From Bacteroides caccae (GTDB taxonomy: Bacteria > Bacteroidota > Bacteroidia > Bacteroidales > Bacteroidaceae), in assembly GCF_002222615.2 (NCBI RefSeq), contig NZ_CP022412.2, positions 1,116,001-1,180,000 on the forward strand: 64,000 nucleotides of DNA, in the 5' to 3' direction. A program made the position numbers and the translations under genes. Each line of letters starts with the position of its first letter. Within the stretch, counting starts at the first letter, position 1. A model generated the notes under the pieces. That model made no database searches and was not told the origin of the DNA. It saw only the letters and a list, made by a program, of their open reading frames with translations. This document shows positions 1-64,000 of the stretch, one piece after another.

Positions 1-149
1 GCATCAAGATTACTCTGGAAAATGGTTCACCTGTTTATAAGAAAGAGTTGCTTGAAACACGTAACTGGGATGATAAGATGTATCTGTATCCTATACCACA
101 GACAGAATATTATAAGAATCCTAATTTAGGCCAAAATACAGGCTGGTAA
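1..149 (+). CDS. SusD-like outer-membrane glycan-binding lipoprotein, C-terminal end only
   Basis: Only the last 49 codons are present (reading frame from base 3), ending in a TAA at 147-149. The tail contains RNWDDKMYLYPIP followed by NPNLGQNTGW. This is the classic SusD/RagB C-terminus, where the family ends in a YL(W/Y)PIP block and NPNLxQNPGW. SusD proteins sit on the cell surface and pair with a TonB-dependent SusC transporter to capture oligosaccharides, so a susC is expected just left of the window. The substrate cannot be told from this fragment. A strong hairpin follows directly, so this is the end of a transcription unit and is probably not part of the GAG operon at 3.8 kb. Confidence 0.9.
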   Translation, partial: IKITLENGSPVYKKELLETRNWDDKMYLYPIPQTEYYKNPNLGQNTGW

Positions 150-156
150 ATAAAAT

Positions 157-201
157 ACGTGAGATACTGTTTCTGCTTTTCCTGCAAACAGTATCTCACG
201 T
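157..201 (+). terminator. Perfect 16-bp hairpin after susD-like gene
   Basis: ACGTGAGATACTGTTT (157-172) and its exact reverse complement (186-201) flank a 13-nt loop, starting 8 bp after the stop codon. The following sequence is AT-rich (TAAATTATT) but has no clean T tract. It is probably a transcription terminator or a 3' end-stabilising structure for the SusC/D transcript. Confidence 0.7.
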
Positions 202-309
202 TAAATTATTCAGTTTATTATCCAACTTCTGTTTTCTGCATATCAACTACCGGTTTACCTGCTCTTTACTCCTTCTTCTTGATATCATCTCGTAAAAATC
301 AGAGAAAAA

Positions 310-330
310 GACTAGCTAATAAAGCTAGTC
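310..330. repeat. Short hairpin in the 330-bp gap
   Basis: GACTAGCT (310-317) and AGCTAGTC (323-330) form an 8-bp perfect stem with a 5-nt loop. It lies between the susD-like gene and the promoter of the next gene. Apart from this hairpin, the terminator and the promoter, I see nothing else in 150-479. Confidence 0.4.
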
Positions 331-467
331 GCTTTAGGTAAGAAAACTAATTATATCAGCGATAAAAAGAAATAAAAAACGCGTTGGAATTGTTTATTAC
401 CTTAAGCTACCCTTTCGTTTTTTAATAAATTAGCTAGAAAGTGTGGTGTTTATTGGATAAGAACACT

Positions 468-475
468 TATTTTTG
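468..475 (+). promoter_or_regulatory. -7 box directly before ATG (probable leaderless transcript)
   Basis: TATTTTTG matches the Bacteroides -7 consensus TAnnTTTG and ends only 4 nt before the ATG at 480. Transcription would then start within about 2 nt of the start codon, leaving no room for a ribosome binding site. No convincing -33 TTG is seen at the usual spacing. Confidence 0.6.
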
Positions 476-479
476 CAGC

Positions 480-2390
480 ATGTTACAATTTGAGAATCAA
501 AAGATAAAGCAAATCGTTCGCAAGGCATTTCCGGTAGTAACGCTGGTTGTCATGCTATATTCTTGCGCCAGTATCGGACGTCCGGACGGTGGCCCTTATG
601 ATGAAACGCCACCCCGTTTCATCGGTAGTACACCTGCTGCCGGCGCTTTAAATAATCAGAGGACAAAAGTTTCTCTCTTGTTCGACGAATTTATAAAGTT
701 GGAAAAAGCAACAGAAAAAGTCGTTGTTTCTCCACCGCAGGTACAACAGCCCGAAATTAAAGCTTCAGGAAAGCGGATACAGGTGAACCTGCTTGATTCA
801 TTGAAAGCGAATACCACTTATACAATTGACTTTTCGGATGCGATAGTCGATAATAACGAAGGTAACCCGTTGGGTAACTTTACCTTCACCTTTTCTACCG
901 GTACGCAAATAGATACAATGGAGGTATCCGGAACGGTGCTTGACGCTTCCAATCTGGAGCCGATAAAAGGAATCCTGGTAGGATTACATTCCAACCTGAA
1001 CGATTCGGCTTTTACAAAATTGCCATTTGACCGTGTGGCACGTACCGATAGCCGGGGACGCTTCTCTATCCGTGGCGTAGCTCCTGGCAAATATCGTATT
1101 TATGGGTTAATGGATGCAGACCAGACATTTACTTTCAACCAAAAAAGTGAAGTCATTGCTTTTAACGATTCACTGGTCATTCCTCGTATGGAGGAAAGAA
1201 TCCGTATGGACACGGCTTGGGTGGACTCACTGACTTACGATACGATTGTTGAGAGGAAATATATGCATTATCTGCCGGATGATCTTATACTCCGTGCCTT
1301 TAAGGAGTTCAACTACTCACAATATTTGATTAAATCAGAACGGCTTGTTCCGCAGAAATTTACGTTCTATTTTGCCGGTCAGGCAGATACTTTACCTACA
1401 TTGAAGGGGTTGAATTTCGATGAAAGGGATGCTTTTGTTATCGAAAAGAATCCGCGGAACGATACGATCCATTATTGGTTGAAAGACTCTTTGCTTTTTA
1501 AGCAGGATACACTTGCTATCAGCCTAACTTATCTTTATACGGATACATTAAATCAATTGGTATCACGTACGGATACGTTGAATCTGGTTTCGAAGCAAAA
1601 ATATAAGAAGGAAGAACCGGAGAAAAAGAAAAAAAAGAAAAAGAAAGATGAAGAAGATGAGCCGGAACCAACCAAATTCTTGCCGGTGAATGTCGGTGCA
1701 CCTTCATCAATGGATGTATACGGTTCTATATCTTTGACTTTTGATGAACCGATTGCCCGTTTTGATAGTGCGGCGATTCATCTGAAAGAAAAGGTGGATA
1801 CGCTTTGGAAAGATATACCATTTGAGTTTGAACAAGATTCTTTGAATCTGAAAAGATTCAACTTGTATTATGACTGGGAACCGGGTAATGAATATGAGTT
1901 CTCGGTAGACTCGACTGCATTCCATGGTATATATGGCTTGTTCACCGATAAAATAAAGCAGGGCTTCAAAGTACGTAAACTGGAAGAATATGCCAGTATC
2001 ACCTTTCTGGTGACAGGAGCAGACTCTACTGCTTTTGTAGAATTGTTGGATGCTCAAGATAAAGTGGTGCGCCAGAGAAGGTTAACGGACGGAGGGTATG
2101 CAGACTTTTATTTTTTGAATCCTGGTAAATATTGTGCCCGACTGGTGAACGACCGGAATGGAAATGGAATCTGGGATACTGGTAACTTTGAAAAAGGAGA
2201 ACAACCTGAGGAAGTGTATTATTACAATATGATCTTGGAGCCGAAGGCAAACTGGGACTTAGATAAGCAATCATGGGATATTCACGCAATTCCGCTAGAT
2301 AAGCAGAAACTGGACGAACTTAAAAAACAAAAACCGGATGAAGACAAGAAAAAGAAAGATAGAGATAGGAATAGTCAGCGACGTCGCTAA
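480..2390 (+). CDS. Ig-like (Big_5/SbsA-type) domain lipoprotein, conserved in Bacteroidetes
   Basis: 636 aa from the ATG at 480. An upstream GTG at 441 is less likely because the -7 box lies between it and 480. The N-terminus has basic residues, then a hydrophobic stretch ending LYSC, giving a lipobox with Cys29. After it, GGPYDETPP followed by an Ig-like fold is typical of Bacteroidetes proteins with a bacterial Ig-like domain (about residues 35-130), then a CNA_B-like segment and further beta-rich modules. Around residues 395-405 there is a lysine run followed by acidic residues, and the C-terminus is strongly basic (KKKKDRDRNSQRRR). It is presumably an envelope lipoprotein of unknown exact role. 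It overlaps the next gene (DUF3108) by 53 bp, and the two are probably co-transcribed. Confidence 0.82.
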   Translation: MLQFENQKIKQIVRKAFPVVTLVVMLYSCASIGRPDGGPYDETPPRFIGSTPAAGALNNQRTKVSLLFDEFIKLEKATEKVVVSPPQVQQPEIKASGKRIQVNLLDSLKANTTYTIDFSDAIVDNNEGNPLGNFTFTFSTGTQIDTMEVSGTVLDASNLEPIKGILVGLHSNLNDSAFTKLPFDRVARTDSRGRFSIRGVAPGKYRIYGLMDADQTFTFNQKSEVIAFNDSLVIPRMEERIRMDTAWVDSLTYDTIVERKYMHYLPDDLILRAFKEFNYSQYLIKSERLVPQKFTFYFAGQADTLPTLKGLNFDERDAFVIEKNPRNDTIHYWLKDSLLFKQDTLAISLTYLYTDTLNQLVSRTDTLNLVSKQKYKKEEPEKKKKKKKKDEEDEPEPTKFLPVNVGAPSSMDVYGSISLTFDEPIARFDSAAIHLKEKVDTLWKDIPFEFEQDSLNLKRFNLYYDWEPGNEYEFSVDSTAFHGIYGLFTDKIKQGFKVRKLEEYASITFLVTGADSTAFVELLDAQDKVVRQRRLTDGGYADFYFLNPGKYCARLVNDRNGNGIWDTGNFEKGEQPEEVYYYNMILEPKANWDLDKQSWDIHAIPLDKQKLDELKKQKPDEDKKKKDRDRNSQRRR

Positions 2391-3210
2391 TTTTCGACGA
2401 AAAATTATAATTGGATTAGCGACATTGCTAATGGGAATCTTTGTTCTTCCTGCCAGTGCCCAGTGCGAAGCTAAGAACGATGCATTCAAATCCGGTGAGC
2501 ACGTGATGTACGACTTGTACTTTAACTGGAAGTTTGTATGGGTGAAAGCCGGATTGGCCAGTTTGACAACGAACGCAACTACTTACCACTCGGAGCCTGC
2601 CTATCGTATCAATCTGCTGGCTTTGGGCAGTAAGCGGGCGGATTTCTTCTTTAAAATGCGGGATACGCTGACTTGTGTAATAGGTGAAAAACTCGAACCG
2701 CATTATTTCCGCAAAGGTGCCGAGGAAGGAAAACGTTATACGGTTGATGAGGCTTGGTTTTCTTATAAGGATGGTCTTTGTTTTGCCAATCAGAAGCGTA
2801 CATACCGGGACGGATCCGTCACCGAGTCGGAAGAAAGTGACAGCCGTTGTATCTACGATATGTTGAGCATCTTGGCACAGGCACGTTCTTATGATCCTAG
2901 TGATTATAAAGTAGGGGATAAAATTAAATTTCCTATGGCTACCGGACGTAAAGTGGAGGAGCAAACGCTTATCTATCGTGGAAAAGAAAATGTGAAAGCT
3001 GAGAACGGGGTTACTTATCGTTGCCTGATCTTTTCGTTAGTCGAGTATGACAAGAAAGGAAAAGAAAAAGAGGTGATTACTTTTTTTGTGACTGATGATT
3101 TAAATCACCTTCCTGTCCGCTTGGATTTATTCCTGAATTTTGGTTCGGCAAAAGCATTCTTGAATAGTGTAACCGGCAATCGTCACCCGTTGACCTCTAT
3201 TGTTAAATAA
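2338..3210 (+). CDS. DUF3108 domain-containing exported protein
   Basis: 290 aa. An unusually long positive N-region (about 21 residues) is followed by a hydrophobic core IIIGLATLLMGIFVLPASAQ, which reads as a Sec signal peptide with cleavage near ASAQ. The mature part begins with a GEHVMYDLYFNWKFVWVKAG block, typical of DUF3108 periplasmic or outer-membrane-associated proteins of Bacteroidetes and Proteobacteria. The start overlaps the preceding lipoprotein gene by 53 bp. The next in-frame ATG (2431) would cut off most of the signal peptide, so 2338 is preferred. No enzymatic motif is visible. It is likely co-expressed with the upstream lipoprotein, and a strong terminator follows at 3224-3274. 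Confidence 0.8.
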   Translation: MKTRKRKIEIGIVSDVANFRRKIIIGLATLLMGIFVLPASAQCEAKNDAFKSGEHVMYDLYFNWKFVWVKAGLASLTTNATTYHSEPAYRINLLALGSKRADFFFKMRDTLTCVIGEKLEPHYFRKGAEEGKRYTVDEAWFSYKDGLCFANQKRTYRDGSVTESEESDSRCIYDMLSILAQARSYDPSDYKVGDKIKFPMATGRKVEEQTLIYRGKENVKAENGVTYRCLIFSLVEYDKKGKEKEVITFFVTDDLNHLPVRLDLFLNFGSAKAFLNSVTGNRHPLTSIVK

Positions 3211-3223
3211 ATCAAGAGAAAAG

Positions 3224-3274
3224 TCGGAGAGCCGGAAGTTGCCTGTAAAGGTTCTTCCGGCTCTCCGATTTTTT
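3224..3274 (+). terminator. Intrinsic terminator after DUF3108 gene
   Basis: TCGGAGAGCCGGAAG (3224-3238) pairs perfectly with 3254-3268 across a 15-nt loop and is followed by six T residues. It lies between convergent genes and reaches the stop codon of the thioesterase on the other strand, so it may also act on that transcript. Confidence 0.93.
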
Positions 3275-3683
3275 ATTTTTGAATTTCGAAAGGTACTTTC
3301 TGTTCTTTTCTGAATACGCTTGATTCAAAAGTAGCAATTAAGTCCCCGTTCTGGTTTGTCACGTCGACTTGGTAACAGCCTGTACTTCGTCCGATATAGC
3401 GTTCGTGCGCTTCGGCATAAAGTGTATCGCCCGGTCCGCTTGCCCGTAGAAAAGTGATGTTGGAGGAGAGAGAGAAGGCTAGTGTACCGTGTGAGTTGGC
3501 TGCTGCGGCAAGCGCAAGGTCTGCTAGTGTAAAGATAGCTCCTCCCTGAGTCCGTGCGCCTGCATTAAGATGCTCCGGCTTTATTTCTAATTTGGCTTTA
3601 CTATACCCTTCACGTACTTCCAGCAGCACTACACCTGCGTTTTCGGCGAAAAGATCATTTTTGAAGAATTCTTGTGGAGTCAT
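3273..3683 (-). CDS. Hotdog-fold PaaI-type acyl-CoA thioesterase
   Basis: 136 aa starting at MTPQEFF. A start at 3722 is possible but would lie upstream of the -7 box at 3711-3718, so 3683 is preferred. The block HLNAGARTQGGAIFTLAD with AAAANSHG is the PaaI/YdiI-like hotdog thioesterase signature: an N or H active-site region, then GG and the catalytic-helix D. The family hydrolyses acyl- or aryl-CoA thioesters in the cytoplasm, usually as a tetramer. It is a single gene divergent from the GAG operon. The natural substrate is unknown. Confidence 0.85.
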   Translation of the reverse strand: MTPQEFFKNDLFAENAGVVLLEVREGYSKAKLEIKPEHLNAGARTQGGAIFTLADLALAAAANSHGTLAFSLSSNITFLRASGPGDTLYAEAHERYIGRSTGCYQVDVTNQNGDLIATFESSVFRKEQKVPFEIQK

Positions 3684-3710
3684 GGTCTTTATAATTTTGA
3701 TATTTCCTTG

Positions 3711-3718
3711 CAAATGTA
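3711..3718 (-). promoter_or_regulatory. -7 box for thioesterase gene
   Basis: TACATTTG on the minus strand fits TAnnTTTG and lies 28 bp upstream of the ATG at 3683. No clear -33 element. Confidence 0.55.
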
Positions 3719-3773
3719 CCAAATTTGTCCCTCATTTGGATTATTTAGGTCGGTCTATTCTTGTTGAATGCAT

Positions 3774-3781
3774 TATTTTTG
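3774..3781 (+). promoter_or_regulatory. -7 box for the GH88-sulfatase-PL8 operon
   Basis: TATTTTTG fits the -7 consensus, about 40 bp before the GH88 start. The -33 position is poor, as expected for an activator-dependent polysaccharide-utilisation promoter. The activator (hybrid two-component or SusR-like) is not in this window. Confidence 0.55.
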
Positions 3782-3822
3782 CAATCAGATAATTAATCAC
3801 TTAACAAAATAATCCGTGTATT

Positions 3823-5025
3823 ATGAAAACAATTCTTAGCGCATTAGGACTATCCCTTCTGATCTTTACGAGTTGCGGTGGACAGAAAAAAGTTGAAGTA
3901 GACTTTATCCAGGACAACATCGACAACGCAGTGGCACAAAACACGATTCAAACGGATATTATCGAGAAATCAGGTAAAATCCTAAATCCGAGAACTATCA
4001 ATAAAGACGGTAGTATATCTTATATACCTATTGACGACTGGTGTTCCGGTTTCTTTCCCGGCAGTATGTGGCTGACTTATAACTTGACCGGAGATCAAAA
4101 ATGGTTACCGTTGGCTGAAAAGTATACAGAGGCCCTTGATTCTGTGAAGCATCTGAAATGGCACCATGATGTAGGCTTCATGATTGGCTGCAGCTATCTG
4201 AACGGATACCGTATGGCAGACAAGAAAGAATATAAAGATGTAATCATTGAAACGGCAAAATCTCTTTCTACCCGTTTCCGCCCGAATGCAGGTGTTATTC
4301 AGTCATGGGATGCCGATAGAGGCTGGCAAGGAACGCGCGGTTGGAAATGTCCGGTGATTATCGACAATATGATGAATCTCGAATTACTGTTCGAGGCAAC
4401 CGCTTTTTCCGGTGACTCTACTTTCTATAATATTGCAGTGAAACATGCGGATACGACCATGGCTCATCACTTCCGTCCGGACAACAGTTGTTATCATGTT
4501 GTGGATTATGATCCCGAAACAGGCGAAGTGCGTAAGAGACAAACAGCGCAGGGATATGCGGACGAATCCGCCTGGGCTCGCGGACAGGCCTGGGCCTTGT
4601 ACGGATATACTACTTGTTACCGCTACACTAAAGATAAGAAGTATCTCGACCAGGCGCAAAAAGTATATAACTTCATCTTTACGAATAAGAACCTGCCGGA
4701 AGATCTCGTTCCTTACTGGGATTATGATGCTCCGAACATCCCGAATGAACCGCGTGATGCTTCTGCCGCTGCTTGTACGGCTTCCGCCCTTTACGAACTG
4801 GACGGTTATCTGCCGGGCAATCATTACAAGGAAACTGCTGATAAGATCATGGAAAGCTTGGGCTCACCCGCTTATCGTGCTAAAGTTGGAACAAATGGAA
4901 ACTTTATCCTGATGCACTCGGTAGGCAGTATCCCTCACGGACAGGAGATTGATGTTCCTTTGAATTATGCCGACTATTACTTCTTGGAAGGACTGATGCG
5001 CAAAAGAGACTTGGAAAAGAAATAA
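3823..5025 (+). CDS. Unsaturated glucuronyl hydrolase, glycoside hydrolase family 88
   Basis: 400 aa. Signal sequence ends LLIFTSC, a lipobox with Cys18, so this is probably a periplasm-facing lipoprotein. The (alpha/alpha)6-barrel landmarks of GH88 are present: WCSGFFPGSMW near residue 73, WHHDVGF with Asp116, and IDNMMNLELLF with Asp181. The two aspartates correspond to the catalytic Asp88/Asp149 pair of Bacillus UGL. GH88 removes the 4,5-unsaturated uronic acid from lyase-made disaccharides by hydrating the double bond. It is the first gene of a three-gene operon with a sulfatase and a PL8 lyase, so the substrate is most likely unsaturated chondroitin or hyaluronan disaccharides. It resembles BT_3348 of B. 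thetaiotaomicron (recalled, not searched). Confidence 0.93.
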   Translation: MKTILSALGLSLLIFTSCGGQKKVEVDFIQDNIDNAVAQNTIQTDIIEKSGKILNPRTINKDGSISYIPIDDWCSGFFPGSMWLTYNLTGDQKWLPLAEKYTEALDSVKHLKWHHDVGFMIGCSYLNGYRMADKKEYKDVIIETAKSLSTRFRPNAGVIQSWDADRGWQGTRGWKCPVIIDNMMNLELLFEATAFSGDSTFYNIAVKHADTTMAHHFRPDNSCYHVVDYDPETGEVRKRQTAQGYADESAWARGQAWALYGYTTCYRYTKDKKYLDQAQKVYNFIFTNKNLPEDLVPYWDYDAPNIPNEPRDASAAACTASALYELDGYLPGNHYKETADKIMESLGSPAYRAKVGTNGNFILMHSVGSIPHGQEIDVPLNYADYYFLEGLMRKRDLEKK

Positions 5026-5069
5026 TAAGGTTATCGTTTATTATTTATCATCTTATAACTTAAATATAT

Positions 5070-6617
5070 ATGAAACCTATAAATCTTTTGGTGGGAGGCC
5101 TGACACTGTTTACGGCACAGGGTTGCAAGGCTCCGAAGCAAGTAGTCGAACAATCGGAACATCCCAATATTATTTATGTATTTCCGGACCAGTACCGTAA
5201 TCAGGCAATGGGCTTCTGGAGTCAGGATGGATTCCGGGATAAAGTAAATTTTGAGGGAGATCCCGTACATACCCCCAATCTGGATGCATTTGCACGGGAG
5301 TCTATGGTTCTGACCTCCGCGCAAAGCAACTGTCCGTTGAGTAGCCCTCATCGGGGAATGTTGCTGACCGGTATGTATCCGAACCGTAGCGGAGTGCCTT
5401 TAAATTGCAACTCTACACGTCCGATCAGTTCTTTGCGTGAGGATGCGGAGTGCATCGGTGATGTATTTAGCAAAGCTGGTTATGATTGTGCTTATTTCGG
5501 TAAACTTCATGCAGATTTTCCCACTCCGAATGATCCCGAACATCCGGGACAATATGTAGAATCCAAACGTCCTGTGTGGGATGCCTATACACCGAAAGAG
5601 CGTCGTCATGGTTTCAACTACTGGTATTCTTATGGCACGTTTGATGAACATAAGAATCCGCATTACTGGGATACGGACGGTAAAAGGCACGATCCGAAAG
5701 AATGGTCACCTCTGCATGAATCCGGAAAAGTTGTATCTTATTTGAAAAACGAAGGTAATGTGCGTGATACAAAGAAGCCTTTCTTTATCATGGTAGGGAT
5801 GAATCCTCCTCATAGTCCGTATCGTTCATTGGATGATTGCGAAGAGCAGGACTTTGATCTTTATAAAAACCAACCTTTAGACAGTCTGTTGATTCGTCCT
5901 AATGTTGACCTGAAAATGAAGAAAGCCGAATCAGCCCGTTATTATTTCGCTTCCGTGACCGGGGTAGACCGTGCTTTCGGACAGATTCTGGAAACACTGA
6001 AAGAGATGGGGCTGGATAAGAATACAGTCGTTATTTTTGCCTCCGATCATGGTGAAACGATGTGTAGCCAACGTACGGATGATCCGAAGAATTCGCCTTA
6101 CTCAGAGTCAATGAATATCCCGTTTCTGGTTCGTTTCCCGGATAAGATTCAGCCGCGGGTAGATGACTTGCTGCTTTCCGCTCCTGACATAATGCCTACT
6201 GTGCTCGGACTGTGCGGATTGGGTGATTCAATTCCGGCAGAAGTGCAGGGACGTAACTTTGCCCCTCTTTTCTTCGATGAAAAGGCTGAAATTGTTCGTC
6301 CTACCGGTGCTTTGTACATTCAGAATATAGATGGTGAAAAGGACGAAAACGGCTTGGTAAAAACTTACTTTCCTTCATCACGAGGTATTAAGACTGCGGA
6401 CTATACATTGGCTCTGTACATCGACCGTAAGACAAAACAGTTAAAGAAAAGTCTTTTATTCAATGACGCGAAAGACCCGTATCAGTTGAACAATCTACCT
6501 TTGGAAGAAAACAAGGAAATAGTGGCACAACTTTATCGTGAAATGGGTGCTATGTTGAAAGAAATCAACGATCCTTGGTATACGGAGAAGATTTTATCGG
6601 ACAAAATACCTTATTAA
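5070..6617 (+). CDS. Family S1 sulfatase, serine-type, probably acting on glycosaminoglycan sulfate
   Basis: 515 aa. The N-terminus is hydrophobic with a possible lipobox (AQGC, Cys19). IIYVFPDQYR gives the first metal-binding Asp40. The C/S-x-P-x-R activation motif is SSPHR at 91-95, so Ser91 would be converted to formylglycine by an anaerobic sulfatase-maturating radical-SAM enzyme (anSME), which is not in this window. GMLLTGMYPNR follows, as in canonical sulfatases, and FASDHGE near residue 325 supplies further metal ligands. Genes on either side (GH88, PL8) indicate removal of sulfate from chondroitin-sulfate oligosaccharides, probably in the periplasm. The regiospecificity (4-O or 6-O) cannot be read from the sequence. 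Confidence 0.92.
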   Translation: MKPINLLVGGLTLFTAQGCKAPKQVVEQSEHPNIIYVFPDQYRNQAMGFWSQDGFRDKVNFEGDPVHTPNLDAFARESMVLTSAQSNCPLSSPHRGMLLTGMYPNRSGVPLNCNSTRPISSLREDAECIGDVFSKAGYDCAYFGKLHADFPTPNDPEHPGQYVESKRPVWDAYTPKERRHGFNYWYSYGTFDEHKNPHYWDTDGKRHDPKEWSPLHESGKVVSYLKNEGNVRDTKKPFFIMVGMNPPHSPYRSLDDCEEQDFDLYKNQPLDSLLIRPNVDLKMKKAESARYYFASVTGVDRAFGQILETLKEMGLDKNTVVIFASDHGETMCSQRTDDPKNSPYSESMNIPFLVRFPDKIQPRVDDLLLSAPDIMPTVLGLCGLGDSIPAEVQGRNFAPLFFDEKAEIVRPTGALYIQNIDGEKDENGLVKTYFPSSRGIKTADYTLALYIDRKTKQLKKSLLFNDAKDPYQLNNLPLEENKEIVAQLYREMGAMLKEINDPWYTEKILSDKIPY

Positions 6618-6657
6618 GCAGTAGTTGGTTACTGTTTGACCATTTAATAATGACACA

Positions 6658-9525
6658 ATGAAGAAAGATATTTGTTTTATACTACTGTTTCTGTTTGTAA
6701 CAGCTTCTTCGGCTTTCGCACAACTCATAGGATTTGAGAGTAGTGAGGTACCCGAAGCATTTAAGACTTCCGGAAAGGGAGAGGCGAAAATTTCTTCTCT
6801 TTTCTATAAAGAGGGTAAAAGTAGCTTGGAGTGGGATTTCCAATCCGGTTCAACTTTGAATGTACAGATACCTCCTTTATCATTAAAAGGAAAAACGGAG
6901 AGACAGTATGGCATTACCTTGTGGATATATAATGAAAAGCCACAGCAGGATTCTATTCGTTTTGAATTCCTGAATAAGGCGGGAGAGGTGTCTTATTGGT
7001 TTGCTTATCATCTGCAAGCAGCAGGGTGGCGGGCTTGCTGGATTTCTTTCGAATATATGCAAGGCGATAAGAAGGACAAAGATATTGTAGCTTACAGGTT
7101 AGTTGCCCCCCAACGCAAAGGACGTATTTTTCTTGACCGTCTGATATTCCCGGAAAAGAAGATGAATCTTCGTACCACTCCGGATCAGCAGTTGCCGACT
7201 AATAATGGCTTGGCTAACCGTGACCTCTGGCATTGGTGCCTGGTATGGAAGTGGGAGCAACTGTCGTATGATACTCCATTGGCATCCAAGTTGACTGCTC
7301 GACAGGCGAAAGACCTGAAAACAATCGAGCAACGTCTGACAGATTTTCTGGAAGTGAAAAAAGCCCCTAAAAAGCAAGTTGATGCCGCTTACGAGACATT
7401 TAAAAGAGCGGATATCCGCCCGTCGGCAGCAGGTACGGGATTTACGGGAACACCTATTGTAGCTCCGGACGAACAGAATAAGAAGATAGGAGAGATGTCG
7501 TGGAATGATATTGAAACAATGCTTTCCGGTTTTGCGTATGACGTTTATTGCAATCGAAACGAGACATCAAAGAAAAACTACTTCACGGTGTTTGATTATG
7601 CTATTGACCAGGGATTTGCCTTTGGTAGCGGTATGGGAACCAATCATCATTATGGTTATCAGATACGTAAGATATATACGACGGCATGGTTGATGCGAGA
7701 TGAGATCTATAAACATCCCCACAGGGATGCTTATTTGTCGACATTACGTTTCTGGTCTGCTTTGCAGGAGACTCGTCAACCGTGTCCTTTGGAACGGGAT
7801 GAAATGCTGGATACTTGGCATACGCTTTTAATGGCGAGATTTATCTCTGCTATGATGTTCACGGATGCAAGAGAGCAGGCGCAGGCTTTGGAGGGCCTCT
7901 CCCGTTGGGTTTCTTCTTCTTTACACTATTCACCGGGAACAATTGGTGGTATTAAGATAGATGGCACAACTTTTCACCATGGTGGTTTCTATCCGGCATA
8001 TACGACCGGAGTGCTGGCCGTAATAGGGCAATTCATTGCTTTTACTAACAATACGGATTTTGAACTGACGGAAGAAGCCCGGCAACATATAAAATCCGCA
8101 TTTATTGCCATGCGCAATTATTGTAATCTTTATGAATGGGGAATTGGTATCAGCGGACGTCATCCTTTCGGTGGAAAAATGGGGAATGATGATGTGGAAG
8201 CATTTGCCAATATAGCTTTAGCCGGTGATTTGTCCGGTCGGGGGAATACGTTCGATCATGCTCTGGCAGCAGATTATCTACGGTTAGTACGTGATAGGGA
8301 TACTCCGAATGCGCGTTTCTTTAAGAAAGAAGGCATCAAGCCTGCACAAGCTCCACAAGGATTTTTTGTTTATAATTACGGTTCGGCAGGTATTTTCCGC
8401 CGTGCAGATTGGATGGTGACACTAAAAGGATATACTACTGATGTTTGGGGGGCTGAAATCTATACAAAAGATAATCGTTACGGACGTTATCAGAGTTATG
8501 GTTCGGTGCAGATCATGGGAAAAGGAAACCCCGTTTCCCGTACCGGAAGCGGCTTTGTACAGGATGGTTGGGATTGGAACCGCCTGCCGGGTACGACTAC
8601 TATTCATTTGCCCTTCGAGTTGCTGGATAGTCCGTTAAAGGGTACTACCATGGCTCATTCCAAGGAAAACTTCTCCGGTAGCAGTTCCTTGGAAGGCAAG
8701 AATGGCATGTTTGCTATGAAGTTAATGGAGCGTAATTTGGAAAACTTCACTCCTGATTTTGTTGCCCGTAAATCTGTATTCTGCTTCGACAACCGGATGA
8801 TTTGTCTGGGAACCGGCATAACGAATAGTAATGCCGATTATCCTACGGAAACGACTCTTTTCCAGACGAAATACAACGGCGGAGAACAGAAAGTGGGTAA
8901 TGACGGCTATTGGTTACATGACGGTTATGACAATTACTATCATGTAGTAGACGGAACAGTTCGTTCGCAGATCGCGGAACAAGAATCACGTCATGAGAAA
9001 ACCCGTGCGGTCACTAAAGGAAAATTCTCCTCTGCATGGATAGAGCATGGTAAAGCTCCGAAGAACGGAACTTATGAATATATGGTATTGATACAGCCTT
9101 CTGCAGCGGACTTGGACGACCTTCAGAAAACTCCTGCGTATGAAGTCCTGCAACGTGATCAAACGGCTCATGTCGTTTATGATAAGAAAACAGGTATTAC
9201 GGCGTATGCGGTTTTTGAGGCTTATCAGCCGGTAACTGATAAGGTGATTGCTTCTATTCCTGCTGAAACAATGGTGATGTATGCGAAAGAAACCGGTAAA
9301 GGAGTTCGTTTGAGTGTTTGTGACCCAAACTTGAATATAAAAGAAAAGGCGTATACGACGAAAGAACCTAGCCGTCCTATTTATAAGAAAATACTACTCA
9401 AAGGTCGTTGGACGCTAAAGAATTCAATGGAAAATGTCCGGTTGGAGCGACAAGGAAATGATACACAATTGACGGTAACCTGCCAGCACGGACAACCTGT
9501 TGAGGTATTAATGGAAAACAAGTGA
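6658..9525 (+). CDS. Polysaccharide lyase family 8, chondroitin sulfate ABC-type lyase
   Basis: 955 aa with a signal peptide (about residues 1-21, ending ASSAFA). A beta-sandwich carbohydrate-binding-like N-terminal region is followed by an alpha/alpha toroid and C-terminal beta-sandwiches, the usual PL8 layout and length of chondroitinase ABC. Candidate catalytic residues: His441 and Tyr448 in HHGGFYPAYTTG (spacing 7, the same as His501/Tyr508 in Proteus chondroitinase ABC I), Arg501 in ISGRHPFGG, and a Glu near 600 in WGAEIYTKDN. It cleaves chondroitin sulfate or hyaluronan by beta-elimination, giving unsaturated disaccharides for the GH88 and sulfatase encoded just upstream. It is the last gene of the operon and is followed by a good terminator. 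Confidence 0.93.
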   Translation: MKKDICFILLFLFVTASSAFAQLIGFESSEVPEAFKTSGKGEAKISSLFYKEGKSSLEWDFQSGSTLNVQIPPLSLKGKTERQYGITLWIYNEKPQQDSIRFEFLNKAGEVSYWFAYHLQAAGWRACWISFEYMQGDKKDKDIVAYRLVAPQRKGRIFLDRLIFPEKKMNLRTTPDQQLPTNNGLANRDLWHWCLVWKWEQLSYDTPLASKLTARQAKDLKTIEQRLTDFLEVKKAPKKQVDAAYETFKRADIRPSAAGTGFTGTPIVAPDEQNKKIGEMSWNDIETMLSGFAYDVYCNRNETSKKNYFTVFDYAIDQGFAFGSGMGTNHHYGYQIRKIYTTAWLMRDEIYKHPHRDAYLSTLRFWSALQETRQPCPLERDEMLDTWHTLLMARFISAMMFTDAREQAQALEGLSRWVSSSLHYSPGTIGGIKIDGTTFHHGGFYPAYTTGVLAVIGQFIAFTNNTDFELTEEARQHIKSAFIAMRNYCNLYEWGIGISGRHPFGGKMGNDDVEAFANIALAGDLSGRGNTFDHALAADYLRLVRDRDTPNARFFKKEGIKPAQAPQGFFVYNYGSAGIFRRADWMVTLKGYTTDVWGAEIYTKDNRYGRYQSYGSVQIMGKGNPVSRTGSGFVQDGWDWNRLPGTTTIHLPFELLDSPLKGTTMAHSKENFSGSSSLEGKNGMFAMKLMERNLENFTPDFVARKSVFCFDNRMICLGTGITNSNADYPTETTLFQTKYNGGEQKVGNDGYWLHDGYDNYYHVVDGTVRSQIAEQESRHEKTRAVTKGKFSSAWIEHGKAPKNGTYEYMVLIQPSAADLDDLQKTPAYEVLQRDQTAHVVYDKKTGITAYAVFEAYQPVTDKVIASIPAETMVMYAKETGKGVRLSVCDPNLNIKEKAYTTKEPSRPIYKKILLKGRWTLKNSMENVRLERQGNDTQLTVTCQHGQPVEVLMENK

Positions 9526-9584
9526 TTAGATGATAAGATTTGTAGTTTAAGAGGGGTATTAGTTACTATGTTTCTATGAAACAG

Positions 9585-9616
9585 AAAGACCGGCTCATTA
9601 CGAACCGGTCTTTTTT
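9585..9616 (+). terminator. Intrinsic terminator after PL8 gene
   Basis: AAGACCGG pairs with CCGGTCTT across an 11-nt loop, followed by a run of T residues (9611-9616). It lies between the convergent PL8 and cysS genes. Confidence 0.88.
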
Positions 9617-9653
9617 ATCTGTAGAAGGGATTTATCTCCCTGATGTTTAATAT

Positions 9654-11135
9654 TTATTTATTCAATCTCCACTCAAAACCGTCTTTTGTATCTTTGATTT
9701 CGAATCCGAGGGCTGTTAATGTGTTACGGATTTCGTCGGAAGTAGCCCAGTCTTTGTTGGCTTTTGCTTTCATACGCTGTTCCAGCAACATATCCACCAC
9801 TTTACCATAGGCATTTTCACGACTGTCGGAAGAACCTTTTTCTTCTTTCAATCCCATAATGTCAAAGCAGAACAAGTGGAAAGTTTCTTTCAGCTCTTTC
9901 AAGTCTTCAGCGGAGATCGTTGCATTGCCGGCAATGACGTTATTAATGATGCGGGCACCTTCAAAAAGCTGTGCGATGACAATTGGAGTATTCAGGTCGT
10001 CATTCATGGCTTCGTAGCATTTGGCACGCAGCTCTTTTACATTGATACCTTCTGAAGTTGCGGATGCAGGGGTAACCTTTCCCAATCCATCGATAGCTTC
10101 TATCAGACGTTGCAATCCCTTTTCGGAAGCAATCAGTGCTTCATTGCTGAAATCGACCGTACTGCGGTAGTGGGCTTGCAGGATGAAGAAGCGGATTGTC
10201 ATTGGAGTATAGGCTTGGGTCAGCAACTTATGTGTGCCATTGAAGAACTCATCCAATGTGATGAAGTTGCCGAGTGATTTACCCATTTTCGTTCCGTTAA
10301 TGGTAATCATGTTGTTATGCATCCAGTAGTGAACCATATCGTCGCCTTGTGAGGCTACTGATTGTGCTATTTCACACTCATGATGCGGGAAAATCAGGTC
10401 CATTCCTCCGCCGTGAATGTCGAAGTGCTCACCCAGATATTTGCGTCCCATAGCGGTACATTCGGCATGCCAGCCGGGGAAACCGTCGCTCCAAGGAGAT
10501 GGCCAGCGCATGATATGTTCCGGCTGTGCCTTTTTCCAGAGGGCGAAATCGGCGGGATTACGCTTTTCACTTTGTCCGTCAAGGTCGCGGGTGGTGTTCA
10601 GTACATCATCCAGATTGCGTCCGGAAAGTTTTCCGTAGTGATGATCCTTGTTATATTTGGCTACATCGAAATAGACGGAGCCTTCACTTTCGTAAGCATA
10701 TCCGGCGTCCAGAATCTTCTGTACCAGTTGGATTTGTTCGATGATATGGCCCGAAGCATGAGGTTCGATACTTGGAGAGAGCACGTTGAGGGCTTCCATT
10801 GCTTTATGGTAGCGGTTCAGATAGTACTGAACGACTTCCATTGGTTCCAGTTCTTCCAGACGGGCTTTCTTGGCAATTTTGTCTTCTCCTTCGTCGGCAT
10901 CATGTTCCAAATGACCTACGTCAGTGATATTGCGTACATAACGTACTTTATATCCTAGATGAGTGAGATAACGGAAGAGTACGTCGAAAGTAATGGCCGG
11001 GCGTGCATGTCCCAGATGCGCATCACCGTAAACAGTCGGTCCGCACACATACATACCTACATGAGGTGCGTGGAGCGGTACGAATAACTCTTTTTTTCTA
11101 TCTAACGTGTTGTAAATGGTCAGTTGATGTTCCAT
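9654..11135 (-). CDS. cysS: Cysteinyl-tRNA synthetase
   Basis: 493 aa, normal length for the family. The class I HIGH motif is HLGH (residues 40-43) inside [18 protein letters not shown]. The KMSKS loop appears as KMGKS (in TKMGKSLGN). Zinc ligands are visible: the Cys at 31, the Cys in HAECTAMG, and His/Glu in HHECEIAQ. It charges tRNA-Cys in the cytoplasm. Single-gene unit with a -7 box about 30 bp upstream. Confidence 0.97.
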
Positions 11136-11165
11136 AACGTTTGCTATTTATTCGATTTAAAACCA

Positions 11166-11173
11166 CAAAATTA
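11166..11173 (-). promoter_or_regulatory. -7 box for cysS
   Basis: TAATTTTG on the minus strand matches TAnnTTTG, about 30 bp before the cysS ATG at 11135. The -33 element is unclear. Confidence 0.5.
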
Positions 11174-11201
11174 GAATAAATCTTTGATATATTACGATAA
11201 T

Positions 11202-11369
11202 TCAAGTTGAAATATGTAACTCATAGCCATTGTTCTGTGTTGTGATTGAGATCTCTTTGTCTTTGGACAATACTTCACGCAGCTTTCTTATATAGTTGTA
11301 AAGAGTGTGTTCGCTTATTGGTACAGCTTTTCTTGCTGTACGTATCATGAGTATATAGACAGCATACAT
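11202..11369 (-). pseudogene. Winged-helix DNA-binding fragment (55 codons)
   Basis: A 55-aa reading frame opens with ATG at 11369, directly after an in-frame TAG, with a second ATG at 11348. The peptide contains SEHTLYNYIRKLREVL followed by ISITTQNNGYELHI. This is the recognition helix and wing of an OmpR/PhoB-type winged helix (compare the usual TLxxxIxxLRxxL ... I.T...GYxL pattern). A full effector domain is about 95 residues and normally follows a receiver or sensor domain, so this looks like the C-terminal end of a lost regulator. It could also be a genuine very small DNA-binding protein. It lies in the 816-bp gap between cysS and a HAD gene, next to repeats shared with 60.2-60.6 kb. Confidence 0.5.
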
Positions 11370-11411
11370 CTATAATTTGCATCCCCATCCTAGAACGGAT
11401 TTTTTTAATAT

Positions 11412-11429
11412 TGTTCTCATTGTTCTCAT
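11412..11429 (+). repeat. Tandem TGTTCTCAT direct repeat
   Basis: TGTTCTCAT occurs at 11412-11420 and 11421-11429 head to tail, and again at 11569-11577. GTATTTCTCAT, the same motif with an inserted AT step, is at 11491-11501 and 11555-11565. On the other strand these read ATGAGAACA and ATGAGAAATAC, the motif that also repeats at 60.48-60.64 kb. Confidence 0.6.
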
Positions 11430-11464
11430 ATTTTTTGGCAATTCCTTTATAATCAGATATGTGA

Positions 11465-11510
11465 CGAATGAGAAATGCCTTTCAAAATTGGTATTTCTCA
11501 TTCGTTTTTT
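11465..11510 (+). repeat. ATGAGAAAT hairpin followed by six T (copy 1 of a shared element)
   Basis: CGAATGAGAAATGCC (11465-11479) pairs with GGTATTTCTCATTCG (11490-11504): 14 Watson-Crick pairs plus one G-T pair, with a 10-nt loop. Six T residues follow at 11505-11510, so on the plus strand it has the form of an intrinsic terminator, yet no plus-strand gene lies upstream. The inner arms, including the G-T pair, are identical to those of the hairpin at 60544-60583. Confidence 0.7.
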
Positions 11511-11749
11511 ACGTTCGTTAACTCAAAAATGGCTATAATGCATCTTTTTGGGGGGTATTTCTCATCATTGTTCTCATGATAGTTGGAAATGAAACCATTT
11601 GCTTATTTATATGAACCATATTGATAAACGTAAAGTAGGATGACCTTTGGTTATATGTTGTTGGCCCTGTTCTGATAACTTAAGTAGTCGATATTCGCAG
11701 ATCCTCTTGCTGACATCACTGCGTTATGTAATAAACATCCGCTTCTTTC

Positions 11750-11828
11750 CACAAGAGTGATGAGGCCTGTGTACTGGAGTGGAAAGATCTCATCACTTTA
11801 GTAGAAAGAACTGTTCACTTTAGTGCAA
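11750..11828 (+). repeat. Four-unit 22-bp-period repeat array (copy 1)
   Basis: 13-bp cores start at 11750, 11772, 11794 and 11816, exactly 22 bp apart: CACAAGAGTGATG, TACTGGAGTGGAA, CACTTTAGTAGAA, CACTTTAGTGCAA. The 9-bp spacers are not conserved. The first unit is the most degenerate. The second core and its preceding GGCCTGTG spacer nearly match the fourth unit of the array at 60266-60344. A 22-bp period places every core on the same face of the helix, as in iterons or tandem operators. Confidence 0.75.
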
Positions 11829-11951
11829 CGAGCTATATAATGGTAAGATTGATATACGATAGCTACTCTGCATACTGCTGAAACAGAGTATAAGACATAC
11901 AGTCAAAGGTTATGAAGGTACGGTTGAAAAAGGAATTGTGAGCATATGATG
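11829..11951. other. Non-coding remainder of the gap
   Basis: I see no gene, terminator or recognisable promoter here. The whole 11136-11951 gap holds only the winged-helix fragment, the hairpin and TTCTCAT repeats, and the 22-bp array. Confidence 0.5.
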
Positions 11952-12767
11952 CTACGTAAATTTATAGTAAAAGTGTTCTAGTGCTTCCGCCACTCCGTCT
12001 TCTTCATTGCTCAGAGTGATATAGTCCGCCGCTTTCTTCACCGGTTCCTGTGCGTTGCCCATGGCAATGCCTAGTCCTGCAAACTTTATCATGGACAAGT
12101 CATTGTAGCCGTCGCCTATTGCTATCATTTCTTTGCGTTCTACTCCTATTTCTTTTAATAATACGGCAAGAGACAGGGCTTTGTCGATTCCTTGCGGGAC
12201 TAGTTCGAGAAAGTAAGGTTCTGAACGGAATACGTTGATACGTCCTTGCAACCGAAGACAAAGTTCGGCTTCTAAGGGGATGAGCTTGTCGGCATCTCCC
12301 ACAATCAAGCATTTAGCTACCGGAAGCGTGATGTCTGTCAGGAAGTCGTTTGTTTCCCGGACTGCCATTTTATTCAGGAAAGCCTCTTTTTGAACATACG
12401 GGTCCTGAGAGTTTTCGGTTACGATTTCTGCTCCGTCGTAAGTCAGTATGCTTAACTGGTGGCTGCGGGCGCACTCATAGAGTACGGGGACGACATCGTT
12501 CGGCAATACATTCTCATAGAGCATTTCCTGTGTTTCCCAATTGATGATTTCCCCTCCGTTGTAGGATAAGATAAATCCGCCGAACTCATTCATGCGCAAT
12601 TCATTTGCCAACGGCACAATGCCATAAGTCGGACGACCGGAAGCAAGAACCAGACGGACGCCCTGTTCTTGTACACGTATCAATATTTCCCGGTTGCGGG
12701 GAGTAATTACTTTTTTAGAGTTGGTGAGTGTGCCGTCAAGGTCGAGCACGATAAGCTTGTATTTCAT
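11952..12767 (-). CDS. Cof-type HAD-IIB phosphatase
   Basis: 271 aa, the standard length for the Cof subfamily. HAD motif I is DLDGTLTNS (nucleophile and acid/base Asp near residues 9 and 11). Motif II is LASGRPTYG, motif III includes the Lys in GIDKALSL, and motif IV is GDGYNDLSM with metal-binding Asp residues. These cytoplasmic enzymes dephosphorylate small phosphometabolites such as sugar phosphates or flavin precursors. The precise substrate is not predictable. It is a single-gene unit with its own promoter. Confidence 0.93.
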   Translation of the reverse strand: MKYKLIVLDLDGTLTNSKKVITPRNREILIRVQEQGVRLVLASGRPTYGIVPLANELRMNEFGGFILSYNGGEIINWETQEMLYENVLPNDVVPVLYECARSHQLSILTYDGAEIVTENSQDPYVQKEAFLNKMAVRETNDFLTDITLPVAKCLIVGDADKLIPLEAELCLRLQGRINVFRSEPYFLELVPQGIDKALSLAVLLKEIGVERKEMIAIGDGYNDLSMIKFAGLGIAMGNAQEPVKKAADYITLSNEEDGVAEALEHFYYKFT

Positions 12768-12785
12768 GCAGTGTCATTTTGCGTG

Positions 12786-12816
12786 CAAAGATAAAGTAAA
12801 AAAGTATTCTTGCAAG
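12786..12816 (-). promoter_or_regulatory. Promoter of the HAD phosphatase gene
   Basis: Minus strand: CTTG at 12813-12816 (-33), 19-bp spacer, TATCTTTG at 12786-12793 (-7), about 19 bp before the ATG. Confidence 0.65.
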
Positions 12817-12840
12817 ACAGTCCATATAAAGATGCAGTTT

Positions 12841-15687
12841 TTATTTTAGCAAATCCACCCACTGTTCATTGCTCAATGCAGGCAATGTTTCGCTGTCGGT
12901 AACAAATGTTTCTGCTAACTTTCGTTTTTCATCTTGCAGATAGAGAATCTTTTCTTCAATACTGTTCTGGGTAATGAAGCGATAGGCGATAACCTGCTTG
13001 TCCTGTCCGATGCGGTGGGCACGGGCAATAGCCTGCGATTCGGCGGCGGGGTTCCACCACGGATCGATAATAAACACATAGTCGGCTTGTGTCAGATTAA
13101 GTCCTACGCCTCCGGCTTTCAGAGAGATAAGGAAGGCTTGTACGTCTTTCTGCTCGGTGAAATGGGCAATTTCGGACGGCCGGTTGTTGGTTGCTCCTGT
13201 CAGTAGTGCATATTTCCAGCCCCGTTCGCGAAACGCTTCGGCGAGGACTTCCAGATGTTTGACGAAGGATGAGAAAATCAGTACTTTATGTCCTTCACTC
13301 CGTAGTGTGTCGAATATTTCTATTATTTGTATCGCTTTGCCGGATGCACCGTTAAAGTCCGGATAGATGAGTTGCGGATGACAGGCAAGTTGGCGTAGCC
13401 GCAGGATGCCGTTCAAGATACTGAAAGAATGAAGTTTATCCATATTTTGAGGATGTTGGAGCAGGATATTCCGCAAACTATTTTTTTCTTGTTCGTAAAG
13501 AGTATTTTGTTCTTCGGGCATGTCACAATAGATCGTTTCTTCGGTAAGCGGGGGAAGTTCCGGAGCCACTTCACTTTTGCTTCTGCGAAGAATAAATGGG
13601 GATATCAGTTGTTGTAACTGTGCTTCTACACGGGTATTGCCTTGGCGGATCGGAATCATGAATTGTTTTTGAAAAGCACTCTCAGTTCCCAGTAAGTCCG
13701 GTTGGATGAAACGGAATTGTGCCCACAGATCTTTCAGTGAATTTTCGATAGGTGTGCCCGTAAGTACAAGCCGATACTTGCTTTCCAGTTGGAGTGCAGA
13801 ACGGAAGGTGAGCGATTCGCTGTTCTTAATATTTTGGCTCTCATCGAGTACGATATATTCGAATTTGTAAGAAGAAAGCAGGTCGATGTTGTTGCGCATC
13901 ATGCCATACGTTGTGAATATCAACTGGAAACGTCCGAAGAACTTCCCGGGATGATTGGGGGGCACGACGATGCTACTGTTATATTCAATCATTGAAAGCG
14001 TTGTAAAGCGTTTCGCTTCCCGTCGCCAGTTGTGCAACAGCGACGTAGGAACGACGATGAGAGTGGCTGCTTTCCTTGAGGCGGGCGATTTATATATATG
14101 TTGTAACAACGTAAGTGTCTGGAGGGTTTTCCCCAGTCCCATATCGTCTGCCAGACATCCGCCGAATCCTAGTTTATGCAGATGCATCATCCATGAGAAT
14201 CCTTTCTGCTGGTAAGGACGTAATGTTGCTTTTAGTGCTTTAGGGACGGAAACATTCTTAATCTGATTTTTGCCAGAGAACTTTTTAAGTCCTGTTCCTC
14301 CCAAGGCAGCTTGCGCGGCGCCTATAAATGTATGCTTCAATCGTATTCCCTGCTCTGTCTGAACTCCCATTTCCAACAAGTTCGCATACTTACTGAACCA
14401 TTCCTCGGGTAAAAGGATCATGCGCCCGTCCGGCAGCAGATATTCTCTCTTTTCTTCGAGGATATGCTTGCGGAAGCGTGAGAAAGGAATGCGCAGGTTG
14501 CCGACAACAACGGTGATATGTAACTCAAACCAGTCTACTACTTCATCGTCACAACTCTGCTCGATATGTATCTCGTCCAGGCAGTAAGGAGTGTTTCCCA
14601 TATGGCCGGTCAGTTGAAAGTCCGATTGTAACATCTCCCGATGCTTATTGATCCATTCAACAAGTGTTTTCTCAGAAGAACTGGCTGATAACCTGAAATG
14701 GATATCACCGATACGTTGCAGACCGGAGCTTTCTAAAAGCTGAATCGCTTTTTTTTCGGCGACAATATCCCGCCGGAAGAAGGATACCTCACCGGAGTCT
14801 TTCCGATAAATGATTTTCTTCATTGCTGCTCCGTTGTCTGATGTAAATAGCTGGTCTCTATAACGAAAACCAAGCTGCAACAACTGTTCGCTATGGGTGA
14901 TGTCTTCAAGTGACAGTAATGCTTCGCAGGCACATCTTTCTTCAGGGATATCCCACCCTTCGGTTATGATTTCGTGATAGCGTGCAATCGGAATGACAAT
15001 ATTGTCGATATACTTTTCGAGTTGAGCGGCGCTTGCACTAATTGCCTTTTTCTTGGTAAAGGGTAAGAGCCGGACACTATCTATGTGTGGAAAGAAGTAT
15101 AAATTCATCCCTAGCAATAGAGTAGCCGGTGAGGCAGTTAATGCGATAACGGGTTTTTGGTCGTCCAATGAAAATGGTTGCTTCTCATAATAACATTGCA
15201 GTTGATAGCGGAAAGTACTGCTGTCGACATGAAATGTAAAGCGGACTTCGGCGTCATGTGGATGTACGTGATAAGCATGGTGGGCGTACAACACTTTGCT
15301 TCCGGGCTGTTTCTGATAAAAAGATAACCCGTTTTCCCGTATGAGAGTAAGCATCTCGAGTAGTTTGCCTTCAATAAATGGCCGAATGTTATTCTTTACT
15401 TTCTCAGGATCTTGAGATAACTTATGCAGGAAGCGTGATACTATCTTTTCTCGGGAATAGGCTCCCATTAAATATTTCTCTGTATAGTGAGAAGCGATGT
15501 CGATGGCTTGTCTTTCTGCTTCATTCATTTGTTCAATAGCTTCGGGAGAAGCGTGAAAAGCCTGTTCAATCAACTGCAACGTGCCATCTTCCAGTCGCTC
15601 TGCTATGTAAGGGATCAGTAGTATACCAAACACAGGATGCTCTGTATAAACGATGATGACTTGTCCGTTAGTTGTTTTCTCTCTCAT
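12841..15687 (-). CDS. SNF2-family DEAD/DEAH-box helicase
   Basis: 948 aa. The first about 480 residues are a poorly conserved N-terminal region. The SNF2 ATPase follows: ADDMGLGKTLQTL (motif I), DESQNIKN (motif II, DESQ instead of DEAH), and LTGTPIENSLKDLW (motif III). The C-terminal lobe has FSSFVKHLEVL, LISLKAGGVGLNLTQAD, and DPWWNPAAESQAIARAHRIGQ (motifs V and VI). Such bacterial Swi2/Snf2 proteins are double-stranded DNA translocases that remodel protein-DNA complexes or RNA polymerase. The role in Bacteroides is not established. It is divergent from the MnmA gene, with the two -7 boxes 12 bp apart. Confidence 0.93.
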   Translation of the reverse strand: MREKTTNGQVIIVYTEHPVFGILLIPYIAERLEDGTLQLIEQAFHASPEAIEQMNEAERQAIDIASHYTEKYLMGAYSREKIVSRFLHKLSQDPEKVKNNIRPFIEGKLLEMLTLIRENGLSFYQKQPGSKVLYAHHAYHVHPHDAEVRFTFHVDSSTFRYQLQCYYEKQPFSLDDQKPVIALTASPATLLLGMNLYFFPHIDSVRLLPFTKKKAISASAAQLEKYIDNIVIPIARYHEIITEGWDIPEERCACEALLSLEDITHSEQLLQLGFRYRDQLFTSDNGAAMKKIIYRKDSGEVSFFRRDIVAEKKAIQLLESSGLQRIGDIHFRLSASSSEKTLVEWINKHREMLQSDFQLTGHMGNTPYCLDEIHIEQSCDDEVVDWFELHITVVVGNLRIPFSRFRKHILEEKREYLLPDGRMILLPEEWFSKYANLLEMGVQTEQGIRLKHTFIGAAQAALGGTGLKKFSGKNQIKNVSVPKALKATLRPYQQKGFSWMMHLHKLGFGGCLADDMGLGKTLQTLTLLQHIYKSPASRKAATLIVVPTSLLHNWRREAKRFTTLSMIEYNSSIVVPPNHPGKFFGRFQLIFTTYGMMRNNIDLLSSYKFEYIVLDESQNIKNSESLTFRSALQLESKYRLVLTGTPIENSLKDLWAQFRFIQPDLLGTESAFQKQFMIPIRQGNTRVEAQLQQLISPFILRRSKSEVAPELPPLTEETIYCDMPEEQNTLYEQEKNSLRNILLQHPQNMDKLHSFSILNGILRLRQLACHPQLIYPDFNGASGKAIQIIEIFDTLRSEGHKVLIFSSFVKHLEVLAEAFRERGWKYALLTGATNNRPSEIAHFTEQKDVQAFLISLKAGGVGLNLTQADYVFIIDPWWNPAAESQAIARAHRIGQDKQVIAYRFITQNSIEEKILYLQDEKRKLAETFVTDSETLPALSNEQWVDLLK

Positions 15688-15707
15688 TCTCTTTGGGCTT
15701 TAACTGA

Positions 15708-15735
15708 CAAAGATACGGGAAAATCCTTAATTTTG
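15708..15735. promoter_or_regulatory. Divergent core promoters for SNF2 helicase and MnmA
   Basis: Minus strand TATCTTTG (15708-15715) serves the helicase. Plus strand TAATTTTG (15728-15735) serves mnmA. The two -7 boxes are only 12 bp apart, so two polymerases could not load at once. The plus box ends 4 nt before the mnmA ATG, in the same GCAGCATG context as at 475-482, which implies a leaderless transcript. Confidence 0.65.
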
Positions 15736-15739
15736 CAGC

Positions 15740-16837
15740 ATGATAGAAGAAAACAAACGAGTATTGTTAGGAATGAGTGGCGGTACGGATAGTTCCGTTG
15801 CCGCTATGAGACTGCTGGAGGCCGGATATGAGGTGATCGGGGTGACTTTTCGTTTTTATGAATTAAATGGCTCGACCGAATATCTGGAAGATGCCCGTAG
15901 TTTGGCGGAGCATTTGGGAATCCGTCATATAACGTACGATGCCCGTGAAGTATTCAATAAGCAGATCATTGAGTATTTCGTGCAGGAATATATGGCGGGG
16001 CGTACACCGGTTCCCTGTACCTTATGCAATAATTATTTGAAATGGCCGTTGTTAGCGGAACTTGCCGATGAAATGGGCATATTCTATATTGCCACAGGGC
16101 ATTACGTTCGGAAAGTTAAGTTGGAAGATACCTATTATATCACATCTGCGGCTGATTCGGACAAGGATCAGACGTTCTTTTTATGGGGATTGAAACAAGA
16201 TATTCTCCGTAGAATGTTATTGCCAATGGGAGATATCACGAAAGTGGAAGCCCGTGCATTGGCTGCTGAACGTGGCTTCCGGAAAGTTGCTACTAAAAAG
16301 GACAGCTTAGGGGTTTGTTTCTGTCCAATGGATTATCGGAGTTTTTTAAAAAACTGGTTGGATAAAAATGATCAGCTTTTTACCGCACATGGTCAGAAAT
16401 GGTCAGAAATAGTCAGACGAGGGCGGTTTGTCGATGAAACGGGGCATTTTATTGCTTGGCATGAAGGATATCCTTTTTATACCATCGGACAGAGACGCGG
16501 GCTAGGGATACATCTGAATCGTCCTGTTTTTGTGAAAGATATATTTCCGGAAAAGAATGAGATAGTACTTGCCCCTCTTCAATCTCTAGAGAAAACAGAA
16601 ATGTGGCTGGATAATTGGAACTTGATAAACGAAAACCGTGTACTCGGTTGTTCTGATATAATCGTGAAGATACGGTACCGCAAACAGGAGAATCACGGTA
16701 CGGTAACTGTTACTCCGGAACACTTATTGCATATACAGCTTCATGAACCGTTGACTGCTATTGCTCCGGGACAAGCTGCCGCATTCTATAAAGATGATTT
16801 GCTGCTGGGGGGAGGGATTATAGTAAAAGCCCGATAA
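15740..16837 (+). CDS. mnmA: tRNA-specific 2-thiouridylase (MnmA paralogue)
   Basis: 365 aa. The PP-loop is [12 protein letters not shown], with Thr where most MnmA have Val. The catalytic cysteine pair is visible as the Cys in [10 protein letters not shown] and the Cys in [10 protein letters not shown], and the ATGHYVR block binds tRNA or ATP. MnmA adds sulfur to C2 of the wobble uridine in Glu, Gln and Lys tRNAs. Bacteroides often carry more than one MnmA-like gene, so this may be a specialised copy. The start is fixed by the -7 box 4 nt upstream. It is convergent with the GH3-like gene. Confidence 0.9.
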
Positions 16838-16872
16838 CTATCCGACAGCCGGAATAACTTGTGCGAACCCAA

Positions 16873-16924
16873 GTCTCATCCATGCTGAGACCCGGATTCC
16901 GTCTACACGACACCCGGGTCTCAG
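16873..16924. terminator. Overlapping alternative hairpins between convergent genes
   Basis: CTGAGACCCGG (16885-16895) pairs perfectly with CCGGGTCTCAG (16914-16924), 11 bp with an 18-nt loop. The left arm can instead pair upstream: GTCTCA (16873-16878) with TGAGAC (16886-16891). The two hairpins are mutually exclusive. No T tract follows on the plus strand. It is probably a bidirectional terminator. Confidence 0.55.
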
Positions 16925-16977
16925 GCAAGTAATCTTTGCAAAAAAGAAAACCTGTAATAACTATATGATAAGTTTCT

Positions 16978-18498
16978 CTATATTTGAGGGCTGGAATTCA
17001 ATGCCAGCATTGTCTCTATGTATTCACGTGTATTGCTGAGTCTGGGGACTTTGTGCTGTCCTCCCAACTTCCCTCTCTGTGCCAGCCAGTCATGGAATAG
17101 TCCCGGTCGGGCAACGATTACTTCCAAGGGTTGCAATGCAATATCTTTCCAACGTTTTGCTTCATAGTCGGAGTTTACTTCCTTTAATGTTGCATCCAGT
17201 ATTGCTGCGAACTTCTCAACGGAATCCGGCATTTTAGCGAACTCTATTAACCATTGGTGGCGGCATTTGGCATGTTCGTCCATAAACACCGGTGCGGCAG
17301 AATATTCACTCACTTGCGCCCCTGTTTCCGAACAAGCCTTTGCCAGTCCTTTTTCTGCATTATCTACGATTAGTTCCTCGCCAAAAGCATTGATGAAATG
17401 TTTGGTTCGTCCGGTAATGACAAATTTATAAGGGTTCTTGCCGGTAAATTTCACTGTATCCCCAATCATATACCTCCACAAACCGCAAGAGGTCGAAATG
17501 ACCATTGCGTAATTCTTGTTAAGCTCCACTTCCTCAAGGCAATAGGCACGTGGATTCTCTTTGTCAACTTCTTCCAACGGAACAAATTCGTAGAAGATTC
17601 CGTAGTCGATCATCAGCAACATTGCAGGATCTGAAAGATCGTTCTGTGTGCCGAAATATCCCTCGGAAGCATTGTAGGTCTCTACATAGTGCATCTTCGG
17701 TGAATGAATCACTTGCTTGTATTGCTCACGGTAAGGAGTAAATGCAACTCCTCCGTGGAAGAAAACTTCCAGATTCGGCCATACTTCTTCCAACGTCTGT
17801 TTGCCTGTTTTTTCAAGGATCCGTTTGATAAGCACCAACATCCACGACGGTACGCCGGATAAACTTGTGACGTTGACCGGAATAGTACTGTTGGCTATCG
17901 CCTCTATCTTGGTTTCCCATTCGCTCATTAGTGCGATTTTCTTGCTGGGCACACGGACAAAATTGATAAGCGGATTGACATTTTGAATCAAAATAGCAGA
18001 TAAATCTCCTACCAGGCTATGATTAGAATTGAGATTCGGACTATGGCTTCCCCCTAGGATCAATCCTTTTCCTGAAAAGAAATGGCTGTCCGGGTTGATG
18101 CGGAAGTAAAGTGCGGCAGCGTCTTTTCCTCCTCTGTAATGAATGTCTTGCAGTGCTTCCTTACTGACAGGGAGGAATTTACTTTTATCATTTGTCGTTC
18201 CGGAAGATTTGGCGAACCAACGTATTTCCGACGGCCAAAGCAGATTCTGTTCTCCTGCCCGCAAACGTTCTACATACGGCTTGATTTCCTCATAAGTCTG
18301 GATTGGAACACGTTTTCTGAAGTCTTCATAGCTGCGGATCGAGGAATAGTCGTACTTTTTTCCCCATTCTGTCTGAGCAGCCTGATGTACTAAGCGGTTT
18401 AGTACACTATGCTGTATCTCACTAGCCTGAGTAGCATATAGGTCTATCTGTTTTAAACGGGAATCAAAAGTCTTACTAATAATTTTTGTAATATTCAT
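16978..18498 (-). CDS. GH3 auxin-responsive-promoter family protein (acyl-adenylating fold)
   Basis: 506 aa. The family's ATP-binding blocks are present: AKSSGTTNDKSKFLPVS near residue 95, VETYNASEGYFGTQ near 240, and IGDTVKFTG near 345. Plant GH3 proteins conjugate acyl substrates such as jasmonate or indole-acetate to amino acids by adenylation. Bacterial members are widespread in Bacteroidetes, where the substrate is unknown. It is a single-gene unit with a -7 box about 30 bp upstream. The family is clear, the function is not. Confidence 0.9.
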   Translation of the reverse strand: MNITKIISKTFDSRLKQIDLYATQASEIQHSVLNRLVHQAAQTEWGKKYDYSSIRSYEDFRKRVPIQTYEEIKPYVERLRAGEQNLLWPSEIRWFAKSSGTTNDKSKFLPVSKEALQDIHYRGGKDAAALYFRINPDSHFFSGKGLILGGSHSPNLNSNHSLVGDLSAILIQNVNPLINFVRVPSKKIALMSEWETKIEAIANSTIPVNVTSLSGVPSWMLVLIKRILEKTGKQTLEEVWPNLEVFFHGGVAFTPYREQYKQVIHSPKMHYVETYNASEGYFGTQNDLSDPAMLLMIDYGIFYEFVPLEEVDKENPRAYCLEEVELNKNYAMVISTSCGLWRYMIGDTVKFTGKNPYKFVITGRTKHFINAFGEELIVDNAEKGLAKACSETGAQVSEYSAAPVFMDEHAKCRHQWLIEFAKMPDSVEKFAAILDATLKEVNSDYEAKRWKDIALQPLEVIVARPGLFHDWLAQRGKLGGQHKVPRLSNTREYIETMLALNSSPQI

Positions 18499-18529
18499 TT
18501 CTGCTTTGACATAATAATGTTTAGTCGTG

Positions 18530-18537
18530 CAAAAGTA
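18530..18537 (-). promoter_or_regulatory. -7 box for GH3-like gene
   Basis: TACTTTTG on the minus strand, 31 bp before the ATG at 18498. Confidence 0.5.
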
Positions 18538-18635
18538 ACTTATTTATCTTTTTTTTCTATCTTTACGACGGAAATAATCGTTAAAAATTGACGGCTTTCA
18601 TATAATCTCCGAGTTTTAGACTAAAAAATGCGACA

Positions 18636-19646
18636 ATGAGAATCGGAATCTTAACATCAGGGGGAGATTGCCCCGGTATAAATGCCACTATTCGTGGCGT
18701 GTGCAAAACTGCCATTAACTACTACGGTATGGAAGTGGTAGGTATTCATAGCGGCTTTCAGGGGTTGCTCACAAAAGATGTAGAATCCTTTACAGATAAA
18801 TCTTTATCGGGTTTGCTGAATCTTGGTGGAACGATGTTGGGGACTTCCCGCGAGAAGCCTTTTAAAAAAGGAGGTGTTATTTCGGATGTCGATAAACCTG
18901 CACTGATCCTTCAGAATATTCGGGAAATGGGATTGGATTGTGTTGTCTGTATCGGTGGAAACGGAACGCAAAAGACGGCTGCCAAATTTGCTGCCATGGG
19001 TGTAAATATCGTTTCGGTTCCTAAAACCATTGACAACGATATCTGGGGGACGGATATCTCTTTTGGTTTCGACTCGGCTGTAAGTATTGCTACGGACGCT
19101 ATTGACCGGTTGCATTCTACCGCAAGTTCTCATAAAAGGGTGATGGTGATTGAGGTCATGGGACATAAAGCGGGTTGGATTGCTTTGTATTCCGGTATGG
19201 CAGGAGGGGGAGATGTTATTCTTGTGCCTGAAATACCTTATAGCATTAAAAACATAGGAAACACTATTCTGGAAAGATTGAAAAAGGGGAAACCATACTC
19301 TATTGTAGTAGTAGCTGAAGGCATTCATACGGACGGCCGTAAACGTGCTGCGGAATACATTGCACAGGAAATAGAGTATGAGACGGGTATTGAAACCCGT
19401 GAAACCGTATTAGGGTATATTCAACGTGGTGGTTCGCCTACTCCTTATGACCGTAATCTCTCTACCCGAATGGGCGGACACGCGACGGAACTGATTGCCA
19501 ACGGGGAATTCGGGCGTATGGTTGCACTAAAAGGAGATACTATCGCTTCTATCCCTTTGGAAGAAGTGGCTGGGAAACTAAAGTTGGTTAGTGAGGATCA
19601 CGATCTGGTGATTCAGGGACGTCGCATGGGGATTTGCTTTGGATAG
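18636..19646 (+). CDS. pfkA: 6-phosphofructokinase
   Basis: 336 aa. GILTSGGDCPGINA gives the N-terminal ATP-binding loop. PKTIDNDIWGTD contains the catalytic TIDND (131-135). The nucleotide-selecting position after GG is notable: the motif is GGNGT (107-111), giving Gly at the site equivalent to E. coli Gly104 (ATP rather than pyrophosphate use) but Asn in place of the Mg-ATP-coordinating Asp103. Lys130 in PKTIDND is the residue found in pyrophosphate-using and mixed-clade enzymes. It phosphorylates fructose-6-phosphate in glycolysis, with the donor specificity open. The 3' end overlaps the convergent rnc gene by 59 bp. Confidence 0.93.
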   Translation: MRIGILTSGGDCPGINATIRGVCKTAINYYGMEVVGIHSGFQGLLTKDVESFTDKSLSGLLNLGGTMLGTSREKPFKKGGVISDVDKPALILQNIREMGLDCVVCIGGNGTQKTAAKFAAMGVNIVSVPKTIDNDIWGTDISFGFDSAVSIATDAIDRLHSTASSHKRVMVIEVMGHKAGWIALYSGMAGGGDVILVPEIPYSIKNIGNTILERLKKGKPYSIVVVAEGIHTDGRKRAAEYIAQEIEYETGIETRETVLGYIQRGGSPTPYDRNLSTRMGGHATELIANGEFGRMVALKGDTIASIPLEEVAGKLKLVSEDHDLVIQGRRMGICFG

Positions 19647-20577
19647 ATTCCACGATCGGTTCTGCCGTAATCTCATTGTCGAACTCATTTTCTTCCAATA
19701 TATTGTCATTCAGCAATTCGATATCAGAGTCTGCATCCATTTCGGGTTCAGGTTCGGCTGCCATTGCTGATTGCTGCATTTTGGTTTCGTTGACGGTTGC
19801 CATGAAAGTCGGGTCCTTTACTTTCTTTATAGCCATTTGGGCGGCATTCTGTTGGGATTCTTTCTTGGAATATCCGGTTCCGGTTCCGGCAGGAAGTCCT
19901 TCAATGCGTACTTCTGTCTGGAAAACAGGATTGCTGTCCTGATCAAGGAATTGCTCAATCAGTTCAAAAGAAACCTCCAGTTTGCTCTTTTGGCTCCATT
20001 CGATCAGTTTTGATTTGAAGTTTACTTCTTTACGGGAGATTTTATCCAGATCAATATAACGATTAATGATTCGCTGCTCCATAAACTGTTTGCAGCGTTC
20101 ATATCCCTGGTCCAGGTAGATCGCTCCGATAAATGCCTCGAAAGCATTCCCGTACATATAGCTGTTGTGGGAAGAAGAACGGGTTGAATATTTAATAAGT
20201 TTGTCCAGTCCGATCTCTACGGCAAGTTTGTTTAAAGTCTCCCGTTGTACAATCTTGGAACGTGTGTTTGTCAGGAAACCTTCCCGCTTCCCTTCAAAAC
20301 GTTTGTAGACGATATCGCCTACGATAGCGTCGAGAATGGCATCACCTAAAAATTCCAGACGCTCATTGTTTAACGGACGCCCCTTGTCCGAACGGACAGA
20401 TGAGGATTTATGTAAGAGAGCCTGCTCATAGAGCTGGATGTTACGCGGGTAGAAACCGAGTATCCGGTAAAAACAAAGATAAGACTCTCTATCCCTGTGG
20501 AACAAGAGCCTTATCTTATCTATTTGGTTTCGTAACACGATTTTACTCAGCGTATTTTTTGAAGATAACGCACGCAT
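19588..20577 (-). CDS. rnc: Ribonuclease III with acidic C-terminal extension
   Basis: 329 aa from ATG 20577, which overlaps the end of fabF by 35 bp. A start at 20745 would lie deep inside fabF and encode unconserved residues. The RNase III signature NERLEFLGDAILD and the second catalytic block GNAFEAFIGAIYLDQGY are intact. A double-stranded-RNA-binding domain follows (FKSKLIEWSQK to QNAAQMAIKKV). After it comes a tail of about 75 residues rich in Glu, Asp and Asn, which most RNase III proteins lack. The tail's last codons lie antisense to the end of pfkA (59 bp). It processes rRNA and structured RNAs, and is probably co-transcribed with acpP and fabF. Confidence 0.94.
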   Translation of the reverse strand: MRALSSKNTLSKIVLRNQIDKIRLLFHRDRESYLCFYRILGFYPRNIQLYEQALLHKSSSVRSDKGRPLNNERLEFLGDAILDAIVGDIVYKRFEGKREGFLTNTRSKIVQRETLNKLAVEIGLDKLIKYSTRSSSHNSYMYGNAFEAFIGAIYLDQGYERCKQFMEQRIINRYIDLDKISRKEVNFKSKLIEWSQKSKLEVSFELIEQFLDQDSNPVFQTEVRIEGLPAGTGTGYSKKESQQNAAQMAIKKVKDPTFMATVNETKMQQSAMAAEPEPEMDADSDIELLNDNILEENEFDNEITAEPIVESIQSKSPCDVPESPDRDPH

Positions 20578-21805
20578 TATGACCGCCGAATCCGAATGTG
20601 TTGGACAAGGCAACATTAACTTCGCGTTTCTGTGCTTTATTGAACGTGAAATTAAGGTTATAGTCGATATTTTCGTCGTCGTCACCTTCTTCATGGTTGA
20701 TAGTCGGGGGAACAATGCCGTTCTTGATGGCAAGGATACTTGCAATTGATTCTACCGCACCGGCAGCACCCAGCAAGTGACCTGTCATTGATTTTGTTGA
20801 ACTGATGTTCAACTCGAACGCATGATCACCGAATACTTCTTTAATCGCTTTTGCTTCCGAAATGTCACCAACCGGAGTAGATGTACCGTGTACATTGATA
20901 TAATCCACTTCTTTCGGGTCCATTTCCGCATCTTCCAATGCATTCATCATCACAAGTTTGGCTCCAAGACCTTCCGGATGAGAAGCTGTCAGGTGATGTG
21001 CATCAGCAGACATGCCTACACCGGCAACTTCTGCATAGATTTTAGCACCACGGGCTTTCGCATGTTCTAGTTCTTCCAGAATCAAGCAACCGCCACCTTC
21101 GCCCATGATGAAGCCGTCACGGCTTGCACTGAACGGACGTGAAGCCTTTTCGGGCTCGTCGTTGCGGGTTGACAGAGCATGCATAGCATTGAAACCACCT
21201 ACACCTGCGGGGAAGATAGCCGCTTCCGAACCACCGGATACAATCACATTTGCTTTGCCCAGACGAATCAGGTTAAACGCATCTGCAATGGCATTGGTAG
21301 AAGTAGCACATGCCGAACAAGTCGCGTAGTTAGGACCATGGAAGCCATACATGATAGAAATCTGTCCGGCAGCGATATCCGAGATCATCTTCGGGATGAA
21401 GAACGGATTAAACTTCGGACCCATTTCCTGACGAGTGTAGTAGTTGCCTACTTCCTCTTCAAATGTATGTATACCACCGATACCGGCGCCAAAAATAACA
21501 CCGATTCTGTTCAAGTCTTCTTTTTCTACATCAAGACCGGAGTCTGCTACCGCTTCTTTGGCAACTGCAATGGCGTACTGAGTGTACAGATCCATTTTCC
21601 TTGCCTCTTTACGATCGATATATTTCGTTACATCGAAGTTTTTCACTTCGCATGCGAATTGGGTCTTGAATAGCGACGCATCAAAATGAGTAATAGGCCC
21701 TGCTCCACTAACCCCGTTCACAATATTCTCCCAAAATTCGGGCACACCATTGCCAACAGGAGTAATGGCGCCAAGGCCTGTTACTACCACTCTTTTTAAT
21801 TCCAT
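20543..21805 (-). CDS. fabF: 3-oxoacyl-[acyl-carrier-protein] synthase II
   Basis: 420 aa. The Cys-His-His triad is visible: CSACATSTNAIADA (nucleophile Cys), VHGTSTPVGD, and KSMTGHLLGAAGAVE. FGFGGHNACVIFKK at the C-terminus completes the KAS II fold. It elongates acyl-ACP by condensation with malonyl-ACP. It lies 18 bp downstream of acpP and upstream of rnc, a common arrangement in Bacteroidetes and other bacteria. Confidence 0.97.
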   Translation of the reverse strand: MELKRVVVTGLGAITPVGNGVPEFWENIVNGVSGAGPITHFDASLFKTQFACEVKNFDVTKYIDRKEARKMDLYTQYAIAVAKEAVADSGLDVEKEDLNRIGVIFGAGIGGIHTFEEEVGNYYTRQEMGPKFNPFFIPKMISDIAAGQISIMYGFHGPNYATCSACATSTNAIADAFNLIRLGKANVIVSGGSEAAIFPAGVGGFNAMHALSTRNDEPEKASRPFSASRDGFIMGEGGGCLILEELEHAKARGAKIYAEVAGVGMSADAHHLTASHPEGLGAKLVMMNALEDAEMDPKEVDYINVHGTSTPVGDISEAKAIKEVFGDHAFELNISSTKSMTGHLLGAAGAVESIASILAIKNGIVPPTINHEEGDDDENIDYNLNFTFNKAQKREVNVALSNTFGFGGHNACVIFKKYAE

Positions 21806-21823
21806 ATTGATGAAATCGGATAA

Positions 21824-22060
21824 TTACTTAGCGTGTTCTTCGATATAAGATACAGCATCACCTACAGTACCAATCTTTTCTGCTTGGTCATCAGGAATAG
21901 AGATACCGAATTCTTTTTCGAATTCCATGATAAGTTCTACAGTGTCAAGAGAATCTGCTCCCAGGTCGTTAGTGAAGCTTGCTTCGGTTGTAACTTCTGA
22001 TTCCTCTACGCCTAATTTATCAACGATAATCGCTTTTACTCTTGATGCAATTTCAGACAT
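21824..22060 (-). CDS. acpP: Acyl carrier protein
   Basis: 78 aa, acidic. The phosphopantetheine attachment site is the Ser in [18 protein letters not shown]. First gene of the acpP-fabF-rnc unit, with a good promoter upstream. It carries acyl chains during fatty-acid synthesis, including those for lipid A. Confidence 0.97.
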
Positions 22061-22111
22061 AACTTTAAGTTTTTAATTAATAATTAGTTTTATTTCTTTA
22101 AATTTGCGGTG

Positions 22112-22143
22112 CAAAGGAATGAATATTTATCGTTTTGCGCAAA
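22112..22143 (-). promoter_or_regulatory. Promoter of acpP-fabF-rnc
   Basis: Minus strand: TTTG at 22140-22143 (-33), 20-bp spacer, TTCCTTTG at 22112-22119 (-7, one mismatch to TAnnTTTG). The leader is about 45-50 nt. Confidence 0.65.
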
Positions 22144-22209
22144 TATTTGACTAAATAAATGCAATGTTTTGCACATTTTTCACTGTTTTGTGCATTGAAA
22201 TCGAGAGTT

Positions 22210-22782
22210 ATGAAGAAAAACATCGCTATTTTCGCTTCCGGTTCCGGCTCTAATGCCGAGAATATTATCCGGTATTTCCAAAAGAATGACTCTGCTCAGG
22301 TGTCATTGGTGCTTTCCAACAAAAGTGATGCCTATGTTTTGGAGCGTGCACACCGTCTAGGAGTGCCCTGTAACGTGTTTACAAAGGAAGATTGGATAGC
22401 CGGAGATGAAATTCTGGCTGTTTTGCAAGAGTATCGAATTGATTTTATTGTGTTGGCAGGATTCCTTGTCCGCGTGCCGGATTTACTTTTGCATGCTTAT
22501 CCCGATAAAATCATAAATATACATCCTGCACTTCTTCCGAAGTTCGGCGGGAAGGGGATGTATGGAGATCGTGTTCACCAGGCTGTGGTTGCTGCCGGTG
22601 AAAAAGAAAGCGGTATTACTATACATTATATTAATGAACACTATGATGAAGGAGATACGATCTTTCGGGCGACCTGTCCCGTTCTTCCGACAGATTCTCC
22701 TGGGGATGTCGCTGAGAAGGTACACGCTTTAGAGTACGAACATTTCCCACGAGTAATAGAACAGATTATAACGACGTTATAA
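22210..22782 (+). CDS. purN: Phosphoribosylglycinamide formyltransferase
   Basis: 190 aa from MKKNIAIFASG at 22210. An upstream ATG (22159) would add residues not seen in the family. GSGSNAENI binds the phosphoribosyl substrate. NIHPALLPKFGGKGMYG carries the catalytic Asn-His, and HYINEHYDEGDTI supplies the second His/Asp region. It transfers a formyl group from 10-formyl-THF to GAR in purine synthesis. Divergent from acpP. Confidence 0.96.
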   Translation: MKKNIAIFASGSGSNAENIIRYFQKNDSAQVSLVLSNKSDAYVLERAHRLGVPCNVFTKEDWIAGDEILAVLQEYRIDFIVLAGFLVRVPDLLLHAYPDKIINIHPALLPKFGGKGMYGDRVHQAVVAAGEKESGITIHYINEHYDEGDTIFRATCPVLPTDSPGDVAEKVHALEYEHFPRVIEQIITTL

Positions 22783-22813
22783 TCCCCACACTAAATTAGC
22801 CTTCTAAACTGTT

Positions 22814-24247
22814 ATGTTGTTCAATTCAATAGAATATGTAATATTCTTGCCATTGTTTTTTATCGGATACTGGTTTATTTTTAAACGTTTGAAATTACAA
22901 AATATATTTGTTGTAATCAGTAGTTATATCTTTTATGGTTGGTGGGACTGGCGTTTTCTAATTTTAATAGCATTTACTACTTTGTGTAGTTATGCTAGCG
23001 GAATCCTGATAGAGCGGCAAGAACGTCGTTTGATTCAACGATGGATATGTGCGGCTAATATTACATTGAATTTGTTGGTGTTATGCATATTTAAGTACTT
23101 TAATTTCTTTTCTGAGAACTTTGTGTCCTTATTTGAGACTTTCGGGATTAAGTTGGATTGGGTAACATTAGATATTCTGCTTCCTGTTGGAATCAGCTTT
23201 TACACTTTTCAGGCTCTCAGCTATACTATTGATATATATCAGCATAAAATGAAACCGACACATGATATGGTGGCATTTTTTGCTTTTATCAGTTTCTTTC
23301 CTCAATTAGTGGCAGGTCCTATCGAAAGGGCTACTAACTTGTTGCCGCAGTTCTTGAAAGTTCGCACGTTCGATTATGGACAGGCAGTAGACGGAATGCA
23401 GCAGATACTGTACGGGTTATTTAAGAAAATGGTGATAGCCGATAATTGTAGCCGATTGGTCGATATCGTTTTTAGCAATTACCAACAGTTGGGAAGCATA
23501 CAACTATTTTTAGGAGCTGTCTTCTTCACCTTTCAAATCTACTGTGATTTTTCCGGTTATTCGGATATAGCTATCGGTACAGCCAAGTTGCTCGGGATTA
23601 AATTAATGAAGAATTTCGATTATCCGTATATCTCGCGTAATATAGCGGAGTTTTGGAGAAGATGGCATATTTCGCTAACGACATGGTTTAGAGATTACAT
23701 TTATATTCCTTTAGGCGGAAGCCGGGTAGGGAAGTGGAAAAGTGTGCGGAATACTTTTATTATATTTCTCGTAAGCGGCTTCTGGCATGGAGCTAACTGG
23801 ACATTTATTTGCTGGGGACTTTTCCATGCTTTATTATTCCTGCCTTTATTACTGACTTCTTCCAATAGAAAATATCGTGGCATTGTGGCAGAAGGAAAAC
23901 TTCTTCCTTCCTGGAAGGAGGCTATTCAGATAGGAACAACATTTTTTCTGGTAGTAATCGGCTGGATACTGTTCCGGGCAGAAAATATGGAACAAGCTAT
24001 CGGCTATATCGGACGACTTTTTTCTATGCAACAGTCTACCGGCAATATGCCTTCCCACTCTTTGGAGGTAGGATTGTATATTCTGCTTTTCTGGATTCTG
24101 GAATGGTTTCAGCGAGATAAGCCATATGCGTTGCAGATTCAGTTTCTAAAAAGTAAATCATTGCGCGTTGCTATCCTGACGTTTGTAATCTTATTCATAG
24201 AGATAACCATGGGTAAGTCCTCGGAGTTCATTTATTTTCAATTCTAA
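22814..24247 (+). CDS. MBOAT family O-acyltransferase (AlgI/DltB-like)
   Basis: 477 aa, polytopic with about 10-12 membrane segments. The MBOAT catalytic His is in SGFWHGANWTFICWGLFHALLF. GFNPDYPYISRNIAEFWRRWHISL-type blocks (here DYPYISRNIAEFWRRWHISL) are typical of the alginate O-acetylase AlgI group. These proteins move acyl groups, usually acetyl, across the membrane to a glycan acceptor with the help of a periplasmic partner. The next gene, 9 bp away, encodes such a candidate partner. Location near a surface-glycan cluster suggests lipooligosaccharide or capsule acylation. Confidence 0.9.
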   Translation: MLFNSIEYVIFLPLFFIGYWFIFKRLKLQNIFVVISSYIFYGWWDWRFLILIAFTTLCSYASGILIERQERRLIQRWICAANITLNLLVLCIFKYFNFFSENFVSLFETFGIKLDWVTLDILLPVGISFYTFQALSYTIDIYQHKMKPTHDMVAFFAFISFFPQLVAGPIERATNLLPQFLKVRTFDYGQAVDGMQQILYGLFKKMVIADNCSRLVDIVFSNYQQLGSIQLFLGAVFFTFQIYCDFSGYSDIAIGTAKLLGIKLMKNFDYPYISRNIAEFWRRWHISLTTWFRDYIYIPLGGSRVGKWKSVRNTFIIFLVSGFWHGANWTFICWGLFHALLFLPLLLTSSNRKYRGIVAEGKLLPSWKEAIQIGTTFFLVVIGWILFRAENMEQAIGYIGRLFSMQQSTGNMPSHSLEVGLYILLFWILEWFQRDKPYALQIQFLKSKSLRVAILTFVILFIEITMGKSSEFIYFQF

Positions 24248-24256
24248 ATAAGGAAT

Positions 24257-25192
24257 ATGAGAAAGTTCTTAAGAAATCTTCTTTTAGCATTAATTCCCGT
24301 AGCTGTTATTAATGCATTGTGTTGGGGAACGTTGGTCTTTTTAGCATGGCAAGATGATTTGACATATGTGAATTATGCGTCTGCACTGGATAAAGAAAAG
24401 CGTTTGGAAGAATTGGGAAATCAGTCCCGCTTGCTAATAATAGGTGGTTCTAACGCCCGCTTTGGCTTTGATTCTTCCATTCTGAGAGATACATTACATC
24501 TGGAACCTGTGAATATGGGAATACATATCGGGTTGGGATTGAATTATATGTTTGAGGAGGTTTACGACCATTTACGAAAAGGAGATGTGTTGCTCGTTTC
24601 TGCAGAATATAATCATTTTCTTAAGGAGGGCAGTTATTATGGGGATGAAGGTCTGACTGATATGTATCTGATAAAGCATGAATGGGGAAAGGCCTTATAT
24701 AATATGGTAAATACACATAATTTTTTTTCGATGTATCGCTTGATTCGTAAACGTGTAAAACGGATAGGTATGGATATAGAAGATATACCGGAGAATATGG
24801 AAGTTCGTACTAAATATAATGAATATGGTGATTATACCGGACATTATAATCTATCTTCTGCCGGACATTGGGACAGTGCCCCATTACCTATGGTATCACC
24901 CGATGAAAAAGTTTTTATAGATTTGAAAGAGAAAATATCTACTTTAAGTGAGCGGGGGGTGACTATTTTCTTCTTGCCTCCTCCATATTGTCGTTCTTCT
25001 TTTCAAAATGATTCTTTGGCCATTAACCGTATCTCGGAGAGTTTGAAGGCTATAGGCTTTCCTTATTATTTGGAACCTTCCGGTTGTGTTTATCCTGATA
25101 GTATGTTCTATGACTCGCGTTATCATCTGATTAGGGAAGGTGTGGTGATGCATTCTCGGAAGATAGCAGGTGAGTTGAAAAGAACTTTATAA
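24257..25192 (+). CDS. Membrane-anchored SGNH-like protein, probable partner of the MBOAT acyltransferase
   Basis: 311 aa with one N-terminal membrane anchor (about residues 8-32) and an extracytoplasmic body. LLIIGGSNARFGFDSS resembles SGNH hydrolase block I, with Ser as candidate nucleophile, and YDSRYHLIREG near the C-terminus has a D-x-x-H arrangement like block V. This pattern is shared by DltD, AlgJ and AlgX, which finish acyl transfer started by an MBOAT protein. Adjacent, same strand, 9-bp gap. The family assignment is inferred from these motifs and context. Confidence 0.7.
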   Translation: MRKFLRNLLLALIPVAVINALCWGTLVFLAWQDDLTYVNYASALDKEKRLEELGNQSRLLIIGGSNARFGFDSSILRDTLHLEPVNMGIHIGLGLNYMFEEVYDHLRKGDVLLVSAEYNHFLKEGSYYGDEGLTDMYLIKHEWGKALYNMVNTHNFFSMYRLIRKRVKRIGMDIEDIPENMEVRTKYNEYGDYTGHYNLSSAGHWDSAPLPMVSPDEKVFIDLKEKISTLSERGVTIFFLPPPYCRSSFQNDSLAINRISESLKAIGFPYYLEPSGCVYPDSMFYDSRYHLIREGVVMHSRKIAGELKRTL

Positions 25193-25211
25193 ATATATGT
25201 GAGAAATTGTT

Positions 25212-26255
25212 TTATTCAATTTTTATTATGTAGGCTTTTTCTTCTCTTCGTAACGGATAGTTTCCCCGTAATTCTTCAAACAGTTCCGGTTGAGCTTTCA
25301 GCCGGTCGCTGTCTTCGACAGGGTTATATATTTGGAGCAATGCTTCTTCCTGACTTTGTGCATGAATGATAGGAGAGGTAGGTGCGGGAGCGTTAATTTC
25401 ATACTTTCCCTCTATATGGAAGAACTTACAGATTGCATCCAGCGACATTCGCGTTGCATTAGCCTTGCCGTCAGCGGAATATCCGGCAATGTGTGGAGTG
25501 CCGATAATCACTTTCTCTAATAATTCACGATTGATTTCCGGTTCGTGTTCCCATACATCAATAATAGCGTCTGAGATAGAACCATTGTTCAATGCCTTCA
25601 AGAGAGTGTCCGTGTCGATAACTTCTCCTCGTGAAGTATTAATGATAACAGGTTTGCGTTTTAGCGAATTGAAGAAATCTTCATCTGCCAGGTGGAATGT
25701 TTTGTATTTGCCTTCTTTATATAAAGGTACATGAAAAGTGATGATGTCACATTCTTCCGCTATCTTATTTAAAGAGGTAAAGGATTCTTTTCCTTCTTTT
25801 TCTTCCCGTGGCAGATCGTTCAGTAGAACGCGTATGCCGAAGTCTTCGGCGACTTTGGCAACTTTACTCCCCACATTTCCTACTCCTACGATTCCAATAG
25901 TCAGTTCGTCCAGTTTCTTATTTCTGAGAGACTTCCATATCAGGAGTGAAGATTGAATATATTGGGCAACAGAAGCTGAGTTGCAACCGGGTGCATTTGT
26001 CCATTCGATACCTGCCCGCTTACAATATTCAGTATCGATATGGTCGAACCCTATGGTTGCCGTAGCTATAAACTTTACCCGGCTGCCTTCCAGTAATTCC
26101 TGATTGCAGTGAGTACGGGTCCGGATAATCAGCGCATCTGCGTCTTGTACCAGTTTCGGAGTAAAATCCTTTCCGGGGGCGTAGATTATTTCGTCGGCTA
26201 TTGTCTGGACAGCCTCTTTTATATAAGGTATCTTATTATCGATAATAATTTTCAT
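25212..26255 (-). CDS. pdxB: Erythronate-4-phosphate dehydrogenase
   Basis: 347 aa from MKIIIDNKIPY. A start at 26279 is possible but overlaps the -7 box. A D-2-hydroxyacid dehydrogenase fold: NAD-binding GIVGVGNVGSKVAKVAEDFG, TSRGEVIDTD with a catalytic Arg region, and the His in GTPHIAGYSADGKANATRM. The C-terminal PdxB dimerisation-like extension favours PdxB over SerA. It oxidises 4-phosphoerythronate in the DXP-independent branch of vitamin B6 synthesis. Convergent with the SGNH gene. Confidence 0.92.
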   Translation of the reverse strand: MKIIIDNKIPYIKEAVQTIADEIIYAPGKDFTPKLVQDADALIIRTRTHCNQELLEGSRVKFIATATIGFDHIDTEYCKRAGIEWTNAPGCNSASVAQYIQSSLLIWKSLRNKKLDELTIGIVGVGNVGSKVAKVAEDFGIRVLLNDLPREEKEGKESFTSLNKIAEECDIITFHVPLYKEGKYKTFHLADEDFFNSLKRKPVIINTSRGEVIDTDTLLKALNNGSISDAIIDVWEHEPEINRELLEKVIIGTPHIAGYSADGKANATRMSLDAICKFFHIEGKYEINAPAPTSPIIHAQSQEEALLQIYNPVEDSDRLKAQPELFEELRGNYPLRREEKAYIIKIE

Positions 26256-26278
26256 ATACAATCTGTATTTAGTTCCCA

Positions 26279-26286
26279 CAAAGGTA
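26279..26286 (-). promoter_or_regulatory. -7 box for pdxB
   Basis: TACCTTTG on the minus strand, 23 bp before ATG 26255. Its presence here argues against a start at 26279. Confidence 0.55.
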
Positions 26287-26308
26287 GGAAATAAAAAAGT
26301 AAGAAAGG

Positions 26309-26340
26309 GTTGCTTGTCTGAAAAATATTACATAGATTTG
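26309..26340 (+). promoter_or_regulatory. Promoter of the DUF4254-GT9-glf-GT operon
   Basis: GTTG at 26309-26312 (-33), 20-bp spacer, TAGATTTG at 26333-26340 (-7). It precedes the first gene by about 33 bp. Confidence 0.65.
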
Positions 26341-26372
26341 CCCTATTATATATCTATAAGCTAGTTAAGATT

Positions 26373-26978
26373 ATGACATTTAGTAACCTTTGCAACGAGA
26401 TTTTTTGGAAATCGACGACTGATTACCACGTAACGGACAGTGTAGATGCACCGATGAACAATCCTTACGAGTTGAAGACGATTGAGTATTATTTATACTT
26501 GAAAAATTGGATCGATGCCGTTCAATGGCATTTCGAAGATATTATCCGTGACCCTCAAATTGATCCTGTAGAAGCACTGGCTTTGAAAAGAAGAATTGAT
26601 AAGTCCAATCAAGACCGTACTGATCTGGTTGAACTGATTGATAGTTATTTTTTGGACAAATACAAAGCTGTTAAACCGCTTTCTGATGCAACTATCAATA
26701 CAGAGAGTCCTGCATGGGCAATTGACCGGCTTTCTATTCTTGCGTTGAAAATTTACCACATGAAGCAGGAGGTGGAACGTACGGATACTACCGAAGAACA
26801 TTGTGAGCAATGCCGGACCAAGCTGAATATTCTGTTGGAACAGCAGAAAGACCTTTCTTCTGCTATCGAACAGTTGTTGGCAGACATTGAGGCCGGAAGA
26901 AAATATATGAAAGTATATAAACAGATGAAGATGTATAACGACCCGGCGTTGAATCCGGTGCTTTATGCAAAAAAATAA
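26373..26978 (+). CDS. DUF4254 domain-containing protein
   Basis: 201 aa, predicted almost entirely helical, no signal peptide. The N-terminal half has NNPYELKTIEYYLYLKNW and WHFEDIIRDP, characteristic of DUF4254, a Bacteroidetes family nearly always found next to GT9 glycosyltransferases. The function is unknown. Here it is 3 bp from a GT9 gene, so it may help lipopolysaccharide-core assembly or act as a partner of that enzyme. Confidence 0.88.
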   Translation: MTFSNLCNEIFWKSTTDYHVTDSVDAPMNNPYELKTIEYYLYLKNWIDAVQWHFEDIIRDPQIDPVEALALKRRIDKSNQDRTDLVELIDSYFLDKYKAVKPLSDATINTESPAWAIDRLSILALKIYHMKQEVERTDTTEEHCEQCRTKLNILLEQQKDLSSAIEQLLADIEAGRKYMKVYKQMKMYNDPALNPVLYAKK

Positions 26979-26981
26979 CGA

Positions 26982-28013
26982 ATGGCGCGTATTCTCATTA
27001 TCCGTTTTTCAGCCCTTGGCGATGTAGCCATGACAATACCTGTGATACATTCGCTTGCTGTGCAATATCCACAGCACGAAATCACTGTATTAAGTCGTGC
27101 CGTATGGCAGCCTCTTTTTCAAAGTTTGCCTGAAAATGTGAATTTTGTCGGAGCTGATCTGACAGGTAAGCATAAAGGGCTATGGGGATTGAACAGCCTT
27201 TACTCGGAACTGAAAAGGATGCATTTCGATTACGTGGCGGACTTTCATCACGTACTTCGTTCGAAATATCTGTGTCTGCGGTTTCGCCTTGCCAATATAC
27301 CGGTTGCTTTCATTTGTAAAGGGAGAGCCGGAAAAAAGAAACTGGTTCGCCGCCGTCATAAAGTGCTGGAGAACCAGAAAAGTTCTTTCCGTCGTTATGC
27401 TGATGTGTTAGAAAAGTTGGGACTGCCGGTTTTATTGAACTTTTCTTCTATTTATGGAGAAGGAAAGGGTGATTTCGCAGAGATTGAACCGATGACAGGA
27501 CCGAAAGGAAAACAAAAATGGATCGGTATTGCTCCTTTTGCCAAGCATAAGGGCAAGATTTATCCGTTAGAATTGCAGGAACAGGTTGTTGCTCATTTTG
27601 CTGCTAATCCTGCGGTGAAAGTTTTTCTGTTTGGCGGTGGGAAAAGCGAACAGGAAGTCTTTGACTCCTGGATTGCCAAATATCCTTCGGTGGTTTCCAT
27701 GATCGGTAAATTGAATATGCGTACGGAACTGAATCTGATGAGTCATCTGGATGTGATGTTGTCTATGGACTCTGCTAATATGCATTTGGCATCTCTGGTG
27801 AATATACCTGTGGTTTCCGTTTGGGGAGCCACTCATCCTTATGCCGGATTTATGGGGTGGAAACAATTACCGGTCAATACAGTACAACTCGATTTATCCT
27901 GTCGTCCTTGTTCGGTTTATGGACAGAAGCCTTGCTGGCGGGGCGACTATGCTTGCTTGAGGGATATAACTCCCGAACAGGTGATTGCAAAGATTGAGGG
28001 AATCATTGATTAA
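26982..28013 (+). CDS. Glycosyltransferase family 9 (heptosyltransferase-like)
   Basis: 343 aa. RFSALGDVAMTIPV at the N-terminus is the GT9 opening block. SMDSANMHLASLVNIPVVSVWGATHP is the nucleotide-sugar-binding region of ADP-heptose transferases. Typical members add heptose or a related sugar to the inner core of lipopolysaccharide on the cytoplasmic face. Bacteroides often lack heptose in the core, so the sugar may differ. Second gene of the operon with DUF4254, glf and a galactofuranosyltransferase-like gene. Confidence 0.92.
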   Translation: MARILIIRFSALGDVAMTIPVIHSLAVQYPQHEITVLSRAVWQPLFQSLPENVNFVGADLTGKHKGLWGLNSLYSELKRMHFDYVADFHHVLRSKYLCLRFRLANIPVAFICKGRAGKKKLVRRRHKVLENQKSSFRRYADVLEKLGLPVLLNFSSIYGEGKGDFAEIEPMTGPKGKQKWIGIAPFAKHKGKIYPLELQEQVVAHFAANPAVKVFLFGGGKSEQEVFDSWIAKYPSVVSMIGKLNMRTELNLMSHLDVMLSMDSANMHLASLVNIPVVSVWGATHPYAGFMGWKQLPVNTVQLDLSCRPCSVYGQKPCWRGDYACLRDITPEQVIAKIEGIID

Positions 28014-28036
28014 TCATAAATAGCTTTTGAATGTAT

Positions 28037-29140
28037 ATGAAAGAATATGACTATCTGGTAGTTGGAGCAGGGCTGTTTGCGGCTGTGTTTGTTCGTCAAG
28101 CCATTGATGCGGGCAAGCGCTGTCTTGTTATAGATAAACGTAGTCATATCGGCGGAAATATCTATTGTGAGAATGTAGATGGCATTCATGTACATCTTTA
28201 CGGAGCGCACATCTTTCATACAGACAATAAAGAGGTCTGGGATTATGTGAACCGTTTCGTAACATTTAATCGCTACACTAATTCTCCATTAGCTAACTAT
28301 GAAGGCATATTATATAATCTGCCTTTTAACATGAATACTTTTAATAAGTTATGGGGAGTTAACACTCCTAAAGAGGCTAAGGATAAGATTGAAGAACAAC
28401 GTAGCGAATATGCACATATCCAGGCTCCTGCCAATCTGGAAGAACAGGCTTTGACGCTTTGTGGAAAAGATATTTATCAGAAACTAATCAAGGGATATAC
28501 GGAAAAACAGTGGGGGCGTCCTGCAACGGAGCTTCCGGCCTTTATTATAAAACGACTTCCTTTCCGTTTCGTTTATGATAATAATTATTTTAATGACGAG
28601 TATCAAGGCATTCCTAAAGGCGGATACAATAAGCTGATTGAAAGTTTGTTTGAAGGAGCTGATGTGCGTTTGGGGACGAATTATTTTTCTGCTCGTGAAG
28701 AACTGGATTCGCTGGTGGATAAAGTATTGTTTACCGGATGTATTGACGAGTATTACGATTTTCGTTTCGGGCATTTGGAATACCGTAGTCTTCGTTTTGA
28801 ACACGAACGTCTGGAAATGGAAAATTATCAGGGGAATGCGGTCATTAATTATTGTGAAAGAGAGATTCCTTATACCCGTGTTATCGAACATAAACATTTC
28901 GAATTTGGTAAGCAGCCGCATACGGTGATCACCCGCGAATATCCTTCTGTATTCACTCCCGGGGACGAACCTTATTATCCGGTGAATGACGAGAGAAATA
29001 TGCGGTTGTACGAGAAATACAAGGAGTTGGCTATACATACTCCCGGAGTCTTGTTTGGCGGACGTTTAGCTCAATACGCTTATTTTGATATGGACGATAC
29101 AGTGGCTGCCGCATTGGTTTTGGCGCAAAATGAACTATAA
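28037..29140 (+). CDS. glf: UDP-galactopyranose mutase (first copy)
   Basis: 367 aa from the second ATG (MKEYDYLVVG); an ATG at 28031 is equally readable. The FAD-binding Rossmann motif reads GAGLFAAVF, with Ala where the second copy in this window has Gly. UGM blocks are intact: GGNIYCE, YGAHIFHT, GYTEKQWGR, NNYFNDEYQGIPKGGY, and the C-terminal GGRLAQYAYFDMD. It converts UDP-galactopyranose to UDP-galactofuranose. It lies directly before a galactofuranosyltransferase-like gene, so the two form a supply-and-transfer pair. Confidence 0.95.
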   Translation: MKEYDYLVVGAGLFAAVFVRQAIDAGKRCLVIDKRSHIGGNIYCENVDGIHVHLYGAHIFHTDNKEVWDYVNRFVTFNRYTNSPLANYEGILYNLPFNMNTFNKLWGVNTPKEAKDKIEEQRSEYAHIQAPANLEEQALTLCGKDIYQKLIKGYTEKQWGRPATELPAFIIKRLPFRFVYDNNYFNDEYQGIPKGGYNKLIESLFEGADVRLGTNYFSAREELDSLVDKVLFTGCIDEYYDFRFGHLEYRSLRFEHERLEMENYQGNAVINYCEREIPYTRVIEHKHFEFGKQPHTVITREYPSVFTPGDEPYYPVNDERNMRLYEKYKELAIHTPGVLFGGRLAQYAYFDMDDTVAAALVLAQNEL

Positions 29141-29152
29141 AATATCATTCCT

Positions 29153-30190
29153 ATGATTTGTTATCTATCAAGAAATTACCGAGGTGTCGATAATGCCGGA
29201 AATAAAGCAAAAACAGACATTGAACAGATAATGGAGTCGCATGGCTTCCGGAATGTCGGGCTGAAACAAACCCGGTATAGAAATGTCGTTGTAGCTTTTT
29301 GTCGTACCTTATTCAGTGTGCTGAAGAGTATTCTCTGTTTGCGTAAAGGCGATGTGCTGGTACTGCAATATCCTTTGAAGAAATATTATGCATTTGTCTG
29401 CAATATGGCTCATCTACGTGGCTGCAAGGTGGTGACGTTGATTCATGATTTGGGTAGTTTTCGTCGTAAGAAGCTGACTATTCCCCAAGAAATAGCGCGC
29501 TTGGATCACTCGGACTGTGTGATTGTACATAGTGAACGTATGAGGGACTGGCTGCTTGAACATGGAATTAAGGCCAAGCTGCAGATATTGGAGATATTTG
29601 ATTATTTATCCGATAGCCAACCTGTTGCCGGCAATGATTCGCCGAAATCACCGAACCGCATCCTGTTTGTCGGTGCTTTGTCTTCTTATCATAATGATTT
29701 CTTATATAAACAGGTAAATTCTCCCCGTTCTTATGATATAGTACTCTATGGAAGTGGCCTTGAAACCGAAAAACTGGAAGGAAAAGTTGATTATAAAGGC
29801 TTTGTCTCTTCGGACGAGCTGATAGCGACGGCAGAAGGCGAATATGGACTTGCCTGGTATGGATCTTCTTTAGAGGGAGGAAGTGGTGCTTTGGGAGAAT
29901 ATCTTCAATATAACGCTCCTCATAAAATGTCTCTCTACATACGTTGCGGTCTTCCGATTATCGTTTGGGAGAAAGCCGGGCTGGCGCCTTTTGTGAAGAA
30001 GAACAATGTGGGTATATGTATCTCTTCTTTGACGGAACTTGAAGATATTTTACCTAAAATAAGTGCAGGACAATACATGGAAATGAAGAAAAATGTATTG
30101 CAAATAGCCGATAAACTTTCGCATGGATATTATTGCTTTAAGGCAATAAAGCAAGCCTGCGCAGACTTGGGAGTCGAAATAAAGGGCTAA
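29153..30190 (+). CDS. Galactofuranosyltransferase-like glycosyltransferase
   Basis: 345 aa, GT-B-like organisation without a signal peptide. The N-terminal RNYRGVDNAGNKAKTDIE and VTLIHDLGSFRR blocks, with IVHSERMRDWLLEHG, resemble beta-1,6-galactofuranosyltransferases (WbbI-like). The C-terminal half has FVGALSSYHNDF and YGLAWYGSSLEGGSG, the donor-site region. Placed 12 bp after glf, it most likely uses UDP-galactofuranose. Exact linkage unknown. Confidence 0.8.
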   Translation: MICYLSRNYRGVDNAGNKAKTDIEQIMESHGFRNVGLKQTRYRNVVVAFCRTLFSVLKSILCLRKGDVLVLQYPLKKYYAFVCNMAHLRGCKVVTLIHDLGSFRRKKLTIPQEIARLDHSDCVIVHSERMRDWLLEHGIKAKLQILEIFDYLSDSQPVAGNDSPKSPNRILFVGALSSYHNDFLYKQVNSPRSYDIVLYGSGLETEKLEGKVDYKGFVSSDELIATAEGEYGLAWYGSSLEGGSGALGEYLQYNAPHKMSLYIRCGLPIIVWEKAGLAPFVKKNNVGICISSLTELEDILPKISAGQYMEMKKNVLQIADKLSHGYYCFKAIKQACADLGVEIKG

Positions 30191-30198
30191 ATTGTCCC

Positions 30199-30224
30199 CT
30201 TTTATCTTAGTTCTGCGATAAAAG
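30199..30224. terminator. Weak hairpin after the GT9-glf operon
   Basis: CTTTTATC (30199-30206) and GATAAAAG (30217-30224) form an 8-bp stem with a 10-nt loop, 8 bp after the stop codon. The plus strand continues with A residues, not T residues, so termination strength is doubtful. Confidence 0.35.
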
Positions 30225-30258
30225 AAAAAAATATAGTCGGAATATGCCCTAATTTCTT

Positions 30259-30266
30259 TATCTTTG
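30259..30266 (+). promoter_or_regulatory. -7 box for WaaP-like kinase gene
   Basis: TATCTTTG, 36 bp before ATG 30303. No clear -33. Confidence 0.55.
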
Positions 30267-30302
30267 CACAATCTTTGTAAGTAGGATTTATAGAAGAGTG
30301 TA

Positions 30303-31214
30303 ATGAGAGTGATTGTAAATCCCAAGTACACACATTTGCAAAAACAGATAGAGGAGATTCCCAAGTTCTTTGCGGATGAAGGAAAGGTGGTGTATGATGG
30401 GCGTAATATTCTAAAACGGATTAGTCTGGATAACGTTGATGTTGTTGTGAAAAGCTTTAAAAAGCCTCACATCATTAATCGTGTTGTCTATTCATATTTC
30501 CGCCAATCCAAAGCTGCCCGCTCCTATATCTATTCCATGGAACTTCAGAAGCATGGTTTCAATACTCCGGAACCGATTGCCATGATCGAACAATTTCAGA
30601 AAGGTCTTCTTACAAACAGCTACTATGTTTGTTGCTATGACAATGGTGAAACCGTTCGTTATTTGATGGACGGTAAGGTTGAGGGAAATGAAGACAAGTT
30701 ACTGGCGTTCGCGCGTTACACTTTTGCATTACATCAGGCGGGTATTTTACATTTGGACTATTCTCCCGGCAATATTCTGATTCATCAGAATGGAGCAAAT
30801 GAATATAGCTTCTCTTTGGTTGATGTGAACCGTATGCAGTTATTACCGGAAATAGATTGTGATAAAGTTTGCCGTAATATGTGCCGTCTGTGCATATCCC
30901 GGGAAGTGCTGGCATATATAATGACCGAATATGCTTCTTTGCGGGGTTGGGATGTAGCGGCTACTGTCAAGCTCGCTCTTTATTACAGTGATCAGTTCTT
31001 TACCCACTACATTTACCGTCGTGCAGCCCGAAAAGAGAAGTCAAAACATATCGTTTCGCATATTTTATTGTTCCGCTTATGTCGCTCTACGCGTAAGTTC
31101 CTTTCCTGGGAGCCTCACTTCTCGCATTATTTATTAGCGAAGGAAAAACATATTTATGATACCTACTTGTGTAAGTATGATTATTGCGATTTGCTATCTT
31201 CTGACTATCGGTAG
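30303..31214 (+). CDS. Lipopolysaccharide kinase, InaA/WaaP-like
   Basis: 303 aa. The protein-kinase-like core is recognisable: a Lys in VVVKSFKKP, the catalytic-loop HLDYSPGNIL (Asp and Asn), and VDVNRM as the metal-binding D-x-N. Such kinases phosphorylate sugars of the LPS inner core (heptose or Kdo), which stabilises the outer membrane. It has its own promoter. The stop codon directly abuts that of the convergent methyltransferase gene (31214/31215). Confidence 0.88.
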   Translation: MRVIVNPKYTHLQKQIEEIPKFFADEGKVVYDGRNILKRISLDNVDVVVKSFKKPHIINRVVYSYFRQSKAARSYIYSMELQKHGFNTPEPIAMIEQFQKGLLTNSYYVCCYDNGETVRYLMDGKVEGNEDKLLAFARYTFALHQAGILHLDYSPGNILIHQNGANEYSFSLVDVNRMQLLPEIDCDKVCRNMCRLCISREVLAYIMTEYASLRGWDVAATVKLALYYSDQFFTHYIYRRAARKEKSKHIVSHILLFRLCRSTRKFLSWEPHFSHYLLAKEKHIYDTYLCKYDYCDLLSSDYR

Positions 31215-32036
31215 TTAATTTACTTTCTTGTTGCCTCGAAGAACAACACTCCTGATCTTGTGTCTGAAAAATCCTTTTTGATTTCTGTATGTGCAGTTGT
31301 GTTTATCAAGAAACGCAGAAATAACCTCCTCGTCATCATGTAGGTGATAAGTACAGATGGCGAAATCTATTTTCTTGCAATCCCGGAAAAGCTGTTCACA
31401 TCCGGCCAGCGCACGGCGCTCAGCCCCTTCTATATCCATTTTTATAAATAGATGCTCGTCCGGTTTGTCTCTGAAGAAATCGTCCAGTTTCTGTTCTTTG
31501 GGAGAATTACGGTTGCTCACATACTTCTGAACAATGGTTACCTTGTCTTTCCATGGCTCAAAAGTGGCCCTGATAGCTTCCAGCCACGATTCGTTCTGCT
31601 CAAATAAATAAACATGTTTGGCTTCTTCGATAATCTCCAGCGAAGAATATCCTTCGGCACATCCCACGTCAACAAAAACCTTTCCCGTTACGTCCTTATT
31701 ATTATTGAAATAATGGTGTGCGGAGCGTTGGTCTTGCTCTATCATCAACGCCCTGTAATACTTCTGGATTTTATGGGGAGGTGTTGTTCTTTGGAAGTAC
31801 AGGCGTTTACCATCCTCCTTTAGTACATAATACAAATTCCTATTTTCGTCTTTCCGTACATCAACAGGCATACTCAAATACTCATCTTTGAATTCGTATA
31901 AGTGTCTTGAATATCCATGTTTTCTGATGTATTTATAATACTTCAGATAAGGAGAATCCGGCTTATACCCTTTCATAAAATAATATGGAAGCGTACCATA
32001 TATAAATTTCTTTATTGAGTGTTTAAGTATGTTCAT
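31215..32036 (-). CDS. FkbM family methyltransferase
   Basis: 273 aa. VFVDVGCAEGYSSLE is SAM-binding motif I and LFIKMDIEGAERRAL is the FkbM signature near residue 200. FkbM-type enzymes O-methylate sugars in glycan clusters. Last gene of the six-gene minus-strand unit that begins at 36620, with a 4-bp overlap with the upstream GT4 gene. Probably methylates a residue of the surface glycan. Confidence 0.88.
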   Translation of the reverse strand: MNILKHSIKKFIYGTLPYYFMKGYKPDSPYLKYYKYIRKHGYSRHLYEFKDEYLSMPVDVRKDENRNLYYVLKEDGKRLYFQRTTPPHKIQKYYRALMIEQDQRSAHHYFNNNKDVTGKVFVDVGCAEGYSSLEIIEEAKHVYLFEQNESWLEAIRATFEPWKDKVTIVQKYVSNRNSPKEQKLDDFFRDKPDEHLFIKMDIEGAERRALAGCEQLFRDCKKIDFAICTYHLHDDEEVISAFLDKHNCTYRNQKGFFRHKIRSVVLRGNKKVN

Positions 32037-33166
32037 CGTATTAGTTTCTTGTAGATGTTAATAATTTCTTCCGATTGTTGTTTCTCAGAGAACCGTTTCG
32101 CGAATTCCCGTCCTTTCTCCACCATGTTCTTCCTTTTATCGGAATTTGAATATATTTGTTTAAATGCATCAGCCAGTCCGGTGATATCATCCGGGTTTAC
32201 GTAGATAGAGTCGGGCCCTCCGGCTTCTTCCAGACATGAGCCTGTGGCGGCTACCACAGGAATACCCGAATATAGTGCCTCTATGATGGGGATACCGAAA
32301 CCTTCAAAACGGGAAGGATATACAAAAATCTCTGCTGATTGATAAAAAGCGGGCAAATCGTTGAAAGGGACATTACTGATAATATGCACTCTTTCGCCTA
32401 AACCGTTATCTTTGATAAACTGTTCAACCTTTTCTGTGTAGCCTGTACGGCGTCCTACGATAACGATATGAATATGTTGCGGCAGCATAGGCAATGCCTG
32501 TACTGCTGCAAGAATATTTTTTCGTTCTTCAATGCTGCCTACATTAAGTATATAGTGGTCCGGCAACTGGTATTTTTTCCGTACCTCCTCCTTTTTTTCT
32601 TCCGTCACCGGATGAGTAAATGAGACGTCGCATCCTTGATAAACGACTTCTATTTTATCATCAGGGATGTTGAAGTATCGGATAATATCCCGTTTGGTAC
32701 ATTCACTGATAGCAATTATCTTATCAGCATTTTCGCACGCTTTACGGAATTTGTATGTATATATTTTCCTGTCAATAGATTGGTAATATTGCGGATACCT
32801 CAAAAATATCAGGTCGTGGATAGTTACAATACTTTTAATGCGACTTTTATGGATGTTGAGAGGAAGCTCGTTACTGAGTCCGTGGAATAACTCAATACCT
32901 TCTTTCTCCAATTGAGAGGTGATTCCCCATACGCGCCATAATGAACTTAGTTTTTTCCAAAAAGAAGTAGCAGGATAGGCGAGAGTGAGCTGCCGGTATT
33001 GTCCGGTTAATAGATTCATCCTTTTGTTTTCCCGTTTTTTAGGTGCATACAGGACATAGTCATTCTCCGGATAGAAGTGGCAAAGAATATCCGCTACATA
33101 GCGGCTATAATTACCTAACCCGGTGAAATTCTGCACTGCACGTTTTCCGTCAAAACCTATTCTCAT
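32033..33166 (-). CDS. Glycosyltransferase family 4
   Basis: 377 aa, GT-B fold. The donor-site region YPSRFEGFGIPIIEALYSGIPVVAA carries the E-x7-E pattern of retaining GT4 enzymes. HGLSNELPLNIHKSRIKSIVTIHDLI is the N-terminal acceptor-side block. Cytoplasmic, adding one sugar to the growing lipid-linked chain. The sugar is not predictable. Confidence 0.92.
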   Translation of the reverse strand: MRIGFDGKRAVQNFTGLGNYSRYVADILCHFYPENDYVLYAPKKRENKRMNLLTGQYRQLTLAYPATSFWKKLSSLWRVWGITSQLEKEGIELFHGLSNELPLNIHKSRIKSIVTIHDLIFLRYPQYYQSIDRKIYTYKFRKACENADKIIAISECTKRDIIRYFNIPDDKIEVVYQGCDVSFTHPVTEEKKEEVRKKYQLPDHYILNVGSIEERKNILAAVQALPMLPQHIHIVIVGRRTGYTEKVEQFIKDNGLGERVHIISNVPFNDLPAFYQSAEIFVYPSRFEGFGIPIIEALYSGIPVVAATGSCLEEAGGPDSIYVNPDDITGLADAFKQIYSNSDKRKNMVEKGREFAKRFSEKQQSEEIINIYKKLIR

Positions 33167-33200
33167 CTCTGTTGTTACCTACTGCTTATATGGTTTATAA

Positions 33201-34013
33201 TTAGACTTCAAAATCCCGATAAGGTTTATTCAAGTCCAAGTAATGAAAATTATGTTGTCTTTGTCCACTCTGTTTGGGAATCGTCATATAATCCCCATAT
33301 TTCTGAGACAGATATGTGTCATATTCCTGTACACCCCATACTTCTTCGTTCTCGAACAAGACAGGGGTAGGAACTCCCAAAATCTTTTTTGGCATGATTC
33401 CTTTCATGCCGTCGTCATAGTCACAAATAAGATCACTCTTGTCAAAGTCGTATTTGGTCATAACCTCTCTGATGCTTTTCTGTACTTCGGTGAGTGTGAA
33501 AAACTTCCTGCATAGTAATGGTATCCATGAACTTGGCCCCTTTCCATGCTTATACGGGTCGCGGTGAATCAGGTAAAGAACCCGTTTGTAAAATTCATAT
33601 TTGGCAAAATGCATTCTTTGTGCCATACGGCCTGTCGGCACACCGTCCAATGGGAATACATCAATATATACGCCTCCCAGATATTTAAGATGCATACGTT
33701 CAATTAATGTTGTGTCGGCATCCTGTATCTTGGCAAACGGAAGCGGGTATTCTTTGTCATTCTCAGCGCATACGGCTTCGTATGGCTCCGGCAACCATTC
33801 CTTGGCATTAGTCATTAATAGATCATAGTCTGCCCGTGGCATACCAATATCCAGATCATCATCCCAGGGGATAAATCCTTTGTGGCGTACAGCTCCCAAC
33901 ATCGTACCTGCCATGATATAATATCGCAGGTTATGTTCTTTACAGACTTTATCTATTGCTAGTAAATTCTTTAAGATGCGAAGCTGTAAGGGGCGAATAT
34001 CGTAAGTGGCCAT
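33201..34013 (-). CDS. LicD family phosphotransferase
   Basis: 270 aa. YYIMAGTMLGAVRHKGFIPWDDDLDIGMPRADYDLL is the LicD/fukutin-like nucleotidyltransferase signature, with the DDDLDIG acidic cluster binding metal. LicD proteins transfer phosphocholine or a similar phospho-alcohol from a CDP carrier to a glycan. A LicC-like cytidylyltransferase gene lies 18 bp upstream, so the CDP donor is probably made by the neighbour. Choline-related uptake or kinase genes are absent, so the transferred group may not be choline. Confidence 0.9.
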   Translation of the reverse strand: MATYDIRPLQLRILKNLLAIDKVCKEHNLRYYIMAGTMLGAVRHKGFIPWDDDLDIGMPRADYDLLMTNAKEWLPEPYEAVCAENDKEYPLPFAKIQDADTTLIERMHLKYLGGVYIDVFPLDGVPTGRMAQRMHFAKYEFYKRVLYLIHRDPYKHGKGPSSWIPLLCRKFFTLTEVQKSIREVMTKYDFDKSDLICDYDDGMKGIMPKKILGVPTPVLFENEEVWGVQEYDTYLSQKYGDYMTIPKQSGQRQHNFHYLDLNKPYRDFEV

Positions 34014-34031
34014 TTCTATTCAAATTTTATA

Positions 34032-34763
34032 TTAGTAAAGACTAGCCGGAATCAGCTTCTGTGCTTGTTGGAAATCTTCTACCGTGTCCAGCTCTGCCGA
34101 AAAGAATTCGGTGGTGTCCATTACGTAGAAACTATATCCTTGTGGAATCAGTCTTTCAAACGCCCGTTCATAGAAAATATTGTCCAATCCTTCTGATAAG
34201 ATCATCATCTCCAGTTCACGGAATAACGCTTGTGTGTATGCTGCCGACATCTTTTCAATACCTATTGATTCACCGATTGCATCAGGTATAGAGCAAACCT
34301 TACTGATTTCCACTACCTTTTGTTCATTGTCCACAATAACCTTAATTTCTTCGGCACCAAGTTCGTGGCGGTTGAGTGCCAATACATCGGCTTTGTCCGA
34401 CCGGAGCAACTTCTCTACGATCTGGGGATCAAATACGATGTCACTATCCAGAAGTAATACCTCTTCCCCTTCCGTATAAGGGCGGGTCAGCCACAAAGAA
34501 TAGATATTGTTGGTTGATTCATATTTATCATTGTAGATGAAAGTAATACTTTGAGCCGGATAATGAGCTTGCAGAAAGTCGACTATTTGTTGCTGGCGAT
34601 ATCCGGTGACAATGATAAATTCGTTAAAACCATTTTGTATTAAAGCGTCAAAAGCCCTTTCCAACAAACAACGTTCTCCTATCTTGAGCAAGCATTTGGG
34701 AGTTGTGTCGGTCAGTGGGCGTAGACGTGAGGCTATTCCTGCGGCTAGTATTACAGCTTTCAT
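34032..34763 (-). CDS. LicC-like CTP:phospho-alcohol cytidylyltransferase
   Basis: 243 aa. LAAGIASRLRPLTDTTPKCLLKIG is the nucleotidyltransferase loop. LLLDSDIVFD binds metal, and the NNIYSLW block is typical of the phosphocholine cytidylyltransferase group. It activates a phospho-alcohol with CTP, presumably for the LicD protein downstream. Overlaps the PLP-enzyme gene by 4 bp, implying translational coupling. Confidence 0.85.
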   Translation of the reverse strand: MKAVILAAGIASRLRPLTDTTPKCLLKIGERCLLERAFDALIQNGFNEFIIVTGYRQQQIVDFLQAHYPAQSITFIYNDKYESTNNIYSLWLTRPYTEGEEVLLLDSDIVFDPQIVEKLLRSDKADVLALNRHELGAEEIKVIVDNEQKVVEISKVCSIPDAIGESIGIEKMSAAYTQALFRELEMMILSEGLDNIFYERAFERLIPQGYSFYVMDTTEFFSAELDTVEDFQQAQKLIPASLY

Positions 34764-35809
34764 TTGGATGCGATTTCTTTGATTGTATCTATGACGATCC
34801 GGTTCTGCTCAGGGCGTCCCAGCGTGATGCGCAGATGAGTGTTGATATCCGGTTCATTCATAAATTTCACTTTATAACTCTGTTCGGCAAACGCTTTTTG
34901 CAGTGCTTCTTTTAATGCAATCGGATATTTGATTAAAATAAAGTTGGCTACCGATTCGTATACCTTAAATCCGGGCAGCACACCGATTTCTTTTTCATAG
35001 CGGGCACGATCTTCATTCATCAGTTTGGCGATGTTACGGTAGTGTGCATCCGATTTGAGTGCTGCAATAGCTATGTCTTCAGATATCCGGTTGTATCCCA
35101 GATATTTGTTGCTGTATTTGCTAAATTTTTCCAGTTCTTTACTCATGAAACCGAATCCCATGCGTAACCCCGGCAAGCCGTAAAACTTGGATAAAGTGCG
35201 GGAGATGATCAAATTCGGATATTTGTTCACCAGCTCTTTGATATATCTTGTGTCTGTTGAGACGAAAGAGGCGTATGCTTCGTCAATCAAGACCTTCGTT
35301 TTGGCAGGAACTTCAGCCAGCAACTCATCCAGTTCTTCCGGAGTCAGACCATTCCCGGTAGGATTATTGGGCGATGCAAGCAGTAAAATCTTCGGATTTT
35401 CTTTTTGTATCATATCTTTCATGGCGGCGAAGTCGTACTTGAACGTGTTTCCGTCTTCATAAAGAGGATATTGTAAAGTGCGACCGTTCACTTCATCTGC
35501 GATAGACTTATAATACCACCATGAGAATTTAGGAATCAACATCGTTTTATTTCCGTCTTCTTCTGTGAGGAAATAATGTACGGCCTGTTTCAGAATATCC
35601 TCTCCGCCGTACCCTAATAAAACTTGCGTCTCGTCTATATCGTATAATTCAGATAAGAAAACGGATAAAATGCTTTTTTTGCCTTCATCGTAAATACGGG
35701 TATAAAAGCAAAGTTTATTTATATCGAAGTTTTTGAGTGCTTCTACTACTTCTTTTGATGGGCTGTAGTTAAATTCGTTTCTGTCTAAAAAGTTTAAATT
35801 CTTTTCCAT
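34760..35809 (-). CDS. PLP-dependent class I/II aminotransferase-fold enzyme (HisC/CobD-like)
   Basis: 349 aa. ASPNNPTGN, VLIDEAYASF and the PLP-lysine block SRTLSKFYGLPGLRMGFG are all present. Family members include histidinol-phosphate aminotransferase and the threonine-phosphate decarboxylase CobD. It lies between a GT2 gene (1-bp gap) and a LicC-like gene (4-bp overlap), so histidine synthesis is an unlikely role. A decarboxylase that makes an amino-alcohol phosphate, or an aminotransferase that makes an amino-alcohol, would fit the LicC/LicD pair. That assignment is inference. Confidence 0.82.
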   Translation of the reverse strand: MEKNLNFLDRNEFNYSPSKEVVEALKNFDINKLCFYTRIYDEGKKSILSVFLSELYDIDETQVLLGYGGEDILKQAVHYFLTEEDGNKTMLIPKFSWWYYKSIADEVNGRTLQYPLYEDGNTFKYDFAAMKDMIQKENPKILLLASPNNPTGNGLTPEELDELLAEVPAKTKVLIDEAYASFVSTDTRYIKELVNKYPNLIISRTLSKFYGLPGLRMGFGFMSKELEKFSKYSNKYLGYNRISEDIAIAALKSDAHYRNIAKLMNEDRARYEKEIGVLPGFKVYESVANFILIKYPIALKEALQKAFAEQSYKVKFMNEPDINTHLRITLGRPEQNRIVIDTIKEIASK

Positions 35810-35810
35810 A

Positions 35811-36620
35811 TTAGTTTTGTATGATTCCTTTTTCGCACCAGGTCAGCTTTTGGGTTTTGGTATCGCTCAAAATGCTGCGGTTATTGCTCAAATTGTCGGT
35901 TCCATGAAGTTCGTGATAAAGGTGGAATACAATTCCTGCAAATTTGATAGTACGCTTGCGCACTCCGCTATTGATGAGTCGGCACACTAATTCGTGGTCT
36001 TCGCTTCCCCAACCCGTAATTGCTTCGTTGTATCCGTTAACTTTCAACAGATCTTCTTTCCAAAAAGCCATATTACATCCTCTGGAATAAGAAATGTCCC
36101 ACTGGCGATAATGTTGTAACAGAGGACTCAGCCATGGCAAGTGTACTCCGTTGATTGTATTTTTTGTTCCTTTGTCGTGGATAGATATAACGCAGTTTTT
36201 TTCTGCCAACATCTTTTTTGTCAGGGCTTCCCGGATTAGCACACGGCTACCTGTTACGAAACTGCCTTTTTGGGCAAAGCGAACATGATCTTTGACAAAG
36301 TCTTTATGCAAAACGATGTCTCCATCGATTTGTATGATGTATTCTTTAGTAGCTTTTACAATGGCTTTGTTACGGATTGTAGCTAATCTGAACCCTAAAT
36401 CTTCATGCCACACATGTATAATGGGAACTACAGAAGTAGTTGCCAATTGATGAATTAACTCTCCCGTTTCTTCTTTAGAACCATCGTCTGCGATAATGAT
36501 TTCATCGGGAAGGAGAGATTGACGTAGCACGCTTTTAACGCATAATTCTAATGCGTCGCTTCTATTATAAGTCGATATAATAAGCGATGTGCTAATCTTG
36601 CTCGCCATTGATTTATTCAT
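35811..36620 (-). CDS. Glycosyltransferase family 2 with galactosyltransferase-type C-terminus
   Basis: 269 aa. N-terminal GT-A: LIISTYNRSDALELCVKSVL, IIADDGS and QIDGDIV (D-x-D). The C-terminal NGYNEAITGWGSEDHELVCRL matches the Glyco_transf_7C region of chondroitin-synthase- and beta-4-galactosyltransferase-like enzymes. First gene of the minus-strand unit (36620 to 31215) driven by the promoter at 36673-36704. ATG 36608 is an alternative start. Confidence 0.88.
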   Translation of the reverse strand: MNKSMASKISTSLIISTYNRSDALELCVKSVLRQSLLPDEIIIADDGSKEETGELIHQLATTSVVPIIHVWHEDLGFRLATIRNKAIVKATKEYIIQIDGDIVLHKDFVKDHVRFAQKGSFVTGSRVLIREALTKKMLAEKNCVISIHDKGTKNTINGVHLPWLSPLLQHYRQWDISYSRGCNMAFWKEDLLKVNGYNEAITGWGSEDHELVCRLINSGVRKRTIKFAGIVFHLYHELHGTDNLSNNRSILSDTKTQKLTWCEKGIIQN

Positions 36621-36672
36621 AAATTTATTACTAAGTTAGTTAAATAGTTAAGGGGTTTGTACTAAAATTCTA

Positions 36673-36704
36673 CAAATGTAGACATTTTATTTGGTTGTAA
36701 CAAG
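36673..36704 (-). promoter_or_regulatory. Promoter of the GT2-PLP-LicC-LicD-GT4-FkbM operon
   Basis: Minus strand: CTTG at 36701-36704 (-33), 20-bp spacer, TACATTTG at 36673-36680 (-7). The gap 36621-36863 holds nothing else I can identify. Confidence 0.7.
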
Positions 36705-36863
36705 TGTTACTGCCTTTTTTGCTAAACATTAGAGGGTTAGCTTCTTCTTTGAAATAATACGTGTATTTTAAGTTATGGTTTCATAGATTTCTTAATAAAG
36801 TTTATCTTGAAATATCGGTAGAATATAAATGTACGTTTTTTAGATAAATAGGTTAGCTCCATT

Positions 36864-37772
36864 TTAAGGAAGATATTCGATCTTTGGTTTAAAAAATAAT
36901 CCATTCCAACAGGCTTTTCTAATGACTTTTAGAAATTCCTTTTTATCATTCCCTGGCCTTTTATTAATATGTCTAACTGCTCGTCTGTATGCGTTTATAA
37001 CAGATATAAAAAATAGAAAATTCTTTTTTCTCATTCGACGCAGGAATATGTCATTTCGGAATCCATATTGAAATTTCCATAAAGCTTCTACCGGAGCATT
37101 TTGAAGTTGTGAGATATAGTTTTCTGTCGTTTTATGTATTACAGTACTTTGGCTTGCATATAAGCACACGTATCCATGTTGGTAAATTCTAGTAGTAAAT
37201 TCAGTATCATCCCCCCAAATGAAGAACTCTTTTATAGGTAATCCTACCTCACGAACCGCTTTTGAGTTTATTAATAGTGAGACGAAAGACGCAGCTCTTA
37301 TTAAAAGAACGTCAGCAAGATTTGAATAATAATTGATAGGAAGGTGTTGTTTATTCTCGCAATCAAATCTGGGAATATTCATTTTATGTATCATGCCATC
37401 TGTCCATACAACCCGGCTACATACATAACCAACATTTTTTGTAACAGTTGTTCCTTTAACCAGTTCTTCTAAAGCATTATTCATCGGAATTGTATCGTCG
37501 TCCATTATCCATGCCCAATCACAACCATCTAACACTACTCTTTTTATTCCCTCTGAAAATCCCCCTGCTCCACCAATATTTTGAGGTAGGTTAATAATGA
37601 CAAACTGAGAATCTGCAATTAGTTCTTGTAGATAATCGCTCGTTCCATCTGTTGAGTTATTGTTTATGATATAAATCTTATTTATTTTGTATGTTTGGTT
37701 CTTAAGAGCGGAGATACATTCTTTAAGTAGACTGAGTCTATTGTATGTTACTATTACACAATTTATTTTCAT
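36864..37772 (-). CDS. Glycosyltransferase family 2, GlfT2-like
   Basis: 302 aa. VTYNRLSLLKECISALKNQ, NNNSTDGTSDYL and WAWIMDDDTIP (DDD metal site) define the GT-A core. IKEFFIWGDDTEFTTRI is the WGDD block seen in galactofuranosyl- and rhamnosyltransferases. Given two glf genes nearby, a galactofuranosyl donor is plausible. Base composition drops sharply here compared with 27-36 kb, the start of the AT-rich variable part. It has its own promoter. Confidence 0.87.
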   Translation of the reverse strand: MKINCVIVTYNRLSLLKECISALKNQTYKINKIYIINNNSTDGTSDYLQELIADSQFVIINLPQNIGGAGGFSEGIKRVVLDGCDWAWIMDDDTIPMNNALEELVKGTTVTKNVGYVCSRVVWTDGMIHKMNIPRFDCENKQHLPINYYSNLADVLLIRAASFVSLLINSKAVREVGLPIKEFFIWGDDTEFTTRIYQHGYVCLYASQSTVIHKTTENYISQLQNAPVEALWKFQYGFRNDIFLRRMRKKNFLFFISVINAYRRAVRHINKRPGNDKKEFLKVIRKACWNGLFFKPKIEYLP

Positions 37773-37797
37773 TTGAGCTCATTTTTAGTTGTTTGAA

Positions 37798-37829
37798 CAA
37801 AAATACGTAAATATCAAAGATAATCCAAA
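37798..37829 (-). promoter_or_regulatory. Promoter of the GlfT2-like gene
   Basis: Minus strand: TTTG at 37826-37829 (-33), 20-bp spacer, TATTTTTG at 37798-37805 (-7). A second -7-like TATCTTTG lies at 37815-37822 without a partner -33. Confidence 0.65.
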
Positions 37830-37870
37830 TTCATGAAGAAGAATCTGGTAGGGATTGTTTGATAATGTAG

Positions 37871-37878
37871 TATATTTG
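37871..37878 (+). promoter_or_regulatory. -7 box for GT2 gene at 37910
   Basis: TATATTTG, 31 bp before the ATG. The -33 is unclear. Divergent from the GlfT2-like promoter. Confidence 0.5.
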
Positions 37879-37909
37879 CATTCAGTTCATAATTTATAAA
37901 ATTCATAAT

Positions 37910-38878
37910 ATGCCTACTTTATCTATTATAATTCCAGTTTATAATTCGGAGAAATATCTAAAACAATGTCTTGACAGTATTTTGGCACAAGCTTCTGATG
38001 ACTTTGAAATTTTATTGATAGACGATGGAAGTACTGATTTCTCCGGGAAATTGTGCGATGAGTATGCTAGTCGATATAATAATATTTATGTATTTCATGA
38101 GAAAAATAGAGGGGTAAGTGCTGCTAGAAATAAAGGTATTGAGCGGGCACAAGGGGAATATGTTATTTTTGTGGATAGTGATGATTGGTTGGAAAAAAAT
38201 GCTTTATCTTTTTTAATGGCTCAGGAAAGTGATGTTGATTTAATCTTTTATGGTAGTTCATTTCATTCAGTGAATGGGAATGTGACTTTATATTCTCCCA
38301 ATTTATGCATTTGTCATGGCTTTTCTGAGGTTCAGGAAGGGATGATTGATTTGATAACAAACCCGAAATATTATGATTACTTGGGTTTTACATGGAATAA
38401 GGTATTTAGAAGCAATATTCTGAAAGAATACAATATACGTTTTATTGAAAATTTATCTTATCGAGAGGATGAGGTTTTTACTTTACACTATGCTCATTAT
38501 TGCAAGAAACTTATGATTTTACCTAATATTGTTTATAATTATAGAGTCTCAGATACCGGGTTAACGAAAAAAAAACATACTTATGATGAGTTTCTATTAT
38601 TATCTCATGCATATCAAGAATCTTTGATTTATTACACAGATAAAAGACTTCAGGAGTACATGATTCTGCAAATTATTCGAAATTATCTGAATGCAATTAA
38701 ACGAATTTCCAATATTAGAAAACGAAATACTATTATCAAAGAATTATGGGTATTTTATCAAGAAAAGAATATTTTCGATATGTCATTAAAGATAAAATCA
38801 GTATATCGTTATCTATTATGTCTTCCTAGTGCTTGGTTTATGAATATATATATGAGCATAAAACTTTTATTCAAATGA
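37910..38878 (+). CDS. Glycosyltransferase family 2
   Basis: 322 aa. SIIIPVYNSEKYLKQCLDSILAQ, LIDDGSTDFSG, NRGVSAARNKGIERAQGEYVIFVDSDDW: a textbook GT2 catalytic domain in the first 115 residues, with the D-x-D as DSDD. The C-terminal half is less conserved and basic near the end. AT-rich coding sequence. Sugar unknown. Confidence 0.9.
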   Translation: MPTLSIIIPVYNSEKYLKQCLDSILAQASDDFEILLIDDGSTDFSGKLCDEYASRYNNIYVFHEKNRGVSAARNKGIERAQGEYVIFVDSDDWLEKNALSFLMAQESDVDLIFYGSSFHSVNGNVTLYSPNLCICHGFSEVQEGMIDLITNPKYYDYLGFTWNKVFRSNILKEYNIRFIENLSYREDEVFTLHYAHYCKKLMILPNIVYNYRVSDTGLTKKKHTYDEFLLLSHAYQESLIYYTDKRLQEYMILQIIRNYLNAIKRISNIRKRNTIIKELWVFYQEKNIFDMSLKIKSVYRYLLCLPSAWFMNIYMSIKLLFK

Positions 38879-39000
38879 TATAATGTATTTTAAAGTGCTT
38901 CTTTTAAAAAGGAATGGCGAACTTTTTGTATAGAGAGCTGTTTTTTTGATATATTTACGTGAGGATGTAATTAATTGTTTTATATGTAGAAATAGAACTT

Positions 39001-40143
39001 ATGAAATATGATTATTTGATTGTTGGTGCAGGACTTTTTGGAGCAGTTTTTGCCAATAAAGCTAAAGAGTTGGGCAAGCGTTGTTTGGTTATTGATAGGC
39101 GTTCTCATTTAGGAGGAAATATTTATTGTGAAGAGAAATATGGCATTAATGTACATAAATATGGTGCACACATTTTTCATACATCAGATAGAGAGGTTTG
39201 GAAGTTCGTAAATTCTATTGTTGAATTCAATAATTTTATCAATTCCCCATTAGCTCAATATAGAGGGAAGTTATTTAATCTTCCTTTTAATATGAGTACA
39301 TTTTATCAAATGTGGGGAGTGACGAAACCAGAAGAAGCCAAAGCTAAAATAGAAGAACAAAAAGCGAAGGCCTTTGAATTTATAAAAAATCAGGGACGTA
39401 ATATTCCAATAAATTTAGAGGAACAAGCTTTAATGTTAGTAGGTCGTGATATTTATGAAGCATTAATAAAAGGATATACAGAAAAGCAATGGGGAAGATC
39501 GTGTCGGGAATTGCCAGCGTTTATAATCAGGCGCTTGCCGGTGCGTTTTACTTTTAATAATAATTATTTTAATGATACATATCAAGGGATTCCTGTCGGT
39601 GGCTATAATAAATTGATAGATGGTTTGTTGAATGATGTGGAGTGTAAATGTAATACTGATTTTTTTGAGAATCGTACTTACTTTGAGAATATAGCTGATA
39701 TGATTGTATTTACAGGGGCAATTGATGAATTTTATCAATATCGTTTTGGAAAATTAGAGTATCGTTCTCTTATGTTTGAAGAAGAAGAACTTGATTGTTC
39801 TAATTACCAAGGAAATGCAGTGATAAATTATACGGAACAGAATATTCCGTACACAAGGATTATTGAGCATAAACATTTTGAATGTTTTGGAAATGAAGTG
39901 AATAAATGTTCTAAGACTATAATTACAAGAGAATATTCTGCTGAGTGGGAAGAAGGTAAGGAACCTTATTACCCAATTAACAATGATCGTAATAATACTT
40001 TATATGAGCAATATCGAGCGTTGGCTTCTTGTGAGAAAAATGTTATTTTTGGTGGACGTTTAGCAGAATATAAATATTATGATATGGCCCCGATAGTGAA
40101 GAAAGTGCTGAATATGTTTAAGACAAAGGCGTATGAGAGGTAG
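39001..40143 (+). CDS. glf: UDP-galactopyranose mutase (second copy)
   Basis: 380 aa. Rossmann motif GAGLFGAVF is intact, with GGNIYCE, YGAHIFHT, GYTEKQWGR, NNYFNDTYQGIPVGGY and GGRLAEYKYYD. It is clearly paralogous to the copy at 28037 but diverged throughout, and its coding sequence is much more AT-rich, like the genes around it. It probably arrived with the variable glycosyltransferase segment rather than by local duplication. Function as for the first copy: supply of UDP-galactofuranose. Confidence 0.94.
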   Translation: MKYDYLIVGAGLFGAVFANKAKELGKRCLVIDRRSHLGGNIYCEEKYGINVHKYGAHIFHTSDREVWKFVNSIVEFNNFINSPLAQYRGKLFNLPFNMSTFYQMWGVTKPEEAKAKIEEQKAKAFEFIKNQGRNIPINLEEQALMLVGRDIYEALIKGYTEKQWGRSCRELPAFIIRRLPVRFTFNNNYFNDTYQGIPVGGYNKLIDGLLNDVECKCNTDFFENRTYFENIADMIVFTGAIDEFYQYRFGKLEYRSLMFEEEELDCSNYQGNAVINYTEQNIPYTRIIEHKHFECFGNEVNKCSKTIITREYSAEWEEGKEPYYPINNDRNNTLYEQYRALASCEKNVIFGGRLAEYKYYDMAPIVKKVLNMFKTKAYER

Positions 40144-40204
40144 AAATTTAGTTGGTGTTTTTTATAGTTAATGTCAAAAAAGTACTTATTGTTCTTTTTA
40201 CTCT

Positions 40205-41029
40205 TTATTTGTTTGAAAATAGTGAATTGATTTTATATAGGAACATGACAATTCGTTTTGCTCTTTTTTGAAATTTACGTGTTTTGTTGAGAATCGGAAT
40301 TATGTCTTTAAATACAGACAGTTGCAGCTCAGTTAGTTCAATGGAGGCTTCGTAAAATGGTTTGGAGAGATTGCTTTTTAGCCATTTGATACGTTCTTGT
40401 TGTGATGTTTGATAATCTGAACTGATACCATTTTGATCGTATTCTGCTATGGTGTAGGGAATATGTTTATAGCTGCATTCCTTGAAAATAATAGACCGTA
40501 CACTATGTATCCAATCAGCCATAATCTTATAATTTATATCGTATTTCTCATTTTGGAATAGTGTGTGATGTATGAAACAAGCTTGATGATGTAAAGACTT
40601 TGTTAGAAAGAACATTATGTCAGCCTTATCTGGACATTTATCTATTCGTCTTTTCCCTTTACCGACCATTTCTATATCTCCATAAATATATTCAGTTCCA
40701 TCGAATGGTATTTTTTGAAGGATATTTTCAATTAAACAATCACCAGAATTTAGAAAATATAGGTATTCTCCATTGGCATGTTCTATACCTTTATTCATTC
40801 CGTCATATATACCTTTGTCAGGTTCTGAGATCCAATGGCTAAGATGGATATTTTCTTTTGCATACTTTTTTATGGTGTCTTTACTGCCATCTGTGGAATT
40901 CGCATCTATTATGATATGCTCATACGAAGAGAATGTCTGTTTCTTTATGCTTTCTAATGTTTGGATTAAGCCTGTGTTGTTATTGTAATTGACGGTAATG
41001 ATACTTAAAGTTACTCGTTTCATGTTCAT
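40205..41029 (-). CDS. Glycosyltransferase family 2
   Basis: 274 aa. LSIITVNYNNNTGLIQTLESIKKQ, IIDANSTDGSKDTI, WISEPDKGIYDGMNKGIEHANGEYLYFLNSGD: the GT2 subgroup common in O-antigen clusters (WcaA/colanic-acid-like). The metal site is NSGD. Downstream of a GT4 gene with a 25-bp gap, same transcript. ATG 41023 is an alternative start. Confidence 0.9.
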   Translation of the reverse strand: MNMKRVTLSIITVNYNNNTGLIQTLESIKKQTFSSYEHIIIDANSTDGSKDTIKKYAKENIHLSHWISEPDKGIYDGMNKGIEHANGEYLYFLNSGDCLIENILQKIPFDGTEYIYGDIEMVGKGKRRIDKCPDKADIMFFLTKSLHHQACFIHHTLFQNEKYDINYKIMADWIHSVRSIIFKECSYKHIPYTIAEYDQNGISSDYQTSQQERIKWLKSNLSKPFYEASIELTELQLSVFKDIIPILNKTRKFQKRAKRIVMFLYKINSLFSNK

Positions 41030-41054
41030 TTAATGTTTAAGATTAAGTGAGAAG

Positions 41055-42164
41055 TTATTCCATATTCAACGCTTTTAAATACGTTTTCTGAGTTAGTGCG
41101 GTTGCTTTTTCCCATGAATAAAGTTTGAGACGCTCTCTCCCTCGCATGATGAGTTCTGTACGTTTTCTGTCATCGTATATAACTTCTTTGATGCTTTCAA
41201 GTATAGATGTTTCAGAATAAGGATCAAAGTATATTCCTGCATCTCCTGCAATTTCAGGAAAGCAACTTGTGTTACTTAGAGCCACAGGGCAATAACAAGC
41301 ATAGGCTTCTAAAATAGGTATGCCGAATCCTTCATATAGTGACGGAAATACAAAAAGTTTAGCTCGACTGTATAACTCTGCAAGAGTTCTGTCAGTAGCT
41401 TTGATGTGTATTACTTTGTTTGAAATGTTTAGTTTGTCAAGTAGTTCTTTTTCTGATTGTTTAAATGGCATTCCTGTACATACTAGGAATAAATTTTCAT
41501 CTTTAGTACTTAACTCTGAAAAAGCTTTAGCTAAGCGATTAAAGTTTTTGTAAGGAGTTCTGTCTCCGACAAAAAGTAAAAAAGAATCAGGTAATGTTAA
41601 GCGTTGTTTCCCAGTGAAAGGCTTCATACTAGTACTATGATAGATTACGTCTATTTTCTCAGGAGAAATATGTAATAATTGGATAATATCCTCTTTAGTG
41701 TTTTGGCTTATTGCTATAATGCGTTTTGCGTGAGTAATCACTTCTTTTTTATGTGCTATAATTTCGGAAGCATCGGAAAAGTATGAGGGGAATCTTTCAT
41801 GAATCATATCATGTACGGTGATAACATATGGATTACTTCCAATATATTTTAGAAAATATGGATCGTAATAAGTTGGGTGAAAAAGATACTTATTGCTTTG
41901 TTGTAATAGATTTTTGCTTAATTCTTTGTTTTGGTTTTGACATTGTTTACGATAATGCTTAAAAATGAATCGGGGGAGCGGTATACGATGTTTGCCTAAT
42001 CTGTAAGTCGTTAAATAATAATTTACAGAATAGCGAACTGCAATATCCTTTTTCATATTTAGTCTTCGCAATATTTCACAAAAGTAACGTGATATACCTC
42101 CAAATCGTTGAATATCAAAGATTTGATTATCATATAAAATGAATGGTTGGTGGCTTTGGCTCAT
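41055..42164 (-). CDS. Glycosyltransferase family 4
   Basis: 369 aa, GT-B. FDIQRFGGISRYFCEILRRL, VITVHDMIHERFPSYF, FVGDRTPYKNF and FPSLYEGFGIPILEAYACYCPVALS (E-x7-E). The RFGGISRYF opening is typical of mannosyltransferases in O-antigen clusters, though the sugar is not certain. First gene of a two-gene minus-strand unit with its own promoter. Confidence 0.92.
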   Translation of the reverse strand: MSQSHQPFILYDNQIFDIQRFGGISRYFCEILRRLNMKKDIAVRYSVNYYLTTYRLGKHRIPLPRFIFKHYRKQCQNQNKELSKNLLQQSNKYLFHPTYYDPYFLKYIGSNPYVITVHDMIHERFPSYFSDASEIIAHKKEVITHAKRIIAISQNTKEDIIQLLHISPEKIDVIYHSTSMKPFTGKQRLTLPDSFLLFVGDRTPYKNFNRLAKAFSELSTKDENLFLVCTGMPFKQSEKELLDKLNISNKVIHIKATDRTLAELYSRAKLFVFPSLYEGFGIPILEAYACYCPVALSNTSCFPEIAGDAGIYFDPYSETSILESIKEVIYDDRKRTELIMRGRERLKLYSWEKATALTQKTYLKALNME

Positions 42165-42191
42165 ACTGGATTTTCTTTGCTGATTTTATAT

Positions 42192-42266
42192 GCAAAAGTA
42201 TGAAATTTATCTTATTAATTTCTTTTATCTATCTTGATTTTGTATATCCTTATTGCATTTATTGAG
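42192..42266 (+). repeat. Copy A of a duplicated divergent-promoter segment
   Basis: Left end GCAAAAGTATGAAATTTAT and right end ATATCCTTATTGCATTTAT align with copy B (43368-43442: GCAAAGGTATGAAATTTAT and ATATCTTTGTTGCATTTAT) with identical spacing, and about 26 bp of divergent sequence in between. In copy A the plus-strand -7 box is broken (TATCCTTA instead of TATCTTTG) and no plus-strand gene follows. In copy B it is intact. Confidence 0.65.
42193..42200 (-). promoter_or_regulatory. -7 box for GT4 gene, in a duplicated divergent-promoter segment
   Basis: TACTTTTG on the minus strand. It is the left end of a segment (42192-42266) that matches 43368-43442 base by base at both ends (see repeat entry). 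Confidence 0.55.
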
Positions 42267-42394
42267 ACCACTGTGATTTTATTGAAAGTTGAGTAGTTTA
42301 ATAGGTTGTTACGATTACAAGTAATTAATTACATATTTATAGGGGAATAGTTGCTCTTGTATAATCTGTGCTAATAATTTGGTAGGTTAGTGAA

Positions 42395-43339
42395 TTACCA
42401 ATAGCAACCATTCTCGATTTTCATCGCATTTATTGGAGTTTCCTCTTTTGAAGGTCTTATCCAATGTTCATTCATAAATTCTCCATATTCATCTTCCCAA
42501 CGCTTTCCTTTAATCCCAAATAACATTTGAGTTGCTCCCCCCATGTGTATGGCTTTTTTCCCCATTCGCTTAACATGAGCTGCCAAAGGAAAACCATATG
42601 CCCCGCATCCTAAAATACAAATATCATAATTTGATTTATTAATTTCTGCTTTCATGTATTCAAAAGCATCAAACCAATCTTTAAATCCTTCATTACATAC
42701 TCCACCAATGCCTTGCACAGCCTTTATCGTTTTTAAGTCAAAGTCAGGAAGGGTTTGGGGGTGTTTGTGAAGGAAGGCTCTTTTCTTATATTGTTTTTGT
42801 ATAGAGTCTACAAATGGATGTACCACTAGCACTTTCTTCCCTTCTAGGGCACGTGACCACGGATTTTCGCTCCAATATGGGTTAAGATATTCTAGCCAGA
42901 TTTTATATACATTTGATAATTCTTTTTCAAATCGACTTTCATCTTGTAACCACGATGCTAAAATATCGACTGAGGACATATCTTGTATCATTAGTTCGGA
43001 AAACCTTCTTAGATTTTTATCACTAATGGAGAAGAATCCTGCATTGTTAGACATTTGTTGTAATGTTGGTTTTGTCCACCACCATGGTTCGGCTTTTCCT
43101 CGGATATAGTTTAAGATATCCTTATTTCTTACCCCAAGATAATTAACGACACATCCTAATTCAACTGCGCCAAATCGTGCAATCATACAAGGCTTATCTG
43201 ATAATAGTGTTTTATATATTATCTCCGATACGCGATTAGGGTCTTTATCATATTTTAGTGGCTTTAGAGCTGTTGGAGGAAAAAGCTTGATGTATCTTTT
43301 TCGTATGGAAGTTGGAAATCTTTGGCTGAATTTACTCAT
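42395..43339 (-). CDS. Putative GT-D-type glycosyltransferase of surface-glycan clusters
   Basis: 314 aa, no signal peptide. SDKPCMIARFGAVELGCV resembles the R-F-G-x-x-E block of GT-D-fold glycosyltransferases (DUF1792-like). VLVVHPFVDSIQKQY, DICILGCGAYGFPLAAHVKRMGKKAIHMGGATQMLFGIKGKRWE near the C-terminus is a Rossmann-like nucleotide-binding half often seen in capsule-cluster proteins of Bacteroides. Family placement is by motif resemblance and context. The sugar is unknown. Confidence 0.65.
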   Translation of the reverse strand: MSKFSQRFPTSIRKRYIKLFPPTALKPLKYDKDPNRVSEIIYKTLLSDKPCMIARFGAVELGCVVNYLGVRNKDILNYIRGKAEPWWWTKPTLQQMSNNAGFFSISDKNLRRFSELMIQDMSSVDILASWLQDESRFEKELSNVYKIWLEYLNPYWSENPWSRALEGKKVLVVHPFVDSIQKQYKKRAFLHKHPQTLPDFDLKTIKAVQGIGGVCNEGFKDWFDAFEYMKAEINKSNYDICILGCGAYGFPLAAHVKRMGKKAIHMGGATQMLFGIKGKRWEDEYGEFMNEHWIRPSKEETPINAMKIENGCYW

Positions 43340-43368
43340 TTTATTTTAGCTTTGATAGTAACACGAGG

Positions 43369-43376
43369 CAAAGGTA
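43369..43376 (-). promoter_or_regulatory. -7 box for the GT-D-like gene
   Basis: TACCTTTG on the minus strand, 30 bp before ATG 43339. Confidence 0.55.
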
Positions 43377-43398
43377 TGAAATTTATTCTATATTGCTC

Positions 43399-43428
43399 TT
43401 TGGGTGTTTCCAATTTTATATATCTTTG
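43399..43428 (+). promoter_or_regulatory. Promoter of GT2 gene at 43456
   Basis: TTTG at 43399-43402 (-33), 18-bp spacer, TATCTTTG at 43421-43428 (-7). The -7 box lies between the possible ATG at 43393 and the ATG at 43456, so the latter is the start. Confidence 0.6.
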
Positions 43429-43455
43429 TTGCATTTATCAATAAGCCCCTTCTGT

Positions 43456-44442
43456 ATGGAAAGTAATTATTTAGTGAGTGTTATTATACCTGTACATAAT
43501 ACAGCGCCTTATTTACATAAATGTGTGGAGTCTGTACGTAATCAATCCCTAAAGGAAATAGAGATTATTCTTGTTGAGAATATGTCGATAGATAATTCTG
43601 CTGAAATTTGTGATGAATATGCGAAGATTGACTCTCGAATAAAAGTAATCCATCTTCCTATTGCAGGTTTATGTATAGCTCGAAATGCTGGAATAGATGC
43701 TGCGACAGCTCCCTATATTGGGTTTGTAGATAGTGATGATTATATAGGGACTGATATGTTTAAAGATTTGGTTGAAGCAATGACTGAGAATGATGCAGAT
43801 CTAACTTTTTGTAATTATTGTTATGAATATGAGGATGGACATATAGAATTGTTGGCTCCTAACTCTGGAAATAATATTCTTTGTGTAAAAGAAGAATTAC
43901 TTCGGGATTTAATGTGGGAGAGAAAAAGTTGTGCAGTCTGGATAAGACTATTTAAAAGGGAACTGTTTACTTCCTTGAGATTCCCTGAAGGATTTGTCTA
44001 TGAAGATCGTAGAAATATGCCTCGTTGGATTATGATGTGTGATAGAATTGTTTGGGTTGATAAAACTTATTATTATTATGTAGAACGTGCAAATAGTATT
44101 TGCCATACAATCTCCCCAGAGAATCGTTATCATTATATTCTATCTTGTTTTATTTGGTTAGACTTTATACACGAACAAGCATTATTTTCTGGCAGGGAAT
44201 TGGTTGATGTGCAGACTGTGATACTTCGAAATGCTTTGATGCAGTTTAAACAGGCTTTGCAAAGGGTGAGGCCTAAAAACTTTAAAAATGAAATTGATGA
44301 GATACGAAAAGGCTTCAAACATTTATTGACATTTCCTAAAAATGAATTTGATGTTAGAGTCTATAAGCGAATAAGAAACATTGCTTATTATTGGCCAATT
44401 TACTATTGTGTACATTTTGCATTTAAAGAGTTGAAGCAGTAA
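43456..44442 (+). CDS. Glycosyltransferase family 2
   Basis: 328 aa from MESNYLVSVIIP. An upstream ATG (43393) precedes the promoter and is rejected. SVIIPVHNTAPYLHKCVESVRNQS, ILVENMSIDNSAEICDEYA, GLCIARNAGIDAATAPYIGFVDSDD: GT2 core with DSDD metal site. The nucleotide-binding Asp of the usual DDGS is replaced by ENMS, a variation seen in some GT2 enzymes. AT-rich. Confidence 0.88.
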   Translation: MESNYLVSVIIPVHNTAPYLHKCVESVRNQSLKEIEIILVENMSIDNSAEICDEYAKIDSRIKVIHLPIAGLCIARNAGIDAATAPYIGFVDSDDYIGTDMFKDLVEAMTENDADLTFCNYCYEYEDGHIELLAPNSGNNILCVKEELLRDLMWERKSCAVWIRLFKRELFTSLRFPEGFVYEDRRNMPRWIMMCDRIVWVDKTYYYYVERANSICHTISPENRYHYILSCFIWLDFIHEQALFSGRELVDVQTVILRNALMQFKQALQRVRPKNFKNEIDEIRKGFKHLLTFPKNEFDVRVYKRIRNIAYYWPIYYCVHFAFKELKQ

Positions 44443-44492
44443 ATATAGACTGTTTTTTGGAATAATTATAACTTTTGTTTATATATAAATTT

Positions 44493-45227
44493 ATGATACC
44501 TAAAGTCATTCATTATTGTTGGTTGAGCGATGAGCCTTATCCGGATGGGATTCTGGCATGTATATATAGTTGGAAGAAATATCTTCCAGATTATGAGTTT
44601 AAATTGTGGAACTTTAAGTGCTTCGATATTGATTCATCACAATGGGTAAAGACGGCCTTTTATGCAGGTAAGTATGCCTTTGCTTCAGACTATATTCGTG
44701 CATATGCTTTGTATAATTATGGGGGAATTTATTTAGATTGTGACGTAGAAGTCCTAAAATCTTTTGATGATTTGTTGCATTTGCCTTATTTTATAGGAAA
44801 AGAAAAGAGTGAGAGTGTTATTGAAGCTGCTACTATCGGGTTTGAGAAGGGGCATCCATTGATGAAATATTTATTAGATTATTATCAAGATAGACCATTC
44901 TATGTTAAAGGTAACCATGAATATAACTGGGATTTTGATATTCAAGTTATGCCTTTAATTATGCTAAATATAATAAATCAGCATTTTACTTTAAAAGAAA
45001 TTCAGAAAGTTGATGAGTTTGATTTCTCTCCTGAGGTTATATCTATTTTTCCTGTAGACTATTTTAGTCCCAAAACATTTGATACTCGTGAATTGGAAGT
45101 AACTCCGCGAACATATTCTATTCATCATTTCTCAGGTTCTTGGCTCAAAGATTCTAAGAAAAAAATGAGAAAGTTTAAGTGGTATCGTTTTTTGGGATTC
45201 TTTTTTAAGAAATACCGTATGTCATAA
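44493..45227 (+). CDS. GT32-type glycosyltransferase (DXD, capsular polysaccharide synthesis)
   Basis: 244 aa from MIPKVIHYCWLS, the invariant start of GT32/OCH1-like enzymes; an ATG at 44475 is less likely. ASDYIRAYALYNYGGIYLDCDVEVLKSFDDLL contains the D-x-D (DCD) and the GGIYLD block. HHFSGSWL near the C-terminus is also conserved. It transfers a hexose to a surface glycan intermediate. Confidence 0.9.
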   Translation: MIPKVIHYCWLSDEPYPDGILACIYSWKKYLPDYEFKLWNFKCFDIDSSQWVKTAFYAGKYAFASDYIRAYALYNYGGIYLDCDVEVLKSFDDLLHLPYFIGKEKSESVIEAATIGFEKGHPLMKYLLDYYQDRPFYVKGNHEYNWDFDIQVMPLIMLNIINQHFTLKEIQKVDEFDFSPEVISIFPVDYFSPKTFDTRELEVTPRTYSIHHFSGSWLKDSKKKMRKFKWYRFLGFFFKKYRMS

Positions 45228-45271
45228 AAGCGTTTTAAGAAGTTGTAAGATTAAGAAGATAAGTTGTAAAG

Positions 45272-45279
45272 TAATTTTG
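45272..45279 (+). promoter_or_regulatory. -7 box directly before GT8 gene (probable leaderless transcript)
   Basis: TAATTTTG ends 4 nt before ATG 45284, the same distance as at 475/480 and 15735/15740. Confidence 0.55.
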
Positions 45280-45283
45280 TGAT

Positions 45284-46216
45284 ATGAAGAATATAATATG
45301 TGGTATCGATGATCAGTATTGTCAACATTGTGGAGCTATGTTGCTATCTTTATTTGAGTCTAATCCGGGGGCTATTACAATATATGTTTTATCATTAGAA
45401 CTATCAGAGAAAAGCAAAAACTTATTGAAGGAGTTGGTGGATAGTTATCAAAAACAAATTCATTTTATAGATATACCTTCAGAGCTAGTATTAAATTTTC
45501 CAATGAAATCAACCGATTATCCTTCTTTGGCAACTTATTTGCGTTTGTTTATCCCTCAGCTGTTACCTTTTGAAGTTGACAAGGCTTTATATGTTGATTC
45601 AGATATTATTTTTAAAAAAGATATCTCTGCTTTATATGATTCTGATATAACAAATTATGCTTTAGCTGGCATGGAGGATGCTCCAAATCAGAATGCTTTA
45701 AGATTGGGATTTCCAGAATCGGATTTGTACTTTAATGCAGGATTTGTGTTGTTGAATGTGAAATATCTGCGTGATATGGATTTCACGAATAAGGCGATGG
45801 CGTATATTCGTGATTGTCGAGAGAAAATTGTCCTTCATGATCAGGATGTTCTGAATGCATTACTTCATGGGAAAGTACTGTTTGTGCCAATCAAATGGAA
45901 TATGTTGGATTGCTTTTATAGAAAACCACCTTTTATTGCGAAGAAATATATGCGAGAACTGCATGAAAATCTAGACTCTCCAGCGGTGATACATTTTTCT
46001 GGTCCTTTAAAACCTTGGCATCATGGATGCCCGCATCCTTTGAGAAAGGAATACTTTAACTATTCAAGAAAGCTTTCATGGGGATGTCAAAGCCCCGATT
46101 ATTACTATGTTTTTAGCGCTTTTAAGTTTCCTGTTAGTTTGTTTATATGGCTTGGCTGCACTTTGGAGAAAGCCGAGAGACTAGACAGAAAAATCCGTTT
46201 TAAAAAGAAGAGATGA
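45284..46216 (+). CDS. Glycosyltransferase family 8
   Basis: 310 aa. IICGIDDQYCQHCGAMLLSL at the N-terminus, LYVDSDIIFKKDISALY with the D-x-D, FNAGFVLLNVKYLR, LHDQDVLNALLHGK and VIHFSGPLKPWHHGC are the GT8 (LgtC/WaaJ-like) blocks in order. Retaining galactosyl- or glucosyltransferase of LPS outer core or O-glycan. Confidence 0.93.
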   Translation: MKNIICGIDDQYCQHCGAMLLSLFESNPGAITIYVLSLELSEKSKNLLKELVDSYQKQIHFIDIPSELVLNFPMKSTDYPSLATYLRLFIPQLLPFEVDKALYVDSDIIFKKDISALYDSDITNYALAGMEDAPNQNALRLGFPESDLYFNAGFVLLNVKYLRDMDFTNKAMAYIRDCREKIVLHDQDVLNALLHGKVLFVPIKWNMLDCFYRKPPFIAKKYMRELHENLDSPAVIHFSGPLKPWHHGCPHPLRKEYFNYSRKLSWGCQSPDYYYVFSAFKFPVSLFIWLGCTLEKAERLDRKIRFKKKR

Positions 46217-46274
46217 TTTTGTCAAATTTGGTGCGAATTGTTTTATAAAGTAGGATTTGTAAGTTATATTAAGT

Positions 46275-47153
46275 ATGTTGTCAATCATTATATGTTCAAT
46301 TTCTTTAAAATATTTAGAGGCGTTAGAAGCTAATATACGAAAAACAATTGGCATCAGTCATGAAATTATTGCTGTTGATAATCGTGAGAAACGATGGCCG
46401 ATAGCAAAAGTTTATAATTATGGTGCACAAAAAGCTAAGTATCCTTATCTGTTTTTTGTTCATGAGGATGTTAATTTTCATTCTAACGGTTGGGGGGAAG
46501 TAATTGTGAATAAGCTTGCAGAACCAGATTGTGGGGTTATAGGTTTTGGAGGTTCTAAAGTTAAATTATCTAGTTACTCTGGGTGGTATCAGTGCGGTGA
46601 ATGTACGGTTAATTACTTTTATCAGAACCTTCATAATGGGTTGACTGCATTTCGTGCCTCTAATACATATTTAGAACGTTCTTTTGAGGAAGTTATAGTA
46701 TTGGATGGGTTGGGGCTATTTGTTAGGAAAGATGTTTGGAAACAATATCCATTTGATGAAGAACTATTAACAGGATTTCATTGTTATGATATTGATTTTA
46801 CTCTACAAATCGCACATGCTCATTTTAAAAATTATGTGTGTTGTTCAAACCAGGTTCTAATTGAACATTTTTCTATGGGAAGTATGGATGAAAAATGGTT
46901 CTCCGCTACTATTTGTTTACATAAAAAATGGAAATATTTATTACCTATAAAAACTAATGATGTTAATATCTCTGATAAGCGTTTGATGCGTTATGAGGAA
47001 AAAATTTCTTATGATTTTTTACATAGAATTTTAAGAACGAATTGTAGCCGATCAGATAAAAGAAAGGTATTATATGAATTTTGGTCTCGTCCTTTTTCTT
47101 GGAAACATCTTTTACATTGTATTGGTTGCACATTCAAATACTTAAAAAGATAG
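46275..47153 (+). CDS. Glycosyltransferase of the StrF/GT2-like type
   Basis: 292 aa. SIIICSISLKYLEALEANIRKTIG, EIIAVDNREKRWPIAKVYNYGAQKAKYPYLFFVHEDV: a shortened GT-A fold typical of proteins with an StrF-type domain. VLDGLGLFVRKDVWKQYPFDEELLTGFHCYDIDFTLQI supplies the acceptor-side and metal-site region, with HEDV in place of D-x-D. Common in Bacteroides glycan loci. Donor unknown. Confidence 0.82.
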   Translation: MLSIIICSISLKYLEALEANIRKTIGISHEIIAVDNREKRWPIAKVYNYGAQKAKYPYLFFVHEDVNFHSNGWGEVIVNKLAEPDCGVIGFGGSKVKLSSYSGWYQCGECTVNYFYQNLHNGLTAFRASNTYLERSFEEVIVLDGLGLFVRKDVWKQYPFDEELLTGFHCYDIDFTLQIAHAHFKNYVCCSNQVLIEHFSMGSMDEKWFSATICLHKKWKYLLPIKTNDVNISDKRLMRYEEKISYDFLHRILRTNCSRSDKRKVLYEFWSRPFSWKHLLHCIGCTFKYLKR

Positions 47154-47205
47154 TTGCATATTGCATAGGTCTTTTATTGTTTACATTAAATTGAGAAATG
47201 TATTT

Positions 47206-48315
47206 ATGGAAAAAAAACAAATAACAGTAACATCTCCTTTGTTGCCACCACTTGATGAGTTTGTTGAATACTTGCGTGATGTTTGGAATAGGAAGTGGAT
47301 TACTAATAATGGATATTATCATCAAGAACTAGAAAAAGCCCTTTGTACTTATTTAGGTATTGAGTACATTTCTGTTTTTACTAATGGAACACTTCCACTT
47401 ATTGCTGCTTTACAAGCTTTACGTATATCGGGAGAAGTAATTACTACCCCGTATAGTTTTGTAGCTACGACTCATTCTATTTGGTGGAATGGTATTAAGC
47501 CAGTTTTTGTTGATATAGATCCACGAACAGGAAATTTGAATCCGGACTGTATAGAGGCAGCTATCACGCCATATACAACTGCAATTATGCCAGTTCATGT
47601 ATATGGTATGCCTTGTGATACAAAGCGAATACAAAATATTGCGGATAAATATGGATTGAAAGTAATTTATGATGCAGCGCACGCTTTTGGTGTAAAGGTT
47701 GATGGGGAGTCTATTTTGAATGCAGGTGATATCAGTACGCTTAGTTTTCATGCAACTAAGACTTATAATACTATAGAAGGAGGTGCATTAATATGTCATA
47801 GTACTCACATGAAGCAACGGATAGATTATTTAAAGAACTTTGGCTTTGCAGATGAGACGACAATTGTAGCACCTGGTATTAATGCTAAAATGGATGAAAT
47901 CCGTGCTGCATATGGGATTTTAAATTTAAAATATATTGATGCAGCAATTGAATCAAGACATCGGGTTGCACTTCGATATCGTGAAGCTTTATATGATGTT
48001 GAGGGTATTTCATTTTTTGAAGATATTCCAGGTGTGCGGCATAATTATTCTTATTTTCCAATATTTGTAGATGCAAATAAGTATGGAATGTCACGAGATG
48101 AGCTTTATTTTAAAATGAAGGCTGCGAATATATTAGGACGACGTTATTTTTATCCTCTTATAAGCACTTTTTCTACTTATCGAGGGTTACCTTCTGCTTC
48201 TTCTGCAAATTTACCAGTTGCTACACGTATGGCACAAGAGGTTATTTGCTTGCCGATACATCACGAGCTCAGTAATGATGATGTAAATCATGTAATATCC
48301 ATTATTTGTAAATAA
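47206..48315 (+). CDS. DegT/DnrJ/EryC1/StrS sugar aminotransferase
   Basis: 369 aa from MEKKQITVTSP. A TTG-initiated extension from 47161 is rejected. GTLPLIAALQALRISGEVITTPYSF, YDAAHAFGVKVDG, and the PLP-lysine block SFHATKTYNTIEGGAL are present. It aminates a keto-sugar nucleotide to give an amino sugar, for example 3- or 4-amino-dideoxyhexoses. An acetyltransferase gene follows after 2 bp, so the product is probably N-acetylated. No dehydratase or ketoisomerase for the keto-sugar is in the window. Confidence 0.92.
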   Translation: MEKKQITVTSPLLPPLDEFVEYLRDVWNRKWITNNGYYHQELEKALCTYLGIEYISVFTNGTLPLIAALQALRISGEVITTPYSFVATTHSIWWNGIKPVFVDIDPRTGNLNPDCIEAAITPYTTAIMPVHVYGMPCDTKRIQNIADKYGLKVIYDAAHAFGVKVDGESILNAGDISTLSFHATKTYNTIEGGALICHSTHMKQRIDYLKNFGFADETTIVAPGINAKMDEIRAAYGILNLKYIDAAIESRHRVALRYREALYDVEGISFFEDIPGVRHNYSYFPIFVDANKYGMSRDELYFKMKAANILGRRYFYPLISTFSTYRGLPSASSANLPVATRMAQEVICLPIHHELSNDDVNHVISIICK

Positions 48316-48317
48316 TC

Positions 48318-48857
48318 ATGTGTACCTCTTTTTATACAAATGATGAGCTATTGGATTTAGGCTTTCAATGTGTTGGCTCCCACGTACTTATAAGTCGTAA
48401 AGCTTCGCTTTATGGTACCAAAGGAATGCAAATTGGTGATAATGTACGAATAGATGATTTTTGTATTTTGTCAGGTGAGATAACTCTAGGTTCAAATATT
48501 CATATCGGTGCATATTCGGCTCTTTATGGAAGTATGGGGATTGAATTGGAAAATAATACTGGAATTTCTCCACGTTCTACACTTTTTAGTGCAATGGATG
48601 ATTTTGGAGGAGATTTTATGATAGGACCTATTCATCCTCAAAAATTTACACATGTGACTGGAGGGCGGATTTTATTAAAACAGTATTCACAGATAGGAGT
48701 GAATTGTATTGTATTTCCTAATGTTACGCTTGAAGAGGGTAGTGTTGCAGGAGCTATGTCTTTAATAAATAAATCTCTTCCTGCATGGACAATATCCGCT
48801 GGTATACCTGCGCGTGTTATTCGTGAACGTTCTCGAATGTTGTTAAGTTTAAAGTAA
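48318..48857 (+). CDS. Left-handed beta-helix (hexapeptide) acyltransferase
   Basis: 179 aa. Imperfect hexapeptide turns run from GTKGMQIGDNVRIDDFCIL through NVTLEEGSVAGAMSLINK and end ISAGIPARVIRERS, the usual tail of sugar acetyltransferases. Directly follows the DegT aminotransferase gene, so it most likely N-acetylates the amino sugar that enzyme makes. O-acetylation of another sugar is the alternative. Confidence 0.87.
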   Translation: MCTSFYTNDELLDLGFQCVGSHVLISRKASLYGTKGMQIGDNVRIDDFCILSGEITLGSNIHIGAYSALYGSMGIELENNTGISPRSTLFSAMDDFGGDFMIGPIHPQKFTHVTGGRILLKQYSQIGVNCIVFPNVTLEEGSVAGAMSLINKSLPAWTISAGIPARVIRERSRMLLSLK

Positions 48858-48901
48858 TTTTTCTGTTTGGCTATAAACTGGTTTATTAATAATATAATTA
48901 A

Positions 48902-49894
48902 ATGGAAACAATTTTTTCAGATAGTAAAATGGATATAAAACCTTTGGTTTCAGTATGCATGATAACATATAATCAATCTTTGTATATTAAGCAGGCGATT
49001 GAGGGAGTACTTATGCAAGAAACAGATTTTCCATTTGAATTCATTATTAGTGATGATTGTAGTACAGATAGTACACGCAAGATATGTCAATACTACAAAG
49101 AACTGTATCCTGATAAAATAACACTTTTACTTCCTGAAAAGAATTTGGGAATAAGTGATAATTTTTACACTACCTTATTTAGTGCTACAGGAAAATATAT
49201 TGCATTTTGTGAAGGTGATGATTATTGGATTGATTCACATAAACTACAGAAGCAAGTTGCCTATTTGGAAACTCATCCCAACGTAGGTTGCGTGTATACT
49301 GATTTTAATCGATTGTGGCAAGCTAATGGCTTCCTTGAATGCTCTGTATTTCATACTAATTCAAAATGGTTTCCCTTGCATAGCGATTTAGCTACATTTG
49401 TTTGTACTCCCTCATATTTAGCTCCTTGTACATGGATGTTTCGTAAAGAATTGTTAGTTAAACCTTCTTTTGAATCGGTTGATTCAACATTTGTGCTATT
49501 TGCTCATATGCTTTCAAAAACTGATATCTATTTTTTACCTGATACTACAAGCGTATATCGTCTCTTACCAGAGAGTGCTAGTCATTCGAATTCTTTAGAA
49601 AAAACATATATGAGAGTGTCAGGATTGTATACAGCTCAAATGGAATTGGTAAAGTTATATAATCTTCCAATGAATATAAAAGAAGAAATAGATGAGAAGT
49701 ATTATTTAACTTATTTGAGACTTTTGGCTGCTTTTGGAGATAAAGATGTTATAATTGAGATGAGACGGGCATTGCGAGGAAAACGATTGAGCTTTTATCA
49801 ATATTTTCGGTTGCAGGTGGCGCGTACTCAGTTAGGGCGTAAGATAATACGAATACTTTATAAATTCTATTTTCATAAATATCAGCGTCTATGA
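48902..49894 (+). CDS. Glycosyltransferase family 2
   Basis: 330 aa. PLVSVCMITYNQSLYIKQAIEGVLMQ, FIISDDCSTDSTRKI, NLGISDNFYTTLFSATGKYIAFCEGDDYW: the GT2 subgroup with an EGDD(Y/F)W metal site typical of O-antigen and capsule enzymes. ATG 48929 (MDIKPLVSV) is an alternative start. AT-rich. Confidence 0.9.
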   Translation: METIFSDSKMDIKPLVSVCMITYNQSLYIKQAIEGVLMQETDFPFEFIISDDCSTDSTRKICQYYKELYPDKITLLLPEKNLGISDNFYTTLFSATGKYIAFCEGDDYWIDSHKLQKQVAYLETHPNVGCVYTDFNRLWQANGFLECSVFHTNSKWFPLHSDLATFVCTPSYLAPCTWMFRKELLVKPSFESVDSTFVLFAHMLSKTDIYFLPDTTSVYRLLPESASHSNSLEKTYMRVSGLYTAQMELVKLYNLPMNIKEEIDEKYYLTYLRLLAAFGDKDVIIEMRRALRGKRLSFYQYFRLQVARTQLGRKIIRILYKFYFHKYQRL

Positions 49895-49969
49895 GAAGAT
49901 ACTCTTATTGGGATAGCTAACTTATGTTAGATCTGAGGAAGAATCAATTTTTAAACTTTAATGTTTAAT

Positions 49970-51313
49970 TCATTCTAAATCAATTTTATTTGTTTGTATA
50001 ATTTTCATCTGCTTTTTATTACCTGTGTAATAGACAGATATACACGATGTCTCCCAATCTAAATATTCTCCGAATCTCCAAACATATGGGTCTAGCCACC
50101 ATGAGAAGGTTTTTCGTTCATAATTGACTTCACCACTATCTGATTGTATGTAAGTTTTGATTAGGTTTTGGTATTGTATGTAGGTTTGTTTTGACTTAGG
50201 AACAACGTAGGCCATATGTATTATAGTTAATGCAGCAATTATGTTGGAAACTTTTTTAAACCATGAAGAAGAACTTGTTACAAAGGAGCTGATACTTTTT
50301 ATGAAAAGTATAATAGAAAATAATTCTATTCCAAATAATTGCCGTGCATTTCGATAGCCAATGAATAAACTAAAAGCGCAGTTGATAAAGATTATGTAAA
50401 AATAGAATTGATTGTCATAGATAAATTTTCTAAAGATGTGTGTATTGTATTTTTTTTCATATAGTAGCATGCCCCCAAGTAAAAAGAAAAGAATATAGAA
50501 TGCTTTGAGCTGACTAGCCAAGGCAAGACATGTCTCCCAAATAGAAACGTGGTCTAGTAATGCTCGATCACGGGCTGCTGGGGATAGGCATACTAACAAT
50601 GTTCCAATCCAAAAGCCAACCATCATGCTGATTTCTGCCTTTTTTGTTTTTTGTTTTTTATAGTGTAAGCAGTAATTGAGAAATAAGGCTCCAGAGATAC
50701 CTATAACTAATGCTTCATGCGTCCAGCTTGTAATAATGCTAAATAGAAATAAAAATATAGTAGCTGGCCAATGGATATTTTGGGCATGTTTTACTTTGCA
50801 ATAGACGAAAAGAAAAAATAGGCAAAGAAGTGCACTCCAAACATAGTTAATAGCGCATACCATTGGTAAAAGAATATCAGCTGGATGAGGTAATAAGAAC
50901 CATACAGAAGAAATCCCTATCGTCCAATAAGGAAAACTGAATATATTTTTTTTGTTTGATAATCTGATTATTAGCGCTGTGAGTAATAAGAAGAATAATA
51001 CATTAATCCAATTGAACCATTCTTTTCCTAAAATACCTGCGAACCCCTGTTCAATGATATGGGGAATTGTACGCCCATTAACAAAAAAATAATGATTATA
51101 TTGCGAATGTATAATGTCTGATGTTGATAATATCTTCTGCTCAAAGCCTATAAATGTTCCTTCAAAAAAGGATTTAGCTGCCTTTGGTGTTAAAAAAAAA
51201 GAATACAAATAGTCGTCAGATATCCATGGTGTATACAAATTTATTAGATAGAATAGAATACCAACTATCGAGAGAAATAAACTGATTTTTAGCAGTGGTG
51301 TTTTTTTATACAT
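49970..51313 (-). CDS. Polytopic membrane protein (DUF6056-like), possible GT-C partner of GtrB
   Basis: 447 aa with about 10-11 hydrophobic segments. The first extracytoplasmic loop carries YTPWISDDYLYSFF, where the acidic SDDY pair after helix 1 recalls the catalytic acidic motif of GT-C enzymes. This arrangement is seen in DUF6056 proteins of Bacteroides. It lies 5 bp after a GtrB-like gene, the order used by O-antigen glucosylation cassettes, so it may transfer a polyprenyl-phosphate sugar on the outer face. Function inferred. Confidence 0.65.
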   Translation of the reverse strand: MYKKTPLLKISLFLSIVGILFYLINLYTPWISDDYLYSFFLTPKAAKSFFEGTFIGFEQKILSTSDIIHSQYNHYFFVNGRTIPHIIEQGFAGILGKEWFNWINVLFFLLLTALIIRLSNKKNIFSFPYWTIGISSVWFLLPHPADILLPMVCAINYVWSALLCLFFLFVYCKVKHAQNIHWPATIFLFLFSIITSWTHEALVIGISGALFLNYCLHYKKQKTKKAEISMMVGFWIGTLLVCLSPAARDRALLDHVSIWETCLALASQLKAFYILFFLLGGMLLYEKKYNTHIFRKFIYDNQFYFYIIFINCAFSLFIGYRNARQLFGIELFSIILFIKSISSFVTSSSSWFKKVSNIIAALTIIHMAYVVPKSKQTYIQYQNLIKTYIQSDSGEVNYERKTFSWWLDPYVWRFGEYLDWETSCISVYYTGNKKQMKIIQTNKIDLE

Positions 51314-51318
51314 TCTAT

Positions 51319-52254
51319 TTATTGCTTTGTCCCATTATACTCTCTTGCAATGTATGCTGGGCGGTTTTTTGTTTCGTTAAAGATTCGTCCAATATATTCA
51401 CCTATAACACCTAAAGATAGTAGTTGTATTCCTCCTAAAAAGAGAATCGTGACTAATAGTGTTGGAAATCCTTGTACTTTTTCTCCCCAAATTAATGTTT
51501 TTATCATGACAATACACATATAAATAAAAGCGATCAATGATATAATGATTCCAGCAAAAGTCGAAATACGTAAAGGGGCTATGGTAAAAGAAGTTATCCC
51601 TTCCATAGCTAGACTCAGTAGACTGAAGAAGTTGAATGAAGAGTTACCTGCAATGCGATTCTCCTGCTCAAATTTAATTTCTTTTTTACGAAAGCCAATC
51701 CAACAATACATGCCTTTAGTATATCGTTGACTCTCGCGAAGCTTTTTTAGTGCATTGATACAACATCGATCTAATAATCTAAAATCTCCTACATTCGTGA
51801 GAATTTTAATACGTGTAGTTTTTTGCAGCAATTTATAAAACAGTAAAGATAAATGTTTACGTATTAAGCTTTCCTTACCTCGGGTTATACGTTTCGCATA
51901 TACGTCTTCATAACCTTCTTCCCAATATCTTAGCATTTCTGGAATCAGATAAGGAGGATGCTGTAAGTCGGCGTCCATAATAATTACACAATCTCCTGTT
52001 GCGTAATCAAAACCTGCTAGCATTGCGGATTCTTTTCCAAAATTTCGAGATAGATCAACAAAGTTTATTCTATTATCTTGTTGTCTCAAAGATTTTATGA
52101 TTTCTAATGTTTTATCATAACTACCATCATTGATAAATAAAATCTCCCATTCATATTGTGAATGAGTCTCCATCACTTCTTTCATTTTTAAATATAATTC
52201 TGGTAGAGAAAGTTCTTCATTATAGGCTGGTATAAGAACACTGATTTTACTCAT
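51319..52254 (-). CDS. GtrB/DPM1-like polyprenyl-phosphate glycosyltransferase
   Basis: 311 aa. SVLIPAYNEELSLPELYLKM, LFINDGSYDKTLEII, NFGKESAMLAGFDYATGDCVIIMDADLQHPP: a GT2 catalytic domain of the bactoprenol-glucosyltransferase subfamily. Two membrane helices follow at about residues 230-290 (IAPLRISTFAGIIISL and LLVTILFLGGIQLLSLG). It makes undecaprenyl-phosphate-sugar for a membrane GT-C, probably the adjacent DUF6056-like protein. The small flippase GtrA is not seen nearby. Confidence 0.9.
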   Translation of the reverse strand: MSKISVLIPAYNEELSLPELYLKMKEVMETHSQYEWEILFINDGSYDKTLEIIKSLRQQDNRINFVDLSRNFGKESAMLAGFDYATGDCVIIMDADLQHPPYLIPEMLRYWEEGYEDVYAKRITRGKESLIRKHLSLLFYKLLQKTTRIKILTNVGDFRLLDRCCINALKKLRESQRYTKGMYCWIGFRKKEIKFEQENRIAGNSSFNFFSLLSLAMEGITSFTIAPLRISTFAGIIISLIAFIYMCIVMIKTLIWGEKVQGFPTLLVTILFLGGIQLLSLGVIGEYIGRIFNETKNRPAYIAREYNGTKQ

Positions 52255-52287
52255 ATCTTTTTATTTGAAAAGAGGTTGTAGGTATAA

Positions 52288-52295
52288 CAAAAATA
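52288..52295 (-). promoter_or_regulatory. -7 box for gtrB-like gene
   Basis: TATTTTTG on the minus strand, 34 bp before ATG 52254. Confidence 0.5.
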
Positions 52296-52558
52296 GATAC
52301 ATAAACAATATTTGATCGTCTGAGCATACCTGACTTCATGTATCAATATTTAACAGAGGACGTTTGTAGAATGATTTTTTCATAAACATTTTTCTGACGT
52401 TTAGGTATATAATGTTGCAATATTATGAATAATATATTATAAAAACAAGAAAAGCCTGATTAAATATGATAAATAGCTAATAATAACTGAGACTGTTATT
52501 TTCAATTTATTTTTTAAGTTTGAGCATAAAAGGGCCAGTTAATAATTTTAGATTTTCC
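52296..52558. other. AT-rich intergenic boundary between glycan cluster and accessory island
   Basis: Together with 52255-52295 this is a gene-free stretch of 304 bp. Only a weak 6-bp stem (AATAAC/GTTATT at 52482-52500) is seen; no gene, tRNA or integrase site is recognised. Confidence 0.5.
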
Positions 52559-53383
52559 TTATTGGGGCTCCGCATAGAGCTGATATTCATTAAACCTTTC
52601 ATTCTTGATTAATACGATCCTTGATTTTGGAGTAATCCATATACATAGAGGATAGGTGTTTTCTTCTTTATACACGAATAACTCTTCGCGTTTTTTGAGG
52701 AGAATATCATCCGTTTCGTCATAAATAGGAGTTGTATTATATAGCGAATTTATATAGTCAGTGAGTATTTTTTTACTTCGTATAAGAAAGGCGGGTCTGT
52801 CGTTCTTTTCCTTGTCGCGAAGATACACGGATACAGAAGGGATTCCTTGATGCATATCCTCATACGTGATAAATTCATAATCGTTTAAAACATCTTCGTA
52901 TCCTGTCGCATGTCCGATAGAGCCTTTTATGTCTTTCCAATTATAGCAAAGAAAATCTTTAGTGTTCGTAATCTCTATTTCTACGGTGTCACTGCTGATT
53001 ACTTCTTTGTTTTTGTATCCTGACACATACGCTTTGTATTTTCCCGGGCTATAAAAAGAATGAGACCATTGACGTATGAAATTGGCGCTACCTTCTGTAT
53101 GTTTGAATATTTTCAGGCTACCGTCTAAATTAGAAACTTTCCACGTGATTGAATCGTAAATGTCGAATAGAGAAAACATAATGAAATAATCATTGGGAAA
53201 TAAGCCAAAAACGGCATAATCGAAAATGTTTTTCCGTGTGTCTTCTATCTCTAATTTTAACGGAATGATTTTCTCCGTATTATTTTCCTCCTCGTCGTTT
53301 ATCTCAGGAAATGTGCTGTTGTCCGTATCTGAGCATGACGAGATAAATAATAAAATGAACAAAACATTAAGTAGATTTTTCAT
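52559..53383 (-). CDS. Hypothetical lipoprotein
   Basis: 274 aa. A short hydrophobic start ending LLFISSCSD gives a clear lipobox (Cys17). The next residues are Glu/Asp/Asn-rich, as in surface-exported Bacteroides lipoproteins. A beta-rich region with WKVSNLDG and SPGKYKAYVSGYKN looks Ig/PKD-like. No enzymatic motif. It lies 83 bp downstream of the membrane-protein gene of the ATPase operon without an obvious promoter of its own, so it may be part of that transcript or an unrelated boundary gene. Confidence 0.7.
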   Translation of the reverse strand: MKNLLNVLFILLFISSCSDTDNSTFPEINDEEENNTEKIIPLKLEIEDTRKNIFDYAVFGLFPNDYFIMFSLFDIYDSITWKVSNLDGSLKIFKHTEGSANFIRQWSHSFYSPGKYKAYVSGYKNKEVISSDTVEIEITNTKDFLCYNWKDIKGSIGHATGYEDVLNDYEFITYEDMHQGIPSVSVYLRDKEKNDRPAFLIRSKKILTDYINSLYNTTPIYDETDDILLKKREELFVYKEENTYPLCIWITPKSRIVLIKNERFNEYQLYAEPQ

Positions 53384-53466
53384 AATGGCGTTTAGTTTAG
53401 TGTGTTAATAATCTAGTTTGTGGTGCGTAATTCCCAATATAAAAATATGAGGATATACTTTATTGA

Positions 53467-54528
53467 TTATGTTGAATGTTCTGCGAGCAGTTGCTTCAGA
53501 CCATTTTTAAAGTTGTCTAATGCATAATTTGTACTTTTGAGTGCTTCAAGGAATTTTTCATACATTTCTTTATCGGTTTCTTCTGCTTTATTTCTCATAT
53601 AAAGACAAAACTTCTTTTCAAGTTCTTCGGTAGTGTTTGTCAAGTCACTCAAAAGGCGTAATACTTTGCGATTTGAAATTGTTATTTTAATTTGGTCGCA
53701 GGATATAATTAGGAACACAATCAGTGAATGAAATGAGGTATCTGGTTTGTAATTCCTGTGCTGATTGTAGTATATATATATCTTGTCGAAAGCACTACTT
53801 GTTTTCATGACAATATCATACACGCATTGGTCCCGCTCTGCAGATTCCGGAAATGAGGTAGAGGAGAAGTTACAAAGAGTGCTTAATAAATGCAACAGAA
53901 ACATGATCTTTGACTGTCCTTCCACTTCTATCAATTGTTTTTCTAATTGATCAGCTTGTTCTTTTGTCGCTTTTTTAATTTTGGTATCAAATTCGTTTTT
54001 GTCTTCCTCAAATATTTTTTTATAGTAGTTTCCTGACTTTTGGAGCTCTCGTTTCTCGAATTCTCTCTTCTTGAAATCAATAAGGCTGAGAAACATTGGC
54101 AGCCCGATGCTTATGATTCCCATGAGTACTGCCCAAACGGTTATCCATAGGTTTAAATTATTCATTTCTCTGGATAGACGGGTGTCAGCAACTGTTTGGA
54201 TTTCTCCGAGTTTCATTGAATAATGTTTGTCTATTTGTTTGATAATGGATTCTAAAAGTATGGCAGTAACATTTGAGTCTGTTTTTTGTATGAGTGGCAA
54301 GTCGATGACAACATCTTTTGTCAAGGAATCAAACTTCTTGGCACATGCTTTATTGTGTTCGTTTATCTTATAACTAATGTTGAATAAAGCACAAATAAAG
54401 ATACCCAACACTATTATAACAATGCATATATTAAATCGTTTGATAGCTGAAATCTCCCAATGGAATTTTTCATATTCAATTTTATCTTTATCGTTTTCTA
54501 CCTTTTGTATATCTTTATTTTCACTCAT
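53467..54528 (-). CDS. Two-helix membrane protein with cytoplasmic coiled coil, third gene of a candidate defence operon
   Basis: 353 aa, not recognised as a known family. Helix 1 is about residues 33-52 (ICIVIIVLGIFICALFNI) and helix 2 about 127-150 (LWITVWAVLMGIISIGLPMFL), with a loop of about 75 residues between them. After helix 2 there is a charged coiled-coil stretch (153-205) and a helical C-terminal domain to 353. The start overlaps the ATPase gene by 8 bp, implying coupled translation. A membrane-anchored effector behind an ATPase sensor would fit a defence system. This is inference. Confidence 0.75.
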   Translation of the reverse strand: MSENKDIQKVENDKDKIEYEKFHWEISAIKRFNICIVIIVLGIFICALFNISYKINEHNKACAKKFDSLTKDVVIDLPLIQKTDSNVTAILLESIIKQIDKHYSMKLGEIQTVADTRLSREMNNLNLWITVWAVLMGIISIGLPMFLSLIDFKKREFEKRELQKSGNYYKKIFEEDKNEFDTKIKKATKEQADQLEKQLIEVEGQSKIMFLLHLLSTLCNFSSTSFPESAERDQCVYDIVMKTSSAFDKIYIYYNQHRNYKPDTSFHSLIVFLIISCDQIKITISNRKVLRLLSDLTNTTEELEKKFCLYMRNKAEETDKEMYEKFLEALKSTNYALDNFKNGLKQLLAEHST

Positions 54529-56881
54529 CGTTTCTCTCGTTTAAATTGAATACTAAGTTACTTATCTCAAAGTTACTGTCGGGCGCAGCTTCTTTATGTG
54601 GTAATAGCGAATGGAACATAAAGTATTTGCGATAGTCATTTTTATGAAACTCTTTGATCTCGTCGGTGATACTTTTAAATACAAGTTCGTCATGCGTAAA
54701 GATGACAAGCTGTAATTTACTTCCGATTTTGTCCGGTTGTTCGCTATTATCTTTCCCGTTTTCGAAAATGCTCTTGTATGCTGTAAGTATTGCTTTAACA
54801 AAATGCTTAATGTTTCTCCTGTTGTGGAAATCGCTAGCATAAAAGATGTCATCCAGCATAATAGGCAATTTTACTTTGAGTTTCTCCATCACGGCAAATG
54901 AGAACGCCATATTCAGGATTGTGTTGAAAAGGTGGAATCTGAAAGTGTTGAAGTGCTTTTTTACCGAGATAGTGCTTCCGCTTGTCTTGTCTTGTATCAT
55001 ACAAGCTAGATATTTGTTCTCTTTTGAATCTGTAGCAGGAGTATATTTACCATTTTCTTCTTTGATTAACATATTGTCCCAAGTCCAGATAAGTTCTTCG
55101 TCTTCACTGAGGAAGTGTGACATTATATTTTGTATAATGTCTCTGTTGATTCTGCTCACTTCCTCTTGTAATTTGGATGATATCTTCTTGTTTATGATTT
55201 TATAAATCTGGTATGCATCCTGCTTAATACATTGAATGAGATTGTATTGACTGATTCTGTCCTGATATTCTTTTTGAGCCAACTCTAAGGCATGGATTTC
55301 TTTTGCTAATTGGTCGTTTTCTTTTACTCTGTTGATTAACTCTTTTGACGAATATGTGTTATATGTTTCGATGATTTTCGACAATTGTAATGCACCGATA
55401 AGTTCATTCCTTTCTTTTTCCCATTTGGGCAGAGTGGGAATCAGTTCCATTGTGATGAAGGAGAGGATTTCCCTGCAATTATTTTTCAAAGCGTTCAAGC
55501 CGCTTATTGTTATGGGAACTGCGTTATCTTTATCTTTCTGTATATGATCGATTACATTGTAGAAGTCATCGTCTATTTGTTTTAATATGTTATGGATGTA
55601 TTCGTCTTTAAACCTTAAGTTTTGGAGAGGAAGACTGTCTTTTATATATTTTATTTCCGCATCAATCTTTTCCCGGAGTTCGTGTATGTTATTAAGTGCT
55701 CTGACCAGATTATCCAGTTGGGTGATTATCTTCCTTTCGCTGTTTACTCCTATAGGAGTTGTATCAGAAATGTTCTTCTTGCCTGTCGACAGTGTGAATT
55801 CTGAAATAATACTTGCAAGGTGAATGATTTTATTTGCATGCTCTATGGTTTTATTGACATCCGGCATTGTTAAAACCTCAGGAAGATTGTAGAGGAAATT
55901 TTTCAAAGATTGCTCTCCGGGTTTTAAATTCATTAAAAAGTCGATATGCGTGAAGAATTCATTATTCCTTTTGATAGTGTCCCGTTTGGCATCAATCTCT
56001 TCGCTACTGATATTCTCCTCTACTTTGATATTAGACTGGTAAATGGCAAGCTTATAGACTAACCTGTTGAGCCAATTCAATTCGCCCATATCCAGCGCGT
56101 TGGCTATTTGCATTCTCAAGGAGTCGTGGCCGCCATGTTCAATCTTCATTTGCCCCAGGCGTATTACTTCATATTCAGAGATAAAAAAGCCATATTTGAG
56201 GCAATTGGATAGTACTCCTTGTTCCGCTTGTAGGGGTATTTCATTCGTAAATTCTTTTTGGGAACCATTTACCCACATTTTTACGTTTACATCATTACAT
56301 GTCCAATTAGACATATATCTCTTAAATTTACCGGCTTCTGTATCTTCTCTTTTGCCATAGTCGCGTAAACGTGCTTCACCGATTTCTTTTCTGTATATAT
56401 ATTCGATGCCTTGGTATACGGAACTTTTTCCTACTCCGTTTACTCCCAGTATAATGGCTGAACAAGGGTTTTCATCCTCCGGAGAATATTTGAAAGATAC
56501 TCCGTAAGGATATTGGTTATCTCCTTTTCCCGGAAATTTGCGGAAGTTCTCAAAAGAGATTTTGGCGATTCTAAAGTCTTCATTGATTAGTTCCGGGTTA
56601 AACACTGCTTCCCAATCGATATTTATATCTTTTTCTTCGTCGATAAAACAGGAATTTCTGTCATATACAGGATCGAATGTACTACTGTCAGCAGTATCTG
56701 CCTTATCTTCTTCTCTATTTGCCGGTTTGCCGAATATACGTTTGCAAATTTTGTTTATAACAAGAAATTCATTCCCTCCTTTTCCGATAGTATAATTTAA
56801 AAATAAATGTTTTACCAATCTGTTTTGGGGAATCTTTTTCATTAATTCGGTCAGTAGTTTTTCATAGTTTTTTTGTGCCAT
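54521..56881 (-). CDS. SMC/RecF-like AAA ATPase, second gene of a candidate defence operon
   Basis: 786 aa. About 100 N-terminal residues precede the ATPase. RIAKISFENFRKFPG is the RecF/SMC-type start of the ATPase. Walker A is GVNGVGKSS (146-154). A long helical, coiled-coil-rich middle (about 250-600) separates it from Walker B in PIMLDDIF (Asp677-Asp678), followed by a switch-like FTHDE (728-732). A canonical LSGGE signature is not evident. Instead, FNTFRFHLFNTILNMAF lies before Walker B. This split head and coiled-coil layout is seen in OLD, PtuA, Lamassu and other SMC-like defence ATPases. It lies 15 bp after the PRTase-like gene. Confidence 0.85.
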   Translation of the reverse strand: MAQKNYEKLLTELMKKIPQNRLVKHLFLNYTIGKGGNEFLVINKICKRIFGKPANREEDKADTADSSTFDPVYDRNSCFIDEEKDINIDWEAVFNPELINEDFRIAKISFENFRKFPGKGDNQYPYGVSFKYSPEDENPCSAIILGVNGVGKSSVYQGIEYIYRKEIGEARLRDYGKREDTEAGKFKRYMSNWTCNDVNVKMWVNGSQKEFTNEIPLQAEQGVLSNCLKYGFFISEYEVIRLGQMKIEHGGHDSLRMQIANALDMGELNWLNRLVYKLAIYQSNIKVEENISSEEIDAKRDTIKRNNEFFTHIDFLMNLKPGEQSLKNFLYNLPEVLTMPDVNKTIEHANKIIHLASIISEFTLSTGKKNISDTTPIGVNSERKIITQLDNLVRALNNIHELREKIDAEIKYIKDSLPLQNLRFKDEYIHNILKQIDDDFYNVIDHIQKDKDNAVPITISGLNALKNNCREILSFITMELIPTLPKWEKERNELIGALQLSKIIETYNTYSSKELINRVKENDQLAKEIHALELAQKEYQDRISQYNLIQCIKQDAYQIYKIINKKISSKLQEEVSRINRDIIQNIMSHFLSEDEELIWTWDNMLIKEENGKYTPATDSKENKYLACMIQDKTSGSTISVKKHFNTFRFHLFNTILNMAFSFAVMEKLKVKLPIMLDDIFYASDFHNRRNIKHFVKAILTAYKSIFENGKDNSEQPDKIGSKLQLVIFTHDELVFKSITDEIKEFHKNDYRKYFMFHSLLPHKEAAPDSNFEISNLVFNLNERNDE

Positions 56882-56896
56882 ATATCAAGAAATATA

Positions 56897-59392
56897 TTAG
56901 TAAAAGTAAAAACTCTTTTCGAAGATATTTTTGCAGATTTGTTGCAGAATATCATTTCTCAAGCTTTCTTTTTTTAAAACAAAATCATAAAGTCTTTTGA
57001 TGTTGTTGTCTTCTAATTCTGTTTGGATAATATCATTATTCTTAAGCATGGGAATTTCTGATCTAATTGTGCTATATGCTGAACATAATAGAATTGCCAA
57101 TTGGAATTTTCCATCGAGCTCTTTGTCAAAAGCAAAGGCCTTTCCTTCTTGCTCTTTCTGTAATATAGTTGCCCAATATTTATTGTTCTCATTTCCTGGC
57201 TCTTCTGTCAATTTGTTTATTTTTGTCAATAAGTTGTTGTCCAAATCTCTGTAATTCTTAATGTATTCATAAAGAAATTTATAACATTCGGAACTACTGT
57301 AATCATTGCTTGTATTGTGAAATTCTGTCATGCACTTTTCAAACCTACTTTTCCAAAGCTTTAGTAGTTCTATCTGAATTTCCTTAGTCTCTTCTTTGCT
57401 TAATCCGAATAAAGAGAGTTTGAAAATATAGTTTTTCATTTCATAAAATGTATCGAGTATGCGTGCAAAGGCAGAGGACAGTTCATTATAAGCGTTTTCG
57501 AAGCTATGTGGATAATATATATGCTCTGTTATACATCCTGATATTTCGTAGCTGTCGTAGCTTTCTTTCATATAATCGTGATCAATCAGCCAACGTGTAA
57601 TCGGGATACATTGGTTTTGTTTCTGATCGGGCGCTATTGCAGCACAATACATTGGCATATCATCCTTGACGGGCATCAGATATCTTTTGAAAGAATAGTC
57701 CGATAATCCATATAGTTCTTTGTTGTCAAGTGAATTGGTCAGGGCCTGCAAGAGATATGTTTCCAAAATAGTCTTTGGTACGGAAGATACACTAAGTTTC
57801 TTTTTCAGTTGTACAATAAGTGAGAGACTTAAGTTTATCATTTCGATAAACTTAGGAATCCTTTCTCCGGAGCGGAACATACGTGTCCACATCGATTTAC
57901 GTTCAGGGGAAGATAACTTGATATATTTAGGCACTACACTCCCTTCATCAATTTGCGCATCCATGGCTATATGTAAATCTTTTTCAAAGTCGATGTCGGT
58001 CTTATGTACAAGGATATTGTTGTATAATCCCCGGTAGGTGATGCCATATCTGAGGCGGGCGTACTTGTTGGACGCTGTCTGATTTCTGCTCGCATTGTCT
58101 ATCAATTCATGTTGGCAGAAAAAATGCCAGGAGACAAACTCATTGATAGCGGTAGAACCTGCGAACTTTCCCGATAATGCTTGGGAAAATGAGTTAACAT
58201 AGTTGGCAGGGATAACCATTTCTTCAAGTCCATTGACATAGATAGGACTATAATCAATGAATAAAGGAGTCATGATGTCATTGCTCTTAAACCAAGTTTC
58301 TATACAAGGGTATAGTTCTTCTGCCAATTCGTATCCGATTAAAAAGCGTATGTCTTTGGGGTCAAGATGTTGGCTGGTGGCGTTGACGGACAAAAGGAAG
58401 TTGTCTAATGCCTTTTTGTTTTTGATATATAAATTAATAGACAGCAAGTAATTTATCCATATAACCAAACTTCTTTCTGTCTGATAGACAATATATTCTT
58501 CGTCCTCGTTGTTAGCTTCTAAATCAAGAAGATGAGATACACGATTGTAAACCTTTCTGTATAAATCTTTGTGCTGATCGGGAAGGAATAAATCAAATTT
58601 ACTTAGTGCATCCGTTGTTAATGGATAGGGAGAGAAAGGCACAATTCTGAGTTCATTCCGGGTCTCGTTAAGGAAAAATCTTATTTTGCTGAATTCTGGA
58701 TCTGTAGACTGTGCATTTCTTTTGTTTATAGGATAAAACAATATTGTCCAACTTTTTCTTGTTGCATTCTCTCCGTTTTCCAATAGAACAGGTTCGTCCA
58801 ATGAATAAATTTGTGCTTCGGGGAAGTTCTCTTCCAGTGCAGTTTGTATTTTATTTTCGTCGAACTCTCCTGGATGATATATGATAGGGAATTCTAAATC
58901 ATAAGGTCCTCCTTTAAGGAATGCTGACATTTCATAATTGACGAATGTGACTGCTTGCTGCTCATTTCCGGTCCGGAAGTACATATTGATATTTAGGTTT
59001 TCCAGTCTGTTGTTTTCTAAGAGAAAAAGGGTAGCGTTTTTTATATTGATCTTGTTACATTCATTCGCATTTTCAGATTGAGAAATATTGTTTAAATTTT
59101 TTATAAGTGTCTCTATCTTTTTGAATGTGCTTCCATAGAACACACTGTCGTCAATTAGTAAATAATTATGCTTTGGGGGCATTTGTGCAAAATGAAAAGG
59201 CAGAGCATGTTCTGTTATTACTTTATCCCAGATCGAAGGAGAAAACGTCTTGCTTTCCCGAAGGATGACGTCAATTAAACGGGGGCACTTACGTGCTATA
59301 GCCACAATATAGTCATATTGTGGCGCTGTCAAGAGACTTAACCATTTCATGGCTTCTTCTCCAAAAGTTCCCATAAACGCAGACCTAACCAT
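56897..59392 (-). CDS. Large protein with phosphoribosyltransferase-like N-terminus, first gene of a candidate defence operon
   Basis: 831 aa. YDYIVAIARKCPRLIDVIL (residues 26-44) and NYLLIDDSVFYGSTFKKIETLI (76-97) match the first strand/loop and the PRPP-binding loop of type I phosphoribosyltransferases (hydrophobics, D-D, x4, G-S-T). About 700 residues with no motif I recognise follow, mostly helical with frequent aromatic and charged residues. PRTase-like folds occur in some bacterial conflict and stress systems. It leads an operon with an SMC-like ATPase and a membrane protein. ATG 59374 is an alternative start. Catalytic activity is unproven. Confidence 0.75.
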   Translation of the reverse strand: MVRSAFMGTFGEEAMKWLSLLTAPQYDYIVAIARKCPRLIDVILRESKTFSPSIWDKVITEHALPFHFAQMPPKHNYLLIDDSVFYGSTFKKIETLIKNLNNISQSENANECNKINIKNATLFLLENNRLENLNINMYFRTGNEQQAVTFVNYEMSAFLKGGPYDLEFPIIYHPGEFDENKIQTALEENFPEAQIYSLDEPVLLENGENATRKSWTILFYPINKRNAQSTDPEFSKIRFFLNETRNELRIVPFSPYPLTTDALSKFDLFLPDQHKDLYRKVYNRVSHLLDLEANNEDEEYIVYQTERSLVIWINYLLSINLYIKNKKALDNFLLSVNATSQHLDPKDIRFLIGYELAEELYPCIETWFKSNDIMTPLFIDYSPIYVNGLEEMVIPANYVNSFSQALSGKFAGSTAINEFVSWHFFCQHELIDNASRNQTASNKYARLRYGITYRGLYNNILVHKTDIDFEKDLHIAMDAQIDEGSVVPKYIKLSSPERKSMWTRMFRSGERIPKFIEMINLSLSLIVQLKKKLSVSSVPKTILETYLLQALTNSLDNKELYGLSDYSFKRYLMPVKDDMPMYCAAIAPDQKQNQCIPITRWLIDHDYMKESYDSYEISGCITEHIYYPHSFENAYNELSSAFARILDTFYEMKNYIFKLSLFGLSKEETKEIQIELLKLWKSRFEKCMTEFHNTSNDYSSSECYKFLYEYIKNYRDLDNNLLTKINKLTEEPGNENNKYWATILQKEQEGKAFAFDKELDGKFQLAILLCSAYSTIRSEIPMLKNNDIIQTELEDNNIKRLYDFVLKKESLRNDILQQICKNIFEKSFYFY

Positions 59393-59431
59393 TTTTCTGT
59401 AATCCTGTTGCTTTTCTAATCAAAATGATTC

Positions 59432-59439
59432 CAAAGTTA
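59432..59439 (-). promoter_or_regulatory. -7 box for the PRTase-ATPase-membrane operon
   Basis: TAACTTTG on the minus strand fits TAnnTTTG, about 40 bp before ATG 59392. No -33 match. It is the only candidate promoter I find for the operon. Confidence 0.5.
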
Positions 59440-59556
59440 CAATAAATTTGTATATTCTCGTATATTTCATGGTATTTTATTTTTTTTCAAGAGAATTATT
59501 GGGCATGCCTTGAATTTTTGAACCTATGTTTCACTATTGATACAAATTTTAGTATG

Positions 59557-60165
59557 CTAAATATAGTATCCCGCCCCTGCAACATAGATAGGTTGCGTAG
59601 GCTTCCCAATATTTTGCAGCTTACCTTCTGCCTTTAGCCTGCGTATTTGCCGGCTGGCCATACTTTGAGTGAAGCTGCAAAGAGACTGCATATTAGTACG
59701 AGTCAAGACAGGATGCGTTGCAAAATATTCCGTGAGTTTCCGGTCAATTTCTTCTTCTGAAAGAGAGGCGGAATGCGGTTTATATTTCGAACGCCGCAGG
59801 TGTGTGGTCATACACAAACTTTTCAAGTCTCTGTCGGCCTGGAAGTTGATGGATTTTAGTTTCACTTTGTCGGCACGGGTAGTAAGTGAGTGTATGGGTT
59901 CGGCGGCTTGCAACGTGATTTGAAAATACCCGATCCCGTCCAGATGCACTCTTTCTCCTTCGCGCAGATGATTGCCCATGCATCTGCTCAGTTCCATTAA
60001 CATTGCCTCTACTTCTGCTTTTCCGAAAGTAGTTGCCATGTGGATTTCTTTTGCTAGTCGCTGAGTAGTGACATGTTGAAAATTAACTACGCGAGGGTGG
60101 TAGCTTGGTTCTTCCCCTTCTTTTTCCGGTTGGGGATTCTTATAAAACTCGAATTGTATTGCCAT
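59557..60165 (-). CDS. HU/IHF-like DNA-binding protein with C-terminal helical domain
   Basis: 202 aa. The N-terminal about 105 residues are the HU-like fold variant of Bacteroidetes: TTQRLAKEIHMATTFGKAEVEAMLMELSRCM (helices) then LREGERVHLDGIGYFQITL (beta arm). The C-terminal part, VLTRTNMQSLCSFTQSMASRQIRRLKAEGKLQNIG, has the form of a winged helix. It probably binds and bends DNA. Divergent from a VirE-type primase-helicase across a 603-bp region with 22-bp repeats. A promoter at 60362-60393 would place those repeats in its leader. Confidence 0.87.
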   Translation of the reverse strand: MAIQFEFYKNPQPEKEGEEPSYHPRVVNFQHVTTQRLAKEIHMATTFGKAEVEAMLMELSRCMGNHLREGERVHLDGIGYFQITLQAAEPIHSLTTRADKVKLKSINFQADRDLKSLCMTTHLRRSKYKPHSASLSEEEIDRKLTEYFATHPVLTRTNMQSLCSFTQSMASRQIRRLKAEGKLQNIGKPTQPIYVAGAGYYI

Positions 60166-60265
60166 TGCTGTTTCAATTTAATGGTGATTTATGTATTATG
60201 TTACTTAGGCTGTTGCTATATCTTGCCTTCATTCCTTTCTTTTCCTACCTATGCTTCTATCGTTC

Positions 60266-60344
60266 CACTCCGGTAGACGGTTCTTTGCACTTCAGTAGAC
60301 AGAACTTTTTACTGGAGTAGACAGGCCTGTGCACTGGAGTGGAA
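60266..60344 (+). repeat. Four-unit 22-bp-period repeat array (copy 2)
   Basis: 13-bp cores start at 60266, 60288, 60310 and 60332, exactly 22 bp apart: CACTCCGGTAGAC, CACTTCAGTAGAC, TACTGGAGTAGAC, CACTGGAGTGGAA. The 9-bp spacers vary. The core (consensus about YACTnnAGTRGAM) contains a CACTnnAGTG-type dyad. It matches the array at 11750-11828 in core sequence, period, unit number and strand. It is a candidate binding site for the adjacent HU-like protein, the helicase or another factor. Confidence 0.8.
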
Positions 60345-60361
60345 CGGTTGGAATGTTCCTT

Positions 60362-60393
60362 CAAAGATACAACAATATTGGGCGGAAAACAAG
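60362..60393 (-). promoter_or_regulatory. Promoter of the HU-like gene
   Basis: Minus strand: CTTG at 60390-60393 (-33), 20-bp spacer, TATCTTTG at 60362-60369 (-7). The start codon is about 190 nt downstream, so the four 22-bp repeats (60344 to 60266) would lie wholly inside the 5' leader. Confidence 0.65.
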
Positions 60394-60482
60394 TAAATGC
60401 TTAGTTGTTTATACGTAAATAATAGTTTAATTTCATATTGGATAAGGTTATCCGGCATTAGGTAAGCAGAGTTGTGCTGACT

Positions 60483-60515
60483 ATGAGAAATACTCTGAAA
60501 AACAATGAGAAATAC
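60483..60515 (+). repeat. ATGAGAAATAC direct repeats, 22 bp apart
   Basis: ATGAGAAATAC at 60483-60493 and 60505-60515. Related copies follow at 60547-60557 (hairpin arm), 60620 (ATGAGAAT) and 60628-60638 (ATGAGAAATGA). The same motif is repeated in the 11.4-11.58 kb gap. Confidence 0.6.
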
Positions 60516-60543
60516 CCGAATTTTGAGCCGAGATGTGGAATAA

Positions 60544-60583
60544 ACTATGAGAAATGCCTGTTTGAAAAAGTATTTCTCATAGT
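60544..60583 (+). repeat. ATGAGAAAT hairpin (copy 2 of a shared element)
   Basis: ACTATGAGAAATGC (60544-60557) pairs with GTATTTCTCATAGT (60570-60583), 13 Watson-Crick pairs and one G-T pair, loop 12 nt. The inner 11 nt of each arm equal those of the hairpin at 11465-11504. The outer pairs differ on both sides in a compensating way (ACT/AGT here, CGA/TCG there). Confidence 0.7.
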
Positions 60584-60685
60584 ACATCTATTTGATTGAC
60601 TACACTTTAACTGAAAAGTATGAGAATATGAGAAATGAAATTGAAAAATCTTTTCTAGTAGAAAGAAGAACCAGCGCTTTTAAAA

Positions 60686-60717
60686 TTTGTTTGTATGGAA
60701 TATTTACAGTACTTTTG
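60686..60717 (+). promoter_or_regulatory. Promoter of the primase-helicase gene
   Basis: TTTG at 60686-60689 (-33), 20-bp spacer, TACTTTTG at 60710-60717 (-7), about 50 bp before ATG 60769. Confidence 0.7.
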
Positions 60718-60768
60718 TCTCCGGTAATAATCGCCCTACACAAACATGCAGGACAAACTAAATAAGTA

Positions 60769-62898
60769 ATGAGAATAACACAAATTAGAGACGACGGCAG
60801 AGTGAACACTTTGCGGACGTTGAAAATCGAACAGCTCGTGGAGCAAATGAAAGTGGAAACTAAAGCACAACTCGTCTCAGGAATGAGAGAAGTCCTGCCT
60901 TATATATTTCCGGGAGATAAAAATGACTATGTACAGAAAGTGCCGAAGTTGCTTCCTGCGGCTGCCTTTGTCCGTAAGAATGGGGTAATGACAATGGACG
61001 AGTACAACGGAGTGGTGATGCTTCAAGTGAACAATCTCTCCGGACCTATGGAAGCGGATGAGGTGAAAGAACGTGTGAAGGAGTTTCCGCAGACCTATCT
61101 TGCTTTTACCGGTTCTTCCGGAAAGTCGGTAAAGATATGGGTACGCTTTACTTATCCTGACGATCTTTTGCCGGGCAACCGTGAGCAAGCGGAACTTTTC
61201 CATGCGCACGCTTACCGGCTCGCCGTGAAATTTTATCAACCGCAGCTTCCTTTCGATATCGACTTGAAAGAACCTTCACTAGAGCAATATTGTCGTCTGA
61301 CCTTCGACCCCGAACTGTATTTTAATCCCGAAGCGATGCCTGTCTATATGAAACAGCCTATGGCTATGCCGGGAGAAACGACCTATCGCGAACAGGTGAA
61401 GGCGGAAACCTCGCCTTTGCAACGGCTTGTACCGGGATATGAGAGTTATAAAGCTCTTTCCGTACTTTTTGAGGCGGCTTTTGCGCGGGCTTTGGATGAG
61501 CAGCATGGCTATCAGCCGGGAGATGATATACATTCCTTGCTGGTTTGTCTGGCCGGACATTGTTTTCGTGCCGGTATTCCCGCAGAGGATACAGTGCGGT
61601 GGACTCGTGCCCATTACCGCTTGCCGGATGATGAATTTCTGATCCGTGAGACAGTGCAGAATGTATATCGCACTTGTAAAGGGTTTGCGGATAAAAGCAG
61701 TCTGCTGCCGGAACAACTGTTTGTGATGCAAATGGATGAGTTTATGAAACGTCGTTATGAGTTTCGTTTCAATCAGTTGACCTCGCAAGTGGAATGCCGG
61801 CAACGGAACAGTTTTGATTTTTATTTTCGTCCGGTAAATAAGAGGCTGATGGCAAGTATTACCATGAATGCGCAATACGAAGGGCTTAAATTGTGGGACA
61901 AAGACGTGGTGCGTTATCTGAACTCAGATCATGTGCCGGTTTATCAGCCTATTGAAGAGTTCCTTTATGATCTCCCCCGTTGGGACGGCAAAGATCACAT
62001 CGGAGATCTGGCAAAGCGGGTTCCTTGCAATAATCCCCATTGGGCACAGTTGTTCCGTCGTTGGTTTCTCAGCATGATAGCTCATTGGCGTGGACTGGGT
62101 AAAAATCATGCAAACAGCACTTCGCCTATATTAGTCGGTCCGCAGGCTTACAGGAAATCTACGTTTTGCCGCCTGATTCTACCGCCGTGTTTGCAGGCGT
62201 ACTATACGGATAGCATTGACTTTAGCCGGAAACGGGATGCGGAGTTGTATCTGAATCGTTTTTTGCTGATTAATATGGATGAGTTTGACCAGATAGGTAT
62301 CAATCAGCAGCCTTTCCTTAAACATATCATGCAAAAGCCGGTCGTTAATACACGGCGCCCGAATGCTTCGGCGGTAGAAGAACTTCGCCGCTACGCTTCT
62401 TTCATCGGAACAAGCAATCATAAGGATTTGCTGACAGATACTTCCGGCAGTCGTCGTTATATAGGTGTGGAGGTTACGGGAGTGATTGATGTGGTTCGTC
62501 CTGTTGATTATGAACAGCTTTATGCGCAGGCAATGGCGGCGCTCTATCACAATGAACGGTATTGGTTTGACGAAAAGGAAGAAGCCATTATGACGGAAGC
62601 CAATCAGGAGTTTGAACAGTCACCGCTTATCGAACAGCTGTTTCTTGTGTATTACCGCGTTGCGGACGATGAGGAAGAAGGAGAGTGGATACTTGCTGCC
62701 GATATATTGCAACGGATACAAAAGGCGAGTAAAATGAAATTCTCTTCCGGTCAGGTGAACTATTTCGGACGTATTCTGCAACGGTTGGGAGTGAAATCGT
62801 ACAGGAAAACGCGCGGAGTTTATTATCATGTGGTGGCTGTCGCTCAAAAAGAGATACAGGGTAATTGCGAAAGACTTACCGGAAGAAAGACTTTATGA
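60769..62898 (+). CDS. VirE/BT4734-type primase-helicase
   Basis: 709 aa. The N-terminal about 300 residues resemble the BT4734-like (primase-polymerase-like) domain: YLAFTGSSGKSVKIWVRF and LPFDIDLKEPSLEQYCRLTFDP. The C-terminal half is a VirE/DUF3874 ATPase: DLPRWDGKDHIGDLA, PILVGPQAYRKSTFCRLILP (Walker A region), NRFLLINMDEFDQIG (Walker B), and SFIGTSNHKDLLTDTSGSRRYIGVEV. The Walker A reads GPQAYRKST, not the usual GxxGxGK(S/T), though Lys-Ser/Thr is kept. Related proteins serve phages, plasmids and integrated elements in DNA replication. No integrase, relaxase or structural gene is in the window. Confidence 0.9.
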   Translation: MRITQIRDDGRVNTLRTLKIEQLVEQMKVETKAQLVSGMREVLPYIFPGDKNDYVQKVPKLLPAAAFVRKNGVMTMDEYNGVVMLQVNNLSGPMEADEVKERVKEFPQTYLAFTGSSGKSVKIWVRFTYPDDLLPGNREQAELFHAHAYRLAVKFYQPQLPFDIDLKEPSLEQYCRLTFDPELYFNPEAMPVYMKQPMAMPGETTYREQVKAETSPLQRLVPGYESYKALSVLFEAAFARALDEQHGYQPGDDIHSLLVCLAGHCFRAGIPAEDTVRWTRAHYRLPDDEFLIRETVQNVYRTCKGFADKSSLLPEQLFVMQMDEFMKRRYEFRFNQLTSQVECRQRNSFDFYFRPVNKRLMASITMNAQYEGLKLWDKDVVRYLNSDHVPVYQPIEEFLYDLPRWDGKDHIGDLAKRVPCNNPHWAQLFRRWFLSMIAHWRGLGKNHANSTSPILVGPQAYRKSTFCRLILPPCLQAYYTDSIDFSRKRDAELYLNRFLLINMDEFDQIGINQQPFLKHIMQKPVVNTRRPNASAVEELRRYASFIGTSNHKDLLTDTSGSRRYIGVEVTGVIDVVRPVDYEQLYAQAMAALYHNERYWFDEKEEAIMTEANQEFEQSPLIEQLFLVYYRVADDEEEGEWILAADILQRIQKASKMKFSSGQVNYFGRILQRLGVKSYRKTRGVYYHVVAVAQKEIQGNCERLTGRKTL

Positions 62899-63006
62899 CT
62901 CGGGAAATGAGAGTTTGTCGGATATATGATCGCTTTCTTACAAGCTCTTTTCGATAAATCGCGTTAATAATTCGGTGAAACTGCTGTCTGTTAATCGGTT
63001 TTATTG

Positions 63007-63014
63007 TATCTTTG
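63007..63014 (+). promoter_or_regulatory. -7 box for MsbA-like gene
   Basis: TATCTTTG, 28 bp before ATG 63042. Confidence 0.55.
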
Positions 63015-63041
63015 CGGTCTTAACTTATTTAATGGCAAGTA

Positions 63042-64000
63042 ATGAAGGAATTTCTACAATTGATGCGACGTTTTGTGTCGCCTTATAAGAAGTATATCGG
63101 CTGGGCTGTTTTGCTGAATATTTTATCTGCTGTATTCAATGTGTTTTCATTCACTTTTTTGATTCCTATTCTGAGTATCCTGTTCAAGACGGAAGGGGCT
63201 GATAAGGTCTATCATTTTATGGAATGGGGAAGTGGTGATTTGGCCGATGTTGCTAAGAATAACTTCTATTATTATATCAGTCAGATGATAATAGATAATG
63301 GACCTACTATGGCGCTTATCTTTTTGGGACTGTTCCTGATGATTATGACATTGTTTAAAACCGGTTGTTATTTCGCTTCTTCGGCTGTAATGATTCCGTT
63401 GCGTACAGGAGTGGTGCGTGATATCCGTATTATGGTGTATGCCAAGGTGATGCGTCTGCCGATGTCATTCTTCTCGGAAGAGAGAAAAGGAGATATTATC
63501 GCTCGTATGAGCGGGGATGTGGGTGAAGTGGAGAACTCCATTACCAGCTCGTTGGATATGTTGATGAAGAGTCCGATTATGATTATTCTGTATTTTGCGA
63601 CACTGGTCATCACCAGCTGGCAGTTGACTCTCTTTACGATCGTTGTGTTGCCGGGAATGGGCTGGCTGATGGGTGTGGTAGGACGAAAACTGAAACGCCA
63701 GTCTTTGGAGGCGCAGAGCAAGTGGAGCGATACGATGTCGCAACTGGAAGAAACGTTGGGTGGCTTGCGCATTATCAAAGCTTTTATTGCGGAAGACAAA
63801 ATGATTAACCGTTTCACCAAATGCAGCAACGAACTTCGTGACGCGACAAATAAGGTTGCCATACGTCAGGCTATGGCGCATCCTATGAGTGAGTTCTTAG
63901 GAACGATTCTGATTGTAGCTGTGTTATGGTTCGGCGGTACATTGATTCTGGGACAAAACGCATCGATTGACGCTCCGACATTTATCTTTTATATGGTGAT
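63042..64000 (+). CDS. MsbA-like ABC exporter, N-terminal part (runs off the window)
   Basis: 319 codons are present with no stop before the edge. An ATG at 63032 in another frame closes quickly, so 63042 is the start. The translation begins MKEFLQLMRRFVSPYKKYIG and shows about five or six transmembrane helices, with intracellular-loop blocks LPMSFFSEERKGDIIARM and QLEETLGGLRIIKAF, typical of type IV ABC exporters (ABC_membrane domain). The ATPase domain lies beyond the window. MsbA flips lipid A-core, which would suit the nearby lipooligosaccharide genes, but other exporters share this layout. Confidence 0.88.
   Translation, partial: MKEFLQLMRRFVSPYKKYIGWAVLLNILSAVFNVFSFTFLIPILSILFKTEGADKVYHFMEWGSGDLADVAKNNFYYYISQMIIDNGPTMALIFLGLFLMIMTLFKTGCYFASSAVMIPLRTGVVRDIRIMVYAKVMRLPMSFFSEERKGDIIARMSGDVGEVENSITSSLDMLMKSPIMIILYFATLVITSWQLTLFTIVVLPGMGWLMGVVGRKLKRQSLEAQSKWSDTMSQLEETLGGLRIIKAFIAEDKMINRFTKCSNELRDATNKVAIRQAMAHPMSEFLGTILIVAVLWFGGTLILGQNASIDAPTFIFYMV

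Follow-up and report, generated by a model that had tools for sequence, protein, structure and literature searches.

Three consecutive genes on the minus strand of the Bacteroides caccae stretch analysed here (64,000 nucleotides, hereafter the window) are read here as a mobile, probably anti-invader system composed of a Rad50-like sensor, a protein with a PRPP pocket and a membrane component. To this reading, a horizontally mobile three-gene immune-type (anti-phage/anti-plasmid) system of Bacteroidales, we give about an even chance. The three genes constitute a unit at three loci, and one congener has the same flanking genes without them. None of the defence systems in the searched catalogues matches them.

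Organization of the cassette and its predicted proteins

The initial annotation had described three packed genes, separated by 15 bp at one junction and overlapping by 8 bp at the other, and the open reading frame listing of the window reproduced this arrangement at 53467-59392, where three minus-strand frames of 831, 786 and 353 aa were found. The cassette is surrounded by a glycan cluster and by HU/VapE genes.

56897..59392, minus strand: gene 1, PRTase-like protein, 831 aa (open reading frame, AlphaFold2 model, Foldseek, VIA-align, 22-row alignment)
54521..56881, minus strand: gene 2, predicted Rad50/SMC/RecF-type ATPase, 786 aa
53467..54528, minus strand: gene 3, membrane protein, 353 aa
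52559..53383, minus strand: left boundary gene, 274-aa lipoprotein-like protein (lipoprotein is our reading of the N-terminus)
59557..60165, minus strand: right boundary gene, HU-HIG DNA-binding protein (Pfam scan)
59432..59439, minus strand: weak Bacteroidota -7-like box TAACTTTG, 47 nt upstream of the start of gene 1

The -7-like call for TAACTTTG follows the Bacteroidota consensus, and no -33 box to pair with it was found upstream of gene 1. The promoter scan performed no better than shuffled sequence (30 found, 30.4 expected); terminator-like sites numbered 9 against 4.6 expected, with 8 of the 9 on the other strand.

For the N-terminus of the gene 1 protein, previously noted as phosphoribosyltransferase (PRTase)-like, a type-I PRTase fold was supported by the AlphaFold2 model together with Foldseek and VIA-align. 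The VIA-align rows are chains already ranked by Foldseek, and absence from that list is uninformative. Downstream of the PRTase-like domain the model shows a helical region and then two domains predicted to be winged helices. The sequence search of solved structures with the PRTase profile returned one chain only (E 0.21).

59126..59152, minus strand: gene 1 residues 81-89, DDSVFYGST, PRPP-loop motif (alignment conservation)
59276..59299, minus strand: gene 1 residues 32-39, IARKCPRL, presumed PPi-loop position (alignment)
57869..58147, minus strand: predicted winged helix 1, residues 416-508, order a-b-a-a-b-b (DSSP of the AlphaFold2 model)
57635..57853, minus strand: predicted winged helix 2, residues 514-586 (DSSP of the AlphaFold2 model)

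Both hallmarks of the type I PRTase superfamily, the fold and the PRPP-loop motif, are present in the gene 1 protein. The alignment comprised 22 rows; from the 23 PRTase matches, P0004 (which carries a BT4734 domain and is probably chimeric) and P0009 (partial) were left out. The PRPP-loop residues D81, D/E82, G87 and T/S89 were each found in 22 of 22 PRTases, and so were R34 and K35 of the segment IARKCPRL, presumably the PPi-loop equivalent judging from PRTase motifs. Purine PRTases carry a catalytic Asp in the PRPP loop, and this hallmark of the HGPRT type was missing from all 22 rows: no acid occurred at position 85, which was occupied by Y, L, I, F or M throughout. Such a replacement of the catalytic acid makes catalysis by the gene 1 protein uncertain. 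Since the PRPP loop is kept and the catalytic acid is absent in every row, the domain may either catalyse an unusual reaction or sense nucleotides.

The tandem winged helices are likely, judging from the DSSP order of the model. The segment 450-509 holds 11 of the 23 invariant columns of the gene 1 alignment (G450, D478, I481, D482, G484, V487, P488, Y490, R504, F506 and G509). PurR of B. subtilis is a regulator joining a PRTase domain to a winged helix, and the gene 1 protein resembles it in this combination, although its domains come in the reverse order, its predicted winged helices number two, and its operon also encodes an ATPase and a membrane protein. It is conceivable, albeit rather unlikely, that the PRTase domain senses a nucleotide (PRPP or an alarmone), as in PurR, instead of acting as an enzyme; nucleotide pools would then gate the system, the ATPase would read DNA and the two-helix membrane protein would be the lethal effector. 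The retained PRPP loop and R34/K35 without an acid at position 85, the predicted winged helices, the first with its 11 invariant columns, and the occurrence, in the 50 VIA-align rows, of PyrR regulators and of one protein bound to ppGpp are consistent with sensing. However, the PyrR and ppGpp-bound rows tied with many true enzymes, several genuine PRTases likewise lack the catalytic Asp, the domain order is unlike that of PurR, and ligand binding is putative.

The gene 2 protein is predicted by AlphaFold2 and fold search to be a Rad50/SMC/RecF-type ATPase whose head is divided into two halves with a helical insert between them. The earlier assignment of an SMC/RecF-like ATPase with Walker A and Walker B motifs was thereby borne out by the fold search and also by the alignment.

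56420..56446, minus strand: Walker A, gene 2 residues 146-154, GVNGVGKSS
54830..54865, minus strand: Walker B and D-loop, gene 2 residues 673-684, PIMLDDIFYASD
54938..54967, minus strand: S.....NTFR, gene 2 residues 639-648, presumed ABC signature position (11-row alignment)

The predicted fold, Walker A and Walker B/D-loop agree with a Rad50/SMC/RecF-type ABC ATPase. These ATPases have a canonical LSGGQ-type signature; in its place S.....NTFR was found in all 11 rows, with S639, N645, T646, F647 and R648 invariant, and from its position this motif would be the counterpart of the ABC signature. Rad50 also bears a CxxC zinc hook. Among the five ATPases examined for it, the hook was absent from those of the window, L002, P0066 and P0068, and P0072 contained CPFC. 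Sequence searches gave weaker signals: Pfam SMC_N scored 18.3 bits, below the 40-bit cut-off, and the ATPase profile had a weak Rad50 match among solved structures (best E 0.0011). From the 50 ATPase matches, 41 were dropped because they duplicate the window protein in full or truncated form (97-100% identical).

The gene 3 protein has two strong hydrophobic helices by hydropathy, as had been proposed, and a long C-terminal part.

54373..54429, minus strand: predicted TM helix 1, gene 3 residues 34-52 (hydropathy)
54088..54144, minus strand: predicted TM helix 2, gene 3 residues 129-147 (hydropathy)

Before TM helix 2, the motif LSREMNxLNLW was found in 4 of 6 aligned rows, with the variant LSRGMNNLNLW in P0074 and a weaker form in L002. 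After four of the seven matches had been dropped as 100% identical to the window's protein, the homologue search yielded only two distinct relatives beyond its own copies. In L002 the membrane protein matches weakly: among 579 ORFs, a profile of four sequences gave it E 8.1e-6, against 0.0032 for the best chance ORF, and a profile of three sequences only E 0.0047. A membrane-profile match beside a PRTase gene in G590 was rejected as a chance match to an antisense ORF.

Distribution and genomic context

The order PRTase-ATPase-membrane protein was kept at all three loci that could be read: the window, Parabacteroides pacaensis (L082) and a Bacteroidales MAG (L002). Identities to the window proteins, in this order, were 44.0, 40.6 and 27.8% in P. 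pacaensis and 25.5, 25.6 and 21.1% in the MAG. The surroundings of the three loci are unrelated to one another. In P. pacaensis the neighbours are, by our reading, fimbrillin-like genes, and in the MAG the cassette directly adjoins Gabija (GajA, E 4.5e-237; start of GajB, E 1.2e-66). A known defence system was adjacent at only one of the three loci.

53426..59562, no strand assigned: segment without counterpart in congener G639 (L041; flank comparison)

In G639 the ends of the aligned flanks lie about 240 bp apart and the cassette segment is absent. This was seen in one of the seven relatives' loci compared; the empty site rests on one genome because in the remaining six loci with HU/VapE genes the left flank is different or broken. 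The left boundary gene is intact in G639 and occurs as two ORFs in G627.

The distribution of the genes is sparse. In sets of 201, 393 and 395 genomes the PRTase profile matched a single genome each, always that of the window itself, and it matched 1 of 123 genomes of another family; one scan of genome contigs revealed one relative among six stretches. In the genus, the ATPase profile matched 6 of 158 genomes, strongly only for the window's own protein, the other five having E values of 5.1e-9 to 7.6e-4. Two of these five (L005 and L006) were rejected as other SMC-type ATPases beside methylase-like and helicase-like genes. No relatives were found in viral contigs with A1, A5, P0011 and P0022 as queries, in phages with the window protein, or in plasmids with the window protein, P0014 and P0022.

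The absence from one congener, the sparse distribution, the Rad50/SMC-type ATPase and the Gabija genes in L002 are indirect points for a role in defence. The same context could be read differently, as a DNA-repair, stress or cell-envelope operon lying by chance near surface-structure loci: Rad50/RecF-type ATPases are repair proteins, and both the window cassette and that of P. pacaensis lie, by our reading, next to surface-structure genes. We consider this improbable, as sparse distribution and absence from a congener are unusual for repair genes and the L002 cassette lies beside Gabija.

Comparison with known systems

None of the three proteins reached the cut-off of a Pfam or NCBIfam model, and annotation by these libraries would for this reason leave the cassette unnamed. 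Below the cut-offs, the gene 3 protein matched TIGR04561 'membrane protein' (18 bits, cut-off 30; NCBIfam) and DUF4866 (15.6 bits, cut-off 25; Pfam). PADLOC and PHROGs matches were weak and partial, including PADLOC's PycTM on the gene 3 protein (14 bits, E 0.0081) and AbiLi around Walker A of the gene 2 protein (17.2 bits, E 5.1e-4). When the 22 PRTase rows were compared with PADLOC and Pfam, only single-member matches appeared (best E 0.005; ShosT, 0.011 in one row). The initial annotation had recognised no named system, and none matched in the libraries searched. Its interpretation is partly supported, as regards the missing named match, the co-occurrence of the three genes at all three readable loci and the predicted PRTase fold; its account lacked the predicted tandem winged helices.

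Lamassu/ABC-3C (DdmABC) is described as a three-gene system with a Rad50/SMC-like ATPase and an enzyme partner (PMC10586767, PMC12409362). The cassette shares this plan; in place of an effector-CTD protein and a small middle component it has a PRTase and a two-TM protein, and its gene content differs from that of three Lamassu-type loci fetched, as we read their roles. It could represent a new branch in which an LmuB-like ATPase works with a PRTase as effector and a membrane protein as middle component, which we regard as quite improbable. Besides the three components around a Rad50-like ATPase, the resemblance includes a type II LmuACB entry chain (653 aa, presumably LmuB) at Foldseek rank 21 (E 4.7e-6) and weak PADLOC LmuB matches in 10 of 11 ATPases, the best with 48.0 bits (L002). 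However, Rad50 ranked above the Lamassu chain in the fold search, and 48 bits is background for the LmuB model PDLC03859, which matched in 14 of 14 control genomes and gave about 29-72 bits on ORFs of at least 900 aa, intermediate matches of 70-108 bits on ORFs of 565-850 aa and 243-378 bits at the three best loci. After this calibration LmuB was rejected as the family of the gene 2 ATPase. The window ATPase itself was unreported for PDLC03859 at E ≤ 1 and received 14.5 bits, around Walker A, from another LmuB model; at the level of sequence profiles, neither PADLOC LmuA or LmuC nor a Pfam ABC-3C family appeared at E up to 1. By these profiles the cassette has neither an LmuB-type ATPase nor LmuA/LmuC partners. 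The hhalign comparison with one Lamassu-type locus, a weak test with one sequence on one side, gave probabilities of 0.2, 0.2 and 0.6%.

Type III-A retrons are described as having PRTase and winged-helix effector genes (PMC12548924), a combination to which the cassette may be similar, its predicted winged helices being read from DSSP only; it differs in its ATPase and membrane protein and in having no reverse transcriptase nearby. The genome's only RVT_1 match lies about 0.88 Mb away, and the msr-msd test gave no Rfam match at gathering score in the window, as far as Rfam covers retrons. The profile tests make the cassette neither Lamassu/ABC-3C nor a retron.

In the DprA-PRTase system of P2-like phages, a PRTase and a DNA-binding protein are reported to protect against T7 and lambda (PMC9122126). 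The cassette resembles DprA-PRTase/ShosTA in pairing a PRTase with a putative DNA-binding partner. A Pfam scan of the three cassette proteins and three neighbouring ones returned no DprA family, and ShosT had no match on the window protein at E ≤ 1. The ShosT model was rejected as a bridge to the cassette PRTase, as it matched in 57 of 61 genomes and is not specific. Compared with Rad50/SbcC, SMC and RecF, the cassette has no Mre11-like gene, and the window ATPase has a diverged signature and no CxxC hook.

Possible mode of action and significance

In the anti-invader system that we favour, the Rad50/SMC-like ATPase would scan DNA, and an abnormal structure or a replication intermediate of an invader would trigger an ATP-dependent change of state. 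The PRTase-winged-helix protein would be the enzymatic partner, with the winged helices tethering it to DNA or to the ATPase; once released, the PRTase may act on PRPP and an acceptor, draining nucleotides or producing a modified nucleotide or macromolecule. The two-helix membrane protein would anchor the complex or permeabilise the membrane. Another version, an unlikely one in our view, is an undescribed immune system coupling the Rad50-like DNA sensor, a PRTase-fold sensor or enzyme of the nucleotide pool (with tandem winged helices) and a two-helix membrane effector. To fire, it would need abnormal DNA and, at the same time, a disturbance of the PRPP/nucleotide pool.

PRTases recur as effectors in retrons and in the DprA-PRTase system, and in 2022 how they act in retrons was described as unknown (PMC9122126). 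The partners of the cassette PRTase are a Rad50-like ATPase and a membrane protein; neither reverse transcriptase nor DprA accompanies it, and the cassette proteins offer sharply conserved residues for mutation. The cassette appears to be a previously undescribed means of protection from phages or other DNA invaders; if this is true, it would add another type of sensor to PRTase-type immunity and provide a route to the targets of PRTase domains.

Conservation of the three-gene cassette

The three minus-strand ORFs, separated by a 15-bp gap and an 8-bp overlap, match the arrangement in the initial annotation exactly. The proposed three-gene unit was also borne out elsewhere: the genes co-occurred in the same order at all three loci with a readable neighbourhood, i.e., the window, a Parabacteroides pacaensis locus (L082) and a Bacteroidales MAG locus (L002). 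Two of these were found through the PRTase alone, and thus the partner genes there represent independent evidence. The L082 proteins are identical to the PRTase relative P0006 and the ATPase relative P0068. The L002 membrane protein gave an E-value of 8.1e-6 with a four-sequence profile (best chance ORF 0.0032) and only 0.0047 with a three-sequence profile; it was accepted as a relative of protein 3, the 353-aa membrane protein, because of its position, length and topology. Additional hints of co-occurrence come from equal longest contigs for relatives of different cassette genes (P0002/P0078, 7647 bases; P0003/P0066, 34507 bases; P0005/P0069, 8473 bases) and from similar member counts (885, 715, 744) of the clusters nearest to the window's three proteins.

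Of the three proteins, protein 3 varies most from locus to locus, its identity to the window's protein being 27.8% in L082 and 21.1% in L002 (PRTase protein 44.0% and 25.5%, ATPase 40.6% and 25.6%, respectively). Of the seven matches returned by the search with it, two (P0078 and P0080) differ from the window's own. All four sequences inspected (window, P0078, P0080, L002) carry two strong hydrophobic helices; each also has weaker peaks (1.3-1.8) in its C-terminal part, so the protein may cross the membrane more than twice. The motif LSREMNxLNLWxTxW lies before and into the second helix, likewise in P. pacaensis and in a weaker form in L002. The most distant PRTase relatives, P0021-P0023 (511-643 aa), retain the motifs without most of the C-terminal part and may represent a simpler relative of the gene 1 protein. 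A distant ATPase relative, P0072, has CPFC at residues 371-374, resembling the Rad50 zinc hook; no CxxC occurs in the window ATPase.

Genomic surroundings and probable mobility

Neighbours of the cassette in the window
Left: 274-aa lipoprotein-like gene and glycosyltransferase-type genes (ORF reading)
Right, adjoining: HU-HIG gene (Pfam, E 2.9e-35)
Right, 60769-62898: BT4734-like_N/VapE/DUF3874 gene (Pfam)

The cassette had been assigned to a compositionally distinct island. Its G+C content (35.5%) indeed differs from that of the HU (45.6%) and VapE (46.9%) genes; however, the glycan cluster is at 32.5% (first 37 kb, 42.0%), so the low-G+C island starts well to the left of the cassette. The BT4734/VapE gene is multicopy, matching in 48 of 60 genus genomes including the window's own, with up to 12 matches per genome and four in the window's own.

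From the 48 genomes with a match, we compared the seven loci (L041-L047) whose VapE gene is closest to the window's. In one of them, L041 (genome G639), the cassette is absent between the same flanks: the lipoprotein-like gene shows 73% DNA identity to the window and the HU-VapE stretch 84%, and the aligned ends are about 240 bp apart versus 6.1 kb in the window. In L047 the left-flank gene is split into two ORFs and further ORFs intervene, and L045 keeps only the more distal glycosyltransferase-type genes of the left flank, in opposite orientation. No left-flank match was present in L042 (where the stretch ends after 5.4 kb), L043, L044 or L046. The PRTase profile matched in 1/201 family, 1/393 order and 1/395 phylum genomes (overlapping samples), each time in the window's genome only, and in 1/123 genomes of the family of genome G304, namely at L082. 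We read the cassette as mobile.

Upstream of HU there is a repeat, about 105-160 bp long and palindromic in part.

Repeat beside HU
Window 60480-60649
L041 13358-13462
L042 3380-3494
L043 3401-3515
L044 13525-13639
L046 13481-13637
L047 13601-13753

Similar 517-aa ORF in the slot adjoining HU
L043 3530-5083 (AAA-ATPase_like + PDDEXK_9)
L044 11957-13510
L046 11901-13454

An inverted copy was detected just downstream of HU in six of the seven relatives' loci (weak in L046, E 0.001; the only copy found in L047), and none downstream of HU in L045 or in the window, where the cassette sits. The HU-flanking repeat may mark an insertion site, and the adjoining slot resembles an accessory-gene hotspot.

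Relation to defence systems and putative function

PADLOC identified Gabija genes directly downstream of the L002 cassette.

L002 8432-11192: Gabija, GajA (E 4.5e-237) and the beginning of GajB (E 1.2e-66; truncated where the locus stops)

In the window and L082, ORF reading showed no named defence gene immediately next to the cassette (in the window, nor did Pfam on three neighbours).

Profile tests did not support Lamassu (described with ABC-3C in PMC10586767 and PMC12409362). Of the LmuB models, PDLC03868 gave the window ATPase 14.5 bits and PDLC03859 did not match it at E ≤ 1, and the 48.0 bits of the L002 ATPase with PDLC03859 fall within the range of long ORFs. In the calibration over 148 genomes, the matches listed reached 243-378 bits at the top three loci, about 29-72 bits for ORFs of at least 900 aa and 70-108 bits for some ORFs of 565-850 aa; all 14 control genomes had matches. 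By ORF reading, those three best loci among the matches listed comprise effector-CTD-like, small middle and ATPase ORFs, with no PRTase or two-TM gene seen. An hhalign comparison of A6 and A8 against one of these loci, a weak test with a single sequence on one side, gave nothing.

A retron likewise found no support, the genome's only RVT_1 match being about 0.88 Mb away; Rfam returned no match in the window. PRTase/WH genes are typical of type III-A1 retrons (PMC12548924), DprA-PRTase protects against T7 and lambda, and the mode of action of retron PRTases is called unknown (PMC9122126). The legend to a figure in PMC13092281 also names a PRTase when labelling validated E. coli systems, and kinship of the cassette to that system is possible. 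Among the titles and abstracts returned by full-text searches, we recognised no description of an ATPase-PRTase-membrane combination, as far as our partial coverage extends.

The anatomy of the cassette suggests a putative sensor ATPase, a PRPP-pocket protein and a membrane component. The strongest rival explanation makes the PRTase domain a sensor type and not an enzyme; we favour a putative defence system with a putatively enzymatic PRTase.
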